From assembly GCF_947331435.1 (NCBI RefSeq), contig NZ_CAMZOF010000001.1, forward strand, positions 868,001 through 932,000: 64,000 nucleotides of DNA, given 5' to 3'. The position numbers were made by a program, and so were the translations under genes. The notes under the pieces were generated by a model, which saw nothing but the letters and a program-made list of their open reading frames with translations, did not search any database and had not been told where the DNA came from. The DNA is from Pelagibius sp. Alg239-R121 (GTDB lineage Bacteria > Pseudomonadota > Alphaproteobacteria > Kiloniellales > Kiloniellaceae). Shown here one piece after another: positions 1 through 64,000 of this stretch. How positions within the stretch are numbered: the first letter of the stretch is position 1; each line of letters starts with the position of its first letter.

Positions 1-1
1 G

Positions 2-667
2 CGGGAGATGGCCGAGTTGTTCGACGTGTCCCGGCCCAAGCTGCGCGAGGCCTTAAAACGTCTGGAGGACCAGGATCTTCTGCAGGTCCGCCACGGTGAA
101 GGTTCGGTGATCGCACCGCTGATCGGGAAGGCTCTTAGTCCGGCGCTGATGGATCTCTATGCCCGCCATCCCGTAGCCTTCTTCGACTATCTCGAATATC
201 GCCGGGAACAGGAAAGCTTTGCTGCACGGCTGGCTGCGGAGCGTGCGACACCGGCCGACAAGGAAATACTCTCGCGCATCATGGCCGATATGGTTGCGGC
301 GCATGAAGCCGACGACAGCAAGGCAGCTCAGCGGGCCGACATCAACCTGCACTCCGCCATCGTGGACGCCAGTCACAATTCGACGCTGATCCATATGATG
401 GGATCGGTCTATGATCTGACAAAGCGCGGCGTGTTCTACAACAGGGATTTCCTGCGTGCCGTCGACAGTACCGGCGAAGCGCTCCTTTCCCAACACCTGG
501 CGATCGGTGAGGCGATCCTCAAGGGCGATCCCCAGGCGGCCGACACCGCCGCGCGCGCGCACATCGATTTCGTCGAGCAGTCGTTCCGGGTCGGCCAGGA
601 GAAAAGTAAGCGCGAGATAATCGCGAAAAAGCGCCGGATCCTGTCCGAGCCGAAAAGCAGTCGCTGA
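2..667 (+). CDS. FadR/GntR-family transcriptional regulator, 5' truncated by window edge
   Basis: The frame is open to the first bases of the window, so the true start lies outside it. The visible N-terminus is the end of a winged helix-turn-helix (recognition helix around SRPKLREALKRLE, then a wing near HGEGSVI). It is followed by an all-helical FCD ligand-binding domain with the usual Arg/Asp/His-rich helices, for example EYRREQE near residue 63 and DINLHSAIVDAS near 112. FCD proteins of the FadR/PdhR/LldR group bind organic acids and usually repress catabolic operons; the effector cannot be read from sequence. The C-terminus is basic (KSKREIIAKKRR). The gene converges on recQ with a 34 bp gap. 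Confidence 0.88.
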   Translation, partial: REMAELFDVSRPKLREALKRLEDQDLLQVRHGEGSVIAPLIGKALSPALMDLYARHPVAFFDYLEYRREQESFAARLAAERATPADKEILSRIMADMVAAHEADDSKAAQRADINLHSAIVDASHNSTLIHMMGSVYDLTKRGVFYNRDFLRAVDSTGEALLSQHLAIGEAILKGDPQAADTAARAHIDFVEQSFRVGQEKSKREIIAKKRRILSEPKSSR

Positions 668-701
668 AGCAAGAGCCGGTTCCCGAAACTGAAAAACCCG
701 T

Positions 702-2633
702 TCACGTCCTCGAGGTGATCACCTCGAGAAAGGCATCGCCGTAGCGTTCCAGCTTCGCCTGGCCCACGCCGGAAAGTCCTGCGAAGTCCGACAGGTTTGC
801 CGGCTGCTGAAGGACCATGGCGACCAGTTGTTTGTCCTGGAAGATCACGTAGGGCGGCACGCCCTGCGCCTTGGCAAGCTCCATGCGCTTGGCACGCAAT
901 GCCTGGAATAACGCATCTTGTTCCGGATCGCCGAAATCGATCGGACCTTTGCTTTTGCCGCCTCGTCGGCCGCCGCCTGCGCCGCGCTTGCCTGTGGGGT
1001 CGCGGCGCAGTTCGATGCGCCGGTCGCCACGTAATACATCGCGGCAGTCGCTACCCAGGCGCAGCCCACCGTAGCCTTCCATGTCGACAACCAGCAGGCC
1101 GAGCGAGACAAGCTGTCGAATCACCGAGCGCCATTCGTCGCGCGATACATCCTTGCCGATGCCGTAGGTACTCAGGTCATCGTGGCGGAACTTGCGGATT
1201 CTTTCGGTATCGCCGCCGAGCAGGACGTCGATGATGTGCGCAGCCCCGAACATCTGTCCCGTGCGATAAACACAAGATAGTGCTTTTTGGGTAATTTCCG
1301 TGCCATCGAAGCTGCTGACCGGTTCCAGACAGGTATCGCAGTTTCCGCAAGCCGGGATGTCGCTTTCGCCAAAGTACTCCAGCAACACCTGGCGACGGCA
1401 GCGCGTGGTCTCACAAAAGCCAAGTAAGGCATCCAGCTTGCGGCTTTCGATGCGTTTTTGTGCTTCTGAAGCTTCGGAGGTTTCCGCCATTTGACGCAGT
1501 TTGGCGACATCCTGAAGGCCGTAGACCATCCAGGCTTCCGAGGGCAAACCGTCCCGTCCGGCGCGGCCGGTTTCCTGATAATAGGCCTCCAGGCTTTTCG
1601 GCAGATCCAAGTGGACCACGAAGCGGACATCAGGTTTGTCGATCCCCATTCCAAACGCGATGGTCGCCACCATGATGATGTCTTCTTCCTTGATGAAGCG
1701 GTCCTGGTTGGCGGCACGAACACTTGAATCCAAACCGGCGTGATAGGGGAGTGCGCGAAAGCCTTCGTCTGAGAGTTTAGCTGCGGTTTCGTTCACCTTG
1801 TTGCGCGAAAGACAATAGACAATACCTGCCTGGCCCTTGCGGTCCGCGAGAAAGCGCAGCAGTTGGTTGCGCGGGGCGGTCTTTGGCTGAACCGAATAGC
1901 GGATGTTCGGGCGATCGAAGCCGGCAACGAAGGCACGGCCCTGTCCCAGCTCCAAGCGTTCCAGGATGTCGCGTCGGGTTGGCCCGTCTGCCGTTGCCGT
2001 TAATGCAATCCGTGGAACCCAGGGATAGCGATTGTGAAGGACAGTCAGCTGTAAGTATTCGGGCCGGAAATCATGTCCCCATTGCGAGACGCAGTGGGCT
2101 TCGTCGATAGCGAACAGCGCGATGTCACAGTCATCAAGCAGTTCGAGAAAACTGTCCGTCAGCAGGCGCTCGGGCGCGACATATACCAGATCAAGCTCGC
2201 CTGTGCGCAACTGGCGTTCGATCGCCACGGAATCGCGGAACGAAAGAGAGGAGTTCAACGCTGCGGCTTTAACCCCAAGCTGTTTGAGGCTTTCGACCTG
2301 ATCCTGCATCAGTGCGATCAGCGGCGATACCACGATCGCAACACCTGGCCGCACGATTGCCGGGATCTGGTAGCATAGAGACTTGCCGCCACCGGTCGGC
2401 ATCAGAACGAGAGCGTCACCGCCTTCGACGACATGCCGGATGATTTCTGCCTGTTCGCCTCGGTAACTCTCGAAACCAAAAATGGTTTTAAGAATTTCAC
2501 GATCCTGGCTATTCGCTGACTGATCCGTGGGCGCCAGATCAACCGGCAGGTTTCCAAGGAGGTCGAGTGCATTGGGATCTACGGCCGCGCTGCGGGGTTT
2601 TGGTTCGATCGTAGGGGCGTCGGGGTGATCCAT
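702..2633 (-). CDS. recQ: ATP-dependent DNA helicase RecQ
   Basis: A 643-residue superfamily 2 3'-5' helicase of the RecF recombination pathway. Visible motifs in order: Walker [13 protein letters not shown] near residue 80, DEAH box [21 protein letters not shown] near 175, the SAT motif TATADG, motif [12 protein letters not shown] near 355, the RecQ-C zinc cysteines ([10 protein letters not shown] then CGNCDTC), a winged-helix region and a C-terminal HRDC domain (residues about 565-640). About 35 residues precede the usual RecQ start, so a start slightly downstream is possible. The last codons include a perfect 20 bp palindrome (709-728). Full domain set and normal length. Confidence 0.97.
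709..728. repeat. Perfect 20 bp palindrome in the 3' end of recQ
   Basis: CTCGAGGTGATCACCTCGAG is perfectly self-complementary and lies in the last codons of recQ, opposite the end of the convergent FadR-type gene. There is no T-tract on either side, so it is not a classical intrinsic terminator. It could be a protein-binding site or a loopless cruciform, or only a coincidence of the codons for LEVITSR. Confidence 0.6.
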
Positions 2634-2984
2634 TAGACCTGATGTTAACTCGAACTGAAAGAAACGGAGACGGTGCGGTGCCTGACTGACGGGAAAGGCC
2701 GAGGTGGCGTCAGATTAATCCGGCTAACCGACCTCAATCAACCGAACCTTTTGCTTTCTCACCCTTGCTGGAGCCTGTTCTCTGGCGACAACCGGGCCCG
2801 GAACGGCTGTGCGCAGCAGGGTTGTTCGATACAGGTCGACTCATCTCGATATATATTTGTTAACAATCTTATGATAAATATTGCTATTGCAGTATTGGAC
2901 TTTGAACCAGACCACTCATAAGAAAATATCCCACCGAATTTTTTGAGCCTTCCCAGCGCGGCGGGATTAAACGGACAACTGCAG
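2634..2984. other. Divergent intergenic region, recQ / Hpt gene
   Basis: About 350 bp with no convincing gene. The half next to recQ has average composition. The stretch 2845-2940 is AT-rich (runs such as atatatatttgtt and atgataaatattg) and is the likely promoter area for the rightward Hpt gene. No clear terminator, riboswitch or repeat was seen. Confidence 0.5.
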
Positions 2985-3383
2985 ATGACGGGCATCGACG
3001 TTAACGCCATTCCTACGACCGAAGAATTGCAGGCGATGTTCATCGAGGGCGCGCTTGAGGGTATTGCGGTCTTGGAGCGGAAATATGCTGCTGCCTGTGC
3101 AGGGGACCTGGCGTGGCCTGAGGTCATCCTAGAAATGCGCGGTATCGCGCACGACATCAAAGGCCAAGGCGGCAGTTTCGGATATCCTCTCATAACCGAA
3201 GTCGGGGACTCCCTCTCAACCCTCCTCAAGCATGAACGCATGCAGAGCGAGGCTGGATTGAAACTGCTTGCCGCCCACATCACGGCGCTTGCGACTATTC
3301 TGGACAAAGCCATCCAGGGTGACGGCGGCAATCTTGGCGGCAGCTACACGCAACGCCTCAGCGCCCTGGTTGGCGAACTCTAA
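2985..3383 (+). CDS. Hpt (histidine phosphotransfer) domain protein
   Basis: A stand-alone 132-residue Hpt domain that would relay phosphate between a hybrid histidine kinase and a response regulator. The phospho-accepting His is His56 in IAHDIKGQGGSFGYP, matching the family pattern HxxKGxxxxxG, within a predicted helical bundle. The ATG at 2985 is preferred; an in-frame TTG at 2943 would add 14 residues, and neither has a strong Shine-Dalgarno sequence. No kinase or receiver gene is adjacent, so its partners are encoded elsewhere. It stands alone between recQ and an SDR gene. Confidence 0.85.
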   Translation: MTGIDVNAIPTTEELQAMFIEGALEGIAVLERKYAAACAGDLAWPEVILEMRGIAHDIKGQGGSFGYPLITEVGDSLSTLLKHERMQSEAGLKLLAAHITALATILDKAIQGDGGNLGGSYTQRLSALVGEL

Positions 3384-3634
3384 GCTCCCAACCCCAAACA
3401 TCCGAATTCTCCCGAAATAGTTTCACTGGTTCAATACATCAGGCAGGCCTTATGTCTGCACGTTGAGCAGGATTTACCGCTTGGCTGCATTGGCTATTCG
3501 GGCAAAAGCCGGTACCGTCGGTGCAAAGAGGCTTCGCTTGCCGTAAAGCCTGAACGTTGATCGTTGAATTAATCACGAATGATGACGCTTTAGAGGTGGC
3601 CTGGCCGTTGATCCGACGTAGGGAAGGAATATTG

Positions 3635-4393
3635 ATGCGTCTTGAGAATAAGGTCGCGATTGTCACGGGTGGCGGATCCGGTTTCGGCCAGGGAATTTCG
3701 GAACTCTTCGCCGCAGAAGGCGCGGCCGTGGTGGTTGCGGATATCAATGGCCCGGCGGCGGTGGCCGTTGCCGAAGCAATTGGCGAAGCTGGTGGTCGAG
3801 CGGTCGGCGTTCAGGCCGACGTCACCAAGCGCAGCGATGTCGCAGCCATGGTGGCTGCGGCGTCCGAAAATTTCGGCCGTCTCGATATTTTAGTGAACAA
3901 CGCCGGTGCCGCACATCGCAATAAGTCGATGCTGGAGGTCAGCGAGGAAGAATTCGATCTGATCTACAATGTGAATGTAAAGGCGATCTATCTGGCTGCG
4001 CTGGAGGCGGTACCCCTGTTCCGCAAGCAAGGCGGCGGCTGCATCATCAACACCAGCTCGACAGCGGCGCTTCGCCCGCGCCCAGGTTTGACGGTCTACA
4101 ATGGCTCGAAGGGGGCGGCCAACATCATGACCAAATCCATGGCTGTTGAACTGGCGCCAGAGAAGATCAGGGTTAACGCAATCTGTCCGGTGATCGGCGA
4201 AACCGGTCTGCTGGAGACTTTTATGGGTGTGCCAGATACGCCCGAGAACCGGAAAAAGTTCGAAGCCACTATTCCGCTTGGCCGCTTTTCTACCCCGGCC
4301 GATATCGCCCAGGCAGCGTTGTATTTCGCCGCCGACGAGGCGAGCTTCATCACCGGCGTTTGCATGGAGGTCGACGGCGGGCGCTGCATCTGA
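3635..4393 (+). CDS. SDR family oxidoreductase (FabG-like)
   Basis: A 252-residue classical short-chain dehydrogenase/reductase. Visible are the nucleotide-binding TGGGSGFGQG near residue 12, DI after beta-2 (suggesting NAD(H) preference), NNAG near 88, the catalytic Ser in NTSSTAA, the YxxxK motif YNGSK near 152, and the C-terminal VDGGRCI. The start is set by a good ribosome-binding site (GGGAAGGA, 3621-3628). The substrate cannot be assigned: the family includes 3-ketoacyl reductases and sugar or glucose dehydrogenases. The gene is single and is followed by a strong terminator shared with the convergent Bax inhibitor gene. Confidence 0.92.
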   Translation: MRLENKVAIVTGGGSGFGQGISELFAAEGAAVVVADINGPAAVAVAEAIGEAGGRAVGVQADVTKRSDVAAMVAAASENFGRLDILVNNAGAAHRNKSMLEVSEEEFDLIYNVNVKAIYLAALEAVPLFRKQGGGCIINTSSTAALRPRPGLTVYNGSKGAANIMTKSMAVELAPEKIRVNAICPVIGETGLLETFMGVPDTPENRKKFEATIPLGRFSTPADIAQAALYFAADEASFITGVCMEVDGGRCI

Positions 4394-4416
4394 TTTGGAT
4401 AGCCGCCGCCGAAACG

Positions 4417-4451
4417 AAAAAATGGCCCGGAGAGACCCGGGCCATTTTTTT
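4417..4451. terminator. Bidirectional rho-independent terminator
   Basis: A 10 bp GC-rich stem AATGGCCCGG (4421-4430) pairs with CCGGGCCATT (4437-4446). It is flanked by an A-run on the left and a T-run on the right, so it can terminate both the SDR gene (+) and the Bax inhibitor gene (-). Confidence 0.93.
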
Positions 4452-4479
4452 GCGGGATCTAAGAAGAACCGCTGTTTGC

Positions 4480-5196
4480 TTATTCGCGGTTGCCAAAGAG
4501 ATGCAGCAGGAACAGGAACATATTCAGGAAATCAAGATAGAGCCGCAGAGCGCCCATGATCGACTTCTTTTCCGAGATCTCGCCGCTGTCGGATTCGAGG
4601 TACATGTTCTTGATCTGCTGGGTGTCGTAGGCGGTGAGGCCTGCGAAGATCAAAACGCCCGCGACCGAAATCACGAACTGGATCATGGCGGAACCCAGGA
4701 AAATGTTCACGACCATCGCGATGATGATGCCGATCAAACCCATCATCAGGAACGAACCCATGCCCGACAGACTTTTCTTCGTGGTGTAGCCGTATAGGCT
4801 CAAACCTGCGAAAGCACTCGCTGTGATAAAGAACACCCGCGTGACTGATGCACCGGTGTAGGCCAGGAAGATGTAGGACAGCGACAGCCCCATCAAGCCG
4901 GAGTAGACCCAGAAGAGAGTCTGAGCCGTCATGGCTTTCATGGCATGAATACGAGCTGAAAGGAAGAACACCAGGCCGAGGGGCGCTAGCATCACAACCC
5001 ATTTAAGCGGCGTTGTGTGAATTGCCTGCATCAAGGGCAGGCTCTGCGAAGCCCCGTAGGCCACGACGCCGGTCACCAGCATCGCAACAGCCATGTAGTT
5101 ATACACGTGGAGCATGTAGCTCCGCAGGCCGACGTCAATCTGGGACGCTTCTGCCTGACTTGAACTCATATAGCGGCGGTCTGGGCCGTTAACCAT
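4480..5196 (-). CDS. Bax inhibitor-1/YccA family membrane protein
   Basis: A 238-residue integral membrane protein with about seven hydrophobic segments and the family pattern of a short cytoplasmic N-terminus, TM helices from residue 30 and a final acidic or charged tail. Bacterial members (YccA, BsYetJ) include pH-gated calcium leak channels and an FtsH modulator; which applies here is unknown. The ATG at 5196 has the ribosome-binding site AGGAA seven bases upstream; a TTG 15 bases earlier is less likely. Monocistronic, ending at the shared terminator. Confidence 0.93.
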   Translation of the reverse strand: MVNGPDRRYMSSSQAEASQIDVGLRSYMLHVYNYMAVAMLVTGVVAYGASQSLPLMQAIHTTPLKWVVMLAPLGLVFFLSARIHAMKAMTAQTLFWVYSGLMGLSLSYIFLAYTGASVTRVFFITASAFAGLSLYGYTTKKSLSGMGSFLMMGLIGIIIAMVVNIFLGSAMIQFVISVAGVLIFAGLTAYDTQQIKNMYLESDSGEISEKKSIMGALRLYLDFLNMFLFLLHLFGNRE

Positions 5197-5314
5197 AGCT
5201 GTATTCCTCAATGATCCTCTGTGAATCTGAGCCTAATATTGGAGGTTCTGAGACATGAATCAACATATTTCCGCATAAACTGTGCGACAATTTATATCGT
5301 CGCGGGTTAATCGC

Positions 5315-7912
5315 CTATTCGTTGCGTAAAAGCGGTGCTGCTTTCTGCCCCAAAGCCCGCCAGGTGCCGGCGAAGCCGAACAGTAGGGTTATGGCTGTGG
5401 CAATGATTGCGGTCGAAACAACGGCCCAGGGCTGAAAGATGAAATCAAGGCGCATGATCTCGGTGATGACCAGGAAGGCTGCCAAGCTGCCCAGAACGGC
5501 AGCAATTGCGGCAGTCAGGCAGCCTAAAAGGCCATATTCCAGGAGAAAGGCCCGCCCGATTGTCGCGCGCGTCGCACCCAGCACCTTCAGGATCACTGCA
5601 TCGTAGACACGCCTGTGATGTCCGGCGGCCACGGCACCGGCGAGGACCAGGACTCCCGCGAAAAGCGCGATGGAGGCGGTTGCCCGCACGGACGTCGCGA
5701 CCTGTTCCAGCAGTTCGGACACCGCGTTCAGGGCTTCTTTCACCCGGATCGAGGATATATTGACGAAGCGGTCGGTCACCGCACGCTCAATCCGGTCTTC
5801 AACCTCTGGTTCTGCACGCACAGTCGCGATTTGGGTTTGCGGCGCGGAGGAAAGCAGGCCCGGCGAGAACACCATCACGAAGTTAATCGATAGCTGCGAC
5901 CAGTTGATAGCACGCAGATTGGCGATCTCGACCTCAACGTCCCGACCCAGGATATTGATAGTGAGGCGGTCACCGATACCCAGGTTCAGACCCTTGGCAA
6001 CCTGCTCGTCTAGAGAGACCAGTGGTTTGCCGTCATAATCCGCCGGCCACCAGGTGCCTGTCGTCAGGTTGGTGTTGGGGGGCGGTTGCCGAGACCAGGT
6101 CAGGCCACGGTCGCCCCGAAATATCCATTTGATCTCCGAGGGCACAGTCAACTGGTCGGGCGTTACCCCGTTTACCGCTGAGATGCGGCCCCGCAGCATC
6201 GGGACCCGTTGAAGGTCCGAGGTGCCTGGAATGCTTTTGACCAACGCGTCGAACGCATCGATCTGATCCGGCTGAATATCGATGAAGTAGAAGCCGGGTG
6301 CTTCCTCCGGCAAATTCTGTTCGACCTGTTGTGTCAGATTGCCCTCGATCTGCGCAATGGTGACCAGGACGGTCAGTCCGAGGCCCAGGGAGAGTACCAC
6401 GCTCGGGGTAGGTGCGCCCGGTCGGTACAGATTGGCGACGGCCAGCCGGAGGCTCGGGATCTTAAACCGAGGCGCCTTTCGGGCCAGCGCCATGATTCCG
6501 AGGGCAGTCACGTAGAAGACCGAAAAGGCGATCAGGGCGCCGATTACGAAGTAGATGGCGATCTTCTGGTTCACGGCGGTGAGGATCACCAAAGCTGCAA
6601 GCAGTATACCGGCGGTCAGAACGCTCAAGGTCGTCTTAAGTCCCAGATGGCCTTTGGCCGGTGTGATGACGCTGCGGAACAGACTGGCGGGCGCCACATC
6701 CCGGGCGCGGCCGAGCGCCCACAGGGAGAAGGTCAGGGCCGTGAGCAGCCCGAAGACCGCGGCGGTGATCAGCGGAATGGGGTAGAGGCCGACCACTGCA
6801 TTCCACCCGAGGGAATCACCTATCAGGGTCGCAACGATCATGGGGGCGATTGCACCGATCGTCAGGCCAATAACGGTGCCCAGCGCGGCGAGCAGCAGAA
6901 TCTGGATCAAATAGACCTTGAAGATCAATTTGCCGGGGGCGCCCAAGCACTTCAGGGTCGCGATTGTCGCGGTCCGGCTTTCCAGGTAGCTGCGCGTCGC
7001 ATTGCCGACGCCCACGCCACCGACCAGCAGCGCCGTCAGCCCGACAAGTGTCAGGAACAGTGTCAGCCGGTCGATGAACTGACTTACCCTGGGAGCCGCA
7101 GCCGTCGCGTCGCGGATCCGCCAGCCTGCGTGGGGAAAGGTCTCCTTCAGCGCGTTCTGGAAATCAAGCACGTTCAGCTCGGCGGGCAGCGCAATCCGAT
7201 AGTCGTAGCGGGTCATGCTGCCGGGTTGGATCAAACCGGTCGAATCCAGACTGTCTGCAGCGATCATGAAAGTGGGGCCGAGGGTAAAGGCGCGCGTCGT
7301 GTGATCCGGTTCCTTCAACAGAGTGGCCCGAATGACAAAGGTGGCGTCGCCCACCGTCACCCGATCGCCGATCTCAAGTTGCAGCCGGCGCAGAGCGCGT
7401 GGATCAATTGCGGCACCCCAAGCGCCGTCAGTAAAGCTCAAGGCGTCTTCTAGGGAGATCTTTTCCAGTGAATCCAGGCTGTTATCCGTGGAAGTCGTGC
7501 CGCCGAGTTCGACTTCGCCATAGAGCGGATAGAGATTATCGACGGCACGCAGCTCAATCAGTACACGTTTGGACTCGGTGCTTTGTCCACGCGCCATGGC
7601 ACGCATTTCGACGACTCTGGATACGGTCGCGCGTTCGGAAAGCCAGGCCTGCTGGTTTTCATCCGCCTCGCGGTGGATCAGGTTCAGCGCCATATCGCCG
7701 CCAAGCAGAGCCCGGCCATCGTTGCGCAATCCTTCGACCATGGACTGGGAAACCGATCCAACCCCGGCGATCGCCGCCACCCCCAATATCAGGCAGGCAA
7801 GAAAGATTCGAAACCCCTGCAGGCCTGCCCTCAGTTCACGACGGGCGAAGCCAAAAGCCACCTTGGTAGAACCGCTCACCCGGTCGCTTGCGCGGTCATC
7901 CTGAGAGGTCAC
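5315..7912 (-). CDS. ABC transporter permease, FtsX/YbbP type
   Basis: An 865-residue permease with the MacB/FtsX topology duplicated, as in YbbP: one N-terminal TM, a large periplasmic domain (residues about 45-255), a three-TM FtsX core, a central TM cluster, a second periplasmic domain (about 500-720) and a final three-TM FtsX core. These proteins work as mechanotransmitters with a LolD-like ATPase and act on envelope lipids or lipoproteins. The GTG start overlaps the stop of the upstream ATPase gene by GTGA, giving translational coupling. An SGNH esterase is divergently encoded, the same partnership as tesA-ybbA-ybbP of E. coli. Substrate unknown. Confidence 0.92.
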   Translation of the reverse strand: MTSQDDRASDRVSGSTKVAFGFARRELRAGLQGFRIFLACLILGVAAIAGVGSVSQSMVEGLRNDGRALLGGDMALNLIHREADENQQAWLSERATVSRVVEMRAMARGQSTESKRVLIELRAVDNLYPLYGEVELGGTTSTDNSLDSLEKISLEDALSFTDGAWGAAIDPRALRRLQLEIGDRVTVGDATFVIRATLLKEPDHTTRAFTLGPTFMIAADSLDSTGLIQPGSMTRYDYRIALPAELNVLDFQNALKETFPHAGWRIRDATAAAPRVSQFIDRLTLFLTLVGLTALLVGGVGVGNATRSYLESRTATIATLKCLGAPGKLIFKVYLIQILLLAALGTVIGLTIGAIAPMIVATLIGDSLGWNAVVGLYPIPLITAAVFGLLTALTFSLWALGRARDVAPASLFRSVITPAKGHLGLKTTLSVLTAGILLAALVILTAVNQKIAIYFVIGALIAFSVFYVTALGIMALARKAPRFKIPSLRLAVANLYRPGAPTPSVVLSLGLGLTVLVTIAQIEGNLTQQVEQNLPEEAPGFYFIDIQPDQIDAFDALVKSIPGTSDLQRVPMLRGRISAVNGVTPDQLTVPSEIKWIFRGDRGLTWSRQPPPNTNLTTGTWWPADYDGKPLVSLDEQVAKGLNLGIGDRLTINILGRDVEVEIANLRAINWSQLSINFVMVFSPGLLSSAPQTQIATVRAEPEVEDRIERAVTDRFVNISSIRVKEALNAVSELLEQVATSVRATASIALFAGVLVLAGAVAAGHHRRVYDAVILKVLGATRATIGRAFLLEYGLLGCLTAAIAAVLGSLAAFLVITEIMRLDFIFQPWAVVSTAIIATAITLLFGFAGTWRALGQKAAPLLRNE

Positions 7913-8715
7913 GCGCCTGCGCTCCCGTTGACGCCGTGCGTTGGACTGTCATCGACAATCAGGCCATCCAGCAATTTGACCGTCCGGCTGCAGCGGGCGG
8001 CCAGCTGCGGGTCATGGGTGATCAGGACCAGCGTGGTGCCGTGTCCTTTCTGAAGATCGAACAGCAGTTCGATCACCGCTTCGCCGGTCGCCCCGTCGAG
8101 GTTCCCTGTTGGTTCGTCCGCCAGCAACAGGTCCGGTTCGGGCGCAAAGGCGCGGGCAAGGGCGGTGCGCTGTTGCTCCCCGCCCGAAAGTTGTCCCGGG
8201 TAGTGGCTGAGACGGTGGCCGAGACCGACCGATTCCAGGCAAGCCGCCGAGCGTTCGAATGCATCGGCGCGGCCCGCGAGTTCCAGTGGGATGGCAACGT
8301 TTTCCAGTGCGGTCATGGTTGGGACCAGATGGAAATCCTGAAAGACGATTCCCACTGAGTCTCTGCGGAAGCGGGCCAGACCGTCTTCATCAAGGGCCGT
8401 GAAATCCGTACCGCCGATGGCAACGCGCCCGCTGCTGGCTCGCTCCAGCCCTGCCATGATCATCATCATCGAGGATTTCCCCGACCCGGAAGGTCCGACC
8501 ACGCTGACAGTTTCGCCGCGTTCAATATTAAGCGACAGGCCGCGCAGGATATGGACTGGTCCTGCGCTTGACGGCAGGGTCAGTTCAATCGATTCGAGGT
8601 CGATGATCGAACCGCGTGGTGCGGTTTGATTGACGGTCTCTGTGCGTTCCAGCGATGTGTGCAAGCCTGGAGCCTCCGGCGAATTCAAATGGGTATCAGA
8701 GCGGGATTGAAGCAT
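7909..8715 (-). CDS. ABC transporter ATP-binding protein, YbbA/LolD type
   Basis: The partner ATPase of the YbbP-like permease. Visible are Walker [10 protein letters not shown], the Q-loop, the signature [16 protein letters not shown], Walker [13 protein letters not shown] and the switch His in LITHD. The ADEPTGNLD form is typical of the MacB/LolD/FtsE branch. The ATG at 8715 is used (268 residues); a TTG at 8733 is possible. The N-terminal 35 residues precede the usual start of the fold and are probably disordered. It is translationally coupled to the permease by a 4 bp overlap and diverges from the esterase gene. Confidence 0.93.
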
Positions 8716-8901
8716 CTTGTCAGCGTCGGGCAAGGTTCAAGATTCCTGATAAAAGCCGCAGGTTATTGCAAAATAAGCCCTTCCGATATGGTCTGAAACC
8801 GCTTGATTTCAACGCTTCGTCCGGGATCTATCGGCGTTGGCGAGTTGATCGTCTCCTGCGCTCGCCCTATATTTTTCCCGAATTGCACAGAAGTCTCAGC
8901 C

Positions 8902-9639
8902 GTGATTGCCATACCTAGTTCCTGTTTTGCTTCAATAACGATAACTCAAGTCTTCCGGCAACTGGTCGATTTTCGCCGCCGGCTCCCTTTCTTGCTGGCC
9001 GCAGGGATCGCTTTGATAAGCAGTATCGCAGCTGCGCCGACGATGGCGTCTGCGGAAGGGCCGCTTCGGCTTATGGCTTTTGGCGACAGCCTGACCCACG
9101 GTTATGGTCTGGTCGACGGGGAGACCTTTCCTGAGCAGCTGGAACTCGCCCTGCAAGCGCGGAATCAACAGGTTACAGTCATTAACAGCGGAAATTCCGG
9201 CGACACCACGGCGTCTGGACGGGCGCGTTTGGATTGGGCGTTGGCTGACAAACCCGATGCCGTCATCGTCGAGCTGGGGGCAAACGACGGCTTGAGAGGA
9301 TTGGATCCCGCGCAGACCTTTGAGAATCTTGATGCCATCCTGAGCAAGCTTACAGAGGCGTCGATTCCGGTGTTACTTGCCGGGATGTTGGCGCCACGCA
9401 ATCTCGGACAGGACTATGCCGCGGAATTCGACTCGGTTTATCCGCGCCTGGCGGAAAAGCATGGCGTCGCGCTCTATGGGTTTTTTCTGGATGGTGTCGC
9501 GCTCAACGCGGATTTGAATCAGCGTGATGGGATTCATCCCAATAAGGCGGGGGTTGCCGTGATCGTTTCGAAGATTCTGCCTCAGGTAGAGGAACTGCTT
9601 GCACAGGCCCGTGAAAGGGAGGTCCATCGTGGGGAGTGA
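8902..9639 (+). CDS. SGNH-hydrolase arylesterase / lysophospholipase, TesA-like
   Basis: An exported esterase with the four SGNH blocks: GDSLTHGYG (nucleophile Ser), the block II Gly in NSGNSGDTT, GANDG and the Asp-His pair in DGIHPN. An N-terminal hydrophobic stretch (LPFLLAAGIALISSIAAA, ending TMASA) is a probable Sec signal peptide, so the enzyme acts in the periplasm on acyl esters or thioesters. No ATG precedes the signal peptide at a sensible distance; the GTG at 8902 is the best of several weak starts. It overlaps the FIST gene by 11 bp and lies divergent to the YbbA/YbbP pair. Confidence 0.9.
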   Translation: MIAIPSSCFASITITQVFRQLVDFRRRLPFLLAAGIALISSIAAAPTMASAEGPLRLMAFGDSLTHGYGLVDGETFPEQLELALQARNQQVTVINSGNSGDTTASGRARLDWALADKPDAVIVELGANDGLRGLDPAQTFENLDAILSKLTEASIPVLLAGMLAPRNLGQDYAAEFDSVYPRLAEKHGVALYGFFLDGVALNADLNQRDGIHPNKAGVAVIVSKILPQVEELLAQAREREVHRGE

Positions 9640-10819
9640 TGACCTGAGCCAGAACACCACGCGTACAGAAACCGATTCACTGGCGTCCGGCAACTTTAAA
9701 TCGGCATGGGCCAGAGGTCCGGACTGGGCCACAGCGGTCAAGGCCTGTGCAGATCAGCTAAAGGAACTACCGGAAGGTGCCAACCTTGGATTCCTCTACC
9801 TGACCGATGCGTTCACTAAGGACGCATCCAGCCTGCTGACATTCCTGCGCGAAAAGACAGGAATTCAGAATTGGGTTGGAACGGTCGGCCTCGGAGTGCT
9901 GAGCAATGGTATAGAGATCCATGACCGCGGCGCGATATCCGTAATGGTTATGGCACTGCCTGCCGACAGTTTTCGGATCTTTTCTTCGATTGTCGATGAA
10001 ACACCAGACAAAGGGCTGGCGGAACTGCTTGCCGTTCAACAGCAATGGCTTGGTGATCAACGGCCAGGAATAGCGCTCGTACACGGCGACCCGCGAAACG
10101 TCAGACTGACTGAGATTATCGAGGCCCTGGCCGATGCAACGGCGCCGTTTCTAGTCGGCGGCCTTGCGGCAAGCCGGATCGGCGAGTTTCCCCAAATTGC
10201 CGATAAGGTGTTGGACGGTGGCGTGTCAGGGGTTCTGCTTCGGCCTGAAGTGGAAGTTGTGACAGGCCTGACCCAAGGCTGTTCTCCTATCGGCCCCTTG
10301 CGTGAAATCACCCAGGCTGAAGGCAATGTTATTCGAGAGATCGACGGCCGTCCTGCTTTCGAAGTCTTCGAGGAAGATATCGGCGAACTGCTGGCACGGG
10401 ATCTACGCCGCATTGCGGGCTATATCTTTGCTGCATTTCCGATGAGCAACAGTGATACCAGCGACTATCTGGTACGCAACCTCATGTCACTCGACGCTGA
10501 AAGCGGGCAGGTGACCGTGGGGGAAGCCGTAGAGCCCGGTCGCAAGCTGCTTTTCTGCAGACGTGATCATGCGGCCGCCGAACAGGATATGCGCAGGATG
10601 TTGAAGGACATAAAAGCGCGCGGCGGTGCGGAAGCGCAGGCTGGCCTTTACTACAGCTGCGTTGGCCGCGGGCAGAATCTCTTCGGATCGGAGTCCGAAG
10701 AGATGAAAATGATTCAGGAAGAACTCGGCGACATCCCCATCGCGGGCTTTTTCGCCAATGGTGAGATATCGCGAGATCGGGTATATGGTTATACCGGTGT
10801 ATTGACGTTGTTTCGCTGA
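9629..10819 (+). CDS. FIST N- and C-domain sensor protein
   Basis: A 396-residue cytoplasmic protein with an N-terminal FIST_N domain (residues about 30-215, including GTVGLGVLSNG and LVGGLAASR) and a C-terminal FIST_C domain (about 225-380, ending near GFFANGEI and YGYTGVLTLF). FIST modules are thought to bind small ligands, possibly amino acids, and are often fused or adjacent to signalling proteins; this one is stand-alone. The GTG start has a strong ribosome-binding site (AGGGAGG, 9616-9622) and lies within the end of the esterase gene, so the two are coupled. Confidence 0.88.
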   Translation: MGSDDLSQNTTRTETDSLASGNFKSAWARGPDWATAVKACADQLKELPEGANLGFLYLTDAFTKDASSLLTFLREKTGIQNWVGTVGLGVLSNGIEIHDRGAISVMVMALPADSFRIFSSIVDETPDKGLAELLAVQQQWLGDQRPGIALVHGDPRNVRLTEIIEALADATAPFLVGGLAASRIGEFPQIADKVLDGGVSGVLLRPEVEVVTGLTQGCSPIGPLREITQAEGNVIREIDGRPAFEVFEEDIGELLARDLRRIAGYIFAAFPMSNSDTSDYLVRNLMSLDAESGQVTVGEAVEPGRKLLFCRRDHAAAEQDMRRMLKDIKARGGAEAQAGLYYSCVGRGQNLFGSESEEMKMIQEELGDIPIAGFFANGEISRDRVYGYTGVLTLFR

Positions 10820-10837
10820 GCACTCTCGGGTCAAAAA

Positions 10838-10891
10838 CTAGGGCGCGATCGTTATTGACTACTTCAGTTAAGAGCGTGAATTGTCCTCTAA
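10838..10891 (+). repeat. Dispersed palindromic repeat, copy 1
   Basis: Begins CTAGGGCG and ends GTCCTCTAA. It aligns without gaps over about 55 bp with the copy at 27557-27610. The arms CGTTATTGAC and GTTAAGAGCG pair with wobbles. It sits directly after the FIST gene, in tandem with copy 2. Confidence 0.75.
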
Positions 10892-10901
10892 CTAAATGAT
10901 A

Positions 10902-10954
10902 ATGAGGCTAAATTACGATTTTTACTAATTCAGTGAAAATCGATCAGACTCTAA
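10902..10954 (+). repeat. Dispersed palindromic repeat, copy 2
   Basis: Shape TGAGGCTAAATTACG...AATCGATCAGACTCTAA with arms ACGATTTT and AAAATCG. It is closely related to the copies at 18738 and 53022. It ends ten bases before the start of the aldo/keto reductase gene and partly overlaps its ribosome-binding region (AAGGAAG). Confidence 0.85.
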
Positions 10955-10963
10955 GGAAGTTGA

Positions 10964-12004
10964 ATGGATTATCGCCGCCTTGGGCGCAGCGGCATTGATG
11001 TCAGTGCCATCTGCCTGGGAACCATGACCTGGGGATCTCAGAACAGTCAGGATGAGGCTTTCGCGCAGATGGATTATGCCGTCGGTGAAGGTGTGAACTT
11101 TTTCGATACGGCTGAGATGTATCCCGCGCCACCTCGTGCGGAAACCTATACGCGGACTGAGGAGATCATCGGAAACTGGTTGGCCACTCGTGGCAGCCGA
11201 GACAAGATAGTTCTCGCGACCAAGGTCGTTGGACCCGGGACCCGTTTCCCCTACATCCGCGATGGCATGCCGCGTCTGACACGAAATCATATTGTGGAAG
11301 CCCTGGACGCCAGCCTGCAGCGTTTGGGCTGCGACTTTATCGATCTCTATCAGCTTCATTGGCCGGAACGCGCAACCAACTTTTTCGGCAAACTCGGTTT
11401 TACCTACGATGACGAAGAAGATGCGATCCCGATCGAGGAGACACTTGAAGTCCTGGACGAATTGGTGCGCGCCGGAAAGATCCGGGAAATAGGCCTGTCG
11501 AACGAGACCCCATGGGGCACGATGTCGTTTTTGCGGCTGGCGGAATTGGGACGCGGCCCCCGCGTCGCGTCGATTCAAAACCCCTATAGCCTGCTCAACC
11601 GCAGTTTCGAAGCCGGGCTCGCAGAAGTGGCCATTCGCGAAGACTGTGGTCTGTTGGCCTATGCACCGCTTGGCGCTGGTACGCTGACCGGCAAATACCT
11701 CGACGGTCAGAGCCCGAAGGGCGCACGCTTTACTCTTTTCCCCGAAAACAGGCGATATCGCGGCAAGCGCGCCGATGCTGCGGTCCGCGCCTATGTGGAT
11801 CTTGCGCGTGCGCACGATTTGGAGCCGGCGCAGATGGCACTGGCCTACGTCCTGTCTCGTCAATTCGTGACGGCTGCCATCATGGGTTCGACGTCGTTGG
11901 CGCAGATGAAACTGGATATCGCGGCGAGCCGGGTTACCTTGTCCGAAGAGGTTCTGGACGCGATCGAAGAGGTACACAAGATTTACACCTACCCCTGTCC
12001 GTGA
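10964..12004 (+). CDS. NADP(H)-dependent aldo/keto reductase, Tas-like
   Basis: A 346-residue AKR-fold oxidoreductase. Visible are the N-terminal MDYRRLGRSGIDVSAICLGTMTWG typical of the Tas branch (given here as key residues G8, G18, T20, W22), the catalytic Asp/Tyr in FFDTAEMYP, the Lys in LATKVVG, the His in LYQLHWPER, and the C-terminal NADP-binding GSTSLAQMK. These enzymes reduce aldehydes and ketones; the natural substrate is unknown. The start has the ribosome-binding site AAGGAAG, and repeat copy 2 lies immediately upstream. Monocistronic. Confidence 0.93.
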   Translation: MDYRRLGRSGIDVSAICLGTMTWGSQNSQDEAFAQMDYAVGEGVNFFDTAEMYPAPPRAETYTRTEEIIGNWLATRGSRDKIVLATKVVGPGTRFPYIRDGMPRLTRNHIVEALDASLQRLGCDFIDLYQLHWPERATNFFGKLGFTYDDEEDAIPIEETLEVLDELVRAGKIREIGLSNETPWGTMSFLRLAELGRGPRVASIQNPYSLLNRSFEAGLAEVAIREDCGLLAYAPLGAGTLTGKYLDGQSPKGARFTLFPENRRYRGKRADAAVRAYVDLARAHDLEPAQMALAYVLSRQFVTAAIMGSTSLAQMKLDIAASRVTLSEEVLDAIEEVHKIYTYPCP

Positions 12005-12115
12005 CAGGGAGGTTTTAAGGCAGAAAGAACGGAGCGAATTGTCTGGGGAGGGAAACCGGAAAAACTGTTCGGACAGATCATTTGGGTAAGTAAGTTATTT
12101 TAGGGGCGTCACGAT

Positions 12116-12649
12116 ATGCGACTGTTTGTTGCATTGGCATTACCGAACGACTTGGTAGAACGGCTTGAGCGAATGTGCTCGGGGCTGCCGGGTGCAGTTT
12201 GGGTTCGTCCCGAGAACTTTCATGTCACCATGCGCTTTCTCGGCGATGTAGATGCTGTTCAGGCAAGGGATATTGATGCTGCATTGTCAGCAATTTCCGC
12301 ACCGTGCTTCGAATTGTCGCTGACCGGCCTGGGCCAGTTCGGCGATGGCCGTAAAACCCGCGCAGTCTGGGTCGGTGTTCAGGCATCGCCAGAACTTTCC
12401 GCTTTGCAAAGCCGGATCGAACGCGCGGTTCAGACCTCGGGTCTTGCCGCGGAATCGCGGAAGTTCCATCCGCATGTCACGCTTGCTCGGTTTTCTGCGA
12501 GCCCTGGCAGCAAATTACGGACCTTCTTTGCCCAGCATGCCCTGTTTCGGACAATGCCTTTCCAAGTCACACAATTCGATCTCTATTCCAGCGAATTGGG
12601 CAAGGGCGGGCCGGTCTACAGACGCGAGGCCAATTATCCGCTCACGTGA
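12116..12649 (+). CDS. thpR: RNA 2',3'-cyclic phosphodiesterase
   Basis: A 177-residue 2H-phosphoesterase (LigT/ThpR family) hydrolysing 2',3'-cyclic phosphate ends of RNA to 2'-phosphomonoesters. Both catalytic H-x-T/S-x motifs are present: FHVTMRFLG near residue 40 and FHPHVTLARF near 122. The N-terminal RLFVALALP and the C-terminal FDLYSSELGKGGPVYRREANYPL are typical of the family. The start ATG has AGGGG upstream. Monocistronic; a degenerate copy of the dispersed palindrome follows at 12679. Confidence 0.95.
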   Translation: MRLFVALALPNDLVERLERMCSGLPGAVWVRPENFHVTMRFLGDVDAVQARDIDAALSAISAPCFELSLTGLGQFGDGRKTRAVWVGVQASPELSALQSRIERAVQTSGLAAESRKFHPHVTLARFSASPGSKLRTFFAQHALFRTMPFQVTQFDLYSSELGKGGPVYRREANYPLT

Positions 12650-12678
12650 GCGGATTGCCCTCGCACGGGTAGGTGTCC

Positions 12679-12727
12679 AGCCTGAATTGCAGTTTTCAGT
12701 GACTCAGTGAAACGATCAAACACGAGG
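12679..12727 (+). repeat. Dispersed palindromic repeat, degenerate copy 3
   Basis: Core GCCTGAATTGCAGTTTT...TCAGTGAAACGATCAAACAC matches copy 2 over most of its length, but the right CTCTAA end is lost. It lies between the convergent thpR and EamA transporter genes. Confidence 0.6.
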
Positions 12728-12743
12728 GCTCCAATCGTATTGA

Positions 12744-13634
12744 TCACTGCTGCGCAATTTGACTTAGACGCGTTTCGCGGCGGACGATATAGATACCGCT
12801 GGCGATGACGATGGCGGCACCGGCCCAAACGAAGCGGTCCGGAAGTTCCTGCCAGAGAATCCAACCGAAGAGAACGCCCCAAATCAGGATCGAGTAGTCG
12901 AAAGGTGCGATTACGGCGGCGGGTGCGTAGCGGTAGCCCTGTCCGATCATGAACATCCCGGCACTGCCGATCAGGCCCATCAGGGCAAGCAGGGTGAAAT
13001 CGAGCGGTGAGGGTGTCACCCATTCGAAGGGTGCAATCGCACCTGAAATCAGCAGAGAAATCGTTGCGGTCCAGACCATCATCGACAAGGTCGTGTTCTG
13101 CGGCGCAAGCCGCCGCGTGAGGATCATAACCATGGCGTAGCAAAGGGCGGCGCCGATCACCAGGAAGGCGGCGGGATCAAAGCTTTGGCCGGCCGGACGC
13201 AGGATCACCAGAGTTCCGATGAAACCGAGAATAACCGCGGACCAGCGATGGATGCCGACCTGTTCGCGCAGCAGGGGAACCGACAGCGCGGTGATGAATA
13301 ACGGGCCGGTAAAGGCGAGCGCAAAGGCGTCCGCCAGGGGAATGGTCCGTAATGCCGCAAAGAACATGAAACCGGCCCCCAGCGCGAAGAAGGCACGCAG
13401 TACCTGCAGAACCGGCTGCGGGCTGCGCAGACTTTTCGGTCCGCCGGTCATCGCGAGCGCCACCAGCAGGGGAAGGAGACCGAAGACATTTCGGAACAGG
13501 ACGATCTCGCTGACCGGATAGCCCGTACTGAGCCATTTTACGATGGTGTCCATGATGGACATCATCAGCATTCCGGCTACGGCATAGGCAATCCCCAGTC
13601 CGACCCGGTCGTTCTTTGTCTGGGCGAGAGTCAC
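12744..13634 (-). CDS. DMT-superfamily transporter (EamA domains)
   Basis: A 296-residue, ten-TM protein with two EamA repeats (residues about 10-140 and 155-285), the layout of RhaT/YdcZ-like drug/metabolite exporters. Repeat signatures include LFRNVFGLLPLL and VRRETRL at the C-terminus. Substrate unknown. The GTG start overlaps the stop of the upstream phosphatase gene by GTGA, so the two are coupled. It is about the same length as the second EamA protein at 24822 and shares its layout, so the two are paralogues. Confidence 0.9.
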   Translation of the reverse strand: MTLAQTKNDRVGLGIAYAVAGMLMMSIMDTIVKWLSTGYPVSEIVLFRNVFGLLPLLVALAMTGGPKSLRSPQPVLQVLRAFFALGAGFMFFAALRTIPLADAFALAFTGPLFITALSVPLLREQVGIHRWSAVILGFIGTLVILRPAGQSFDPAAFLVIGAALCYAMVMILTRRLAPQNTTLSMMVWTATISLLISGAIAPFEWVTPSPLDFTLLALMGLIGSAGMFMIGQGYRYAPAAVIAPFDYSILIWGVLFGWILWQELPDRFVWAGAAIVIASGIYIVRRETRLSQIAQQ

Positions 13635-14122
13635 AACCTGCTGCGCAGATGGTCGAGTAATCCGGTCATGCCTTCCTCGATGAGATCAAGCATAGCTTCA
13701 TAATCTTCCGGCCCCCCGTAATAGGGGTCCGGCACGTCCTGACCTTGCAGCGGCGGTTCGGCGTGGTCCAGGAAGAGCTTCAGGCGGTGCTCTTCGCCGG
13801 ACGGACACCTGCTCTTCAGGATCTCCATATGTCCTCGATCCATGACCGAAATCACATCGAAGTTTTCAAAATCTTCCCGGGTTAGCCGCCGGGCACGCAG
13901 GCCGGTCAGATCATAACCGCGCTTCGCACAGCATCGCACCGCACGGGGGTTTGGCGGTTCGCCGGTATGGTAATCGTGGGTGGCAGCGGAATCGATCGTT
14001 ATTCTGTCTGCCAGTCCTGCTTCGGCGAGGCGGTGGCGCAAAACGCCTTCCGCGGAAGGCGAGCGACAGATATTTCCTGTGCAGATGAAGAGAACCTGGA
14101 GCGGGGTCACACGAAACCTCAT
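13631..14122 (-). CDS. Low-molecular-weight protein-tyrosine phosphatase
   Basis: A 163-residue LMW-PTP. The P-loop CTGNICRS (CX5R-S) is followed by P-S-A-E-G, and the general-acid region is DPYYGG near residue 128, so both catalytic elements are intact. Family roles include control of exopolysaccharide tyrosine kinases and stress functions. The ATG at 14122 is chosen because it starts shortly before the beta-1 strand; upstream in-frame codons would add an unconserved extension. It lies divergent to the sirtuin gene and is translationally coupled to the EamA transporter. Confidence 0.92.
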   Translation of the reverse strand: MRFRVTPLQVLFICTGNICRSPSAEGVLRHRLAEAGLADRITIDSAATHDYHTGEPPNPRAVRCCAKRGYDLTGLRARRLTREDFENFDVISVMDRGHMEILKSRCPSGEEHRLKLFLDHAEPPLQGQDVPDPYYGGPEDYEAMLDLIEEGMTGLLDHLRSRL

Positions 14123-14274
14123 ACTTGATGCCGGTAGGGAAATCTCCTTCGATGGCCAGGAAGCCGCCGAAGCATTACCCCGTGCTGCCAACACCCATCC
14201 TGGATGCCTTTTTGAGTAGGTCGTCGTCTGGGACGGCACGGACGTCGGGCGCAACTCTGTAGGAAAACTGTAAT

Positions 14275-14991
14275 ATGAGCAAGTCAGTGGTCATCCTCAC
14301 CGGCGCCGGAATCTCGAAAGAATCCGGGCTGGACACCTTTCGCGACGCCGACGGCATCTGGGCAAAGGTTCGGCTTGAGGACGTGGCCACGCCCGAGGCC
14401 TTTCAGCGTGACCCCAACCGGGTGCACGCCTTCTACAATCATCGCCGTGACGGTCTTATGCACTCCAATGTACAGCCCAACGCGGCGCACCGGGCCTTGG
14501 CTCGCTTGGAGGCCGAATGGCCCGGCGATGTTCTTCTGGTAACCCAGAATATCGACGATCTGCACGAACGTTCCGGCTCATCAAAGCTGCTTCACATGCA
14601 CGGCGAGTTGCTGAAGGCCAGGTGCCTTGCCTGCGATGCCGTCATGGAGTGGCGTTCGGACATGAGCGGGCAAAGCGAATGCCTGCACTGCGGTGCGCCG
14701 GGCGGCTTGCGGGTCGACGTCGTTTGGTTTGGGGAGATGCCCTATCATATGGAGCGGATTTATCATGCTTTGGCAAACTGCGATCTCTTCATCTCGATTG
14801 GAACCTCAGGCAGCGTTTATCCTGCCGCTGGTTTCGTCGAGGAGGTTCGCCGCTATGGCCGTCCGTCCGCACAGACCGTTGAGCTTAATCTAGAGCCGTC
14901 CGACGGCGCCAGTCTGTTTCACGACTGTATCCATGGTCCGGCGAGCGAGGTGGTCCCTGCCTACGTCGAAGAATTGCTCGAGACCCGGTAG
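14275..14991 (+). CDS. NAD-dependent protein deacylase (sirtuin, CobB-like)
   Basis: A 238-residue Sir2-family enzyme that removes acyl groups from lysines using NAD+. Visible are the NAD-binding GAGISKESGLDTFRDADGIW, the TQNIDDLHERSG motif, the catalytic His in HMHGEL, two zinc-binding CxxC pairs (CLAC and CLHC) and the GTSGSVYPAAGF segment. The length fits class III bacterial sirtuins. The ATG has AGGAAAA upstream. Its 3' end overlaps that of the convergent SufR-like regulator gene by 31 bp. Confidence 0.95.
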   Translation: MSKSVVILTGAGISKESGLDTFRDADGIWAKVRLEDVATPEAFQRDPNRVHAFYNHRRDGLMHSNVQPNAAHRALARLEAEWPGDVLLVTQNIDDLHERSGSSKLLHMHGELLKARCLACDAVMEWRSDMSGQSECLHCGAPGGLRVDVVWFGEMPYHMERIYHALANCDLFISIGTSGSVYPAAGFVEEVRRYGRPSAQTVELNLEPSDGASLFHDCIHGPASEVVPAYVEELLETR

Positions 14992-15656
14992 GCGCAGCGC
15001 CGCGCGCCACTCAACAGATGTTCGACGCGTTCGAGTTCAACGCTGGGGCCAAGCGCAGCCTGAAATACCGAGAGCTCGGCTGTACAGATTCCCGTACAAT
15101 TCTTTGCGGCTGCGCAGATCGGGCAGTGGTTCTCCACAAAGAGAAGGTCGCCGTTCTCCTCTATCAAAACCTCGGCCATGTAACCCTCATCGCTGCGCGC
15201 TTTGGCCAGGGCAGTAAGTTTGTCTTTCAGGCTGCCGAAATCTTTGATTACCGTCCGATAGTTGGCGATCTGGCTTTCCGAGCGTCCGGCAATCAGCTGC
15301 TCCATTGCGCCCTCACCGAAAGTGGTGCGGATGGATGCAATAAGTTCTACGGCCAGATCCGCATGACGGTCGGGGAAGAGGCTGTTGGCCTCCGGGGTGA
15401 GTTGCCAGCATTTGACCGGCCTGCCCGCTGTGGGCTTGTTGCTGGCCTCGCCGGCTCCTTCGCCGATTGTTTCGCGGGCCATGTTCTCCTGGAACACCAG
15501 TTTCTGGTCGAAGAGATCGTATAGATGCTGTCGCACCGCCATGGGCGTGATCGAAAGCTCGATAGCCAGCGCCTGAGCGCTTTGTGGTCCCTGCCGTTTG
15601 AGCAGATCCAGGATTGCCTGCCGAGTCTTGATTGTCTTCGTCGATTTGTCCGCCAT
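14961..15656 (-). CDS. SufR-like Fe-S transcriptional regulator (DeoR/ArsR-type HTH)
   Basis: A 231-residue protein with an N-terminal winged HTH (residues about 8-55, ITPMAVRQHLYDLFDQ) and a C-terminal cysteine cluster: Cys178, Cys181, Cys187, Cys191 and Cys221 (CPICAAAKNCTGIC ... ARRCAY). This layout matches SufR-type repressors, whose cluster senses Fe-S or redox status. The start ATG at 15656 is preferred over 15707, which would add 17 unconserved residues. It is divergent from the Rieske fusion gene across an AT-rich spacer with two matching near-palindromes, probable autoregulatory operators. It is not next to a suf operon, so it probably controls the Rieske gene. Confidence 0.82.
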   Translation of the reverse strand: MADKSTKTIKTRQAILDLLKRQGPQSAQALAIELSITPMAVRQHLYDLFDQKLVFQENMARETIGEGAGEASNKPTAGRPVKCWQLTPEANSLFPDRHADLAVELIASIRTTFGEGAMEQLIAGRSESQIANYRTVIKDFGSLKDKLTALAKARSDEGYMAEVLIEENGDLLFVENHCPICAAAKNCTGICTAELSVFQAALGPSVELERVEHLLSGARRCAYRVSSNSST

Positions 15657-15690
15657 AGACTTCAGGTATAGGTTTTCGGGGCATATTTCT

Positions 15691-15752
15691 AAAGAAAAAT
15701 CTTGCAAAAAAGAGGCAATGATCTCAATTTAAGTTTATAAAGAAAAATCTTT
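15691..15752. promoter_or_regulatory. Twin operator-like repeats between SufR-like and Rieske genes
   Basis: AAAGAAAAATCTT occurs at 15691-15703 and again at 15739-15751, 48 bp apart in the same orientation. The second extends to the dyad AAAGA-AAAA-TCTTT; the first has a single mismatch. Their position in a short divergent promoter region suggests binding sites for the adjacent SufR-like regulator. Confidence 0.6.
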
Positions 15753-15777
15753 TGTAAATAAGCAGGAGGACGGATCC

Positions 15778-17364
15778 ATGACGTTTGTGCGGGCGGGCAG
15801 CTACAGCGAACTCTCGGAAAAAGGATCTGCACTCGTGCGGCTGGAGGGCAAGCAAATCGTCCTCTTTGACGGGCCAAAGGGTGTTTTCGCCTGCAATAAT
15901 CGTTGTCCTCATGAAGGTTTTCCCCTCAAGGAAGGTAAGCTGACCGACGGCTGTATCCTGACCTGCAACTGGCACAACTGGAAATTCGATCTGGAGTCTG
16001 GCGACACACTGGTGGGCGGCGACAAGTTGCGGCGCTACCCGGTACAGATCGACGGAGATGAAATCTGGCTCGATCTTACCGAACCACCTCAGCAGGAAAA
16101 GGTCGCATCGGCCGAAGCCAATCTGCGTGAGGCTGTCGATAAACATGAGTATGACCGGATTGCCCGAGAGCTCTCGCGCCTCCGGCTGGCTGGTGCCGAT
16201 CCCTTGGAGGCCCTGCGCAAGGTGATTGCCTGGCAGCATGATCGTTTCGAGTTTGGTACGACCCACGCCATTGCCGCAGCGCCGGATTGGCTGACGATCC
16301 GCGCACGCTTCGCCGTGGAAGACAAGGATGAAGCCAGCGACGCCGCGACTCTGGTTCCGTTGGTCGAAAGCATCGGTCACTTGGCTTGGGACGCTTTGCG
16401 TGAACCTCGATTTCTTTTTGGGGAAGGTGTGGCGCCCTACGACGCCGAAGCATTCGTTGCTGCGATCGAGGCAGAGGATGAAGATCTCGCCGTAAGTCAG
16501 CTACGTGGCGCCCTGGCAGACGGAATGACCTTCGCCGACCTGGAACCGGCCTTCGCGCAGGCCGCGCTGGCGCATTACGCCGACTTTGGCCATTCAGCCA
16601 TCTATGTCCTGAAAACCGGCCAGTTGATCGAAGCACTAGGCCCTGCGGTCACCGAACCTTTGCTTCTCGCGCTTACACGCTCGATCATCTATTCCAGCCG
16701 AGAGGATCTGCTCCCCGAATTTCGCCATTACGCAGTCGTGCTTTCGCGCTGGGCAGAAGCGGGGGTGCATAAGGTCGAACCCATGGATTTCGTCGGCTTA
16801 AGCGTGGAGCAAGCACTTGAGCGGACCTTGCAGTCCGGAGGCGCACCCGCGCAGACCTATCAGGCTTTGCTCGGTGCTAATGCCCATAACCTTCTGACTT
16901 TCGATCTCTCTCTCCAAGGCCGGACTGAAGGGGCGATTTCGAACAACGTTTCCTGGCTGGATTTCACTCATGGTGTGACCTTCTCAAACGCGGTTCGCCA
17001 TCTCTGCGGTAAATACCCGGAACTTTGGCCTCAGGGGCTTCTTCAGATGGCCTGTTTTGTCGGACGCAATACACGTTTCATCGACCGCAATGCCGATACC
17101 GGATCATGGCGGGTGAACGATGCTGAAGCATTTACACGCCAGAATGTCGAAAACCTGCTCGATCACGGCCAGTTCGAATATATCGTCGCCTGCCATCAGG
17201 TGAAGCTGATCATGGCGATTGAGGACGAACTCGCAGCGGCGCCTGATCCCAAAGTCGGCGAGACTTTGCTGGCCGGGCTGAATCGTTTTCTCAATTCACC
17301 GCTGAAACGGCGTCACAGCCTACGCACCGCAAAACAGGCCATGTCTTTCGTTGCCAGCGAGTAA
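15778..17364 (+). CDS. Rieske [2Fe-2S] domain fused to a histidine-rich helical domain
   Basis: A 528-residue protein. Residues 1-100 form a ferredoxin-type Rieske domain with complete ligands C43-P-H45 and C63-N-W-H66 separated by 17 residues. Residues about 115-528 form a long, mostly helical region I do not recognise. It contains several conserved-looking His clusters (QHDRFEFGTTH, HYADFGH, GANAHN, WLDFTHGVTF, VACHQVK) suggestive of a metal or cofactor site. There is no signal peptide, so it is cytoplasmic. An oxygenase or redox enzyme with a built-in electron donor is a reasonable inference. The ribosome-binding site AGGAGGA is strong. It is divergent from the SufR-like regulator. Confidence 0.8.
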   Translation: MTFVRAGSYSELSEKGSALVRLEGKQIVLFDGPKGVFACNNRCPHEGFPLKEGKLTDGCILTCNWHNWKFDLESGDTLVGGDKLRRYPVQIDGDEIWLDLTEPPQQEKVASAEANLREAVDKHEYDRIARELSRLRLAGADPLEALRKVIAWQHDRFEFGTTHAIAAAPDWLTIRARFAVEDKDEASDAATLVPLVESIGHLAWDALREPRFLFGEGVAPYDAEAFVAAIEAEDEDLAVSQLRGALADGMTFADLEPAFAQAALAHYADFGHSAIYVLKTGQLIEALGPAVTEPLLLALTRSIIYSSREDLLPEFRHYAVVLSRWAEAGVHKVEPMDFVGLSVEQALERTLQSGGAPAQTYQALLGANAHNLLTFDLSLQGRTEGAISNNVSWLDFTHGVTFSNAVRHLCGKYPELWPQGLLQMACFVGRNTRFIDRNADTGSWRVNDAEAFTRQNVENLLDHGQFEYIVACHQVKLIMAIEDELAAAPDPKVGETLLAGLNRFLNSPLKRRHSLRTAKQAMSFVASE

Positions 17365-17382
17365 GCCCTTGCAATCGGAATT

Positions 17383-17952
17383 CTACGCGAGGGCTCGACG
17401 CATCGCGATCCTCGGTCCATAGACTTCCGGTGGAAGGCGTATTCGTTCCCGCGCAAGGCATTGGGCCAGTTCCGGTCCGAGCGTTTCCGGGGAAACGGCC
17501 TTAAAACCCAAGCGGCGATAGTAGGGGGCGTTCCAGGGAACATCGCGAAATGTCGTTAAGGTGAGCCAGCTGCCTTGCCTCTTCTGGATAGCGACTTTCG
17601 CAACGGCGTCGATCAAGCTTGCACCGATCCGCTGTCCTGCATAACCAGGTATTACATCGAGTTCCAGTAGGTGCGGGTGTCCATCCAGTGTGCCGAAGGC
17701 CGCAAATCCCACCGCTTCTTCAAGCACTTGATCTTTAACCATGATATCGGCAACCAAGAGACGCTGGTGCTGGGCGGCGGCGGTGAATACAGAGGGTTGG
17801 CTTGGGCTTCTTTCGCTGATCTTCGCCATGCCGATGCTGCGAAAACGCGCACCTGCCAAAAACTCCACTTCGCAGAGGTGCTCGGCTTCGTCGGCACGGG
17901 CGGCACGAATTCTGACACCTTTCCGCCGCCTATATTCCTGACTGGGGACCAT
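17383..17952 (-). CDS. GNAT-family N-acetyltransferase
   Basis: A 189-residue acetyltransferase of the GNAT fold. The acetyl-CoA binding region is visible as LDVIPGYAGQRIGASLIDAVAKVA (Q/RxxGxG/A pattern, residues about 96-115), followed by LTTFRDVPWNAPYYRRLGF, the usual beta-5/alpha-4 motif. Substrate unknown; the family covers small amines, antibiotics and protein N-termini. It converges on the Rieske fusion gene with an 18 bp gap and diverges from the uracil-DNA glycosylase gene. Confidence 0.88.
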   Translation of the reverse strand: MVPSQEYRRRKGVRIRAARADEAEHLCEVEFLAGARFRSIGMAKISERSPSQPSVFTAAAQHQRLLVADIMVKDQVLEEAVGFAAFGTLDGHPHLLELDVIPGYAGQRIGASLIDAVAKVAIQKRQGSWLTLTTFRDVPWNAPYYRRLGFKAVSPETLGPELAQCLARERIRLPPEVYGPRIAMRRALA

Positions 17953-18022
17953 GTTGGTCAGCCTATCACGTTCGCGCGAAAAGCCATGTGTAGCCTGTTT
18001 CGCTCAATCGCCTTTGAGTTAA

Positions 18023-18040
18023 GCTGTTTGAGTAAACAGC
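18023..18040 (+). repeat. Hairpin just upstream of the uracil-DNA glycosylase start
   Basis: GCTGTTT (18023-18029) pairs with AAACAGC (18034-18040) around a four-base loop, directly before the GGAG ribosome-binding site of the glycosylase gene. It could affect translation or be an operator. There is no T-run, so it is not a terminator. Confidence 0.5.
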
Positions 18041-18055
18041 CGGAGACCTTGCCTC

Positions 18056-18670
18056 GTGAGCGAAAACCCACCCCTATCATCCAGCCCATCACCCGAACTC
18101 GCGGAGGTTCTGAAGGGTGCCCGGGCTTGCCATCTCTGTGAAGAGCATCTGCCGCTTGGGCCCAGGCCTGTGCTCCGCGCACAGAGTTCCGCCAGAGTGA
18201 TGATCGTAGGTCAGGCTCCGGGAACGAAGGTCCATGAGAGCGGTATTCCTTGGAACGACGCATCAGGCGATCGTTTGCGCGAGTGGCTTGATCTGGATTC
18301 TGACAGTTTTTATGACGATGGCCGCATCGCCATCGTTCCTATGGGATTTTGTTATCCCGGCAGGAACCCCAAGGGCGGCGATAATCCGCCGCGTCCGGAA
18401 TGTGCTCCGCTCTGGCATCCGCCCCTACGGGCTGCACTGCCCAATGTGGAGCTGATTCTCTTGGTGGGACAATACGCGCAAGGTTTCTATCTGGGGAAGA
18501 GCAAGAAAAAGACACTGACGGAAACGGTCAGGAACTGGCGGGAATACCAGCCAGATTTTCTCCCGACGCCTCACCCCAGCTGGCGTTCAACCATGTGGTT
18601 GAAGAAAAATCCGTGGTTCGAGAAAGAGGTTCTGCCTGAGCTGCGGCTGCGTGTTAAGGCGCTCATCTAA
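18056..18670 (+). CDS. Uracil-DNA glycosylase superfamily protein
   Basis: A 204-residue protein of the UDG superfamily. Motif 1 is GQAPGTKVHESGIPWNDASG (active-site region) with a following LREWL, and motif 2 is HPSWRS near residue 177. An N-terminal CHLCEEHLPLGPRP precedes the fold. This is the short uracil-DNA glycosylase family common in proteobacteria, distinct from classical Ung, and some members may have other specificities. The GTG start has GGAG 12 bases upstream. It lies between a divergent GNAT gene and a copy of the dispersed palindrome. Confidence 0.88.
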   Translation: MSENPPLSSSPSPELAEVLKGARACHLCEEHLPLGPRPVLRAQSSARVMIVGQAPGTKVHESGIPWNDASGDRLREWLDLDSDSFYDDGRIAIVPMGFCYPGRNPKGGDNPPRPECAPLWHPPLRAALPNVELILLVGQYAQGFYLGKSKKKTLTETVRNWREYQPDFLPTPHPSWRSTMWLKKNPWFEKEVLPELRLRVKALI

Positions 18671-18737
18671 CATCAATTGTGTGGGTGTTTCCGGCTGAAG
18701 TAATCAAGCACGTGAACCTTCCCCGATAACCGTGATG

Positions 18738-18791
18738 TTGAATCTGAAATACGTTTTTGCTGGCGCAGTGAAAAGCGATCAGAGTCCGGAG
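18738..18791 (+). repeat. Dispersed palindromic repeat, copy 4
   Basis: Core TGAAATACGTTTTTGC...CAGTGAAAAGCGATCAGAG, matching copies 2 and 53022; arms ACGTTTTT and GAAAAGCG. It lies between the convergent glycosylase and porin-like genes. Confidence 0.75.
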
Positions 18792-18818
18792 CGTGATGAA
18801 GACGCCCGGGAAACCACC

Positions 18819-19529
18819 TTAAAACCTGATTTTGAAGCCCGTAACGACCCAAAAATCATCATTTTTCGCGTCGTCCGCGCCGCTGTTTTCCTCGGCACTG
18901 TTGGTTCGCCCGGCGGCGCCGAGAATACCCGTAAAGCTGATCCCGGGTCCTAGGGAGTAACCAGCGGAAAGCGCCAGAGATTCGATTTCTTCGTTCTCGT
19001 TTTCACCTTCGCCGGAGCCATAGGTCAGTTGCAGTTCCCAAGGACCTTGAGCGTAGCCGGCACCGATGTCGAACCCACCGCTTTTGAGGCCGTAACTGCT
19101 GGCTGCGGTGATCCGGCTGTCGGGCGAAAGATCGACTATCCAGTTTGCCCCGACTTCGGTTGCTTCATCGGTTCCAAGGGATTCTGGGCGATAACCAAGG
19201 CCGCCTTGAAGTCCTGCAAAACGAGGCGTAAAGACGGCGATGCCCGCACTGGCATCGGCGCCATAGGGCGAGATGCTGTAGCGCTGGCTGTCCAAGGCCT
19301 GGCGGTTTGAACGAAGATCGAGTGGCTGTTCGTCCAAGCGGTTAATGAATGGGGCGCTTTGCGGCGACCAGGGCTCCGCACGTGAGTGTGCGCCTGCCGC
19401 TCCCAAGGCGGCGCTTTCGGTGAAGTAGCCTCCAGGAACCAGCTGTTCGAAGTCCATCGCCCAGGCGACGTTCGGCAGCAATGCAAAAGCACCAGCCAAA
19501 ACAATCATTCCTGGAATCCGTAAAGTCAT
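18819..19529 (-). CDS. Exported porin-like outer-membrane protein (hypothetical)
   Basis: A 236-residue protein with a clear Sec signal peptide (hydrophobic MIVLAGAFALLPNVAWA). The remainder is Gly/Ser/acidic-rich with alternating strands typical of beta-barrels (FDIGAGYAQGPWELQLTYGSG, LALSAGYSLGPGISFTG) and ends in the aromatic FKIRF expected of Bam substrates. It resembles the C-terminal half of alphaproteobacterial porins but is shorter than full porins, so it may be a small barrel. The ATG at 19529 has GAGGTGA upstream; the GTG at 19541 is less likely. Function unknown. Confidence 0.72.
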   Translation of the reverse strand: MTLRIPGMIVLAGAFALLPNVAWAMDFEQLVPGGYFTESAALGAAGAHSRAEPWSPQSAPFINRLDEQPLDLRSNRQALDSQRYSISPYGADASAGIAVFTPRFAGLQGGLGYRPESLGTDEATEVGANWIVDLSPDSRITAASSYGLKSGGFDIGAGYAQGPWELQLTYGSGEGENENEEIESLALSAGYSLGPGISFTGILGAAGRTNSAEENSGADDAKNDDFWVVTGFKIRF

Positions 19530-19648
19530 CGCTAGGTTCACCTCGATGGAGAACAGTCGAGCTTAAACACTATAGCAAGGATTCTTTAATAAAAGCTTTA
19601 ATCGTGATTCAATTAACGTCCGAATTCAACGAGCAGTTGCTTAGAAAT

Positions 19649-20071
19649 TCAGGGATAAGCCTCATTCTGTTCAATTCGTTCCATGTCATCATCGGAAAGG
19701 CCAAAGTGATGGCCAATTTCATGGATGAGAACATGTCGGACAATATGCACGAGATCTTCGCCCGTCTCGCACCAATAATCCAGAATCGGGCGGCGATACA
19801 GAAAGATCATGTCCAGGTCGTCAGGGCTGTCCAGCACGCTCTTTTGAGACAGGTCGATGCCCCGATAAAGCCCAAGGAGATCAAACGGCGACTCACATTC
19901 CATGAGTTCAAGCGTTTCATCGTCTGGAAAATCGGTCACCTGAATGACGACATTGCCGACATAGTTTCGCAATTCAGTTGGGATCGTTGCATAGGCTTCA
20001 CGGGCCTGCGCCTCAAGATCGGACAATTCAGGCGGTGTGGTATAGCGTCCAATGTTGTGTAGGTGTGCCAT
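19649..20071 (-). CDS. Zincin-like metallopeptidase family protein
   Basis: A 140-residue protein with the zinc-binding HExxH in HVLIHEIGHHFGLSDDDMERIE near the C-terminus, the arrangement of the small metallopeptidase family (PF06262-like) found widely in actinobacteria and proteobacteria. The N-terminus begins MAHLHNIGRYTTPPE and contains an acidic region around DFPDDETLELM. There is no signal peptide. The ATG at 20071 is set by GAGGAAA upstream. The biological substrate is not known. Confidence 0.88.
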   Translation of the reverse strand: MAHLHNIGRYTTPPELSDLEAQAREAYATIPTELRNYVGNVVIQVTDFPDDETLELMECESPFDLLGLYRGIDLSQKSVLDSPDDLDMIFLYRRPILDYWCETGEDLVHIVRHVLIHEIGHHFGLSDDDMERIEQNEAYP

Positions 20072-20262
20072 GCTTTCCTCGACCCTAACGCAGCACACAC
20101 TGCGCGCCAAGCCTGCTTTCACGAAGTGCACAACGGTCTCCGCGTGTACACACTCGATTTCGTTGTCTGGACAATGCCACTCAAAAGTCTTGCCGCTTGG
20201 ACGTTGTCGCAGACGGCGCCTCCAGATAACCTAAGTTCCGCTGCCGCTAAAGAGGAAATGCC

Positions 20263-20553
20263 ATGACAGACAAGCTAACGGCGACCGCGCGCGCCACAGC
20301 CCTTTCAGAGTTAGATAGCTGGCAGGAAGTCGAAGGTCGTGATGCGATCCAGAAATCTTTTAAATTCAAGAGCTTCAATGAAGCCTGGGGATTTATGAAC
20401 CGGGTCGCTCTGGTCGCGGAAAAAATGAACCATCACCCGGAATGGTTCAATGTCTACAATCGCGTCGACGTTGTTTTGACCACACATGACTGCGATGGGT
20501 TGTCCGAGTTGGACGTTACACTGGCGAAACGAATGGATGCGTTTTCGGCCTGA
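20263..20553 (+). CDS. phhB: 4a-hydroxytetrahydrobiopterin dehydratase
   Basis: A 96-residue pterin-4a-carbinolamine dehydratase (PCD/DCoH family). The signature [24 protein letters not shown] carries the conserved EKxxHHPxW active-site histidines, followed by [11 protein letters not shown]. It regenerates the pterin cofactor of aromatic amino acid hydroxylases. No hydroxylase gene is adjacent, and many alphaproteobacteria carry this gene alone, possibly for molybdopterin-related roles. The ribosome-binding site is AGAGGAA. Confidence 0.95.
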
Positions 20554-20578
20554 GCAATCCGACTGAGAAAACTGGCGA

Positions 20579-21535
20579 TCACAACCCAGTGTGCAACCTG
20601 CGCTGATACTCACGTGGGCTGGCGTTGAATTCACGTCGAAAAGCGCGGCTGAAGGCAACGTCGGAGCCATAGCCAACACGTTCCGCGATCTCCACGAGCG
20701 GCAGGGCTGCTGCTCCTAAAAGCTCACCTGCCTTCAGCATTCGCCATTTCGTGAGGTAATCGATCGGCGCCATGCCGACGACAGCCTTGAATTGCGCCGC
20801 AAAGGCCGAGCGTGACATGCCCGCCGTTTGTGCCAGGTTTTCCAGACTGAGATCGGCCTCGGGACGCCGGTGTATCTCGGCGACAGCGCGGGCCAGCCGC
20901 GGATCTGCGAGGCCGGCAAGAAACCCATGCGGCCGGTCGGTTTGCGTGAGGTAGGCGCGGAGCGTCTGGATTAAGAGCACCTCCGCCAATCGCTCGATCA
21001 CCGAAGTGACACCGGGGCCTCTGTCCGTCATCTCCTGTGTCAGCACCGACAAAACCGCCCCCAAACTATGGGAGGCCTTACCATTTCCGCTGGCAGTCAG
21101 GTCTGGCGACAGGCGTTGCGAGCGCACGTGTACCACCTCCGGCAACTGATCAAGCAATGGATGCCTCAGTTCACCTCGATAAGCGTAATGACCACAAATC
21201 AGCTTAGTTGCCCGCTCTCCTGACGCAAAATAGGGGGCATCACCTGCAAATGACTGCATGACCGTTGATCCGGGCAGCGCGGTTCGGCCATTTTGATCTG
21301 CAAGTACATGTGGTTCGCTGCGCGGGAATAAAAGCACATCCCCTGCCAATGCGCGATGCGCGACCCCATCAACCTCAAATACGCAGTCGCCCTGGGTCAC
21401 TGCGTGAAACTGAGCGAACCCAGTCGCGCCGATTTCCATTGCCCAGGGCGACCAGAAGTCGCGATGAAAGTAGACGCAGCCTTCCAACTGCAACAGGCGC
21501 AGGACTTCGCTGAGGGTGTCTTCGTTTGATGCCAT
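20579..21535 (-). CDS. AraC-family transcriptional regulator with cupin_6 sensor domain
   Basis: A 318-residue regulator. The N-terminal half (about 1-185) is a cupin-type ligand domain (AQFHAVTQGDCVFEVDG, DVLLFPRSEPHVL). The C-terminal half carries the double AraC HTH: LAQTAGMSRSAFAAQFKAVVG and IAERVGYGSDVAFSRAFRREFNASPREYQR. Such regulators often activate a divergent oxidoreductase or efflux gene. Here the divergent gene encodes a cupin lipoprotein, the most likely target. Confidence 0.93.
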   Translation of the reverse strand: MASNEDTLSEVLRLLQLEGCVYFHRDFWSPWAMEIGATGFAQFHAVTQGDCVFEVDGVAHRALAGDVLLFPRSEPHVLADQNGRTALPGSTVMQSFAGDAPYFASGERATKLICGHYAYRGELRHPLLDQLPEVVHVRSQRLSPDLTASGNGKASHSLGAVLSVLTQEMTDRGPGVTSVIERLAEVLLIQTLRAYLTQTDRPHGFLAGLADPRLARAVAEIHRRPEADLSLENLAQTAGMSRSAFAAQFKAVVGMAPIDYLTKWRMLKAGELLGAAALPLVEIAERVGYGSDVAFSRAFRREFNASPREYQRRLHTGL

Positions 21536-21687
21536 GGTGTTCGACTTTAATCAAAAGTCCTTCGCGAGTCGCACAAATTGGATGATGGATCAGTAATATC
21601 GGATTTCTGATCATTAATCGTCCGAAAGATTGGTGTTATCGATCTTCTACGCCTTGATAACCTTCAGCTCAAAAGGAATTTGCGAAG

Positions 21688-22155
21688 ATGGATGCGACCT
21701 TTCAAAACTCAGCCCGGCGCCTTATCGGTTGTGCCGTGATGGTGCTCGGTTTCTTCTCCCTGACAGCCTGTAGCGCACAGGCGGATTCGGCGTTCGATGC
21801 CAAGAAGGAGGTTGCCCTTCCTGGTTGGCAACTTGCCTATGAAAATATTAATCCCATGATCAAGATGGCTGTGGCCTATGGGAACCGGGCCGAAGGTGCG
21901 CACGGGTCTTTTGGCAAATTTCCACCCAATTTTACGACGCCCTTTCACACCCATAGTGGCGCGTATCACGGGGTCGTGCTGAAGGGTGTGATGACGAACC
22001 CCTTTGCAGGTGAAGAGGCGCCAGCAAAGATGTCATCAGGGTCTTACTGGTATGTTCCCGCGAATTCAAAGCATGCTACCGCCTGCATCTCCGACGAACC
22101 CTGCGAGTTCTATTTTTATGCGGATTCGGCGTTTGATTTCCACGTGGTGGAATGA
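21688..22155 (+). CDS. Cupin-domain (DUF4437-like) putative lipoprotein
   Basis: A 155-residue protein with a signal peptide ending in a possible lipobox (FFSLTACSAQA), so it is probably a periplasm-facing lipoprotein. The mature part is a single cupin with the metal-binding-type pattern FHTHSGAYHGVVLKG and a second half GSYWYVPANSKHATAC. Two further cysteines (ACISDEPCE) could form a disulphide. The AraC/cupin regulator is divergent and probably controls it. The ribosome-binding site is AAAAGGA. A strong terminator follows. Confidence 0.82.
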   Translation: MDATFQNSARRLIGCAVMVLGFFSLTACSAQADSAFDAKKEVALPGWQLAYENINPMIKMAVAYGNRAEGAHGSFGKFPPNFTTPFHTHSGAYHGVVLKGVMTNPFAGEEAPAKMSSGSYWYVPANSKHATACISDEPCEFYFYADSAFDFHVVE

Positions 22156-22198
22156 CGGTAAGAAGTTTGATCAGGCAAATTAGGTGCTCTGTAAGACG

Positions 22199-22227
22199 AA
22201 AGGGACCGGCAAATCCGGTCCCTTTTT
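22199..22227 (+). terminator. Rho-independent terminator after the cupin gene
   Basis: AAGGGACCGG (22200-22209) pairs with CCGGTCCCTT, followed by TTT. It lies between the cupin gene (+) and the SDR gene (-) and may serve both strands, although the T-run is only on the right. Confidence 0.9.
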
Positions 22228-22250
22228 CATCGGCGCAGCCGTTCCAGGCT

Positions 22251-23006
22251 TCACTGCATGCGCATGGCGCCGTCCAGACGAAAGGAAGCGGCATTAAGCA
22301 TCACGTTTTCGCAGATGTGGAGAACGAGACGGGCGTACTCGTCCGGACGGCCGAAACGATGGGGGAAGGGGATTTGGCCCGCCAGATTGTCCTGGACTTC
22401 CTGCGGCATGTTAAGCAGCAAGGGCGTGCCGATCAGGCCTGGCGCTATGGTCAGGACGCGGATGCCATTCTTGGCGAATTCACGCGCCGCCGGCAGCATC
22501 ATGCCGGTGATGCCAGCCTTAGACGCGGCGTAGGCGACCTGGCCAAGCTGGCCTTCCTCTCCGGCGATCGAGGAGGTGGAAATGATGACACCGCGTTCGC
22601 CGTCGTCCAATGGCTCTTCGGCCAGCATCTCCGCCGCAGCCAGACGCATCAGATTGAAGCTTCCGATCAGATTGACGTTGATAACCTTTTCGAAGTCCGC
22701 CAGCGGCATGGCTCCGCCGCGTCCGACGATCCTTTTGGCAGGGGCAATGCCGGCGCAGTTTACGGCGATGCGGCAGGGACCGTGGGCTTCTCGCGCTTTG
22801 GCGACGCCAGCCTCGAGCGCTTCGGCCGAACTTACATCACAGACAATGCCGAGCCCGCCGGTCTCCGCTGCGACCGCTTCGACGGTCTCAGGATTCAAAT
22901 CAAGAACCGTGACCTTGGCACCCGCTTTGGCGAGATGACGCGCCGTTTCGGCGCCGAGACCCGATCCGCCACCTGTGACGATCGCTGCTAACCCCTTTAC
23001 ATCCAT
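22251..23006 (-). CDS. SDR family NAD-dependent dehydrogenase, 3-hydroxyacyl-CoA dehydrogenase type-2-like
   Basis: A 251-residue short-chain dehydrogenase. Visible are VTGGGSGLGAETARHLA, the NAD-type Asp in VLDLNP, NCAG, the catalytic Ser in ISTSSIAGEEG, YAASK, and the long loop PFPHRFGRPDEYARLVLHI typical of HSD17B10/short-chain 3-hydroxyacyl-CoA dehydrogenases. The likely role is fatty acid or branched-chain acyl-CoA oxidation. The ribosome-binding site AGAAGGAG is good. Monocistronic, ending at the shared terminator. Confidence 0.93.
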   Translation of the reverse strand: MDVKGLAAIVTGGGSGLGAETARHLAKAGAKVTVLDLNPETVEAVAAETGGLGIVCDVSSAEALEAGVAKAREAHGPCRIAVNCAGIAPAKRIVGRGGAMPLADFEKVINVNLIGSFNLMRLAAAEMLAEEPLDDGERGVIISTSSIAGEEGQLGQVAYAASKAGITGMMLPAAREFAKNGIRVLTIAPGLIGTPLLLNMPQEVQDNLAGQIPFPHRFGRPDEYARLVLHICENVMLNAASFRLDGAMRMQ

Positions 23007-23125
23007 TCCTCTTGCTCCTTCTTCGACATTTCAGCCGGATTTCGTTTGTGTTCTGGGGCGGGTCTATAGCAGAAGCCGACCTTCAAGGCGATAGCTGGAA
23101 ACCCAGCTCAGGCCGAAGGGACAAT

Positions 23126-24175
23126 TCAGCTTCTCCAGCGGAGCGTCTTGGCCTTGATCGGGTTTTCAAAGGGGCGTTTTTCTTCTGCTGCACGCAGCCA
23201 CTCACGCTTCAGGCGATAATACCATTTGGCCTGAGTATCGGCGTCATCGATCAGCATGAGGGTCGGATTGTAGGCCAGGCCTTCCTGCTGCTTGACCACC
23301 ACATCACGGTCCTGCCCCAAAAAGACCCTGGATAAACGCCGAGCGAGAGGTTTCAAGGGCGCCAGCCAATCTATTGTCCAGTAAAGGCACTGATGTACCT
23401 CGGTCTCGTTTTCATTCACGGGCGTAATGGCGGTCAGGCCCACCGCACTGTGCTTGTCGCCTTGGATATGCTCGATGCGCAATCCCGGCAGGGCGTAAGC
23501 GATCTCGGTGGTGACGTTGTTCCCGAGCATCTTGTATACCCGATGCTCGGCCGGCAGCTTGTGACGTACCATGCGCCAGCCAAGCGGGGACGGCTCAAAG
23601 TGCTTTTCCTTGGGGCGCAGTTTTGACGCCTGTTTCTTCCACCACCAGGAGGTATGAACAAAAGCTGCATGCGTTGGATCCATGAGCCCGAAAGCCGCCT
23701 GGTCTGCGTCGCAGGGAAAGTCCATTGAGATGGCGACCTGGGGTGGACGGTCGCCCATGTCGGGCATGCGCGGCACTTCCGGCAGGTCGTCAGGATCTGC
23801 CGTTCCCTTGGCAAAATAGACCCAGATGTTGCCCTGCACCTCGCGGCAGGGATAGGTCTTGGCCTTGATCCGGTCACAGGAAAAGTCCTGCCCGGGTGCA
23901 ATCGATGGAATCTCAGTGCAGCGGCCGTCCGGCGCGAACTTCCAGCCGTGATAGCAGCAGGCGACCTGCTGGCCGTCGAAGGAGCCGTGCCGCAAGGGAA
24001 TTCCGCGGTGCGGGCAGATATCGCGCATGGCAAAGACTTCGCCGTCGCTGGTACGTCCCAGCAGAACCGGCTCACCCATCAACTGCTTCGCAAGAGTCTT
24101 GCCGCGCGCCAACTGTTCACCAGGGACGGCGAGATACCAAAAATTCCTCATCAGGACCGAGCCCGTTTCGAGCAT
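23126..24175 (-). CDS. Rieske non-haem iron oxygenase, alpha subunit
   Basis: A 349-residue aromatic ring-hydroxylating-type oxygenase. The N-terminal Rieske centre is CPHRG (C-x-H) with CCYHGWKF (C-x2-H), followed by a catalytic domain with the mononuclear iron His/Asp region DQAAFGLMDPTHAAFVHTSWWW. The C-terminus is RLKREWLRAAEE. Members demethylate or hydroxylate aromatics, sterols or carnitine-like substrates; no reductase is adjacent. Starts at 24175 (AGAAGG upstream) and 24238 (GAAAGG upstream) are both plausible; 24175 fits the family N-terminus LMRNFWYLAV. Divergent from the YkvA-like gene. Confidence 0.92.
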   Translation of the reverse strand: MLETGSVLMRNFWYLAVPGEQLARGKTLAKQLMGEPVLLGRTSDGEVFAMRDICPHRGIPLRHGSFDGQQVACCYHGWKFAPDGRCTEIPSIAPGQDFSCDRIKAKTYPCREVQGNIWVYFAKGTADPDDLPEVPRMPDMGDRPPQVAISMDFPCDADQAAFGLMDPTHAAFVHTSWWWKKQASKLRPKEKHFEPSPLGWRMVRHKLPAEHRVYKMLGNNVTTEIAYALPGLRIEHIQGDKHSAVGLTAITPVNENETEVHQCLYWTIDWLAPLKPLARRLSRVFLGQDRDVVVKQQEGLAYNPTLMLIDDADTQAKWYYRLKREWLRAAEEKRPFENPIKAKTLRWRS

Positions 24176-24271
24176 TTTACGAACCTTCTTTTTCTGCGCC
24201 GGCGCTAATTGCCGCACATAGCATATCGATCCAGTCATTGCACCTTTCGGGCAAACCCCTATATCTGCGTT

Positions 24272-24739
24272 ATGTCGTCGCATAAGCCAGCAACCGAAAC
24301 CGATCGGGACACCGCCTCCCTTTACGATGATGTTCTTAAAGGCCGGGCGCTCGTGCCGGTTTCGCCCGAACGCCAGGAACGTGATCAGAACAAGGTTCGC
24401 AGCGGTTTCTGGCCCAAGGTTCGCACAACCATCGGCAAAGTCCCCTTTGTGGAGGACGCCGTTGCCGCCTATTTCTGTGCCATGGACCGCAATACACCGG
24501 TCTGGGTGCGGGCGACACTTATGGGCGCGCTGGCCTATTTCGTTGTACCAGCCGACATGATTCCCGATTTTGTGGCGGGCCTGGGCTTTACGGATGATGC
24601 CACTGTCATCCTTGCCGCCCTCAGGACCATTTCCGGCCATATGAGCGATGAGCATCGGGCACGTGCGCAGGATGCACTCTCTGATTCTAGTGACGCCGAG
24701 CTCGACGGTCCTGCAAACTCAGACGCTTCAGACGAATAG
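24272..24739 (+). CDS. YkvA family (DUF1232) protein
   Basis: A 155-residue protein carrying the short DUF1232 segment (residues about 65-105, VRATLMGALAYFVVPADMIPDF followed by GFTDDATVILAAL), which forms two membrane-associated helices around the conserved PxDxIPD motif. The flanking regions are polar, and the C-terminus is Ser/Asp-rich. Function unknown. The ATG at 24272 is chosen because the longer TTG-started frame would run into the divergent oxygenase promoter. Confidence 0.88.
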   Translation: MSSHKPATETDRDTASLYDDVLKGRALVPVSPERQERDQNKVRSGFWPKVRTTIGKVPFVEDAVAAYFCAMDRNTPVWVRATLMGALAYFVVPADMIPDFVAGLGFTDDATVILAALRTISGHMSDEHRARAQDALSDSSDAELDGPANSDASDE

Positions 24740-24787
24740 GCGCGGTTCCAATTTCTGTCGCTCCAGACAGGCGGAGCCAGGCGGAAT

Positions 24788-24830
24788 GGCACTAGGCAAG
24801 ATGAAACTAGGCAAGATGAAACTAGGTCTG
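24788..24830. repeat. Short tandem repeat at the end of the EamA gene
   Basis: The 15 bp unit ACTAGGCAAGATGAA occurs twice in full and then partly (ACTAGG). The third partial unit contains the TAG stop codon (complement at 24822-24824) of the leftward transporter gene. It appears to be a slippage-type duplication just downstream of the gene. Confidence 0.85.
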
Positions 24831-25751
24831 CGCCCGCGCAGCCTCCGCGGCGGTGCGTTCGCGTGCAAGCTTGGCTTCGCGCTGAGCGATATAGATGGCT
24901 GAGGCGGCTATGATACCCGCACCGACCCATGTCCAGAGGTCGGGCAACTCCCCGAAGGCGAAGTAGGCAAGGACTGCGACAAACGGCAGGCGGGCGTAGT
25001 CGAAAGGAATGACGGCGGAAGCATCGGCCAGCGTATAGGATTTGGTCAGCGCGAGATGAGCGATGGTCGCGACCAGTCCGATCAGCAGCAAATAGCCGAG
25101 TACGGGCCAGCTCGGCCACTCCCAGACAAAGAGTGCGGGCACGAGCGAGAGTGGCGTCATGATCAGGTTCATGATCAACACCATCGCAACCGTATCTTCC
25201 GTACGTGACAGGGTTTTGACCAACAGGACCGACCCGGCCATGAAGACTGCGGCAATCACAGGCATGGCCATGGCCGGCGTGATTTCGACGAAGCCGGGCC
25301 GCATAATGACGACGACGCCGATGAATCCAGCGATCGTTGCCGACCAGCGGCGCACGCCGACTGCTTCGTGCAGGATCAGAAAGGCGCCGGCCGTGGCAAA
25401 GAGGGGCACGGTGAAATTCAGCGCGACAGCTTCGGCCAGCGGTAGGATGGTGATCGAGGTGAACCAGCAAAACATTGCCGAAAGCCCGACGACGGAGCGC
25501 CAGATGTGCAGGCCCGGGCGCTTGGTCTTCAGTCCCGCAAAGCCATGACGAAACAGCCAGGGCAACACAAACAGAAGCGCGAAGAAATTCCGGAAGAAGG
25601 CGATCTGGATCGGATGCAACTCGACCGCCGCATAGCGGATCAGGATGTTCATGATCGAAAACCCGAGCGCGGCCAGGGTCATCAATAGAGCGCCCTGCAC
25701 CGGTGCGGAGATCGCGCCAATGCGGCCAAAAGACAAGCTAGGTGGAGACAT
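24822..25751 (-). CDS. DMT-superfamily transporter (EamA domains), second copy
   Basis: A 309-residue, ten-TM protein with two EamA repeats (residues about 18-150 and 165-290). Repeat signatures include FFRNFFALLFVLPW and an aligned second-half IPFDYARLPFVAVLAYFAFGE. It shares layout and several segments with the transporter at 12744 (RNxF, PFDY, GxxIxAS.IYI..RE), so the two are paralogues. Substrate unknown. It stands alone, convergent with the YkvA-like gene. Confidence 0.9.
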   Translation of the reverse strand: MSPPSLSFGRIGAISAPVQGALLMTLAALGFSIMNILIRYAAVELHPIQIAFFRNFFALLFVLPWLFRHGFAGLKTKRPGLHIWRSVVGLSAMFCWFTSITILPLAEAVALNFTVPLFATAGAFLILHEAVGVRRWSATIAGFIGVVVIMRPGFVEITPAMAMPVIAAVFMAGSVLLVKTLSRTEDTVAMVLIMNLIMTPLSLVPALFVWEWPSWPVLGYLLLIGLVATIAHLALTKSYTLADASAVIPFDYARLPFVAVLAYFAFGELPDLWTWVGAGIIAASAIYIAQREAKLARERTAAEAARAQT

Positions 25752-25907
25752 ATGGCCGCAAAACTACAGCTTTACTGCCGCGTCGACTAGCCCAGGCGGA
25801 CGCAGCCCTGCCCTGCACGAGGCGGGCGGCTGCACACAGGACCGGCTCACTGCAATGTCAAATGGCTCACGTCCAGTTAAAGAAATGGGATTGGAGACGC
25901 CCCGAGG

Positions 25908-26558
25908 TTAGGCGAGTCCGGCGGCGACCTCGAAGTTTGCGGCCGTGCGCTCCTTAACTTCGGTAACCGTTACGTCCGGTGCCAGTTCGATCAGCGTGAC
26001 GCCACCGTTTTTCTTGTCGATGTCAAAGACGCCAAGATCGGTGATCAGCAGGTCGACCACGTGGGTGCCGGTCAGCGGCAGGTCGCAGGCTGTCAGAAAC
26101 TTCGCGTCTCCGGCCTTGGAGTTATGATCCATAACGACGACTACGCGCTGGACGCCGGCGACCAGATCCATGGCGCCCCCCATGCCCTTGACCAGTTTGC
26201 CGGGGATCATCCAGTTGGCGAGGTCGCCATTCTCGGCGACTTGCATCGCGCCGAGGATCGCCAGGTTGATGTGCCCGCCACGGATCATGCCAAAGCTCGC
26301 CGCGCTGTCGAAATAAGAGCTTTGCGGCAGTTCGGTCACGGTCTGCTTGCCGGCATTGATCAGGTCCGGATCTTCTTCACCTTCGTAGGGGAAGGGACCG
26401 ATCCCCAGCATCCCATTCTCACTGTGCAGGGTTACCTGCATACCGTCGGGGATGTAGTTGGCGACCAGGGTCGGGATACCGATACCCAGATTCACATAAA
26501 AGCCGTCGCTGAGCTCTTTTGCGGCGCGTGCCGCCATCTCATCTCGCGTCCAAGCCAT
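25908..26558 (-). CDS. scoB: 3-oxoacid CoA-transferase subunit B
   Basis: A 216-residue class I CoA-transferase beta subunit. The catalytic glutamate lies in [12 protein letters not shown], and [14 protein letters not shown] and VMDHNSKAG are standard SCOT beta motifs. With subunit A it transfers CoA from succinyl-CoA to acetoacetate or another 3-oxoacid, allowing ketone-body or polyhydroxyalkanoate-derived acetoacetate use. It is 69 bp downstream of scoA in the same operon. Confidence 0.94.
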
Positions 26559-26627
26559 CGTCGTCGTTTCCTATCTGATAAGGCGTGTCGTGTTGTCCGA
26601 AGTGCCGTCGCCGGCCTGAGGCGCCGG

Positions 26628-27329
26628 TTAAGGCCTTGGGCGCGTGGTGCGCTTTTCAATGACCTTGCGGTAGTTGCCGCCGTCGACGATCCGCTGCACG
26701 AAGATACCGGGACAGTGAATCTCGTCCGCCGCCAGTGTCCCGGGTTCGACCAGCTCTTCGACCTCGGCCACTGTGACCTTACCGGCGGTGGCCATGGGGG
26801 CGTTGAAATTGCGGGCGGTCTTGCGGAAGATCAAATTGCCCTCCGTATCGCCCTTCCAGGCCTTGATGATCGAGACATCTGCGCGCAGCCAGCTTTCCAT
26901 GACATAGTCGTCGCCGTCGAAGTCACGAATTTCTTTGCCCTCGGCGACCAGAGTGCCGACACCCGTTTTTGTGAAGAAGGCGGGGATACCCGCGCCGCCG
27001 GCACGAATGCGCTCCGCCAACGTACCCTGCGGATTGAATTCCAGTTCCAGGTCGCCGTCCAGATACTGCTTCTCAAACAGTTTGTTCTCGCCCACATACG
27101 ACGAGACCATCTTTGCGATCTGGCGTGTTTCCAGAAGAACGCCCAGGCCATCGCCGTCGACCCCGGCATTGTTCGAGATGATCGTGAGATCCTTTGTTCC
27201 CGAAGCTTTCAACGCAGTGATCAGGTGCTCGGGAACGCCGCAGAGTCCGAAGCCGCCCGCCATCAGTGTCATGCCGTCGAACAGCAGGCCATCAAGGGCG
27301 CTGGTCGCGTCGGTAAATACCTTGTTCAT
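26628..27329 (-). CDS. scoA: 3-oxoacid CoA-transferase subunit A
   Basis: A 233-residue class I CoA-transferase alpha subunit. Visible are the glycine-rich MAGGFGLCGVPEHLI, SNNAGVDGDGLG, the GTLAERIRAGGAGIPAFFT motif and the C-terminal PGIFVQRIVDGG. It forms the heteromeric enzyme with ScoB encoded immediately downstream. The promoter is probably in the 300 bp spacer that also holds a copy of the dispersed palindrome. The aminotransferase gene is divergent. Confidence 0.94.
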   Translation of the reverse strand: MNKVFTDATSALDGLLFDGMTLMAGGFGLCGVPEHLITALKASGTKDLTIISNNAGVDGDGLGVLLETRQIAKMVSSYVGENKLFEKQYLDGDLELEFNPQGTLAERIRAGGAGIPAFFTKTGVGTLVAEGKEIRDFDGDDYVMESWLRADVSIIKAWKGDTEGNLIFRKTARNFNAPMATAGKVTVAEVEELVEPGTLAADEIHCPGIFVQRIVDGGNYRKVIEKRTTRPRP

Positions 27330-27556
27330 GCCTTGTCTTACCTTGTCGCCATGGTTTTGCCGCGGCGCGTCGCGGCCGCTCTAAGGGATACCTTTATTCC
27401 GGATTGCATCGCCGCGCCATGCTTATCGCCGCAGTGCAAAAAACGCGGCATCATACTCAAGCGCCAGCCGGGGCTCAAGATGGTCTCTGCCGCGGCGTTC
27501 GGACGGCGCTTGCCAAGCGCCCGTTGTCATGTCACCTGTTGAACAAGTTCAACTTC

Positions 27557-27610
27557 TTAGGGCGCCTTCGTTCTTGATTGGATCGATCAAGAACGTAAAC
27601 CGTCCTCTAA
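27557..27610 (+). repeat. Dispersed palindromic repeat, copy 5 (perfect 10 bp arms)
   Basis: TTAGGGCG...GTCCTCTAA with inner arms CGTTCTTGAT and ATCAAGAACG, a perfect 10 bp inverted repeat. It lies in the spacer between scoA and the divergent aminotransferase gene, ending 18 bases before the aminotransferase start. The rest of the 27330-27628 spacer holds no visible gene. Confidence 0.85.
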
Positions 27611-27628
27611 CACTCTATTGGTTTCCCC

Positions 27629-28888
27629 ATGCCTATTACTGAACTGAACACCTCCTTTTACAATGGCCCTCTCTACTCGGCCGATGGCGGCGCCGGCTCC
27701 GCGCGCCCGGCACCGACGGGTTTCCCGGCAACGATCCGGCCGGAGGTTGCGGAACTGGAAAGCTCCAAGATCGTCGAGCTCTGGAAGATGGGTTTCGGCG
27801 TCGACAATCTGATCCCCCTCTGGGTTGGGGAAGGCAACGAAACCACACCGGATTTCATTACCGATGCCGCCCACACCGCGTTGAAAAGCGGGGTCTGCTT
27901 TTACAGTCAGAAACGCGGTCTGCCGGAACTGCGTCAGGAACTCGCAGCCTATATGCAGCGGACGTTCGAGACCCCGGTCGATGTTGAGCGGATGACTGTG
28001 ACCTCGGCGGGGATGAACGGCATCATGCTGGTGGTTCAGGCGGTGGCGGGGCTCGGTGATAATGTCGTTTGTGTTACACCGGGTTGGCCCAATGTGGTCG
28101 GTGCGATAGAGATTATGGGCGCAGAGGCGCGCAAAGTAAGTCTGGATCAAAGTGACGAAGGGGGGTTCATTCTGGACCTCGAGCGGCTCTTTGCCAGTTG
28201 CGACGAACGCACGCGCGCGATCTTCGTGGTTTCGCCTAGCAACCCGACCGGTTGGATGATCACACCGGAAGAACAAAGAGCGGTTTTGGAATTCTGCCGC
28301 GCCCGTGGGATTTGGCTCGTGGCTGACGAAGTCTACCATCGCTTTGTCTACGAGCAGGAGGTGGCGAACTCGTTTCTGCAAATCGCCGAGCCCGAGGATG
28401 CCCTTATCGTGGTCAATAGCTTCTCCAAGTCTTGGGCTATGACAGGATGGCGCCTGGGCTGGCTCACTCACCCTGCAAGCCTGGGACCGGTACTGGACAA
28501 CCTGATCGAATTCAATACTTCGGGTGCGCAAGGTTTTCTGCAGCACGGCTGTATTGCCGCCCTGAGGGAGGGCGAAGATTTTGTGAAACAGACTGTCGAT
28601 CGCTGCCGCCAGGGCCGCGACCTCGTCTTTCAACGTTTGTCTGCTTTACCGACAGTGCGGGCCACCTGTCCGAAGGGTGCGTTCTATTTCTTTTTTGCGG
28701 TCGAAGGCTTGACCGACAGTCTGAATGCAGCCAAGAAAATTTTACATGAGACAGGAGTCGGATTGGCCCCAGGTTCTGCCTTTGGGCCGGGTGGGGAAGG
28801 TAACTTCCGGCTGTGTTATGCGGGCACATTGGACCGACTGTCGGAGGCTATGGACCGCCTTGAGCCCGTGCTGCGGAAACCACTTTAA
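27629..28888 (+). CDS. PLP-dependent aminotransferase (aspartate aminotransferase family, class I/II)
   Basis: A 419-residue fold-type I aminotransferase. Visible are NPTGWMI (PLP-binding Asn), DEVYHRFVYE (Asp and Tyr contacting the cofactor), the Schiff-base lysine in NSFSKSWAMTGWRLGW and the substrate carboxylate-binding Arg in GNFRLCYAG. The N-terminal 60 residues precede the usual fold start. The amino donor cannot be told from sequence. The ribosome-binding site is weak. Confidence 0.93.
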   Translation: MPITELNTSFYNGPLYSADGGAGSARPAPTGFPATIRPEVAELESSKIVELWKMGFGVDNLIPLWVGEGNETTPDFITDAAHTALKSGVCFYSQKRGLPELRQELAAYMQRTFETPVDVERMTVTSAGMNGIMLVVQAVAGLGDNVVCVTPGWPNVVGAIEIMGAEARKVSLDQSDEGGFILDLERLFASCDERTRAIFVVSPSNPTGWMITPEEQRAVLEFCRARGIWLVADEVYHRFVYEQEVANSFLQIAEPEDALIVVNSFSKSWAMTGWRLGWLTHPASLGPVLDNLIEFNTSGAQGFLQHGCIAALREGEDFVKQTVDRCRQGRDLVFQRLSALPTVRATCPKGAFYFFFAVEGLTDSLNAAKKILHETGVGLAPGSAFGPGGEGNFRLCYAGTLDRLSEAMDRLEPVLRKPL

Positions 28889-29106
28889 CAATCGTGGGTT
28901 AACGGGCTGAAAAACCGCCGATTTTTGGTTAAGATTTCGTCGAGATACGCTATGCAAAAACAACATGGCGAACCTGTCGATTCGGCATTGGTGCGTTGGT
29001 CAAAGCAGACTTAATTGGGGGGCAACAACAGTTTCAATTTACGTTTCAACCTGGCCCCAGATGTTCACCGATCGTGCGGTGCAGGCCACTCAGAAGGACC
29101 AGTACC

Positions 29107-29298
29107 ATGGCGGAGTACAACTTCGTTGTCGACAGCACCATGCCCGGCTTGTGCGCAAGCGATCTGACTCGGCGCAGCGGTCAAGCTTTGGAAGCGTCAT
29201 ATTCCAGCACTGCTCCGGCAGCGCGGAAATCACGCTGGTCCAGGATTTCCGACCTTCGTATCCTTAAGGATCTTGGGCTGGACCGTAGCGCCTGCTAA
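29107..29298 (+). CDS. Small DUF1127-like protein
   Basis: A 63-residue ORF, starting with ATG after AGAAGGA at a proper spacing and followed within 20 bases by a strong terminator. Its C-terminus ISDLRILKDLGLDRSAC resembles the DUF1127 signature L.DL....L.D.G..R in alphaproteobacterial small proteins (YjiS-like), some of which affect RNA or phosphate regulation. The N-terminal half is unlike typical DUF1127 and lacks its Arg-rich helix. The homology call is tentative, but the gene itself is well supported by its signals. Confidence 0.65.
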   Translation: MAEYNFVVDSTMPGLCASDLTRRSGQALEASYSSTAPAARKSRWSRISDLRILKDLGLDRSAC

Positions 29299-29318
29299 CT
29301 GCAAAACATCATCCTATC

Positions 29319-29352
29319 GAAAAGGGGTGGCCTTAACAGGCTGCCCCTTTTT
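29319..29352. terminator. Bidirectional rho-independent terminator
   Basis: AAAAGGGGTGGCC (29320-29332) pairs with GGCTGCCCCTTTT (29339-29351) with two G-T wobbles and a six-base loop, followed by TTT. A-runs and T-runs flank both sides. It ends the small DUF1127-like gene and abuts the stop of the leftward hydrolase gene. Confidence 0.92.
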
Positions 29353-30242
29353 CATTTAGCACGCGAAGCCGAGAAGAATTCTAACAGTGCTTTTGCACAG
29401 TCTTCCGGCTGTTCTTCCGCCAGGAAGTGACCGCAGTCGAGTGCTACTTCTGTGACCGCCTCTGTCCAAGTTCGCCAGGTATCGGCCGGTGTGCTGTCTT
29501 GCGTGGTAAAGTAGCCGCGGCCCCAGATAACAAGCGTGCGACAGGCGATACGCCGGCCTGCGATCCGGTCTGCGCGGTCGTGCTCGAGGTCCTGACTTGC
29601 GCCTGCGCGATAGTCGGCGCAGGTGGCCGCAATGACCGAGGCTTTGTGGAACTGGCTGAGATACTGATCAACAGCCATGGGGTCGAGACTGTTGCCGTCT
29701 TGTTTCCAGCGATCCAGCAAATGTTTGATGTAAAAGTCAGGATCACTGCCGATCATACGTTCGGGGAGTGGCGCTGGCTGGGCGAGAAAAGGCCAGTGAT
29801 AGGCTTCGATTGCCTGTTTCCAATCCATGGCCTCCCAAACCTCAAGCGTTGGCACGATGTCGAGAGCCGCCAGGCGTTCGACGCGCTGCGGGTGGTCCAG
29901 TGCCAGGCGGTAAGCCACACGCCCGCCCCGGTCGTGGCCGGCAAGCTGAAAGCGCTCGTGACCCAATTCCACCATCAATTCGACCATGATCTTTGCAGTT
30001 GTCCGTTTGGCGTAATTCTGATGCTCGGGGTCGGGTTCCGGACCGATGCTGTCGCCATAGCCGGGCAGGTCGGGAACGATCAGCTGGAAGTGCTTGGCGA
30101 GAATCGGAGCAACTGCATGCCAGGCGGCATGGGTTTGCGGATATCCATGCAACAGCAGCAGAGGTGGACCTTCCCCCCCAATTCTGAGGTTGATGATGCA
30201 ATCGCCGATCGGGATTTGCCGCGTTTTGAAGCCGTCAAACAT
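29352..30242 (-). CDS. Alpha/beta hydrolase, haloacetate/haloalkane dehalogenase-like
   Basis: A 296-residue alpha/beta hydrolase. The nucleophile elbow reads AGHDRGGRVAYRLALDHP, with Asp as nucleophile instead of Ser, and is followed by a cap domain containing PERMIGSDPDFYIKHLL. The catalytic His is in DCGHFLAEEQP. The GHDRGxR elbow with this cap pattern is that of fluoroacetate/haloacetate dehalogenases and epoxide hydrolases, so the true substrate is uncertain. The ATG at 30242 has GGAG upstream; an in-frame codon at 30275 lies in the operator and is unlikely. Divergent from the CGNR regulator gene. Confidence 0.88.
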   Translation of the reverse strand: MFDGFKTRQIPIGDCIINLRIGGEGPPLLLLHGYPQTHAAWHAVAPILAKHFQLIVPDLPGYGDSIGPEPDPEHQNYAKRTTAKIMVELMVELGHERFQLAGHDRGGRVAYRLALDHPQRVERLAALDIVPTLEVWEAMDWKQAIEAYHWPFLAQPAPLPERMIGSDPDFYIKHLLDRWKQDGNSLDPMAVDQYLSQFHKASVIAATCADYRAGASQDLEHDRADRIAGRRIACRTLVIWGRGYFTTQDSTPADTWRTWTEAVTEVALDCGHFLAEEQPEDCAKALLEFFSASRAK

Positions 30243-30255
30243 TCCGGGATCTCCA

Positions 30256-30300
30256 GTGTTATGCAATGGAACCATCTATACTGGTTCCATTGCATAACAC
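30256..30300. promoter_or_regulatory. Perfect 19 bp inverted repeat, operator between hydrolase and CGNR regulator genes
   Basis: GTGTTATGCAATGGAACCA (30256-30274) and its exact complement TGGTTCCATTGCATAACAC (30282-30300) flank the seven bases tctatac. The site sits between the hydrolase start at 30242 and the CGNR protein start at 30325. TATACT in the spacer resembles a -10 element. A dyad of this length and perfection is very likely the binding site of the adjacent CGNR regulator. Confidence 0.85.
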
Positions 30301-30324
30301 TGCGGAACCGGTTAAACAAGTTCT

Positions 30325-30930
30325 ATGGCTACGAACACCACTCCTGCGGACACCAATCCTGTTGATCTGACGTTTCGTTTCGATTCCGGCCGTCTTTGTC
30401 TGAACGTCGTGGCAAGCGTTGGCGGCAGATCGAAGGAACGGCTTGAGCGCTGGCCTGAACCAGAAGACCTTGGGCGCTGGTGCGTCGAATCCGGCCTACT
30501 GGAGGAAGCACCAAGCGTCACTTCCAGTGAACTTGTGGCCGCGCGGGCGCTCAGAGAAGCGATCTATCGTCTGGTTCAGGCCGCACGTGAAGAGCGACAG
30601 GCCGCCCACGAAGATATCAGCCTGCTGAACGAATGGGCGGCACGAGCATCGTTGGTGCCTGAACTGGCACCGAATGGCCGCCACCTGTTCTGGCGGGCTG
30701 AAGCGCCACTCCAAGCGGTTCTGGCGTCCGTTGCACGAGACGCAGTGGACCTGATGGCGGGTGAACTCATCGGACGGATCCGAGAATGTGCGGAAGACAG
30801 CTGCTCAGTCCTCTTTATCGACGCTTCAAGGCCTGGAAAGCGCCGATGGTGTTCCATGAACCGCTGTGGCAATCGCGTAAAAAAGCAGGCTTTCAGAAAA
30901 CGGCAGAGGGCAGCAGAAGCCAGCACTTAA
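30325..30930 (+). CDS. CGNR zinc-finger transcriptional regulator (ABATE domain)
   Basis: A 201-residue protein with an N-terminal ABATE domain (residues about 8-130, beginning FRFDSGRLCLNVVASVGG) and a C-terminal CGNR zinc finger: CAEDSCSVLFID, then RRWCSMNRCGNRVKKQAFRKR. The family is believed to sense stress ligands and regulate transcription, usually of neighbouring hydrolase or detoxification genes. It faces the dehalogenase-like gene across the 45 bp perfect dyad, which fits a local repressor. No strong ribosome-binding site is visible. Confidence 0.9.
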   Translation: MATNTTPADTNPVDLTFRFDSGRLCLNVVASVGGRSKERLERWPEPEDLGRWCVESGLLEEAPSVTSSELVAARALREAIYRLVQAAREERQAAHEDISLLNEWAARASLVPELAPNGRHLFWRAEAPLQAVLASVARDAVDLMAGELIGRIRECAEDSCSVLFIDASRPGKRRWCSMNRCGNRVKKQAFRKRQRAAEAST

Positions 30931-30945
30931 AAGGGCTGGTTTCGA

Positions 30946-31443
30946 TCAGACCGTGTCTTGGGTGTTAATGAAGCGGCTCATTCGTTCGAGAAAGCCCGGC
31001 ATGCCGTCATGAATGTAGTCAATGACGGAGCAGCCGTATTGTGCTGCCGCCTCTTCGTTGCGGCGCCAGTCAGGCACCACTTCCCAGACATCGCGCAAGG
31101 CTTCTTCGGTGCCATAGGCCACTTCGCTGAAGAGCGGCAGGCGCCGTCCGAAGTTGCGCTCGATCAACTCCCGATGCTCCATACCCATGGCCACAGGAAG
31201 TTCCGCTGCATCCAGTAATGCCGGTGTTAGTTGGGTTGGCCGATGTGCCGAAATGTCGATGCCTTTGCTGCGCAGGTGGTCCCGGACGAAGCCGATAATC
31301 TCGTGCGTTGCTTCGTTGAGTCCCGCAGAAGCGACGGCAATGGTGGTGTCCTCGGCGATATGTGCCTTGAGAGCATATTCCGCGCTCATACTGCGAAAGA
31401 TATTGCCGCTGCAGATGAAGAGAACGCTTTGGCGCGCGTACAT
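30946..31443 (-). CDS. LMW phosphotyrosine phosphatase / arsenate reductase-like protein
   Basis: A 165-residue protein of the LMW-PTP superfamily. The P-loop is CSGNIFRS, matching CX5R but with Phe in the position usually held by Cys in LMW-PTPs. No canonical DPY acid loop is present; VVPDWRR is the likely equivalent. Substrate, arsenate or phosphotyrosine, is unresolved. The ATG at 31443 has a strong ribosome-binding site (CTGGAGGATCAA). It follows the methyltransferase gene by 16 bp and is the last gene of a likely four-gene operon. Confidence 0.85.
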   Translation of the reverse strand: MYARQSVLFICSGNIFRSMSAEYALKAHIAEDTTIAVASAGLNEATHEIIGFVRDHLRSKGIDISAHRPTQLTPALLDAAELPVAMGMEHRELIERNFGRRLPLFSEVAYGTEEALRDVWEVVPDWRRNEEAAAQYGCSVIDYIHDGMPGFLERMSRFINTQDTV

Positions 31444-31459
31444 TTGATCCTCCAGATAT

Positions 31460-32701
31460 TCAGTCTGGTTCAAATCGCAGCAATAGGTGATTGAAACCGT
31501 TCAGGACCTCATAGACCTGAGCGAATTGCTGATTGAAAGATGAGCGTTCGAGTCGGGCGTCCAAATTCGAGAGGCGTTCGAAAATCTTCGCGACTGAGGT
31601 CTTGCCGTCAATGCGTTCGACGATAGCGGCTGTCAACCGTGGGAGCTTAAAGCGCATCGGCAGACCATCGAGAGTGATGGTCAATACCGGATTTTTGCGT
31701 AGAGACCGTGTAAGTTCCGCGCTGTCGAGGCTAGAGAGAAACGGTATGGCGGCACCATCGGGATCGGGCGTAGCCATACAGTCATTTTGACGGCTGGCGT
31801 AGAAGACGTGAGTTTTAATATTGCCAGCCAGCTTCTCCGCGAAACTGGCCTGTTCCAGGCCGCTTTTGCCATCCAGCGCAGCGAGCAGCTTTGGATCTTT
31901 CAAATAGCTTTCCGGGCGGTAGCGAGCGGGTTCGATAAAGCTTACGAGATTCAGACCCGATGGTGAAACCAGCGCGGCCACCTCGTCCACACTATAGGCT
32001 CTGTCCTGGCTGTGTAATAGCAGATCGACCAGTTCGGCGGCGCTGCGTTTGTGGTCGCCCAGGAAGGGGTTCCGGCGCAGCCAATTGGTCGGCGGCAATG
32101 CTTCAAGCAGTCGCTCCGCCTGTTGAACGCGCGCCGTCAGAGGCAAATCACCACCAAGTGTCTTCAACATATCCTGGGCGGGATAGAGGCCACTGCGGCC
32201 GTAGGTGGCGTAGACCATCAAACCCATGCCGCCATCGTCTTTGAGGGCCTGCGTCAAAGCCGCTAAACCCCGTTCAGGTTGCTTCAGGTGATGCAGTACG
32301 CCGCAGCAGTCGATGTAGTCGAAAGGTTCCAAACCCAGTGTTGGCAGATCGAGCAGCGAACCATTGAGAAAGGTGATGTTGGTCAAACCGCGTACGGTCG
32401 CACGGGATTCAGCAATGGCACGAGACGCGCTGGAGAGGTCCAGGTAGACAACCTGGCCGCCTTGACCGCGGTCCATGAGTTGCTGGCCCAACATGATCGC
32501 GGCATCGCCGGTTCCGCCACCTGCGACCAATGCTCGAAATGGCTTGGAGAAGTTACGCCGCCCGGCAAAGAGATAGTGGTTGAGTTCGTCCAGATTACTT
32601 GGCGAGCCGGTAATGAGGCGCTTTTTCTCGTCCTGAGGATCCCTGCTTGGATAGGGGTAGGTTTCGTATTGATCCTGTACGCTGTCGGACATCTCGCCCA
32701 T
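31460..32701 (-). CDS. Class I SAM-dependent methyltransferase with C-terminal extension
   Basis: A 413-residue protein. The N-terminal half carries the Rossmann-type SAM-binding motif ALVAGGGTGDAAIMLG (residues about 56-72), then VYLDLSSASRAIA and the post-II motif FDYIDCCGVLHHL, which marks a type 11/12 methyltransferase. The C-terminal about 90 residues (VLTITLDGLPMRFKLPRLTA and on) look like a separate small winged-helix or PqqD-like domain; this is inference. Two ATGs nine bases apart can start it. The target molecule is unknown. It is 12 bp from the quinone reductase stop. Confidence 0.85.
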   Translation of the reverse strand: MGEMSDSVQDQYETYPYPSRDPQDEKKRLITGSPSNLDELNHYLFAGRRNFSKPFRALVAGGGTGDAAIMLGQQLMDRGQGGQVVYLDLSSASRAIAESRATVRGLTNITFLNGSLLDLPTLGLEPFDYIDCCGVLHHLKQPERGLAALTQALKDDGGMGLMVYATYGRSGLYPAQDMLKTLGGDLPLTARVQQAERLLEALPPTNWLRRNPFLGDHKRSAAELVDLLLHSQDRAYSVDEVAALVSPSGLNLVSFIEPARYRPESYLKDPKLLAALDGKSGLEQASFAEKLAGNIKTHVFYASRQNDCMATPDPDGAAIPFLSSLDSAELTRSLRKNPVLTITLDGLPMRFKLPRLTAAIVERIDGKTSVAKIFERLSNLDARLERSSFNQQFAQVYEVLNGFNHLLLRFEPD

Positions 32702-32713
32702 CCGGCTGAATGT

Positions 32714-33712
32714 TCAGGACCGGCCGGTCGTAAGGACAACCTTGCCGGTGGATTTTCTGGTTGTCAGCAACTCCATTGCTGCGGCCGTATCGGTCAGATC
32801 GTACTGATGTGATACCAATGGCGAGAGCTTGCCTGCCTCGAACCACTGCAGCAGTTCGACAAACTCCTCGCGCACCATATCAGGCGCATGTTTGCGGTAG
32901 GATCCCCAATAAAATCCGAGGGCTGCAATGTTTTTGACCAGCAAGTGGTTGGCAGGGATCTGCGGGACCCGTCCGCCTGCAAAGCCAATGACGACAATAC
33001 GCCCGGACCAAGCCGTGCAGCGGAGCGTCGCGTCGAACACGTCGCCGCCCACCGGATCGAAAACCACATCGGCACCGCGTCCATTGGTCAGTTCCTTGAC
33101 GCGGGCACGAATGTCTTCGCTGCGGTAATCGATGAGATAATCGGCACCGTGCTTGCGCGCCACCTCGAGCTTTTCCGCGCCTCCCGCAGTTGCGATGACT
33201 GTTGCGCCGAGCGCCTTTCCGACCTCTACGGCTGCCAGTCCGACGCCACCCGCCGCACCGTGTACCAGCAGCGTTTCACCGGCCTGCATTCGTGCCTGCC
33301 ATGTCAAGGCACCGTGAGCGGTGCCATAAGTGATGGGAAAACCCGCCGCAGTGGCGTAATCCATTGAATCCGGGATCGGGTGGACGTCGCTTGCTTTCGC
33401 AATCGCCGTATCCGCAAAGGCGCCGTGATCGGTAAGACAGAGCACGCGCTGACCTACTGCAATGCCACCAGCTTTGGTGCTGGTAATGTCAGCGCCAACC
33501 GCCTCGACCACACCGGCGCCTTCCAATCCGGGACTGAAGGGGAAGGGTGGCTTCTCCTGATATTTCCCTGCGATCATCAGGGTATCAGCAAAATTTACGC
33601 CGGCGGCATGGAGGGCGATCCGGACCTCATCCGGTGCGAGTTCCGGGAGAGCAGGCTCGCCAACGACCAACTCGTCCGCGGGGCCGAAACGATTGCAGAG
33701 GACTGCGCGCAT
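32714..33712 (-). CDS. NADPH:quinone oxidoreductase / zinc-free alcohol dehydrogenase-like
   Basis: A 332-residue MDR-superfamily reductase of the quinone oxidoreductase branch. Visible are the N-terminal RAVLCNRFGPADEL, the NADPH-binding VHGAAGGVGLAAVEVGKALGA, and the absence of catalytic zinc Cys ligands expected of alcohol dehydrogenases. The C-terminus VVLTTGR is family-typical. The ATG at 33712 has GGAG upstream; the in-frame extension to 33841 would overrun its promoter. It is the second gene in an apparent operon after the asparaginase gene. Confidence 0.92.
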   Translation of the reverse strand: MRAVLCNRFGPADELVVGEPALPELAPDEVRIALHAAGVNFADTLMIAGKYQEKPPFPFSPGLEGAGVVEAVGADITSTKAGGIAVGQRVLCLTDHGAFADTAIAKASDVHPIPDSMDYATAAGFPITYGTAHGALTWQARMQAGETLLVHGAAGGVGLAAVEVGKALGATVIATAGGAEKLEVARKHGADYLIDYRSEDIRARVKELTNGRGADVVFDPVGGDVFDATLRCTAWSGRIVVIGFAGGRVPQIPANHLLVKNIAALGFYWGSYRKHAPDMVREEFVELLQWFEAGKLSPLVSHQYDLTDTAAAMELLTTRKSTGKVVLTTGRS

Positions 33713-33767
33713 TGCGTTGAAATCTCCGAAAGCCAGATATTTGTGTGAGCTGCCCGTCTTTAGAAAA

Positions 33768-34856
33768 TCAAAAGGGCATTTTCTCTGCGGCGCGGACCTG
33801 GCCAATGGTCTTGCCGACCCTATTGAATAATGGCGGTTCAATCAGTTCGGCAAAACTCTTGGCCTGCGCGTCGCTCAGGATGCCGAGTTTGCGTAAGATC
33901 TGCCCGGTGACCACTTCCGCCGCGCGCGTTGCGCCGTCGTCAACCTTCAGGGCGAAGCCAAGTCCCAGTTCTGGAATGGCGCCGCAATAGACGCCTTCGG
34001 CACCGGTTTTTACGAGGGCGCGGCCACTTGTCGATTCCATGATGCGCGTACAGAAACGCGTGCTGCCGGCGACCATGACAGGTTCGGCGGCCATGGCACC
34101 GAGGATCTTCTTACAGGCGGCTTGCCGTGCTTCGGACTGTCCGGAGGGGTCCGCCATGCGGGCCATACCCAGGGCAATGTTTCCCAACGGAATGCCAATC
34201 ACCGGGATGCCGCAGCCATCAATGCCGCGTGGGGCGTCACCCAACTCAAGGCCGCACATGCTCTCCAGAACACCGAGAATACGCTGCTGAACCGGGTGTT
34301 CGTATTTGATGTAACCCTTGGTATCGACATCCAGGTGTTTGGCCAGGGTCAGAAAGCCCGTGTGCTTGCCGGAACAGTTATTGTGGGCTGCCGTTGGTTC
34401 TCCGCCGCTGCGCAACAGCGCGATCATGGAGGCCTCGTGATACGGCAGGTGGGCGCCGCATTCCAGGTCGGAAACACTGCAGCCTATGCGTGGAAGCCAG
34501 GCCCTAACAGTTTCGAGATGCCGGTCTTCGCCGTCGTGACTGGCGCAGGCAATCGAGATTTCGGCGTCGCTGAGGTTGAAGGCTTCAGCCGCGCCGGATT
34601 CGACCAGAGGAATGGCTTGCAGGGGTTTGACCGCCGAACGGCCATAAACCACCCGCTCAAAAGCACCCGATGAGAAAACCACACCGCCTTCTGAGTCGAC
34701 CACGGCCAACGAAGCGCGATGCCGGCTCTCAACCATCGAACCGCGCGTTACCTCGACCAGAATTGGGCTATCGGCATCTGCTTTGCCGTCAATTATGGAG
34801 CCGTCTGCCTGATTGCCATTCGCCGCAATGGAGTTCAATTTCGAAAGAGCTGTCAT
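33768..34856 (-). CDS. Rhizobial-type L-asparaginase (asparaginase II family, PF06089)
   Basis: A 362-residue enzyme of the asparaginase family found in Rhizobium etli and relatives, unrelated to E. coli AnsB. Landmarks are VEVTRGSMVESRHRASLAVVD, SAVKPLQAIPLVESG, NCSGKHTGFL and GCGIPVIGIPL. It deaminates asparagine to aspartate in the cytoplasm. The ATG at 34856 is used; the frame continues upstream to 35039 but would overlap the divergent methyltransferase gene. First gene of the leftward run ending with the phosphatase-like gene. Confidence 0.93.
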   Translation of the reverse strand: MTALSKLNSIAANGNQADGSIIDGKADADSPILVEVTRGSMVESRHRASLAVVDSEGGVVFSSGAFERVVYGRSAVKPLQAIPLVESGAAEAFNLSDAEISIACASHDGEDRHLETVRAWLPRIGCSVSDLECGAHLPYHEASMIALLRSGGEPTAAHNNCSGKHTGFLTLAKHLDVDTKGYIKYEHPVQQRILGVLESMCGLELGDAPRGIDGCGIPVIGIPLGNIALGMARMADPSGQSEARQAACKKILGAMAAEPVMVAGSTRFCTRIMESTSGRALVKTGAEGVYCGAIPELGLGFALKVDDGATRAAEVVTGQILRKLGILSDAQAKSFAELIEPPLFNRVGKTIGQVRAAEKMPF

Positions 34857-34998
34857 CGGATTGGTCTTAAATCGCTTTATGTTGTTCACAGAAAAGACCC
34901 TGGTCCCCTGAGCGGGTCTTTTGCCCGGTTTCCGTGCAGGTGCGTGCTTAGGGAAAGCAACTTGCCTTGCAGCCGCCGGGCATGCAAGTTTTCGCATC

Positions 34999-35592
34999 AT
35001 GCGTGGATATTTTGGAATTGGGGTTGAGGGAATCAGCAAACCGATGAATCTCGGTAATCTGATTCGATCAACTCATTCGTTTGGCGGCAGCTTCTTTTTT
35101 ACCATCGCGCCGGTGTTTAACGCGCGGCAGGTAAAGAATGCCGACACCTCGGACGCGGCCAAGACCATGCCGCTTTACACTTATGATTCGGTCGATGAAC
35201 TGATGTTGCCGCGCGGCTGTTCGCTGGTCGGCGTCGAGTTGACCGATGATGCGATTGCTTTGCCGTCATTCCGGCATCCGGCGGCCGCAGCCTATGTTCT
35301 TGGGCCCGAGAGGGGGAGTCTTTCGCCAGAGCTCCAGGCAGCTTGCGATCACATCGTAAAGATACCGATGAAGTTTTGCGTCAACGTAGGTACTGCCGGC
35401 GCTATCTTGATGTATGACCGGATGATCAGCTATGGGCGTTTTCCTGCACGTCCTGTCCATTCGCGCGCCGCGCCCGAACCTCTGCCGGAGCATGTTCAGG
35501 GCGGCCAGGTGCTGAGGAAAAAGAGGCGGGCGGAAGCTGAGGCGCAGCAAGATGAGAGGCTGCGGGAAGCGGCTGATCGGGATTCGGACTAA
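34999..35592 (+). CDS. TrmH/SpoU-family RNA 2'-O-methyltransferase
   Basis: A 197-residue SPOUT methyltransferase. The three family motifs are present: N.GN.IRS in PMNLGNLIRSTHSFG, GPERGSLS (motif 2), and IPMKFCVNVGTAGAILMYDR (motif 3 knot). Homologues methylate tRNA or rRNA ribose; the target here is unknown. A charged C-terminal tail (KKRRAEAEAQQDERLREAADRDSD) is typical of alphaproteobacterial members. The start at 34999 is the first ATG near the domain; the ribosome-binding site is weak. Divergent from the asparaginase gene. Confidence 0.9.
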   Translation: MRGYFGIGVEGISKPMNLGNLIRSTHSFGGSFFFTIAPVFNARQVKNADTSDAAKTMPLYTYDSVDELMLPRGCSLVGVELTDDAIALPSFRHPAAAAYVLGPERGSLSPELQAACDHIVKIPMKFCVNVGTAGAILMYDRMISYGRFPARPVHSRAAPEPLPEHVQGGQVLRKKRRAEAEAQQDERLREAADRDSD

Positions 35593-35684
35593 TCAGCGGG
35601 CGCTCTGCCGATCCATCGACAATAAGCTGAAAATATCCTGTGATTCGACCCTAGCTCATTTGGCTAGACCGGTTCTGCCAGGAA

Positions 35685-35711
35685 GACGGATCACCTATGG
35701 TGATTCCGTCC
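35685..35711. repeat. Near-perfect inverted repeat between convergent genes
   Basis: ACGGATCACC TAT GGTGATTCCGT, a ten-base stem with one bulged T, lies between the convergent RNA methyltransferase and anti-sigma genes. It lacks a T-run, so it may be a weak terminator or an operator. No other function is apparent. Confidence 0.45.
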
Positions 35712-35725
35712 AACCAGGCTCTACC

Positions 35726-36448
35726 CTAGTATCGGATGAAGGGATTGAGCAGCCGTCCCAGCCGCCCGGTCAATTTGATCGGTGCGTCTGTGATAATCAG
35801 GCAAACACAGGCTTCGTCTGGCTCCGCCGTCGGCTGATGATCGACATCACCATCTGCAATCTGGACGTCACCCCGCGCAAACCGGCCTGAGCCATCCTGA
35901 TAGGCGCCGGTCAGCACGAGCGTCAGCTCTTCGCCCTGGTGGCTGTGTTGAGGCATGGCCGCGCCAGCCGCGACCTTGATCAGCCGGACGTTAAATTCGG
36001 GTCCCGAGACCTTCAGTTCCGCCTCTTCGAGTCCGCGGATGACCGGGCGCCAAGTGACGTCCCGCAAATCACTGCCAACGTAGCCACGTAAAGGTTGCGG
36101 CAGCAAAACTTCTCCGATCTGCCTGTCCGGGGCAGAATAGGAACTTGGGTGCTGAACTACGTTGTTGGCGGGCATTTCTTCCTGATCGAGCCGGGCTAGA
36201 ACTGAATCCAGTGATCCAGCGCGCATGGATTCCGGCGCGATTTCTTCGAGAAACGACGCGCCGACTGCTTCGAATTCAGCAATTGCAGCGCGGCATTCAG
36301 GACAAAGCGCGGAATGGGTTGCGACCAGTAATGATTGTGCTTCCGACAGGTTTCCGGCCGCATAAGCCGCAAGCAGTTCATCGGTCACATGATTCGTGGG
36401 TAAGGTATCGTTCGAACCGTCACGTCCGTGGATTGAAGGCGATGTCAT
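35726..36448 (-). CDS. ChrR-like zinc-binding cupin anti-sigma factor
   Basis: A 240-residue protein with an N-terminal anti-sigma zinc-binding domain containing H-x3-C-x2-C (HSALCPECRAAI, residues about 47-58) and a C-terminal cupin domain (HSHQGEELTLVLTGAYQDGSG, then DGDVDHQP). This is the ChrR architecture of Rhodobacter: it holds the partner ECF sigma factor inactive until singlet oxygen or oxidative stress. Its ATG overlaps the stop of the sigma gene by ATGA, so the pair is translationally coupled. Confidence 0.92.
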   Translation of the reverse strand: MTSPSIHGRDGSNDTLPTNHVTDELLAAYAAGNLSEAQSLLVATHSALCPECRAAIAEFEAVGASFLEEIAPESMRAGSLDSVLARLDQEEMPANNVVQHPSSYSAPDRQIGEVLLPQPLRGYVGSDLRDVTWRPVIRGLEEAELKVSGPEFNVRLIKVAAGAAMPQHSHQGEELTLVLTGAYQDGSGRFARGDVQIADGDVDHQPTAEPDEACVCLIITDAPIKLTGRLGRLLNPFIRY

Positions 36449-37041
36449 GGTGCGCCCTCCTTTAACTCTTTACGAAGATGACCCAATGCCAATCGCAGTC
36501 GCGATTTCACCGTTCCGAGCGGTAGGCCGGTCTCCTCAGCTATGGCGCCGTGCGCCTTGTCTCCAAAATATGCCATCTTAATCAAAGTTGCCTGCTCGGA
36601 GGAAAGGCGGCTGATCGCAGCTTTCAAGCGCCTCGCATCCTGTTGTTCTTCTATAATGTCGTCGGCCAAACTTTCCGACTGCGGAACCAGGGCCGGATCT
36701 TCAAGGTCAATCTCTGGGCGCTTCTCGCGCCGTATTGCATCAATCCGCTTGTTCCGTGCGATCGTGAAGATCCACGTACTGACCGCCGCTTGACTCGCAT
36801 CAAAACTGGCAGCTTTCCGCCAGACCATGATCATCGCCTCTTGAACCAGTTCTTCGGCTTGATCCGCATCTGACCCAAGCCGCATGAGGTAGGCTTTCAA
36901 CCTGGGCGCAAAGTAGCCGAAAAGGGCCTGGAACGACGTTTTGCAGCGCTGCTCGGCTATTTTGCTGACAAATGTCACCAATTCAGGTGCCGTCAAAGGC
37001 TCTGAAGGCCGTGTTTCTTTTGCCGTCGGTTCCTGCGTCAT
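36445..37041 (-). CDS. ECF RNA polymerase sigma factor, RpoE/ECF11-like
   Basis: A 198-residue ECF sigma factor with region 2 (FQALFGYFAPRLKAYLMRLG and DQAEELVQEAMIMVWRKAASFD) and region 4 HTH (LSSEQATLIKMAYFGDKAHGAIAEETGLPLGTVKSRLRLALGHLRKEL). With the coupled ChrR-like cupin anti-sigma it forms the module that responds to singlet oxygen in Rhodobacter. The ATG at 37041 gives the family's usual length; an in-frame ATG at 37197 is judged an overextension. I could not identify a convincing self-promoter. The product is inferred from architecture. Confidence 0.92.
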   Translation of the reverse strand: MTQEPTAKETRPSEPLTAPELVTFVSKIAEQRCKTSFQALFGYFAPRLKAYLMRLGSDADQAEELVQEAMIMVWRKAASFDASQAAVSTWIFTIARNKRIDAIRREKRPEIDLEDPALVPQSESLADDIIEEQQDARRLKAAISRLSSEQATLIKMAYFGDKAHGAIAEETGLPLGTVKSRLRLALGHLRKELKEGAP

Positions 37042-37308
37042 TGCCCCATCAGACGCGATAATCGCAAAGGCGGCAAGCGATCTCACGGAACCAAACAGGG
37101 CGACTGGACGTGTGATGGCGGTTTTCACACTATTTTCAACGAGTGTATGCATTACAGAAGGGTGTACGAGCCGTGGATCGACTTGGATCAGCTTCATCGA
37201 TGAACGCAGGTGTTTTTCTCGAGAGATTTTTGCGTTAAAGCGTTGGGCGTACGAAAATTCCTGAGATCAAGGGGTAGCGAACGGCTAAACGCCGTCTATA
37301 ATAAAGCT

Positions 37309-37842
37309 ATGACTTTACACGCAACGCTGCGAGCGACAATGGCTGGATTGCTGGCATTGCCGCTCTTTTTTACACTGGGTGTCACAGCATCGGCCCAGGG
37401 AATCGAGCGCCTTGGTGATTTCCAGGATTGGAGCGCCTACCGCTTTGTCGAGGATGGCAAGCCTGCCTGTTACATGGCTTCTGTGCCGAGTAAGTCGGAG
37501 GGCGAGTATTCAAAACGTGGTGACATTTACGCACTTGTGACGCACCGGCCTGCCGAATCCCGCCGTGATGAGATCAGCTTCGTTGCGGGCTATCAGTACA
37601 AAAAGGGCAGCCCGGCGACAGTGATTATTGGCGATACTACGGAAGAGTTCTTTACTCAGAACGACGGCGCCTGGGCGCCAGACCATAATTTGGATAAAGC
37701 GATGGTTCAGGCCATGATTCGCGGCAGTTCCATGCAGGTCAAAGGTACGTCTTCCCGTGGCACGCTGACAACCGACACCTATTCGCTTAAAGGCTTTACG
37801 GCAGCGTATCGGGCGATTTCGAAGAGTTGCGGCGTCAACTGA
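37309..37842 (+). CDS. Invasion-associated locus B (IalB) family periplasmic protein
   Basis: A 177-residue exported protein: signal peptide LLALPLFFTLGVTASA|QG, then the IalB-type domain with FQDWSAYRF, the Cys in KPACYMASVPSKSEG, RGDIYALVTHRP, EISFVAGYQYKKG and a C-terminal Cys (SKSCGVN) that would pair with the first. IalB family proteins are common in alphaproteobacteria, and the invasion role is proven only in Bartonella. TATAAT at 37299 is only five bases from the ATG, so it is not its promoter. It lies divergent from the sigma factor gene. Confidence 0.88.
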   Translation: MTLHATLRATMAGLLALPLFFTLGVTASAQGIERLGDFQDWSAYRFVEDGKPACYMASVPSKSEGEYSKRGDIYALVTHRPAESRRDEISFVAGYQYKKGSPATVIIGDTTEEFFTQNDGAWAPDHNLDKAMVQAMIRGSSMQVKGTSSRGTLTTDTYSLKGFTAAYRAISKSCGVN

Positions 37843-37915
37843 TCACTGCGCGTCGGATCGATCATGAAATGACGGGATACTTGCGTTTGAGCAGGTGCGC
37901 GCGTATCTAACGCCT

Positions 37916-39037
37916 ATGTCTGGAACTGCACATGCTGAGCTGTTTGCGCCGCCGAGCGAATCGGCTGGCCTGAAGAACCTTGTGGGCCTGTCCCGCGAGG
38001 CCCTTGAGGCTGAAATCACTGCATGCGGGGAGCCGGCATTTCGCGCCCGTCAGCTGTGGCAATGGATTTACAGCAAGGGCGTCACCGAATTTGGGGCGAT
38101 GACTTCGCTGAGCAAAGCTTTTCGTGCGCGTCTGGAAGAGCATTTCGTCGTGCGCCGGCCCGAGGTGGTTCAAGACCTGACGTCCAGTGACGGTACGCGC
38201 AAATGGCTTTTGCGTTTTTCCGATGGGCAGGAGGTCGAGACGGTCTATATCCCCGAGGATGACCGCGGTACTCTCTGTGTTTCCAGTCAGGTCGGCTGTA
38301 CTCTGACCTGCAAGTTCTGTCATACCGGCACACAACGCCTGGTCCGCAACCTGTCTCCCGCGGAAATTATCAGTCAGATCATGTTGGCACGCGACGCCCT
38401 CGGTGAATGGCCGAGTACCCGTCTGGACCGTAAGATCACCAACGTCGTCATGATGGGGATGGGGGAGCCGCTCTATAACTACGATAACGTCGCCACGGCC
38501 TTGAAGATTGCGATGGACGGCGAGGGAGTCGCCATTTCCAAGCGCAAGATCACCCTCTCGACGTCCGGCGTTGTACCTGAGATGGAGCGTTGCGGCCGTG
38601 AACTCGGGGTCAATCTGGCAGTGTCCCTCCACGCGGTCGACGACGACACGCGTGATAAGATCATGCCGATCAACAAAAAATACCCTCTGAAGCAACTGCT
38701 GCAGACCTGCCGGGATTATCCCGGAACCAGTAACGCGCGGCGGATCACCTTCGAATACGTCATGCTCAAGGGCGTCAACGATTCGCCCGAGGATGCACGG
38801 GCTCTGATTAAGCTGCTCAAGGATATTCCGGCGAAAGTGAACCTGATCCCGTTTAATCCCTGGCCGGGTTCATTTTTCGAATGTTCCTCGAACAACGCGA
38901 TCCACCGCTTTGCTCAGATCCTTAACGACGGTCAGCTTTCCGCACCCGTCCGGGCGACACGGGGCGAGGACATTCTGGCCGCTTGCGGTCAGCTCAAATC
39001 CGAATCCGAACGCAAGCGTAAGAGTGAGCGGACCTAA
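37916..39037 (+). CDS. rlmN: 23S rRNA (adenine(2503)-C(2))-methyltransferase RlmN
   Basis: A 373-residue radical SAM enzyme methylating A2503 of 23S rRNA and A37 of some tRNAs. Visible are the [4Fe-4S] motif [11 protein letters not shown] (CxxxCxxC), the SAM-binding [20 protein letters not shown]-like [11 protein letters not shown] and the C-terminal catalytic Cys in [13 protein letters not shown]. The start at 37916 is chosen; a GTG at 37895 would add seven residues. It converges on the FapF-like gene with a 60 bp gap. Confidence 0.95.
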
Positions 39038-39097
39038 GCAGCTTTGCCAGACCTGCTGCCGGTATAGGGTGCGATCACTCTGTCGGTATCCATTAAG

Positions 39098-40435
39098 TTA
39101 AAAAACATCGACCAGGAACGGAACGCGGAATGTCACGAGGACATCGGGGGCATCAGCGGTTACGCCCAGTTCCAGATTCAGGTTTGCCGCGACGTTTTCG
39201 TCGTATTGAAAGCTGTAGCCCAGCAGCATGGAACCTACATCCAAAGAATTGGTCGAGAGGGTTACACCGTTGATCTCGGTTTCCGTCTCTCCGATAAAAT
39301 CGTGTTTGTAACCCAATGTGAAAGAAGACCGTTCGTTGATTGAATAGGCCATCCCGAAGCTGATTCGGTAGGCGTCGCCGGGATCGACATCACCGATGGT
39401 TTGATCGTTGAACGTCTCGCCGACATCGTCAGGGATCGTATAGAGATAACCCAAGTTGGCGAAGAAGACCGCCGGATCGGACGGGTAGAGCACGGTGACG
39501 CTTGGTTCTACCGAATGAAAGCCGGAGCCGGTCGGCAATTCCGTTTCCAGGCCGTTGGCGTCCCTGCCCACGTCGAAGGGGCCGGTTCCGGTTGTAGATT
39601 TGTAGCGCAAATTACCGATGAAGATCGGCCAGTCATTCAGGCCGCTATTGAGCTGATAGTGAGCGGCGAGCTCGATGTCGCCCAGACCATTGCCGTCAAT
39701 CTCTTGGGTAATAGTCTGATTGGGATCAACCTGGGGAATCACAAAGCTGACGCGATCGTTACGGACCACGTAGGGAACCTTGAGTTCAAGTTCGAGCCTG
39801 TCGGTAACCCCGAGCCGACCGGTGAGTGCCGGTGTAAAGAGATCCCGGTCGGTGTCTTCGGCTTCAAGCAATCCGATCAAAAAGGTGTCCAGGATCTCGA
39901 TGCCCAGGAAGGTGAAGCGATTGACCTGTGAGTGCGAGTACTGAATTGAGGGTTCGACCACCAAGGTGCCAGCCGGCGTCAGAACACCACCTAGTTCGGG
40001 AATCGCCTGAACCTCTGGAATTTTTCTTTCCGGCTTCGCTGGCGGCTTACCGACCGGTTGCTGTTCATTTTGTTGGGCACTCTGAATGTTTGGCTGCCTG
40101 TCTCGCGCCCCGGGCGCTGGTTGAAAAGCATCGTCGGAGAGGCCGGTCGCACTATAATTGAGCCGCAAATTGGGATCTGGTGAGCGCCCGCCACGGCTCT
40201 GTGAGAGGAGCTGTTCCTTCAAGTAGTTGATTTCCTGACGCTGTTGTTCAAGCGCCCGCTCGAGCCTTGCGAGCTTGGCCTCAAGAGAAAGGCCTGCCGA
40301 CTCCGTCGCCGGACGTGTTTCGTCGACGCCTTGAAGCGTATCTGCCGTCGCCGTAGGCAGTGTTTGGGCCGATAGCTGCCCCGTTGGAATTGAGAGCACT
40401 GAAACTGTAATTGCAGCGGCGGATTGCCATTTCAT
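39098..40435 (-). CDS. FapF-like outer-membrane beta-barrel with N-terminal coiled coil
   Basis: A 445-residue exported protein. It has a signal peptide (cleavage near LSAQ, residue 24), a short coiled coil (residues about 49-79, LEAKLARLERALEQQRQEIN), a disordered Pro/Gln linker, and a barrel from residue about 145 that begins IPELGGVLTPAGTLVVEPS and ends in the aromatic VPFLVDVF. The barrel matches the PF13557 phenol_MetA_deg-type fold, and the lead-in EVGGVLTP-GTLVLEPS-type sequence is the pattern I associate with FapF, the amyloid secretion pore of Pseudomonas. FapF has the same coiled coil-linker-barrel order. It lies divergent from the LuxR-type gene across an AT-rich region. FapF identity is inferred. 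Confidence 0.75.
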   Translation of the reverse strand: MKWQSAAAITVSVLSIPTGQLSAQTLPTATADTLQGVDETRPATESAGLSLEAKLARLERALEQQRQEINYLKEQLLSQSRGGRSPDPNLRLNYSATGLSDDAFQPAPGARDRQPNIQSAQQNEQQPVGKPPAKPERKIPEVQAIPELGGVLTPAGTLVVEPSIQYSHSQVNRFTFLGIEILDTFLIGLLEAEDTDRDLFTPALTGRLGVTDRLELELKVPYVVRNDRVSFVIPQVDPNQTITQEIDGNGLGDIELAAHYQLNSGLNDWPIFIGNLRYKSTTGTGPFDVGRDANGLETELPTGSGFHSVEPSVTVLYPSDPAVFFANLGYLYTIPDDVGETFNDQTIGDVDPGDAYRISFGMAYSINERSSFTLGYKHDFIGETETEINGVTLSTNSLDVGSMLLGYSFQYDENVAANLNLELGVTADAPDVLVTFRVPFLVDVF

Positions 40436-41342
40436 CTGCTACCCCCTCTTCATCAATAGTCTAAATTTCGATATTCCCCGCCGATTTTTTGTGAAAAACA
40501 AAACAGTATTATCAATGGATTATACCCTCGTAAGAGGAATTTTCCATCGTTTTAATTTTACTTTAGAGATGCTTGCTCCAGCTATAAAAAAGCGCAGGAG
40601 TGTAATATTTTTGGTCATAAAAATTAGATGTCTGTGTGTTTCATCAAGAGCTGATTTAAATCTCAAGATCGAAGATGTCGAAAAAATTTACAATCTGGAA
40701 TCGTTAACCTCTTATACCATAAGTGGTTCAAAAGAATGTCTATCTACCTTCGGACTACGTGTATCGTCTGCTGATAACATGATTTGTATTTGTAAAATTT
40801 CTTTACAAATATGGTTAACAAGCATCGATATTAAATATTAAATCGTTGTTTTGTAAAGATTTAAATTTTTGGCACAATATTTGCTATTATATATCCATAA
40901 AAATAGCAAACAGTCGATTGCTACGTAAAAATTCCTAATTTGCGAGTCTTTTAGGAATTCTAGTAAAAAGCGCAGTATCGACCGTGCAAAGAGGTCACAG
41001 CTATGTATCTGCTTTGACAGATAGGCTTGATGTGCCTCGGCGTGCACAGAATTGCCGTTTGCTCCAACCTCACTGCGCGAAGGCGTCGGTGCGCTTGGCC
41101 GTTGAACCGATGGGGTTCTCGGCAGTGCGGCCCGTTGCCCGGTTTGCCCAACCTAACTGCGTGTCACATATGTGATGGCGCTCCGATAGGATCGTGTCCT
41201 GCCGTGATCTGCGCGAATTCCATCAAAAGGAGAATTCAGCATCACTGGAGGGAACGGCAAAGAAATTAAAACACGCTTCGAAAAAAGATAAGAAAGCGAA
41301 ACGACTCAGGGGTGGAAAGGAGAAACGTTCGGGGCAGAGAAA
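40436..41342. other. AT-rich 0.9 kb intergenic region
   Basis: No convincing gene is present. The part 40480-40980 is strikingly AT-rich compared with the flanks (runs such as ttttaattttacttt and aaattttggcac), while 41000-41340 returns to normal GC. A 116-residue ORF (40491-40841) is open only by AT composition: it has no ribosome-binding site or recognisable domain. It separates the FapF-like gene from the LuxR gene and probably carries divergent promoters and silencer or regulator sites. Confidence 0.6.
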
Positions 41343-42647
41343 ATGTTGGAACCCAGATACTACCAAAGTGCCGACGGCGAGTTGGCGGCGCTCTTGGCTA
41401 GCTTTTACGAAGCGGCCGCTGCGCCCGTGACCTGGTCGCAGGCTGTGCGGTCGGTCATGGAGTCATCGCGTGCGACCGTCGGGCTTATCGTATCGCATGA
41501 TTACGAAACCGGGCGCGGTCGCATTGAGCACGCAGAAAACATCACTGACGAACTGGTGACCGCCTACGCTGAAAACAGTGCGCCTGCCAATGTTTGGTTG
41601 CGTCAGGAAAGCTTGTTTCGCAGCGCCGATGCGGTGGTTGCAGGCGAAGAAGTTGTTACGGCCGACGAATTGGTGGCGACTCCGTTTTACAAAAATTGGC
41701 TGGTCCCGGCAGGCATTCATCATTCTGTTTGGGGCGTGTTGGCGCGGAAGGACAAGCGCCTTATCTGCGCTGGCTTCGGCCGGCCAAACAGCGCTGTTGC
41801 CTTTGAACGAAATGATATTGCCTTGATTTCCCAGGTCATGCCGCATTTTCGAAGGATCATGCAGTTGCGAGAGCTGGTCGGAACTTCGAATGTTTCGCAG
41901 CGCATTCTCATGGAGATGCTCGGCGCCCTGTCGGTCGGCGTTGCGCTTTTGGATAAAGACTTCAGGGTCATGGAAGCCAATGCGATGGCAGCCGGATGGC
42001 TGGCGAACGAGCATGATATTGTTCTAAACGGCAAGGATCCTGGCGTCACCCACAACGGACTGAGGACAAACCTGCAATCCTTGTTGAAATCTGCGAATGC
42101 GCATTCGACGGCAACGAGCTCAGGTTCTTCTGAGGCGGGCATCTTTTCTGCCGACGCCCCTATCAATGGTGCAGCAGCACTTGGGGCTCGAAAAATGTCG
42201 GTGATAAGGGCAGATGGGGCTGAGCCGGTCACATTGATTTTGGTTCCGCTCCGAAACGCTGTCGACGTTTTCGATCAGGGACAATCCGGTTCGATCCTGG
42301 TCATCAGCGACCCGGAGTATCGCTGCCGGATCCGCGAGGACCAATTGGTCAAATTCTATGACTTCACGCCCACCGAAGCGAAGCTGGCCAGACTGTTGTC
42401 AAACGGTTATCGCCTTGATCAGGCTGCAAGTTCAATGGGCATCAGATATCAAACCGCACGGACACATTTGAAACGGGTTTTCTCAAAAACCGGCATTGAT
42501 CGTCAGTCCGAGCTTGTGCGCCTGATACTGACCGGTCCAGCGTCATTCAGATTACCGGATTCTGCTGCGGAAGGATGGCTTCGGGCACAACATGCCGATC
42601 TCAGGCATGAGCGCAGCCGAACACCTGAGGAGCCCTTCGACCGCTAA
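41343..42647 (+). CDS. LuxR-type transcriptional regulator with N-terminal sensor region
   Basis: A 434-residue regulator. The C-terminal LuxR/GerE HTH is clear (residues about 345-400, FTPTEAKLARLLSNGYRLDQAASSMGIRYQTARTHLKRVFSKTG). The N-terminal half has the two-part layout of a GAF/PAS-like region (residues about 1-180) and a PAS-like segment near MEMLGALSVGVALLDKDFRVMEANAMA. It lacks an autoinducer-binding LuxR domain, so a direct quorum ligand is not evident. It is the only regulator in the secreted-protein locus and is likely to control it. AAAGGAG lies upstream of the ATG at a slightly long spacing. Confidence 0.88.
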   Translation: MLEPRYYQSADGELAALLASFYEAAAAPVTWSQAVRSVMESSRATVGLIVSHDYETGRGRIEHAENITDELVTAYAENSAPANVWLRQESLFRSADAVVAGEEVVTADELVATPFYKNWLVPAGIHHSVWGVLARKDKRLICAGFGRPNSAVAFERNDIALISQVMPHFRRIMQLRELVGTSNVSQRILMEMLGALSVGVALLDKDFRVMEANAMAAGWLANEHDIVLNGKDPGVTHNGLRTNLQSLLKSANAHSTATSSGSSEAGIFSADAPINGAAALGARKMSVIRADGAEPVTLILVPLRNAVDVFDQGQSGSILVISDPEYRCRIREDQLVKFYDFTPTEAKLARLLSNGYRLDQAASSMGIRYQTARTHLKRVFSKTGIDRQSELVRLILTGPASFRLPDSAAEGWLRAQHADLRHERSRTPEEPFDR

Positions 42648-42963
42648 ATGTGACGCGCGGATCCAAAACAGCAATCCGATTGCAGAGAGGATTGCCGCTC
42701 GTGTTGCAAGCTGCTGGCGGACGCGATTTGACATGCGGTCAGGTCGTTAAATTCATGAAAGTTCGACGAAAAGCCGTTTTGATCGCCGAATCTCACCCAA
42801 ATGGGGCACGACAACCACAGATACTCCTTCCATTGTTAGTGTTCAAATCTTCTGGAGCGCCAGGAACTTGAATCACTGCTGGGCAATTACACCAGAAATG
42901 ATTCGGCGTCCCGATGCCGTCAGGTAGTGCAGTAGGCATCATCTGAACCTTAGGAGGGACCTT
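42648..42963. other. 316 bp leader upstream of the glycine-rich genes
   Basis: No gene is seen. It contains the probable promoter of the glycine-rich operon and ends with a very good ribosome-binding site (TTAGGAGG) seven bases before the start at 42964. No riboswitch-like fold was recognised by eye. Confidence 0.5.
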
Positions 42964-44115
42964 ATGTTTAAGAGATTGTTGGTAGGGAGTTCGGCGCTTG
43001 CTTTGGTTTTAACCCTTGCGGTCGAAGCATCCGCGAACCCAAAGAACAAGTTTGGTGACGGAAACACCGCAAACGCCGACGCCTTGGCAAACGCCAATGC
43101 CAACGGTGGTAACGGCGGCAATGGCGGCAATGCCAATGCAAACGGGACCGAGGAGTTCCCCGGTGGCACGGCAGGAACCGGCGGGGCCGGTGGGGCTGGC
43201 GGTGCTGGCGGGACAGCTACGGCCTATGCTGAATCCTTCAACGAAGATGTCGAAGTGATTTCCTATCAGTACATGACAGCGACCGTAACTGGTGCACCGA
43301 TCAGGATTATGGGTGGTGACGGCGGACGCGGTGGCAACGGTGCTGCTGGCGGCGATGGTGACTTCGGCGTCGGTGCTTCAGTTGCGATCGGTGGTGCCGG
43401 TGGTGATGGTGCCGACGGTGGTAACGGCGGCGACGGCGACTTCGGTCTCGGCGTCTCGGCCGGCTTGGCCGGCAGTGCTGCAAATGGCGGCGATGGCGGC
43501 GACGGCAATTATGGCGGCGACGGCGGCAACGGCAATGGTAACTCGAACGCAACTGCTGGCGACACCAATTCCGGTCAGAACTTCGGCACAGGCGGCGGCG
43601 CAAACGCCAATGGTGGCGACAGTGGTAACGGTGGTGCTGGTGGTGTAGGTGGTGCTGGAACCTCCGGTGGGAATTCTGCAACCGGTGCGACCGCTTCAGC
43701 CGGACCTGCCAACGGAACCGGTGGTGCCGGTGGTGCCGGCGGCAATGGCGGTAATGCCGGAGCCGGTGGTACTGGTGGCGGTGCGACTTCCGGTGCGGCA
43801 AGCGGCACGGGTGGTGCCGGTGGCGCTGGCGGCGGTGGCGGTAACGGCGGTAACGGTGGTGTGGCCACTGCAGGTGCCGCGACCGGCACGGGCGGTGCAG
43901 GTGGAGCCGGCGGCGCCGGTGGAGCCGGTGGTGCAGGTGCAGGTGGTGCTTTGAATACCGGAGCGGTCACGATTGCGGCGGGTGCCGGAACCTTTGGCGG
44001 TATTGCCAATATCAATGTCTCGTCCGGGTTCTACAACGCGACCCTCGGCGGTGTGTCGGTCGCAGCCCACTCGGGTGTGAACATCGGCAACGTGGCAGCC
44101 GCTGGCGGCCAGTAA
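42964..44115 (+). CDS. Glycine-rich exported repeat protein 1
   Basis: A 383-residue protein. The Sec signal peptide ends in ASA at residue 24. The mature protein is dominated by GGX triplets (GGAGGAGGAG, GGDGGDGN and similar; about 40% Gly) rich in Ala, Asn, Thr and Asp. A non-repetitive island (residues about 85-117, ESFNEDVEVISYQYMTATVT, then GAPIRIMGG) interrupts the first repeat block. A non-Gly-rich C-terminal module (344-383; FGGIANINVSSGFYNATLGG, then VSVAAHSGVNIGN) is shared exactly with the next protein. GGX repeats can form polyglycine-II bundles. The function is probably extracellular matrix or fibre; this is inference. TTAGGAGG marks the start. Confidence 0.82.
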   Translation: MFKRLLVGSSALALVLTLAVEASANPKNKFGDGNTANADALANANANGGNGGNGGNANANGTEEFPGGTAGTGGAGGAGGAGGTATAYAESFNEDVEVISYQYMTATVTGAPIRIMGGDGGRGGNGAAGGDGDFGVGASVAIGGAGGDGADGGNGGDGDFGLGVSAGLAGSAANGGDGGDGNYGGDGGNGNGNSNATAGDTNSGQNFGTGGGANANGGDSGNGGAGGVGGAGTSGGNSATGATASAGPANGTGGAGGAGGNGGNAGAGGTGGGATSGAASGTGGAGGAGGGGGNGGNGGVATAGAATGTGGAGGAGGAGGAGGAGAGGALNTGAVTIAAGAGTFGGIANINVSSGFYNATLGGVSVAAHSGVNIGNVAAAGGQ

Positions 44116-44139
44116 ACGAATAGTGATGGAGAAAACGTC

Positions 44140-45258
44140 ATGTTAAAAAGACTTTTGGCGGGAACGTCGGCTATCGCTCTCGTTCTGGCATTCGCGTCGA
44201 ATGCCTCCGCAAACCCGAAAAACAAGTTCGGTGACGAAAATGTTGCCACGGCCACCGCGACCGCCAATGCCAATGCCAATGGCGGCGAGGGTGGCAATGG
44301 TGGCAATGCCAATGCCAATACTAACGGTGGTACAGCCGGGACAGCCGGTGCCGGTGGCGCCGGTGGCGCTGGCGGAACCGCTACGGCTTATTCGGAATCC
44401 TTCAACTCTGACATCGATGTCATTTCCTATCAGGATATGACCGCGACTGTGACCGGTGCCGCGATCCGCGTTATGGGCGGAAATGGTGGCAATGGCGGCG
44501 ATGGTGCACTAGGTGGTGACGGCGACTTTGGCGTCGGTGCATCTGTGGCTATCGGCGGTGCCGGAGGTGACGGGGCCAATGGCGGTGATGGCGGTGATGG
44601 TGATGTAGGTGCCGGTGTATCGCTTGCCGTGGCCGGTAGTGCCGCCAATGGCGGTGTTGGCGGCGATGGCGAATTCGGCGGCAACGGCGGTGACGGCGAT
44701 GCCAATTCCGATGCTGCCACTGGCAACACCAATGCTGGCAATAACGAAGCTATCGGTGGTAGCGCCGATGCCAACGGTGCTGGCGAAGGCGATGGCGGCA
44801 CCGGAGGAACCGGCGGCAATGGCGATGCCGGAACCAATATCGCAAACGGTGGATCGGCGACTAGTGGTGATGCCACGGCGACCGGTGGTGCCGGTGGCAC
44901 AGGCGGTTCGGGCGGTACAGGTGGTAACGGCGGTGCCGGTGGCACGGCGACGGCTGGTGATGCGACCGGAACCGGTGGTGACGGCGGCCCAGGCGGCACG
45001 GGTGGCAATGGTGGCACCGGTGGAGACGCCGTGGCCAGTACTGCGTCCGGAGTCGGTGGCGCAGGTGGCGCAGGTGGTGCCGGTGGTGCCGGTGGCGCGG
45101 GTCAGGGCGGTGTCCTGACGACAGGACCGGTGAGCATCGACGTTGGTGCCGGGACTTTCGGCGGTATCGCTAACATCAACGTATCGTCAGGGTTCTATAA
45201 CGCGACCCTCGGCGGTGTGTCGGTTGCGGCCCATTCGGGTGTGAATATCGGCAATTAA
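44140..45258 (+). CDS. Glycine-rich exported repeat protein 2, paralogue of protein 1
   Basis: A 372-residue tandem paralogue of the preceding protein. It has the signal peptide MLKRLLAGTSAIALVLAFAS ending ASA, the island ESFNSDIDVISYQDMTATVT with GAAIRVMGG, GGX repeats and the identical 33-residue C-terminal module. Over that module 13 codons differ synonymously and none non-synonymously, so its protein sequence is under strong purifying selection and was not copied recently. It follows the first gene by 24 bp with a GGAG ribosome-binding site, so the two are cotranscribed. It may be the second subunit of the same fibre or coat. Confidence 0.82.
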   Translation: MLKRLLAGTSAIALVLAFASNASANPKNKFGDENVATATATANANANGGEGGNGGNANANTNGGTAGTAGAGGAGGAGGTATAYSESFNSDIDVISYQDMTATVTGAAIRVMGGNGGNGGDGALGGDGDFGVGASVAIGGAGGDGANGGDGGDGDVGAGVSLAVAGSAANGGVGGDGEFGGNGGDGDANSDAATGNTNAGNNEAIGGSADANGAGEGDGGTGGTGGNGDAGTNIANGGSATSGDATATGGAGGTGGSGGTGGNGGAGGTATAGDATGTGGDGGPGGTGGNGGTGGDAVASTASGVGGAGGAGGAGGAGGAGQGGVLTTGPVSIDVGAGTFGGIANINVSSGFYNATLGGVSVAAHSGVNIGN

Positions 45259-45270
45259 TGTCGTGTGAGG

Positions 45271-45316
45271 TTAAGCTGGCGGGATATAGATCCCGTCAGC
45301 CTCCTCAAGTTTTTTC
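45271..45316 (+). terminator. Hairpin after the glycine-rich gene pair (possible attenuator or terminator)
   Basis: GCTGGCGGGAT (45275-45285) pairs with ATCCCGTCAGC (45290-45300) around ATAG with one G-T pair. A T-run (TTTTTT) follows only about ten bases later, so termination efficiency is uncertain. It could lower expression of the downstream genes relative to the abundant glycine-rich proteins. Confidence 0.65.
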
Positions 45317-45384
45317 ACCTCTGTCAAAGACGCGGCATCACCCTGACCAAGAAGGGGTGAACTGCGATTGCCGGGAGTTGTGTC

Positions 45385-45810
45385 ATGAGACGGACCATTA
45401 TCTTACTGCTGGCTGCGGGCACGCTGTTCGTGGGTAGCAAGAGCTTTGCGGGAGACGTTCTGGAAGCGGAACGGCTCGCCAGCCCGATGGTCGGCGCGGG
45501 AGAGTTTGATACCGAGAAGTTCGGTGTTGAAGAGAACGCGTTCGGCGAAGCAGGCGTGGTCAACCTTGAGCAACTGAGCGATCTGCGTGGTCGTGAGGGT
45601 GGCATGTCGGTGACTGTCGCCACGGACCAGGATCTGAATGCGGCCGTAGTTGGTGGCGCCATTACCGCCGACAACTTCACGACGGGCGGCGTCAGTTTCG
45701 GAGAAAATGCCTTCGACAACTTCGGCGGTGTGGGTCTGGTCAACGTGGTGACCGGAAACAACAATGCGGTCGAGGCGGCCATCGGCGTGACCTTCAACCT
45801 TTTAGATTGA
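45385..45810 (+). CDS. Small exported protein with DLRG(xx)GG motif
   Basis: A 141-residue protein with a signal peptide (IILLLAAGTLFVGSKSFAG), an acidic region and the sequence LEQLSDLRGREGG at residues 61-73, followed by a Gly/Asn-rich C-terminus ending LVNVVTGNNNAVEAAIGVTFNLLD. The SDLRG motif recurs in the protein encoded at 46677. The NVVTGNNN... segment resembles the N-V-x-x-G-x-x-N repeat style of Fap fibre proteins and of the shared module of the glycine-rich pair, an inference by eye. No known family was recognised. It lies between the glycine-rich pair and the C39 peptidase. Confidence 0.72.
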   Translation: MRRTIILLLAAGTLFVGSKSFAGDVLEAERLASPMVGAGEFDTEKFGVEENAFGEAGVVNLEQLSDLRGREGGMSVTVATDQDLNAAVVGGAITADNFTTGGVSFGENAFDNFGGVGLVNVVTGNNNAVEAAIGVTFNLLD

Positions 45811-45919
45811 TCGCCTTTCTAATGTTCCCGCCGGAAACTTTTTCGCTGGCGGGCTGCGGTTCCGATATGTGGCCGACGCCTTTGAACGGGGACGCACCGA
45901 TTTATTAAAGGGATTTTTC

Positions 45920-46672
45920 ATGCTCTGGACTCGGTCGCAGAAATGCGAAGGCAATGCCCGGCGTATGGTGCCGGGGCTGCTCCTTCTCCTTCTCTTCCTG
46001 CCGCCCGTTACACTGGGGACCACGGGCGGGCTGCAGGCGGGTGAGACCCGCATGTGGGGAGCCGGTGGCGCCTTCTCGGTCAAGCTTACGAGTCTGAAGG
46101 AGTTACGCTGGAAAACGGTCATTCGCCAGCAGTACGATTTCAGCTGCGGCTCGGCTGCGGTCGCGACTCTTCTGTCCTACCATTACGATACCGCAGTCAG
46201 CGAGGCCGAGGTCTTCGAGGAGATGTTCCTGACAGGAGACCGGGCCAAGATTCAATCAGATGGATTTTCCATGCTCGACATGAAGCGGTTTCTGGATAAC
46301 CGCGGCTTGCAGTCGGACGGCTTTCGCATGACGTTGGACAAGCTCGCGCGGATCGGCGTTCCGGGCATTGTTCTGATCAACACCCGTGGTTACCGCCATT
46401 TTGTCGTGGTGAAGGGTATTGAACGCGACCGGGTCGTGGTCGCGGATCCGGCCTTGGGAACGACCGTGTGGTCGCGGGAAAACTTTGAATCGGTCTGGGG
46501 CGGGGGCATTGTCCTGGCCGCGCGCAATGAAATTGAAACAGCCCGCCTGAACTTCAATGATGCCGAGGATTGGCGTGTCAGGCCCAAATCGCCGATCGGC
46601 GAAGGCGTGGATCGGGCCGGAATCAGTTCCTTCACGCTGCATCTGCCCGGCCGGAACGAGTTCGGGAGATAG
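45920..46672 (+). CDS. Exported C39-like cysteine peptidase, FapD-like
   Basis: A 250-residue protein with a long hydrophobic signal region (LLLLLFLPPVTL, residues 20-31) and a C39-type papain-like domain. The triad and oxyanion residues are visible: Gln70/71 and Cys76 in RQQYDFSCGSAAVATLLSYHY, His160 in GYRHFVVVKGI and Asp176 in VVADPALG. Stand-alone exported C39 domains linked to a FapF-like barrel are a hallmark of Fap loci (FapD). It probably processes or chaperones the neighbouring exported proteins in the periplasm. The ATG at 45920 has AAGGGA upstream; a GTG 51 bases earlier is less likely. It overlaps no gene and is four bases from the next. Confidence 0.85.
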   Translation: MLWTRSQKCEGNARRMVPGLLLLLLFLPPVTLGTTGGLQAGETRMWGAGGAFSVKLTSLKELRWKTVIRQQYDFSCGSAAVATLLSYHYDTAVSEAEVFEEMFLTGDRAKIQSDGFSMLDMKRFLDNRGLQSDGFRMTLDKLARIGVPGIVLINTRGYRHFVVVKGIERDRVVVADPALGTTVWSRENFESVWGGGIVLAARNEIETARLNFNDAEDWRVRPKSPIGEGVDRAGISSFTLHLPGRNEFGR

Positions 46673-46676
46673 TGCG

Positions 46677-47417
46677 ATGGCTGGAAAAGGCCTCTGTTCC
46701 CATCGATCGGCGCCGGTGCGTATTTCCGGATCGCGCAACTCTGGTTCGATTCGACAGGCCGCGCTGGCATTCGGTTGCGGCTTGGCGGTTGCAGGGTTTG
46801 TCACGGCTTTGATACTTCCTGCCCCAACTGCGCAGGCGGATGCGGCTGGACGCGCGTCTCTCAGGGCGGCTCATTTTGGTGCCGGCGCCTCAACCCAAGA
46901 TGATTTCCACGGCCTCGATACAGTCAGTCTCGCCGAGATGTCCGATTTACGTGGCGGCTTCAATGTCGGCGGTCTGGAAATGGCGATCGGGGCGAACATC
47001 CGCACCTTCGTTGACGGTGCTCTTGTGCTCGAATCTGTTGCGCAGGTAAGTCCGTCCGGCCTGATCTCAGAGCTGGTATCTTCAACAGCCTCGCCGCCTG
47101 GCGGCGGTGTCACTTTCAACTTCGGCCGTGACACGGACGTATCGCTACAGGACGTCGCGCCGTCGAACGTTGATCTCGGAGCGCTGGCTGGCGACAACGG
47201 AGTTGCGATCAACGACAGCAATGGCTTTAGTGCAGCACTGCATCGCATTACCCAGAGCCAAATTTTGGGAGTCATAGTCAATACTGCCGATGGCCGCAGT
47301 CTGCGTCAGGAACTGAACATCAACGTGACCGTTCAGAATTTTGGCAGCTTCCAGAAATCGATCCGCAACGCCATCACGAGCGGCCGGCTGATCAACGGGA
47401 TCAACCGCGCCAACTGA
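46677..47417 (+). CDS. Exported hypothetical protein with DLRGG motif
   Basis: A 246-residue protein starting four bases after the peptidase stop, with GGGAG as ribosome-binding site. A hydrophobic segment (residues about 30-53, ALAFGCGLAVAGFVTALILPAP) ends in TAQA, a probable signal peptide with a long basic N-region. Then comes SLAEMSDLRGGF (residues 84-95), a candidate double-glycine processing site matching the small protein at 45385. The rest is beta-rich and polar (ELNINVTVQNFGSF). No family recognised. Its coupling to the C39 gene suggests it is the peptidase's substrate or partner, possibly a minor fibre or FapE/FapA-like component. Confidence 0.72.
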   Translation: MAGKGLCSHRSAPVRISGSRNSGSIRQAALAFGCGLAVAGFVTALILPAPTAQADAAGRASLRAAHFGAGASTQDDFHGLDTVSLAEMSDLRGGFNVGGLEMAIGANIRTFVDGALVLESVAQVSPSGLISELVSSTASPPGGGVTFNFGRDTDVSLQDVAPSNVDLGALAGDNGVAINDSNGFSAALHRITQSQILGVIVNTADGRSLRQELNINVTVQNFGSFQKSIRNAITSGRLINGINRAN

Positions 47418-47564
47418 GCAGAGCTGGACGCCTTTTCCCGGCGACAAAAACACTTTGCAATCCGCCTTGGGGCTGTCTGTTGGCAAGCCTTGCTCCGCGC
47501 CTGCTTTTGCCTATACTCCGCGCGGTTTTATACCTTTTCTCTACTCGAACGACGCGTGGATCCC

Positions 47565-48770
47565 ATGAGCGACATCAAGAAAGTCGTGCTTGCCTATTCT
47601 GGCGGCCTCGACACCTCGGTTATTCTTAAATGGCTGCAAGAGACCTACAATTGCGAGGTCGTGACCTTTACGGCCGATCTTGGCCAAGGAGAAGAGCTCG
47701 AGCCGGCGCGCAAAAAGGCCGAGATGCTTGGTGTCAAAGAGATCTACATCGAGGATCTGCGTGAGACCTTCGTGCGCGACTATGTCTTCCCGATGTTCCG
47801 GGCAAATGCGCTTTATGAAGGTGTCTATCTGCTTGGCACCTCGATCGCGCGGCCTCTGATCGCCAAACGTCAGATCGAAATCGCTCGGGAAACCGGTGCC
47901 GATGCCGTCTGCCACGGTGCGACCGGCAAGGGGAACGACCAGGTCCGCTTCGAGTTGGGCTATTATGCGCTGCAGCCGGACATCCATGTGATATCTCCCT
48001 GGCGGGAATGGGATCTCACGTCCCGCACACGGCTCATCGAATTTGCCGAGAACCATCAGATTCCGATCGCCAAGGACAAGCGCGGCGAAGCGCCCTTTTC
48101 CGTCGACGCAAATCTGCTGCACATCTCCGCCGAAGGTAAGGAGATGGAAGACCCCTGGGTATCGCCGGGCGAGCATGTCTTTTCGCGCAGCGTATCTCCC
48201 GAGGCGGCACCGGACGAACCGACCTTCATCGAGGTCGAGTTCGAGCAGGGTGACGCCGTTGCGATCGACGGCGAGCGTCTGAGTCCGGCGACCCTTCTGA
48301 CACGCTTGAACGAGCTGGGTGGCGCCAATGGCATCGGACGCCTGGATCTGGTCGAGAACCGCTTTGTTGGTATGAAGAGCCGTGGCATTTATGAAACGCC
48401 CGGCGGTACCGTTCTGATCGCCGCACATCGGGCGATGGAATCGATCACTCTGGATCGGGGCGCTGCGCACCTCAAGGATGAGATTATGCCGCGCTACGCT
48501 GAGCTGCTCTACAACGGTTTCTGGTTTAGCCCCGAACGCGAGATGCTGCAGGCGCTGATCGATAAGAGTCAGGAAAAAGTCAACGGTACGGTCCGCCTCA
48601 AGCTTTATAAGGGCAATGTGATTGTTTGTGGGCGCAAGTCGCCTGATTCGCTCTACAGCATGGAGCATGTCACCTTCGAAGAAGATTCGGTTTATGATCA
48701 GCGTGACGCAGAGGGCTTTATCAAGCTCAATGCCTTGCGTCTGCGGCTTCTGAACCGGCAGCGGGGCTGA
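47565..48770 (+). CDS. argG: Argininosuccinate synthase
   Basis: A 401-residue enzyme joining citrulline and aspartate with ATP hydrolysis in arginine synthesis. Visible are the ATP-binding [15 protein letters not shown], the [16 protein letters not shown] segment, [25 protein letters not shown] and [10 protein letters not shown]. The start at 47565 is the ATG immediately before the conserved [12 protein letters not shown]. It has no clear operon partner and is followed closely by the convergent nnrU-like gene. Confidence 0.97.
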
Positions 48771-48791
48771 GCGGTCTGGGCGGTTCGGGCG

Positions 48792-49520
48792 TCAGCCGGG
48801 GAAGGGGCTGACCCCGATGATATGAGGATGAAGCGCCATTGCCGCGAGATGAATGCCAAGGGCCAGGGCCGGCCGCCACCAACCGATGCCGTGCCAGTCC
48901 AGCTCAGTGCGCTGTGTGGCAATGGCAGCAAAGGGCACTAGGCTGGTGGTCAGTGCGAATGGTCCCCATGCTGCCCCCAGTTCAGCCTCCCGGCGCAAAT
49001 CGATGTGGTGCATCCCGCCGAGGCTGAGAGTGGCGATACCGGTCATGAGAGCGATCGACGCCGCATCGCCATTGGTAAGCAAGTGGCTGAAGGCCCAAAG
49101 CGATGTTCCCCAAAGGAAGGGGTGGCGTGTGATGGTGAAAATGCCGCATGCCGCGCGCTGAGGCGAGTCGGAGAGAAATTTTTGGCCGCCGACAATGGTT
49201 GGATTGGGTGTCGTGAGACCTGCAACGATGCCGAAAAAGGCGATTGGCATCAGCACCTGAGGCATCCACGAGAGTGCGGGGGCGGGATACCATAGATTTA
49301 TGATGGGTGCTTTACCGTAAGCGAAAATCATCCAGAGGAAGGCGCCCAGGACCGAGGCGGCGTACAGGCCTTGAAAGCCAGCACTGCCAAGTTTTTGCGT
49401 CAGAGGGTTGCGCAAGGACGAACTGGAGAGCAGAAAATGCCCGCCAACAAAAAGTATTGTTGCTGCCAAAAGTTCATTCACTGAAGGCGCGGCCTCGTCT
49501 TGGGAAACGGGTAAGGGCAA
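48792..49520 (-). CDS. NnrU family membrane protein
   Basis: A 242-residue protein with about six TM helices and the NnrU/isoprenylcysteine-methyltransferase-like fold (ITRHPFLWGTSLWAFSHLL, then LLTNGDAASI). NnrU is required for denitrification in some alphaproteobacteria, but the wider family occurs outside it, and no nir/nor gene is nearby. A long N-terminal extension of about 15 residues precedes the first helix. It is convergent with argG (21 bp) and divergent from the DUF3253 gene. Confidence 0.9.
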   Translation of the reverse strand: MPLPVSQDEAAPSVNELLAATILFVGGHFLLSSSSLRNPLTQKLGSAGFQGLYAASVLGAFLWMIFAYGKAPIINLWYPAPALSWMPQVLMPIAFFGIVAGLTTPNPTIVGGQKFLSDSPQRAACGIFTITRHPFLWGTSLWAFSHLLTNGDAASIALMTGIATLSLGGMHHIDLRREAELGAAWGPFALTTSLVPFAAIATQRTELDWHGIGWWRPALALGIHLAAMALHPHIIGVSPFPG

Positions 49521-49562
49521 TATGGGAAGGACATTGCCGGCTGTCTAGACCGCAGTTTCACC

Positions 49563-49615
49563 GAGTCCTTTTCAATTTAACCAATTGAGTGGAAATCGCA
49601 CTCAGCAAGATTCTG
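49563..49615 (+). repeat. Dispersed palindromic repeat, degenerate copy 6
   Basis: GAGTCCTTTTCAATTT...AATTGAGTGGAAATCGCACTC with arms around CAATT/AATTG, resembling the copy at 59910. It lies just upstream of the DUF3253 gene. Weaker than other copies; membership is likely but not certain. Confidence 0.55.
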
Positions 49616-49635
49616 TATTTGAAAGTCAGAAAACG

Positions 49636-49968
49636 ATGACCGAAGACACAAACAAGACCTCGGAAACACCGAAAGATGATCCGATCGCCGCATTGATTTT
49701 TGATTTGCTGGCGCAACGAGACGCATCGCAGTCTCTCGATCCCAATGAAGTCGCCCGAACCTTTGCGACTGCTCGCGCCAAGCGCAATGATCCACCTGAC
49801 CTCTGGCGAAAGTACATGCCTGCGGTCCGCCAGCAGGCGCTGCATCTTGCGCGCCAGGGGCGCCTGACCATCCTGCGCAAAGGCAAGATTGCCGACCCCC
49901 AGGCACCGATTAAAGGTTTGATCCGACTGGCCTTACCGGTCGCGACTCCTGACGTAGAAAACAGCTAA
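49636..49968 (+). CDS. DUF3253 domain protein (winged-helix-like)
   Basis: A 110-residue cytoplasmic protein. The DUF3253 domain spans residues about 18-100: IAALIFDLLAQRD, PNEVARTFA, WRKYMPAVRQQALHLARQGRLTILRKGK. The pattern is that of a small winged helix and suggests nucleic-acid binding, but no function is established. The ATG at 49636 begins a polar N-terminus; the in-frame start at 49585 would lie inside the repeat copy. It converges on folD with a 14 bp gap. Confidence 0.85.
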   Translation: MTEDTNKTSETPKDDPIAALIFDLLAQRDASQSLDPNEVARTFATARAKRNDPPDLWRKYMPAVRQQALHLARQGRLTILRKGKIADPQAPIKGLIRLALPVATPDVENS

Positions 49969-49982
49969 GATACCAGTTTTCT

Positions 49983-50885
49983 TTAGAAATCGGGCGCTTC
50001 GATGCCGGCCTGACGGCAAGCGGCCGTTACGGTGTTTGCGAGCAGGCAGGCGATAGTCATCGGGCCGACGCCTCCCGGAACCGGCGTGATTGCTCCTGCG
50101 ACTTTGCGGGCTTCGGCAGTCGCGACGTCTCCGACCAGACGTGCTTTTCCACCAGCTTCGCCTTCGATGCGGTTGATGCCGACGTCGATGACCGTCGCAC
50201 CCGGTTTGATCCAATCGCCGCGGATCATTTCAGGGCGGCCAACAGCAGCAACCAGAATATCTGCTTCACGGCAAACTGCAGGAAGGTCCTTGGTCCGGCT
50301 GTGGGCCGTGGTCACCGTGCAGCTCTCTTGCAGCAATAGCTGGCCCATCGGTTTGCCGACGATGTTCGACCGACCGACCACGACGGCGGTTAGCCCTGAG
50401 AGACTGCCAAGGTGGTCGCGCAGCAATAACAGGCAGCCCAGGGGCGTACAGGGCACCATGGGGGCCGCAGCGCCCTTACCACCGGTCATCAGCCGGCCAG
50501 CATTGATGGCGTGAAATCCATCGACGTCCTTTGCCGGGTCGATCGCATCGATAACGGCAAGATCGTCCATGTGAGACGGCAGGGGAAGCTGGACGAGAAT
50601 GCCATGCACAGCAGGGTCGGCGTTGAGTTCCTCGACTTTGGCTAGCAGCTCTTCCTGACTGACACTGGCGTCCATCTTGTGCTCAAAGGAATTCATACCG
50701 GTTTCGACGGTTTGTTTTCCTTTGCTGCGTACATAAACCTGACTTGCCGGATCTTCACCCACAAGAACGACGGCAAGACCAGGGGTCAAACCTTGCTCTG
50801 CTTTCAATTTCGTGACTTCCTTCGCCACCCGTTCGCGAAGGCCTGCCGCAAAAGCTTTTCCGTCAATCGTTACCGCGCTCGCCAT
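49983..50885 (-). CDS. folD: Bifunctional 5,10-methylenetetrahydrofolate dehydrogenase / cyclohydrolase
   Basis: A 300-residue enzyme of one-carbon metabolism. Visible are [16 protein letters not shown] (catalytic Lys and Tyr), QLPLPSHMD, the [16 protein letters not shown] motif near the C-terminus and the Rossmann [18 protein letters not shown] for NADP. It interconverts methylene-, methenyl- and formyl-tetrahydrofolate. The start is the ATG giving the family N-terminus. Single gene on the minus strand, followed upstream by the DUF167/YggT pair on the same strand. Confidence 0.97.
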
Positions 50886-50966
50886 TCCTAGGTCTCTCCG
50901 CTATTCGTTCGTAAGTCGATGTTTCGGTCAGTTTGATCTGGTTGGGACATGTCTCCACCGGCATTC

Positions 50967-51290
50967 CTATCCGGTCAGCGATTGTTGCAACGACGTCAGC
51001 AAATCTTTGTCTCCGCCCCTGAGCAGCAGTGTCTTGCGACGTTCGTTATGTCCCGACTGGATTTCGATGGAAGATTTTGGCAGGCGCCAAGCCTTCGCCA
51101 GCAGCTTGATCAGCGCAGCGTTGGCCTTGCTTTTTTCCGGCGGTTCCGCGACCCGGGCTTTCAGCAGCGTTTTGCCGTCATCGAGCTGAGCCGGCCCATC
51201 GATCTGATTCCGGCTCGCACCAGGCTGAAGACGCACCACTACCGTCACACCTTTTTCCGTCAATCCAAAGGGGCTGTTATCACAAACCAC
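50967..51290 (-). CDS. DUF167 (YggU) family protein
   Basis: A 107-residue protein with the DUF167 core [46 protein letters not shown] and [11 protein letters not shown]. The fold is a small alpha/beta module of unknown role; E. coli YggU is the structural reference. The GTG start overlaps the YggT gene end by 11 bases, the usual yggT-yggU pairing seen in many proteobacteria. Confidence 0.93.
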
Positions 51291-51609
51291 CGGCGCGCAG
51301 GGAAATGCGGATATTCAAGATAAGTTGCTGCAAGAAGAAGATACCGAGCAACAGGACGATCGGCGAGATGTCTAGGCCGCCCAGATTTGGTATAAACCGG
51401 CGGATCGGCCGTAGCGCCGGTTCAGTGGCTCGCCACGTGAATTCGCCAATCATACTGACGAACTGATTGTGCGTGTTTATGACATTGAACTGGACGAGCC
51501 ATGAGAGGATCACCGACGCAATCACCACGTACATATAAAGATTGAGCGCTACAGAAAGAACGGCGAGCACAGGATCCAGAACAACCATCAACCTCTCCAT
51601 CAAGGTCAT
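51280..51609 (-). CDS. YggT family membrane protein
   Basis: A 109-residue protein with two hydrophobic helices (residues about 15-40 and 75-98) flanking the conserved polar loop [27 protein letters not shown]. YggT proteins are implicated in membrane or osmotic functions and in cell-division-linked clusters; the function is unproven. The start is one of two near ATGs (51609 or 51600). It is coupled to the DUF167 gene. Confidence 0.92.
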
Positions 51610-51772
51610 CAAAGCTTATATCAGGAAGCCGGTACCCTAATGATGGCGAGTTGTCCAGACAAGTCGATCCGACAGCCTTCTCGAGATGCGGGAAAATAGC
51701 AGACAATTTGGGTCACATTTGCTCGGATTATCTCTTCTCGACCGTGCTTTTTAAGCGCCGGTGATCGTCATC

Positions 51773-51801
51773 TTGACACCTGCCTTTCCAGTTCCCATTA
51801 T
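51773..51801 (+). promoter_or_regulatory. Sigma-70-like promoter for tRNA-Ala
   Basis: A perfect -35 TTGACA (51773-51778) and -10 CATTAT (51796-51801) separated by 17 bases lie about 65 bp before the tRNA gene, with no other gene in between. Confidence 0.8.
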
Positions 51802-51866
51802 CCGCTGTAGTCGGCTCGTTGCAAAGGTGGCAAGCAGAGTCACGCCGCGATGGGCGTAGATGTTGT

Positions 51867-51942
<76 letters not shown>

Positions 51943-52030
51943 TTCTTTTCAAAAATCAATTGCAGGTACTTCGGTTTGATAATTTCCGTGGGCACGTCCC
52001 CGGAATTTCCGCGCCAGCCGAATTTGGCAT

Positions 52031-52057
52031 GTGAGTCTCGGACTCACTGGGTTTTTT
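52031..52057 (+). terminator. Probable terminator downstream of tRNA-Ala
   Basis: GTGAGTC (52031-52037) pairs with GACTCAC (52041-52047) around TCG, followed by TGGGTTTTTT. The T-run starts four bases after the stem, so termination is likely but not ideal. Confidence 0.7.
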
Positions 52058-52210
52058 GCTGTGCCAAAGCAATTCATAGAGTCTGAATGTTTTCTCTAGC
52101 AGGCGAATTCAGGCTTAGAGGTCGAATTTAATCGATCGGCGGAAAATCTTCACCGTCGAAACGACCTGCCTATTTTGCGTCGGGGTCGTCCGGCCTTCAA
52201 ATTTCGTTAA

Positions 52211-52251
52211 CCAAAAACCTTGAGTGGATACAAGTGCAGATAGGTTTTTGG
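52211..52251. repeat. Perfect 10 bp inverted repeat with 21-base spacer
   Basis: CCAAAAACCT (52211-52220) and AGGTTTTTGG (52242-52251) are exact complements. They sit upstream of the sensor/chemoreceptor gene pair and could be a regulator site or a leader stem. No T-run follows. Confidence 0.5.
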
Positions 52252-52413
52252 AAAGCCGTGTCACAATCAACAGCGGAATATTTCATTTGTCGATTTTGTT
52301 ACCAGGAGTTGATGTTTGATTTGTACACACCTATCCCGTTAATCGATGATTAGTACAAGCTACATAGGATGCCAGCCACTTACAAAAACCTCGATTAACT
52401 CATAGGTGGTGTC

Positions 52414-53001
52414 ATGAAATTTAAAGCATCTTTGGTAGCGGCCACTGGTTTGGCCGGAATGTTGGTTGCCTCGTCCGCTATGGCTTCCGAACCGCATGTT
52501 GCGCCCATGCAGGACTATGCGAACTCGACCGTTAAGAATTGGGTTGCCAATGCAGATCTGGTTGCCGCGATCAAGGCGCAGAACGAAAAGCACGCGGGCC
52601 TTGCCCAGGCTGATATCGATGCCATGGACAAGAAGTGGCGTGCCGAGACCGGCGCTTCCAGCCATCCGATGATTGATGAAGTTATGGGGCGTGCCGTCTC
52701 CAGCTTTCTTGCTCAGGTCAAAGACGAATCCGAAGGTCTGGTCACCGAAGTATTCGTTATGGATGCCAGAGGCCTCAACGTTGCACAGAGCGACGTCACG
52801 TCCGACTACTGGCAGGGCGACGAAGCCAAGTGGAAGAAGACCTACCTTGTCGGCCCGGATGCCGTCTTTGTCGATGAAGTCGAAGAAGACGAGTCGACCC
52901 AGACCTTCCAGTCACAGCTGAGCATGTCGATTGTCGACCCCGCGAGCGGCGAGGTGATCGGTGCGATCACCGTTGGCATGAACGTCGACGCCTTCTTGTA
53001 A
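52414..53001 (+). CDS. Exported PDC/Cache-like sensor protein without transmembrane output
   Basis: A 195-residue protein with a signal peptide (LVAATGLAGMLVASSAMA|SE). The mature part resembles a single Cache/PDC ligand-binding domain, with VTEVFVMDARGLNVAQSDVTSDYWQGDEAKW and a C-terminal SMSIVDPASGEVIGAITVGMN. There is no TM anchor or signalling domain, so it would act as a soluble periplasmic binding partner. A chemoreceptor gene follows 118 bp downstream, and a physical or functional link is plausible. Ribosome-binding site AGGTGG. Confidence 0.78.
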   Translation: MKFKASLVAATGLAGMLVASSAMASEPHVAPMQDYANSTVKNWVANADLVAAIKAQNEKHAGLAQADIDAMDKKWRAETGASSHPMIDEVMGRAVSSFLAQVKDESEGLVTEVFVMDARGLNVAQSDVTSDYWQGDEAKWKKTYLVGPDAVFVDEVEEDESTQTFQSQLSMSIVDPASGEVIGAITVGMNVDAFL

Positions 53002-53021
53002 TCGCTGTCTAACTATATGAC

Positions 53022-53076
53022 CTAGAGGCTGAATTACGCTTTTCGTTGGCTAAAATGAAAAGCGATCGGACTCTCG
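53022..53076 (+). repeat. Dispersed palindromic repeat, copy 7
   Basis: TAGAGGCTGAATTACGCTTT...TGAAAAGCGATCGGACTCTC, arms CGCTTTTC and GAAAAGCG. It is the closest relative of copy 2 at 10902. It separates the sensor-like gene from the chemoreceptor gene. Confidence 0.85.
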
Positions 53077-53119
53077 TACGAAGCTTAAATCACTAAACGT
53101 GGCATGATCGGGGATATCA

Positions 53120-54799
53120 ATGACTGAGCAACAAATGAATGTTAAACCGGGCTCCAATAGCGGGTCATCTATTCGTGGCTTAACGGTTGCTCGAAAGGTA
53201 TCCCTGGTCGCTGCGTTGGTGATTGCTGCCTGCTTCGCCGCAATGGTGACGACCAATGTCCTGAATGAGCGTAAGGCCCTAACGACGCAGGGTGAGCGTT
53301 CTTTCAAGACGATCACGAGCCTGCTGGCAACCAATGTTGCCGGAGGTTTGAAATGGAACAAGGCCGAATCAGTCGAAAAGGCCTATATCGAATTTGCCCA
53401 GGCTGAAGGCTCGGCAATTTCAAACATCATGACATTCAATCGTGATGGTGAGGAGGTAACCCGTTTTTCCTCGGACACGCTCGCGTCGTTCGATCTGTCC
53501 GAAGCTCCCCAGTGGGTTTCCGCGTCGGAAGGAGATCTCACGCCATACGTTGCGTCCATTAATGATCACATTGTGATCGTCGTGCCGCCGATTGGAAAAA
53601 AGGGTGAACCCGTTGGTCTTCTGGCTGTGGCCTGGAGTCTGGATAGCTTGAATGCATCGGTGTTCTCGGCCCTCATGGAGCAGATCATTGGTGCCGTTGT
53701 TGCTATGTTAGCACTCGTTGGTGTCTTGGCCTTTGCAACCACACGTATGGTTGGCCGCCCTCTTGCAGATATGACAGCAGCGATGCGTCTTCTGGCCGGC
53801 GGCGATTTAGACACGGATGTTCCGGCGCGCGACAAACGCGATGACATCGGTGCTATGGCGAATGCTGTGGAGGTTTTTAAACAGAACGCAATTGAAATGC
53901 GGCGACTGGAAGAAGACCAGGCAGCCGGCAAGGCAAAGGCTGAAGCCGACAAGCAGGCAGCAATGAACGCCATGGCCGATGCCTTCGAAGCTTCTGTTAT
54001 GGCTGTGGTCGATCAAGTGGCCAATGGCGCGGAAAATATGCAAAACACAGCCCAGGACATGTCGTCGTCGGCACAGTCCACCAGTGAACAGGCAAACAGT
54101 GTTTCCTCTGCCTCGGAGGTCACGACCAACAATGTGCAGGCTGTGGCGGCAGCTGCCGAACAGCTCTCCGGTTCAATTACGGAAATCAGCCGCCGGGTCG
54201 CCGAATCTTCTCAGATCTCGGGTGATGCGGTGACCCAGGTCGACCAAACCAATGGCGATGTCGAAGGGTTGTCCTCGGCGGCGAGAAAGATCGGTGACGT
54301 GATCAGCTTGATCTCGGACATCGCCGAGCAGACCAATTTGCTTGCCCTTAACGCAACGATCGAAGCAGCGCGTGCCGGCGAAGCGGGTAAAGGCTTTGCA
54401 GTGGTTGCCGGCGAGGTCAAGAACCTCGCATCGCAAACCGCTAAAGCCACCGATGAAATCGGCATCCAGATTGCGGCCATGCAGGCCGCAACGACCAGCG
54501 CTGTAGACTCCATCAAGAACATCGGCGGAACGATTTCCAAGGTTGACGAGGTGGCCGGCTCCATAGCCGCCGCCGTCGAGGAACAAGGTGCTGCAACCCA
54601 GGAAATCTCGCGAAACGTTCAAGAGGCAGCGACCGGGACCAGCGAGGTTTCGGCGACCATCGCGCAGGTCACCAAATCTGCGGATTCGACCGGACAATCC
54701 TCCAACGGTGTTCTGGCGGCCGCTGGCGAACTTGCCAGTCACTCAGACACCTTGCGGCGTGAAGTCATTGATTTCCTGAAGCAAGTGCGTGCCGCCTAG
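53120..54799 (+). CDS. Methyl-accepting chemotaxis protein
   Basis: A 559-residue chemoreceptor. A first TM (residues about 27-45), a periplasmic ligand region (about 46-175), a second TM (about 185-208), a HAMP domain (about 209-262, [20 protein letters not shown]), and a long coiled-coil MCP signalling domain whose hairpin tip reads [28 protein letters not shown]. No C-terminal pentapeptide for CheR docking is seen (ends VRAA). The upstream Cache-like protein may be its partner. The ribosome-binding site GGGGATAT precedes the ATG. Confidence 0.94.
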
Positions 54800-54882
54800 A
54801 GCGGATCAGGTTTGGTCGGAGCTTTTCTGGAACAAGACCGCTTTTCACTAACTCAGCAATAAGGTGAAGCAGGTTCTCAGAT
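54799..54882 (+). repeat. Dispersed palindromic repeat, long or double copy 8
   Basis: CTAGAGCGGATCAGG begins just after the chemoreceptor stop codon. A second part, CCGCTTTTCACTAACTCAGC...GGTTCTC, resembles copy 2. The two together look like a degenerate or compound copy. It lies between the convergent chemoreceptor and kinase genes. Confidence 0.55.
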
Positions 54883-54960
54883 CCAGAGCCACTGCCATAA
54901 TCCCTGATTCGAAAAGGGTCGCTGGTGTAGCGGCGTGACCAAAGAGAAGCGTATTGCCGC

Positions 54961-56274
54961 TTACACGCCTTCCTTCTTTTCCAGCATCCGCATGCTCAGT
55001 CTCGGGTCGCTCGGCTTGATCACGCGGTCGGCGGGGAAACTGATGGTGACAGTAGTTCCGGCTCCCGGTGCGCTTTCAATGTCCAGGTGTCCGCCATGCA
55101 GCTTGGAGAAGGAGTTGGAAAGGGGCAAACCCAGTCCAGTACCTTCGTAGCGCCGGCTGAGTGAGCTGTCGACCTGCCCGAAGGGCGTGAGCGCGGCCTC
55201 CAGATCTTCATCGGTCATACCAATACCGTTATCCGAAATGGCGATCTCGTGACCGCCGTGCGCCCCGAGCCGTGTAACCACCGTCACCCTGCCGCCGCCG
55301 CCGGTGAACTTGCGGGCATTGGAGCCGAGGTTCAGAAGAATTTGCCGGATCAGGCGCTCGTCGCCCCAGAGGTTGGGAATGTCGGGCGCGAGCTGGAGGT
55401 CGAGCTTGATTTGCTTGTCTTCCTGTTTGGCAACGATCAACTGGAAGCAATAGCTGACGACCTCTTCCAGATTTATCTCTTCTTCGTAGAGGTCGAGTTT
55501 TCCGGCTTCGATTTTCGACAGATCGAGAATGGAATTAATAATGCCGAGCAGGTGCAGCCCGCTGTTTTTCATATAACCGACGTACTCCCGGTAACGCCGG
55601 TCTCCCAGGGCACCGAAGAGTTCGTGTTCCATGACTTCTGAGAATCCGATTACCGCGTTCAATGGCGTGCGGAGCTCATGGCTCATGTTGGCCAGGAATT
55701 CGGACTTGCCGCGATTGGCTCGTTCGGCGGCTTCCTTGGCTGCAATGAATTCCTCCTGTGCGCGGACCTCCGCAGAGATATCGGTGCCGATTCCCCGATA
55801 GCCGATAAAGTTTCCGGCGTCGTCGAACAGCGGTTTGCCGCTGATGACATAACAGTGCACTTTGCCGTCCGAATGCACCCATTGAGTCCGAAGGTTGTTG
55901 AAGGGCTGCCGATCCTTGAGCAATTCCCAGTGCTGATCCCATTCGAGCTTCAGTTGCAGCGAAGGTGGAGGAAGGCGTTCCCATAGCTCTTTGCGGGTTT
56001 TTCCAAGAGATGTTTTCGGCGAAATTCCGGTGACAGCCTCATAGCGGTCGGAGAAATAGGTAAAGCGGAGATCGGCATCCATCTCCCAAAACCAGTCCGA
56101 GGCGATCTCGGCGATGTCCTGAAAACGCTGCTGACTTTGCCACAGAGCTTGTTCCGTGCGCATGCCCTCGGCATCGTCGCCCTGCAATTCGCGCACGCGA
56201 TCCTGTAGCCGCACGAGCTGCTCAAGAAGCTCGTCGTGGGTTAATCCGGAATATTCAGTCCGAACGTCGGACAT
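54961..56274 (-). CDS. PAS-domain sensor histidine kinase
   Basis: A 437-residue cytoplasmic kinase: an N-terminal coiled coil with LVRLQDRVRELQGDDAEGM, a PAS/PAC region (about 55-180, FWEMDADLRFTYFSDRYEAVTG and the PAC segment GYRGIGTDIS), the HisKA His in ANMSHELRTPLNAVIGFSEV, and a HATPase_c domain (N-box LLNLGSNARKF, G-box DNGIGM and GTGLGLPLSNSF). There is no TM or receiver domain. The ATG at 56274 has GGGAGG upstream. The cognate regulator is not adjacent; the isolated Hpt protein at 2985 is too far to claim as partner. Convergent with the chemoreceptor gene. Confidence 0.93.
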   Translation of the reverse strand: MSDVRTEYSGLTHDELLEQLVRLQDRVRELQGDDAEGMRTEQALWQSQQRFQDIAEIASDWFWEMDADLRFTYFSDRYEAVTGISPKTSLGKTRKELWERLPPPSLQLKLEWDQHWELLKDRQPFNNLRTQWVHSDGKVHCYVISGKPLFDDAGNFIGYRGIGTDISAEVRAQEEFIAAKEAAERANRGKSEFLANMSHELRTPLNAVIGFSEVMEHELFGALGDRRYREYVGYMKNSGLHLLGIINSILDLSKIEAGKLDLYEEEINLEEVVSYCFQLIVAKQEDKQIKLDLQLAPDIPNLWGDERLIRQILLNLGSNARKFTGGGGRVTVVTRLGAHGGHEIAISDNGIGMTDEDLEAALTPFGQVDSSLSRRYEGTGLGLPLSNSFSKLHGGHLDIESAPGAGTTVTISFPADRVIKPSDPRLSMRMLEKKEGV

Positions 56275-56301
56275 ACAGCCTCCCATATCCAGGGCAGCGT
56301 G

Positions 56302-56356
56302 TTCTAGAACCTGATCAATTTCACTGTATCAGCGAAAATCGCGAATCAACCTCTAT
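56302..56356 (-). repeat. Dispersed palindromic repeat, copy 9 (inverted orientation)
   Basis: On the minus strand it reads TAGAGGTTGATTCGCG...AATTGATCAGGTTCTAG, matching copy 7 in orientation and ends. It lies head-to-head with copy 10, ten bases apart, upstream of the kinase gene. Confidence 0.75.
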
Positions 56357-56365
56357 TTTAATAGG

Positions 56366-56420
56366 TTAGAGGGCGAATCATGTTCTTGATTCTTTCCATC
56401 AAGATTGTCCGCACTCTAGA
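56366..56420 (+). repeat. Dispersed palindromic repeat, copy 10
   Basis: TTAGAGGGCGAATCATG...GATTGTCCGCACTCTAGA with arms GTTCTTGAT and ATCAAGAT, close to copies 5 and 12. It forms a back-to-back pair with copy 9. Confidence 0.85.
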
Positions 56421-56522
56421 AACTCTATGACAATAGTGCAAAGTTAACGATTGGTGCGAGGATTAAACCTTCACCCGGTTTCTGTCTAGAGTCGGATCGG
56501 CAGCCACGGAGCGGTTCACGCT

Positions 56523-57221
56523 TTAGTTTGATTCCCTCGGCTTGAGGTGGGCATGCCAGCGCTTCTCAAGCTGTCTGAAGCCCCAGACGATCAGGAATGT
56601 GAGTGCCATATAGAAGATGGCAGCCGTGATGAAGGCTTCGTAGGGACTGTAGTATCGTGAATTGATGATGCGGGCGGCACCGGTTATGTCGACGAGTGTA
56701 ATCAGGCTGGCCACGGCGCTGCCGTGCAGCATGAAGATCACTTCATTTGCATAAGCCGGCAGGGCGCGCCTGAAGGCACTTGGCAGGACAATCCGGCGTA
56801 GAACACGGCCGCGAGACATTCCGCACGCGCGGGCAGCTTCTATCTCACCGAAGGGAGTTGCGACGATTGCGCCGCGGATGATCTCCGTGGTGTAGGCGGC
56901 CGTATTAAGCGTAAAGGCCAGCAGGGCGTACCAGTAGGCATCCTGCAGGAATGTCCAGGATTTACTGAGTTCCTTTACAAACTCCAACTGGCCGAGCCCG
57001 TAGTAGAACAGGAACATTTGGACGAGTAGAGGGGTTCCACGGAAGCAGTACGTAAAGAGCCAGACCGGGCCCGAGATAAACAGGCGTTCGGTCGAACGCA
57101 TGACGGCGAAGGGTATGGAAAGCACCAAACCGACGAGCAATGACAGAGAGACCAGCTGCACGGTCAGCCAAAGACCGTTCACATACTCTGAAATATTTTC
57201 AGTGATGATGGAAAAATCCAT
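56523..57221 (-). CDS. Polar amino-acid ABC transporter permease (HisM/ArtM-like)
   Basis: A 232-residue inner-membrane permease with about five TM helices and the EAA loop EIEAARACGMSRGRVLRRIVLP (residues about 135-155), the docking site for the ATPase. A conserved segment FRGTPLLVQMFLFYYGLGQ is typical of the histidine/arginine/opine importer subfamily. The ATG at 57221 is used; a TTG six bases earlier is in frame. It is the last gene of a four-gene import operon. Confidence 0.94.
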   Translation of the reverse strand: MDFSIITENISEYVNGLWLTVQLVSLSLLVGLVLSIPFAVMRSTERLFISGPVWLFTYCFRGTPLLVQMFLFYYGLGQLEFVKELSKSWTFLQDAYWYALLAFTLNTAAYTTEIIRGAIVATPFGEIEAARACGMSRGRVLRRIVLPSAFRRALPAYANEVIFMLHGSAVASLITLVDITGAARIINSRYYSPYEAFITAAIFYMALTFLIVWGFRQLEKRWHAHLKPRESN

Positions 57222-57235
57222 GGTCAATTCGCCAT

Positions 57236-57925
57236 CTAAACGCGCCGGACGCCAGCGCTATAATGGTTCTCTGCCCAGCGTAGCGCTAGAACAGATACCG
57301 TCGTAAAGGCTAGGAACAGGAAAGCCACTGATAAGTAAAAGGGAAAGGGGTCTCGAGTCGCCCCGGCCGCAAGACCGGCTTTTCGGACCATATCCTCCAG
57401 TCCGATGACCGACACGAGCGCCGTGGTTTTCATTAGAACCAGCCAGTTGTTGCCGAAACCCGGCAGGGCATGCCGCATCATTTGCGGAATCAGTATTCGT
57501 ATCAACACTTGGCGTCGGGACATGCCGTAGGCTGCACCCGCTTCCAGCAATCCGACGGGAACCGCAAGGATAGCGCCCCGAAAGGTTTCGCCCATGTAGG
57601 CGCCGAAGATGAAACCAATCGTAATCGTTCCCGCGATAAAGGGATTGATGTCGACGTAGTCTTCGTAGCCCAGCATCGGTGCGATGTCGTTCACTAGGAT
57701 TTGGCCGCCGAAAAAGATCAGGAGCATCAGCACCAGATCCGGAACGCCGCGGATGATTGTCGTATAGATGGTTGCGGTGATCACGGCAGGACGTACGCCC
57801 GAAAGCTTGGCCAGTGCTGTCATCAGTCCGAGTGCCATAGCGATCACGAGCGAGACCAGCGCGACCGCGACGGTCAGACTTGCTCCGTCGAGAATAGATG
57901 CACCGTAACCGTGGAGGTCAAACAT
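57236..57925 (-). CDS. Polar amino-acid ABC transporter permease (HisQ/ArtQ-like)
   Basis: A 229-residue permease, the heterodimer partner of the downstream one. TM helices and the EAA motif (LEAGAAYGMSRRQVLIRILIPQM) are visible, as is IRGVPDLVLMLLIFFGGQ. It lies 137 bp downstream of the solute-binding protein gene and 14 bp upstream of the second permease gene. Confidence 0.94.
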   Translation of the reverse strand: MFDLHGYGASILDGASLTVAVALVSLVIAMALGLMTALAKLSGVRPAVITATIYTTIIRGVPDLVLMLLIFFGGQILVNDIAPMLGYEDYVDINPFIAGTITIGFIFGAYMGETFRGAILAVPVGLLEAGAAYGMSRRQVLIRILIPQMMRHALPGFGNNWLVLMKTTALVSVIGLEDMVRKAGLAAGATRDPFPFYLSVAFLFLAFTTVSVLALRWAENHYSAGVRRV

Positions 57926-58062
57926 GAAACCGTCGTAGCGCTGCTAGGGGCACTCGAAGCCGTGCTTTTCCGGTCGAGTAAAAAGTTCGCCGAGGCCCCC
58001 CGCCGCAGGCCATCGGGCGCTGCAGCGGGAATACGGGCCTCATTGATCGAAGAACGTCAGGC

Positions 58063-58857
58063 TTATTCGCCGTAGATATTGAAGTCGAAGTACTTGTCCT
58101 GGATCGCTTTGTAGGTGCCATTTGCACGGATTGCGGCGATGGCGTCATTCAATTTGACCTGCAGATCGTCATCGTTTTTGCGGATGGCGATTCCCGCACC
58201 GTCGCCGAAGTATTTCGGATCGGAAAAATCGGGGCCGACGAATTCATAACCGTTACCGGCGTCGGTTTGTAAAAAGCCGTCGTTCAGAGCGACCGAGTCC
58301 GCAAGCAGCAGATCGACACGGCCGGCGGTCATATCCAGATAAGCCTCGTCTTGAGTTCCATAGCGCTTGATTTCCAGGGTATCGCCGAACTCTTCGGTTA
58401 GGAAGTTGTCATGGATGGTCGCACGCTGAACACCGACGCTCTTGCCCTTCAGAGAATCCTTGGAAATTTCGATGCCGGAGCCAGCTTTGCGGACAAACTT
58501 TGCTGGAGTCTGATAGTACTTGTTGGTGAAAGAGACTTTCTTTTTGCGCTCTTCGGTGATCGACATGGACGCGACAATCGCATCGTATTTTTTCGCCAGG
58601 AGAGCTGGAATGATGCCGTCCCAATCTTGCGCGACCATGGTGCATTCGGCCTTCATTTCGGCGCAGAGGGCATTGGCGATATCGATATCGAAGCCTTTCA
58701 GTTCGCCGCTGGGTGTTGTTTCGCTGAAGGGCGGGTAGGCGCCTTCGACACCGATGCGCAGTTTCTTCCAGTCTTTGGCACCCACATCCGAGGCGGCGAA
58801 CTGACCGGCGCCAAAGGTGAAGGCAGCGGCAACCGCGACTGCAAAGAGCTTTTTCAT
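58063..58857 (-). CDS. Periplasmic polar amino-acid-binding protein of ABC transporter
   Basis: A 264-residue SBP_bac_3-type binding protein with a signal peptide (MKKLFAVAVAAAFTFGAGQFA). The lysine/arginine/ornithine-binding family hallmarks are IGVEGAYPPFSETTPSGELKGFDIDIANALC, DWDGIIPALLAKKYDAIVASMSIT, the ligand Asp/Arg contacts and a C-terminal WYKAI-like GTYKAIQDKYFDFNIYGE. Ligand is probably a basic or polar amino acid. GGGAG ribosome-binding site. Next gene after the ATPase in the operon. Confidence 0.95.
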   Translation of the reverse strand: MKKLFAVAVAAAFTFGAGQFAASDVGAKDWKKLRIGVEGAYPPFSETTPSGELKGFDIDIANALCAEMKAECTMVAQDWDGIIPALLAKKYDAIVASMSITEERKKKVSFTNKYYQTPAKFVRKAGSGIEISKDSLKGKSVGVQRATIHDNFLTEEFGDTLEIKRYGTQDEAYLDMTAGRVDLLLADSVALNDGFLQTDAGNGYEFVGPDFSDPKYFGDGAGIAIRKNDDDLQVKLNDAIAAIRANGTYKAIQDKYFDFNIYGE

Positions 58858-58925
58858 AATGATTCTCCCATACTCAATTTTACAATCTTAAAGTCTTCTG
58901 TTTCAGAAGCCTTGTTTTAGATCCT

Positions 58926-59723
58926 CTACTTGAGGTTCCCGGCCAAAAATTGCTGGAATCGCTCAGATTTCGGATGCTCGAAAACTTCCTGCGGTGGGCC
59001 GGCTTCTTCGATCCGGCCTTCGTGCAGAAAGATCGTCTCGCTCGAGACTTCCCTGGCAAAGCCCATTTCATGTGTGACCACGATCATCGTCCGGCCCTCT
59101 TCGGCGAGATCCTTCATAACGCGCAGGACCTCGTTTACCAGTTCGGGATCAAGGGCCGATGTAGGCTCATCGAACAGCATGACGTCAGGATCCATCGCCA
59201 ATGCCCTTGCAATGGCAACGCGTTGCTGCTGACCGCCGGAAAGATGCGCCGGATAGTCGTTTTTGCGGGCATGGATGCCGACCTTCTCAAGCAAGGCTTC
59301 AGCTTGTTCGATCGCTTCGCGCTTTGGACGTTTCAAGACGTGAACCGGGGCCTCGATAACGTTCTGCAGTACGGTCATATGAGACCAGAGATTGAAGCTT
59401 TGAAATACCATGGCCAGACGTGTGCGCAGCCGCTCGACCTGTGCTCGGTCGGAAGGAGCCGGCTCTCCGCGTTTGTTTGTCTCCATGCGGATGAGTTCGT
59501 CGCCAACGTAGACCTGACCGGAATTCGGTGTCTCCAGAAGGTTGATACAGCGCAAAAAGGTGCTTTTGCCCGATCCACTGGATCCGAGCATGGCGATCAC
59601 GTCGCCTTTTTTTGCGGAAAGCGAAACGCCCTTTAAGACCTCAAGAGTCCCAAAACTCTTGTGGATATCCTCGCAAACCAATGCGTGGTGCTCGGCGGCC
59701 CTCGCCGTAGCCGGCTCCGGCAT
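58926..59723 (-). CDS. Polar amino-acid ABC transporter ATPase (HisP/ArtP-like)
   Basis: A 265-residue ABC ATPase: Walker [10 protein letters not shown], the Q-loop [13 protein letters not shown], signature [17 protein letters not shown], Walker [13 protein letters not shown] and switch His [11 protein letters not shown]. The insertion [23 protein letters not shown] after Walker A is typical of HisP. It is the first gene of the operon ATPase-SBP-permease-permease. The upstream 300 bp spacer carries two dispersed palindromes but no gene. Confidence 0.96.
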
Positions 59724-59909
59724 AATATGATCCCTGCAATCAATGCCGTTTTTTACGGCTTTGATTGAACGTTAGATAGGTTTCTCCACGAGTCAAAGGA
59801 AAAACGCGGCCTGTCACAGCCCGGCAATGCGCACTGTAGTCCGGATATTGTTTTCAGGTGCGCTCGGAATATTGGGCTGCGGCCACACATTAAGCGGCAA
59901 CTCGAACTA

Positions 59910-59960
59910 TTAGAGTCTGGCGCAAATTTTCTCTTGTTCAGTGAATAAGATCTGACTCTG
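59910..59960 (+). repeat. Dispersed palindromic repeat, copy 11
   Basis: TTAGAGTCTGGCGCAAATTT...CAGTGAATAAGATCTGACTCTG. Ends match the family but the central arms are poorer. It sits in tandem with copy 12 in the spacer between the ABC operon and ccmI. The rest of 59724-60023 holds no visible gene. Confidence 0.7.
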
Positions 59961-59970
59961 TTTCAATGTC

Positions 59971-60027
59971 TTAGAGGGCGGTTCTCGTTTTTTGACTGCC
60001 GCCGTCAAAAAAACGATCACATTCTAA
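59971..60027 (+). repeat. Dispersed palindromic repeat, copy 12 (near-perfect arms; forms the ccmI stop codon)
   Basis: TTAGAGGGCGG...CGATCACATTCTAAAG with arms CGTTTTTTGAC and GTCAAAAAAACG (one extra A). The right end TTCTA supplies the TAG stop codon (complement 60024-60026) of ccmI, so insertion or evolution of this element has trimmed or defined the end of ccmI. Confidence 0.85.
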
Positions 60028-61223
60028 AGACCGAGTTCCGACCGAGCTCGGGCAATGGCCGCCTCAGCCTGCGGCTCCTGGGGTTGACCGGCAAAGGCCT
60101 CTGACGCCCGGGCGAGCGCTTGCCGTGCCTTGGCCGGTTCCTGAAGAACGCTATAGGCGCGTGCGAGGCGGAGCCATCCTTCCAGGTCGGCAGGTTGGCT
60201 ATCCAGGCGTTCCGCGAGGCGATCGACCATGGAGCGGATAAAGGCCATCTGTTCCTCACCCGACATCCTGCTGGCAGCTTCCACGTCATCTGCACTGGGC
60301 TGCGGCATGGCCGAACCCTCTGCTGCGTCGCTTGCTTCCGACTCTCCGGAAGAGGTTTGCCGTGCCGCGATCGCAGTTTCGAGCTGGGCTATACGCTGTT
60401 GCAAGAGGGGATGCCAGGGTGTGCCCGGACTTGACCGCTCCAGGACGTTGGTCCAAATGCGCAACGCCGCCGGCAGGCGGCCATCTTGAGCCAAAGCCAA
60501 GCCACTGTAGTACAGGGACTTCATATTACCCGAATCCAAGGTGATGGCCTCCGCAAAGGCACGGCGCGCTTCGGTGTTCACCTCACCACCGGATGCTGCC
60601 ACCAGGGCTTCGCCCAGCGATGCATAGAGTTGGGGTTCCTTTGCGCCAAGATCGATTGCTCGGCGGTAGGCATTGGCAGAGTCGAGAAAGCGGTTTAGAT
60701 CGCCATAGGCGCCGGCAAGCAGAAGCCAGGCATGGGCATCCAAGCCCTGGGCCTGAACTCGTTGTTCCAGCTGGGTGATTTCACTCTGCAGGTCGCCAGT
60801 CATGGCTTTCTGGAATTCGTTCTCCAAGGCGCGCCGGTCTGCGTAGGGGACTGCAGGAAGATTCGGAGATCCAAGATTTAGATAAAGCCCAAGTGCCAGT
60901 CCGGGAAGGGCTGCGGCCAGGAACCAAGCCATCCAACGGCTTGCTCCGCCTCGCCCGTCAGGATGCGCGTCGCCAGCGCTTGCTTCGTTGGTCTCGGCAA
61001 CCGCCAACATCCGGCGCTCGATTTCGAGGCGTGCAGAGCTTGCCTGCACTTCATTCAGCAGACCCCGATCCAGGTCGCGATCGATCTCGGTAAGCTGATC
61101 CTTGTAGACGGTCAGATCAAAGGCACTTCTCGGGCCATGATCCGCACGGGATCTTAACAAAGTGTTCATTAGGACCGCGACACAGATGGCGGTGAGAACC
61201 GCGGCAATAATCCAAATCATCAT
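60024..61223 (-). CDS. ccmI: Cytochrome c-type biogenesis protein CcmI
   Basis: A 399-residue protein of the apocytochrome c chaperone arm. Two N-terminal TM helices flank a cytoplasmic loop with a leucine-rich coiled coil (IWIIAAVLTAICVAVLMNTLL; RSAFDLTVYKDQLTEIDRDLDRG; then a second helix around FLAAALPGLALGLYL). The C-terminal periplasmic part is TPR-rich (AWLLLAGAYGDLNRFLDSANAYRRAIDL and AYSVLQEPAKARQALARASEAF). The ATG overlaps the ccmH stop by ATGA. Its stop codon lies inside dispersed repeat copy 12. Confidence 0.93.
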   Translation of the reverse strand: MMIWIIAAVLTAICVAVLMNTLLRSRADHGPRSAFDLTVYKDQLTEIDRDLDRGLLNEVQASSARLEIERRMLAVAETNEASAGDAHPDGRGGASRWMAWFLAAALPGLALGLYLNLGSPNLPAVPYADRRALENEFQKAMTGDLQSEITQLEQRVQAQGLDAHAWLLLAGAYGDLNRFLDSANAYRRAIDLGAKEPQLYASLGEALVAASGGEVNTEARRAFAEAITLDSGNMKSLYYSGLALAQDGRLPAALRIWTNVLERSSPGTPWHPLLQQRIAQLETAIAARQTSSGESEASDAAEGSAMPQPSADDVEAASRMSGEEQMAFIRSMVDRLAERLDSQPADLEGWLRLARAYSVLQEPAKARQALARASEAFAGQPQEPQAEAAIARARSELGL

Positions 61224-61825
61224 GAGTCGAGTCTTCCCGAAGGAGCCGTCCGGGTTGCGGTTTGCGGAGCGTCGACAGCCGTTTCCTCCTGCGGCGTGTC
61301 GGCCAGGATTTGTCCGAGGCGCAGTTTCTCCTGCGCCGACAGCGGTGTCTGCACATCGTTGTCGGCCCGCCGCTTGAGGCGCACGAAATAGGATGCAACC
61401 GCCAGCGCGCCCAACACGAACACGACGGCCGGGCCGAACCACAGGATGTAGGTTGCCGGTTTGACCGGTGGACGCAGCAAGACGAAATCGCCGTAGCGGG
61501 CGACCAGATAGTCCAGCACCTGCTGATCACTGTCGCCCCCGACCAAGCGTTCACGCACGAGGAGGCGCAGATCCTTGGCCAACTGGGCATTGGAAGAATC
61601 GATAGACTCGTTCTGACAGACCAGGCAGCGAATCTCTTTCGACAGTTCTCGGGCCCGGGCTTCGAGGAGCGGGTCCGACAGAACCTCGTCCGGTTCGACT
61701 GCAAGGGTTGGGAAAGCGAAAATAATCAGGCAAAGGAACAAGACACCTGATCCTACCCGACGCCATCCAGCCGAAAAACATTTCTCCGGGTTTGCGGAAA
61801 GCCGTTTTCTATGGGACCGGGTCAC
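61220..61825 (-). CDS. ccmH: Cytochrome c-type biogenesis protein CcmH (CycL)
   Basis: A 201-residue thioredoxin-like-partner protein with a signal/anchor (VLFLCLIIFAFPTLA), the LRCxxC haem-ligation motif IRCLVCQNESIDSSNAQLAKDLR (its two Cys reduce apocytochrome) and a C-terminal TM helix (FGPAVVFVLGALAVASYFVRL). The GTG start overlaps the ccmG stop by GTGA. The upstream frame remains open to 61957, but that part overlaps ccmG and carries no homology. Confidence 0.93.
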   Translation of the reverse strand: MTRSHRKRLSANPEKCFSAGWRRVGSGVLFLCLIIFAFPTLAVEPDEVLSDPLLEARARELSKEIRCLVCQNESIDSSNAQLAKDLRLLVRERLVGGDSDQQVLDYLVARYGDFVLLRPPVKPATYILWFGPAVVFVLGALAVASYFVRLKRRADNDVQTPLSAQEKLRLGQILADTPQEETAVDAPQTATRTAPSGRLDS

Positions 61826-62367
61826 TTGTTCAACTCGTTGATGAGCGGCAGGATGATTTCTTCGACGGCAGCTGTATCGATTGGACCGATATGGCGGTAG
61901 CGAATGCGTCCTTCGCCGTCCACGATATAGGTTTCGGGCACACCATACACGCCCCAATCAATTGATACCCGTCCGCTCGAATCGGCTCCGATCCGGGCAT
62001 AGGGGTTCCCGTGTTCTCGCAACCAGGCCGCGGCATCATCGGGTTTATCTTTGTAGTTGATACCGTATAGCCGAATGCCGTTACGCTTTGCCAGCTCGGT
62101 GAGGATCGGGTGCTCGGCAAGGCAGGGCAGACACCATGATGCGAAAGCATTGACCAGGGTTACCGTACCCTGCTTCAGATCTTCGTTGTCGAAGCCGACG
62201 ACACCGGAACCGTTCAGCCTCGGCAGGTCGAAGACCGGCACATCCTTGTCAATCATGACCGACGGAATGTCCGACGGATTTCGTTCAGGATCCAGCCCCC
62301 AAAAGAAATATCCGCCTATGATCACGAAAACGGCGATCGGCAGAAAGAAGATCAGTTTACGGGCCAT
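61822..62367 (-). CDS. ccmG: Thiol:disulfide interchange protein CcmG/DsbE
   Basis: A 181-residue membrane-anchored thioredoxin-fold reductase. A signal anchor (LIFFLPIAVFVIIGGYFFW) is followed by the fold with CxxC in ASWCLPCLAEHP, GINYKDKPDDAAAWL and cis-Pro VYGVPETYIVDGEGRIRYRHIG. It keeps apocytochrome thiols and CcmH reduced. The ATG directly follows the ccmF stop. Confidence 0.95.
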   Translation of the reverse strand: MARKLIFFLPIAVFVIIGGYFFWGLDPERNPSDIPSVMIDKDVPVFDLPRLNGSGVVGFDNEDLKQGTVTLVNAFASWCLPCLAEHPILTELAKRNGIRLYGINYKDKPDDAAAWLREHGNPYARIGADSSGRVSIDWGVYGVPETYIVDGEGRIRYRHIGPIDTAAVEEIILPLINELNK

Positions 62368-64000
62368 CTATGCCTGAGCTCCCAGCCCGCCGGTCCCGGA
62401 TTTCGCTTGCCAGCGTTTGCTGCGTACCGGCGCGCCCACGCGCAGGCGGCGATCGCTCAGCGAGACGGTGCCGCCGAGCACCATGATCAGGCAACCTGCC
62501 CAGATCCAAGGCACCAACGGCTCGTGATAGATACGTGTGGTCCAGCCACCCCTTCCATCAGGGTCTCCGACGACGACATAGAGATCTTCCAGGCCAGTCG
62601 TATGGATCCCAGCCTCGGTGGTTGGCATGTTTTGAACGTTGTAGAGCCGCCTCTGCGGCGTGAGTTTGGCAATGAACTCTCCATCTTTGGTGATGATGAA
62701 GGTGCCTTCCTCGGCACGGTAGTTGGGGCCCTCGACGGGTTTCAATCCTTCGAAAAGATAACTGTAGCCAGCAACCTCGATCGTTTCTCCTGGCCGGGTG
62801 ATACGAATATCTTCGGTTTTCCAGGCGGCGGATCCGGTCATGCCCGCAATTGCCACCGCCATACCTGCGTGGGCGAGGGTCATACCGTGGGCTGCGCGCG
62901 GCAGCTTGATTGCCCGGTTTAAACTGTCGGCGAGGGGAAGACGGAAGAGCTTGACCCGTTCTGCCCACTCCACCAGTGCACCAACAAAGAGCCAGGCGGC
63001 AAAGCCGATGGCTGCAATTGCCAGAACCGGACCTCCATCCTGAAGATAGGCGGTGACCAGGACTGCGACCACAGTCATGAACCCGGCAAACTTCAAGCGC
63101 GATAAGACAGCACCCAGCTCGGCGCGTTTCCAGGGCATCATGGGGCCGACCGCCATGACTGCGACCAGCGGGACCATCAAGGGCACGAAAACGGCGTTGT
63201 AGTAAGGCGTGCCCACAGAGATCTTTGTGCCCGTGGCTTCCAGCAACAAGGGCCCCAGTGTGCCGACAAACACTACGAAGGTTGCGACGGTCAGAAGAAG
63301 GTTGTTCAGAACCAGGCCACCCTCGCGGCTGATCGGACTGAACAATCCACCGGATGTAAGCGCAGGTGCGCGCAAGGCGAAAAGCAATAGCGATCCACCA
63401 ATCGCGATGGCCAACAGAACGAGGATAAAAAGACCACGTTCCGGATCAGTCGCAAAGGCATGGACCGAGGTCAGCAGACCTGACCGAACGATGAAGGTGC
63501 CGATCAGCGACAGGGAAAAGGTCAGGATCGCCAGCAGGATGGTCCAGACCTTCAGAGAGTCGCGTTTTTCGACCACAATTGCCGAATGCAGCAGGGCGGT
63601 TCCCATGAGCCAGGGCATGAAGGAGACGTTCTCGACCGGATCCCAAAACCACCAGCCACCCCAGCCCAGCTCGTAATAGGCCCACCAGCTTCCCAGGGCG
63701 ATACCCGCGGTCAGCGTGATCCAGGCGGCTAGGGTCCAGGGCCGGACCCAGCGTGCCCAGGCAGCGTCGACTTTACCCTCAATCAGAGCGGCGACGGCAA
63801 AGGAGAAGGCGATCGAAAAGCCGACGTAGCCGGCGTAGAGCATAGGGGGATGAAATGCGAGGCCCGGATCCTGCAGCAACGGGTTGAGATCGCGCCCGTC
63901 CAGTGGTGCCGGAAACATCCGCTCAAAGGGGTTTGACGTGAAGATAAGGAAAGCCAGAAAACCAAGAGTGATCATGGCCTGGACCGATAGAACGCGCGCT
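62368..64000 (-). CDS. ccmF: Haem lyase subunit CcmF, C-terminal part, 5' end outside window
   Basis: At least 544 residues of CcmF; the frame continues past the window edge (ALLSVQ-like residues upstream of the first in-frame ATG at 63975). The haem-handling WWD motif is WAYYELGWGGWWFWDPVENVSF, with multiple TM helices and the periplasmic His-bearing loops (GLAFHPPMLYAGY). The last 40 residues run to RRLRVGAPVRSKRW. CcmF with CcmH attaches haem to apocytochrome c at the periplasmic face. Coupled to ccmG. Confidence 0.95.
   Translation of the reverse strand, partial: ARVLSVQAMITLGFLAFLIFTSNPFERMFPAPLDGRDLNPLLQDPGLAFHPPMLYAGYVGFSIAFSFAVAALIEGKVDAAWARWVRPWTLAAWITLTAGIALGSWWAYYELGWGGWWFWDPVENVSFMPWLMGTALLHSAIVVEKRDSLKVWTILLAILTFSLSLIGTFIVRSGLLTSVHAFATDPERGLFILVLLAIAIGGSLLLFALRAPALTSGGLFSPISREGGLVLNNLLLTVATFVVFVGTLGPLLLEATGTKISVGTPYYNAVFVPLMVPLVAVMAVGPMMPWKRAELGAVLSRLKFAGFMTVVAVLVTAYLQDGGPVLAIAAIGFAAWLFVGALVEWAERVKLFRLPLADSLNRAIKLPRAAHGMTLAHAGMAVAIAGMTGSAAWKTEDIRITRPGETIEVAGYSYLFEGLKPVEGPNYRAEEGTFIITKDGEFIAKLTPQRRLYNVQNMPTTEAGIHTTGLEDLYVVVGDPDGRGGWTTRIYHEPLVPWIWAGCLIMVLGGTVSLSDRRLRVGAPVRSKRWQAKSGTGGLGAQA

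Follow-up and report, generated by a model that had tools for sequence, protein, structure and literature searches.

The closest described counterparts of the locus analyzed here are the Fap system, with its FapF-type pore, exported FapD-type C39 peptidase, and secreted repeat proteins, and the Fil system (FilA/FilB/FilC; a "putative pilus system" in NCBIfam), which is best known from Acinetobacter. According to the available part of PMC5557850, the catalytic Cys of FapD (Cys38) is required for secretion, and peptides from the N-terminal ~70 residues of FapE were not detected. That paper described the FapD target as unclear in 2017, and in 2018 it still awaited determination (PMC6173800); FapE processing has so far been hinted at only by the missing peptides. 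The Neisseria nap island (NapP, NapF, NapABC) also combines a C39 peptidase and a FapF homolog with GG-motif products. These are small cationic peptides with a role in autolysis, and no fiber-like proteins are described in the available part of PMC11798529. In the PCAT/AMS bacteriocin exporters, whose double-glycine leaders have the positions -15, -12, -8, -7, -4, -2, and -1, C39 is a cytosol-facing domain fused to an ABC transporter.

The window (the whole stretch of 64,000 nucleotides that was analyzed) contains a locus that is likely to encode export machinery of the FapD/FapF type, belonging to a sister class of Fap, in which two leader-bearing proteins, E and G, would be cut by the C39 peptidase and fibers would be exported via the pore. 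As far as searched, this sister class of FapD/FapF-type loci is undescribed: searches of the open-licence PMC literature, judged by titles and abstracts, listed no report of the Gly-rich class or of a FapE leader motif.

Genes of the locus

Table 1. Features of the locus, in window positions
Feature	Position	Strand	Basis or remark
FapF-like putative outer membrane beta-barrel pore with N-terminal coiled coil	39098..40435	-	445 aa
LuxR-type regulator, perhaps for local control	41343..42647	+	GerE match
Gly-rich exported protein 1, putative fiber subunit	42964..44115	+	Composition, alignment
Gly-rich exported protein 2, paralog of protein 1	44140..45258	+	Composition, alignment
Protein E, exported, putative minor subunit	45385..45810	+	141 aa; Sec-type signal, leader, one C-terminal repeat
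Predicted leader of E, residues 59-70, VNLEQLSDLRGR	45559..45594	+	Predicted cut after codon 70
FapD-like exported C39 cysteine peptidase	45920..46672	+	Pfam C39, FapD NF058616
Catalytic Cys76 codon of C39	46145..46147	+	Invariant alignment column
Protein G, FapE-like precursor	46677..47417	+	Sec-type signal, double-glycine leader, predicted beta-rich mature domain
Predicted leader of G, residues 83-94, VSLAEMSDLRGG	46923..46958	+	Predicted cut after Gly94

The barrel, LuxR-type, exported-protein, and C39 genes are all located where the preliminary description had placed them. The C39 reading frame as listed starts at GTG 45869; the gene was taken as 45920-46672. Protein G most likely starts at ATG 46677 (246 aa) rather than as the 286-aa frame from 46557, judging from a GGGAG sequence shortly 5' of this ATG and its position 4 nt past the C39 stop. 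Signal peptides were called from hydrophobicity only.

Profile searches relate the barrel to the NCBIfam FapF model NF058560 (E=2.1e-39, residues 47 to 440, 135.5 bits, under the cut-off of 700) and to FilC (E=7e-17, 61.8 bits, under the cut-off of 630). Its match to the solved FapF structure 5o67 (E=3.2e-25, residues 156 to 440) assigns it to the FapF superfamily (FapF/FilC/NapF type). The match to PF13557 lies near the gathering score of 22: E=2.5e-4 and 21.6 bits in hmmscan, and 21.9 bits, or 23.2 with neighboring stretches, in the genome search. The N-terminal coiled coil proposed earlier is consistent with the heptad stretch SLEAKLARLERALEQQRQEINYLKEQLL, which scores 4.4 s.d. over 30 shuffles on our own crude coil scale. 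The GGVLTP lead-in is present as reported and occurs, in a loose form, in 34 of 101 barrels. The opposite orientation of the pore gene was also seen, but it is not the peculiarity it was taken for, being shared by 58 of the 101 barrel-bearing loci. The sequence LKEQLLSQSRGG is located past the coil of the window barrel.

The peptidase matches Pfam C39 (1.6e-22), FapD NF058616 (4.3e-42, 143.9 bits, cut-off of 330 not reached), and FilB (1.8e-34, 119.4 bits, cut-off of 475 not reached). It is of the exported stand-alone type, with complete catalytic residues, no ABC domain, and an N-terminal hydrophobic signal. The Gln/Cys/His/Asp set named in the preliminary description (Gln70, Cys76, His160, and Asp176) is invariant in alignment A1, which holds 14 of 18 C39 sequences (L023, L026, L027, and L032 were left out, the last because of an in-frame stop in the genome search). 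Among 110 C39 sequences, Gln and Cys are found in 109 and His and Asp in all 110; the sole exception, L046, is ended by its contig edge. In a C39 tree of 62 rows made by a quick method, the window falls in a 47-row clade (SH-aLRT 97) separate from the Fap clade (SH-aLRT 99), both starred, so that by sequence the window peptidase belongs to a sister clade of Fap.

As reported earlier, secreted Gly-rich proteins stand in place of FapB and FapC. Proteins 1 and 2 contain 35.5% and 33.3% Gly and are 73% identical (alignment A4); protein 1 has two conserved non-Gly segments amid its GGX tracts. At E<=1, the window Gly-rich proteins, E, and G match no NCBIfam or Pfam family. The AlphaFold2 model of protein 2 (25-row alignment) has a pLDDT of 34 and is therefore silent on amyloid versus polyglycine-II packing. 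A Gly-rich exported protein is found upstream in 47 of 109 loci, and the tail type of the window protein occurs in 24 of the 109. The 107 fiber entries (>900 bp upstream; FapA/B/C of Fap loci counted in) include large Gly- or N/Q-rich proteins in many loci. Cleavage of the Gly-rich proteins by C39 at their many GG pairs is not favored, since they lack the leader described below (4 of 107 fiber entries have it). A repeat match links the beta- and gammaproteobacterial fiber tails to E (prob 93.7). No significant match was found between window-type tails and E (prob 2.3), between window-type and beta/gamma tails (prob 0.6), or between beta/gamma tails, the only ones covered in that comparison, and the tails of FapB/C (prob 0.2).

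The LuxR-type protein matches GerE at 7.8e-4, under the GerE cut-off. A tblastn search of the 109 loci (1e-5) found its gene in L022, L023, L035, and, weakly, L157, with ~62% identity in two same-genus loci and 29% in L035. It is therefore not a conserved part of the system and was rejected as a defining one.

A double-glycine-type leader in proteins E and G

E and G flank the C39 gene. Their leader, located behind a Sec-type signal and absent from the preliminary description, is characterized by hydrophobic residues at -15, -12, -7, and -4 and by RGG at the predicted cut. Window G has a full double-glycine end (RGG); window E qualifies in part, with hydrophobic residues at -12, -7, and -4, Arg at -3, Gly at -2, and an RG-R end. 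C39 leaders are recognized at the same positions, including -15 and -12 (available parts of PMC7018657 and PMC6363468). In the PCAT/AMS exporters, however, the peptidase is not a stand-alone protein with its own signal, as it is in the window, and the leader does not follow a Sec-type signal.

Of the 109 loci, 89 gave an exported E frame immediately 5' of C39 and 20 gave none; a few of the picks are fiber or FilA-type proteins (L035, L036, L091, L158, L159, and L163-L165). G was picked, downstream of C39, in 99 loci and not in 10, of which L041 and L112 do hold an RGG-bearing G. The motif [LM]xxxR[GA][GRKT] is found in 98 of 99 G frames (10.3 expected from shuffles) and in 58 of 89 E frames (2.9 expected), counts for which binomial P values overstate independence because of the relatedness of the loci and their selection for similarity to the window C39. 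The strict form [LM]xxxRG, within 110 residues past the signal core, is found in 80/99 G (6.1 expected) and 52/89 E (2.1 expected). Elsewhere it stays near chance: 6/101 barrels (6.2 expected), 6/108 C39 proteins (7.8), and 4/107 fiber entries (2.3). The looser [LMIVF]xxxR[GA] is frequent by chance, with 26 of 99 expected for G. A longer leader pattern occurs in 83/99 G and 64/89 E but in only 20 of 498 remaining genes with a signal, including a few that encode E/G- or WDE-type proteins themselves. The leader pattern is thus nearly restricted to E- and G-type proteins. Among representatives less than 50% identical, position -12 is hydrophobic in 47/50 G and 19/19 E and position -15 in 30/50 and 10/19, against backgrounds of 13% and 12%; these counts retain the apparently misregistered L074, L104, and perhaps L096 of G and L036 of E. 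In the E representatives, -4 is hydrophobic in only 6/19, and -1 is Arg, Lys, or Met in 13/19 and Gly in 4/19.

R92 and G93 are invariant in 43 G proteins hand-chosen from the 99 (alignment A2); alignment A5 holds 45 hand-chosen rows, the window included. The AlphaFold2 model of G (mean pLDDT 74) contains a helix at residues 85-91, immediately ahead of R92-G93-G94, and a predicted beta-rich mature domain of ~150 aa by the predicted cut. A search of this model against viral models gave no fold at E<=0.001 (best 2.6e-3, TM 0.16/0.27). In hhalign, G aligns with FapE over 37 columns (prob 93.2, E 2.8e-7), although window G has no NCBIfam FapE match. True FapE carries a diverged copy of the leader (ELATLRG-R, ELAQLRG-K), ending in GR or GK where window G ends in GG. 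The match of E to FapB/C (prob 41.6, E 2.7e-4) is no more than suggestive.

Recurrence across genomes

The barrel and the stand-alone C39 are found in the identical 15 of 58 genomes, the window's own included. Two further C39 matches in this set lie in frames of 726 and 742 aa, the size of ABC transporters. Relatives are frequent: a wider scan confirmed at least 586 C39 stretches, and the barrel is also present at 83 of the 91 C39 loci inspected. Six duplicate loci (L039, L058, L063, L066, L067, and L068) were omitted, and 18 loci were added from places with E<1e-30, leaving out the second places of G114, G202, and G230. The preliminary description had expected such co-occurrence and named as its opposite a barrel and a peptidase that group with unrelated families and do not recur together. 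Given the kinship to FapF and FapD and the recurrence of the pair, this is not what was found.

As a single query, window G is found in 6 of the 15 genomes with the C39-pore pair. Profile searches of 289 genomes of the class, limited to the 11 or 9 top-ranked candidates of a first look in each genome, found G in at least 9 genomes, always no more than 1 kb from a stand-alone C39. An E profile matches the window's own genome once. G was not found in L037 and L038, which do have the C39-pore pair. In L062, one of the loci without a picked G, a transposase-like frame occupies its place.

Compared with Fil, the window C39 resembles FilB and the pore FilC, but the window lies in a separate starred clade and the small proteins differ (DUF6160 in L163). 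No match to FilA was found among the window proteins. The FilA-position proteins of L163-L165 carry Lxx[VA]TGQ near the N terminus, and that of L163, the only one compared, matches FilA at 2.5e-15, under the cut-off.

Proposed route and alternatives

In the proposed route, all cargo would reach the periplasm by Sec, the barrel would form the outer membrane pore, and the two Gly-rich proteins would be the major subunits of a surface fiber. E and G might be its minor components, serving as nucleator, cap, or anchor; each would be synthesized as a precursor in which the signal peptide is followed by a second leader, of the double-glycine type. The periplasmic C39 would bind this leader as an amphipathic helix via -15/-12/-7/-4 and cut after RG-G in G and RG-R in E, which would release the mature subunit and allow it to cross the pore and assemble into the fiber. 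The leader of the small exported proteins points to what the periplasmic C39 probably cuts. The weak agreement of E at -4 and -1, the window-type tails that share no significant repeat with E, and the C39-pore pairs of L037 and L038 in which G was not found speak against the route. It is rather unlikely that RGG instead directs docking or targeting to the pore, or is the chaperone-binding site of a C39 protein that acts elsewhere, e.g., on the pore linker. Chaperone-only C39-like domains do exist (PMC6173800 and the available part of PMC5557850), the latter source also considers FapF cleavage, and the window barrel carries LKEQLLSQSRGG past its coil. However, RGG sits at the cut position of C39 leaders, the catalytic Cys, required in FapD (PMC5557850, available part), is kept in 109/110 sequences, the remaining one being ended by a contig edge, and the strict motif is at chance in the barrels (6/101 versus 6.2).

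The preliminary description took the locus for a divergent Fap locus, and a genuine Fap amyloid operon in which FapB/FapC drifted to Gly-rich sequences would account for a pore and peptidase of the same families, for the FapE-like leader of G directly after the peptidase gene, and for the C39-G-pore order, which resembles fapD-fapE-fapF in many loci. This reading is decidedly unlikely and the Fap label is not supported: the pore and peptidase scores fall far below the equivalog cut-offs, the C39 clades are separate, and there is no FapA/B/C family match at E<=1. The window also differs from Fap in an extra leader-bearing E ahead of the C39 gene. The fiber tails of beta- and gammaproteobacteria, the only ones compared, do not match those of FapB/C significantly, and in Aidingimonas halophila (L042) a Fap system and a window-type system lie side by side in one stretch. 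A bacteriocin- or autolysin-like system releasing E and G as active peptides is very improbable; the nap island does pair a C39 peptidase and a FapF homolog with GG peptides, but its products measure 16-36 aa (PMC11798529, available part) versus ~150 aa for the predicted beta-rich mature G, and many loci have large Gly- or N/Q-rich proteins encoded upstream. That a PF13557 uptake pore merely neighbors a stray peptidase is hardly credible, since the near-cut-off PF13557 score (2.5e-4) is set against 2.1e-39 for FapF and a recurring barrel-C39 neighborhood.

Beyond the FapD/FapF-type export proposed for this locus, a general two-signal route in the Gram-negative periplasm has, in our estimate, slightly less than an even chance: a Sec signal comes first, then a bacteriocin-type double-glycine leader that exported FapD-family peptidases cleave before export via FapF-family pores. 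It would serve Fap (FapE), Fil (FilA), nap, and a large sister class with Gly-rich GGX fibers instead of N/Q-rich amyloid repeats. The family-wide leader, which matches the known C39 recognition code and is also found in FapE, names a candidate bond, so that the question of the FapD target becomes directly testable. With this class, the putative cargo of FapF-type pores extends to secreted Gly-rich proteins of Halomonas, Cupriavidus, Variovorax, Luteimonas, and others.

Kinship of the pore and the C39 peptidase

The locus is a real and recurring sister system of Fap, in which small precursors carry double-glycine-type leaders; the compartment of these leaders is unexpected. The window barrel matches the NCBIfam FapF model over residues 47 to 440 (E = 2.1e-39) and the solved FapF over residues 156 to 440 (E = 3.2e-25), whereas its PF13557 score of 21.6 bits lies just under the cut-off of 22, which bears out the affinity to FapF for which the preliminary description had suggested a profile comparison. 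The window C39 peptidase matches FapD at 4.3e-42 and FilB at 1.8e-34; the C39 models of ABC transporters score worse (best, 1.2e-15). Neither protein reaches the equivalog cut-off of the FapF or FapD model.

The C39 tree comprises 62 rows and was obtained by a quick method, with SH-aLRT support only and a root placed by hand on the Fil-like rows. In it, the window C39 lies within a 47-row clade (97, starred), separate from the Fap clade of seven Fap loci plus L036 (99, starred) and from the Fil-like clade of four loci (99, starred); long branches may meet in this tree, those of loci L037 and L038 with the Fil-like rows. Accordingly, the "Fap-like locus" proposed earlier holds with regard to FapF/FapD kinship but not with regard to the cut-offs or the Fap clade itself. 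The window clade is sister to Fap. The closest rows outside the genus are gammaproteobacterial (Nitrococcus and Halomonas kin; support 91, not starred), and four rows from the window's own family come only after them (83, not starred), an order that hints at horizontal transfer.

Recurrence and layout of the locus

The barrel was found in 15 of 58 genomes (own included), and the stand-alone C39 in those same 15; two extra C39 matches sit in frames of ABC-transporter size. As a single query, the window protein G (the small exported protein encoded after C39) recovers 6 of these 15 genomes, and G002, a genome of the same genus, has no match to barrel, C39, or G. A contig scan with a 14-row C39 alignment confirmed at least 586 relatives, of which the best 80 were kept. 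The C39-barrel pair recurs and is present in 83 of 91 non-duplicate loci. Among the eight loci with no barrel (L022, L023, L027, L040, L046, L077, L088, and L118), the stretches of L022 and L023 ended early and a genome search places a barrel there, and L027 is a small contig from a genome with a barrel on another contig. After addition of 18 loci from a FapD family search (109 in all), 58 loci have pore and C39 on opposite strands, 43 have them on the same strand, and in 8 no pore was seen; since the loci were chosen for their likeness to the window C39 or FapD, these proportions are not those of nature. Five additional phyla were noted in 2018 to have homologues of fapD and fapF in co-location (PMC6173800), so the pair itself is not new. 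For the Gly-rich class or the leader, no description was found in the open-licence literature, judged by titles and abstracts, and a Fap sister system with leader-bearing precursors was deemed worth a test.

Of 289 alphaproteobacterial genomes (own included), 9 match the G profile; in each of the nine, the best match shares its contig with a stand-alone C39 that is no more than 1 kb away. Other stand-alone C39 matches in this set, including two Fap loci, have no G match.

In the 8.0-Mb genome, the locus is flanked by genes that we take, from their ORFs by eye, to be RlmN-like and ArgG-like. Between them lie the minus-strand barrel gene, a LuxR-type gene, and a plus-strand run of five genes, encoding Gly-rich proteins 1 and 2, protein E (small and exported, like G), C39, and G, with gaps of 24, 126, 109, and 4 nt.

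Coordinates of features in the window and in related loci
Feature	Position	Strand	Remark
ECF-type sigma factor adjoining ChrR-like cupin/zinc-finger (anti-sigma-like) gene	35726-37197	minus	
IalB-family protein	37210-37842		match at 6e-16
Presumed RlmN-like gene	end 39037		flank
Barrel (FapF-like)	39098-40435	minus	
A+T-rich stretch between divergent pore and LuxR genes	40500-41000		31-32% G+C vs about 55% around; without clear gene; some promoter-like matches
C39 (FapD-like)	45920-46672	plus	
Presumed ArgG-like gene	from 47490		flank
Paired systems, Aidingimonas halophila	L042:7998-16531		
VILWDE-like proteins	L024, L025, L026, L028, L030, L033, L034, L036, L042, L049, L054, L055, L152		

Leaders of the E and G proteins

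In 43 aligned G proteins (hand-chosen out of 99; mean column identity, 21%), the sole invariant residues past Met1 are the R and the first G of R-G-G. The motif scan covered every G pick (99) and every E pick (89), none chosen on motif, with expectations derived from shuffles. The strict motif, [LM]xxxRG at most 110 residues after the signal core, is present in 80 of 99 G proteins (6.1 expected) and 52 of 89 E proteins (2.1), compared with 6 of 101 barrels (6.2), 6 of 108 C39 proteins (7.8), and 4 of 107 fibre entries, the putative fibre proteins upstream of C39 (2.3). For the looser [LMIVF]xxxR[GA], the counts are 86 of 99 (26.0 expected) in G, 70 of 89 (12.4) in E, 24 of 101 (29.0) in barrels, 35 of 108 (34.8) in C39, and 11 of 107 (11.5) in fibre entries. 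Many G misses arise because start codons or long pro-regions were trimmed in the scan: in untrimmed G ORFs, [LM]xxxR[GA][GRKT] is found in 98 of 99 (10.3 expected), the sole exception being L156 with LSDMHGK; in E, it is found in 58 of 89 (2.9). E and G also have a common C-terminal repeat (profile comparison: probability 97.5, E = 8.3e-12, 30 columns).

Positions were counted back from the predicted cut in representatives obtained by clustering the mature parts at 50% identity. In G (n = 50), hydrophobic residues peak at -18 (25/50), -15 (30/50), -12 (47/50), -7 (50/50, selected by the pattern), and -4 (33/50), and in E (n = 19) at -18 (12/19), -15 (10/19), and -12 (19/19); positions -12, -15, and -18 played no part in leader selection. 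Lesser rises are seen in G (-19 and -13) and in E (-16 and -4), the remaining positions averaging 13% and 12%, respectively. At -8, Glu is more frequent than any other residue (G, 22/50; E, 8/19). Leaders of C39-containing transporters have hydrophobic residues at -4, -7, -12, and -15 (PMC7018657), and the ComA consensus is L-12, E-8, L-7; Val-4, Leu-7, and Leu-12 belong to a helix and sit in a groove (PMC6363468). Judged from sequence, the E/G leader pattern is the C39 code. The make-up of the locus, its recurrence, and the leader counts are shown directly; from them we infer that C39 would cut these leaders, along with the order of events and a role in fibres. The predicted structure of window G has a mean pLDDT of 74, with 74 and 67 for the blocks around the leader; in it, helix 85-91 stops just ahead of R92-G93-G94, and the mature part is mainly β-strand (100-219), followed by a final helix.

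Three loci from the FapD family search exceed the FapD cut-off. The FapE proteins of two of these match NCBIfam FapE at 7e-104 and 2.2e-104 and contain the leader-like stretches KDQELATLRGRY and KDQELAQLRGKY; G and FapE profiles align across the leader stretch and the first mature strand (probability 93.2, E = 2.8e-7). The proposed leader would end in RG-R/K in FapE, whereas it is mostly RG-G in the sister class. According to PMC5557850, FapD requires its catalytic Cys, its target is called unclear, Fap proteins are without a canonical C39 site, GG/GA motifs are pointed to, and peptides were not observed from roughly the first 70 FapE residues. With the cut in L149 FapE predicted after residue 39, the fit to this gap is partial; a long tryptic peptide behind the cut could explain the rest. 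The FapA-position proteins of L149, L150, L153, L154, and L155 share an LSDxDFAxVxSG-like segment, conserved among them and similar to a leader with SG/AG at its end; FapA was reported as unprocessed (same paper).

Gly-rich proteins and other candidate substrates

At least one signal-bearing protein with Gly of ≥15% or Asn+Gln of ≥13% is encoded upstream of C39 in 88 of 109 loci, a count into which some proteins of the E and G types and a few dubious ORFs also fall. Such a protein with ≥22% Gly is found in 47 of the 109, with a window-type tail (VAAHSxVxIGN) in 24, a VQAN-type tail in 22, and neither in 1. Window-type proteins have two conserved non-Gly segments, around VISxQxMxSTVTGA and AGTFGGIANMNxSTGxYN, amid GGX tracts. 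They would be the fibre-forming component; the structure prediction (pLDDT, 34) is uninformative on amyloid versus polyglycine-II bundles. On the C39 tree, three changes are needed to explain the Gly-rich label, and starred branches force at least two of them; the label is thus clustered, yet not of single origin on this tree. In Aidingimonas halophila (L042), one 17-kb stretch contains a system of the Gly-rich class and another of the Fap type. Against the FapD model, whose cut-off is 330 bits, the first C39 protein reaches 130.9 bits and the second 284; a FapE relative comes directly behind the second in the text of the locus, at 102 bits against a cut-off of 250. L049 resembles L042 in its apparent two-system arrangement. 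In L037 and L038, C39 is directly beside the pore, no G gene was found, and the neighbourhood encodes large 563-aa proteins (17 to 18% Gly), perhaps another cargo type.

A [VI][VI][LVI]WDE segment is found in 14 small proteins across 13 loci, with [LM]xxxR[GA] upstream of it in 8 of the 14 (read by eye); none was found in the window. These proteins possibly represent a third, partly leader-bearing substrate family. The FilA-position proteins of L163, L164, and L165 contain Lxx[VA]TGQxG shortly behind the signal; this may be the leader in its Fil version. Residues 71 to 83 of the window barrel, behind the coiled coil (LKEQLLSQSRGG), fit the leader pattern; in barrels across the family, the strict motif is at chance level only. 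Barrels of Halomonadaceae loci (among L042 to L065) and of L161 are about 355 to 390 aa long and have an N-terminal part without heptad signal on a crude scale, so some members of the pore family may do without the coiled coil.
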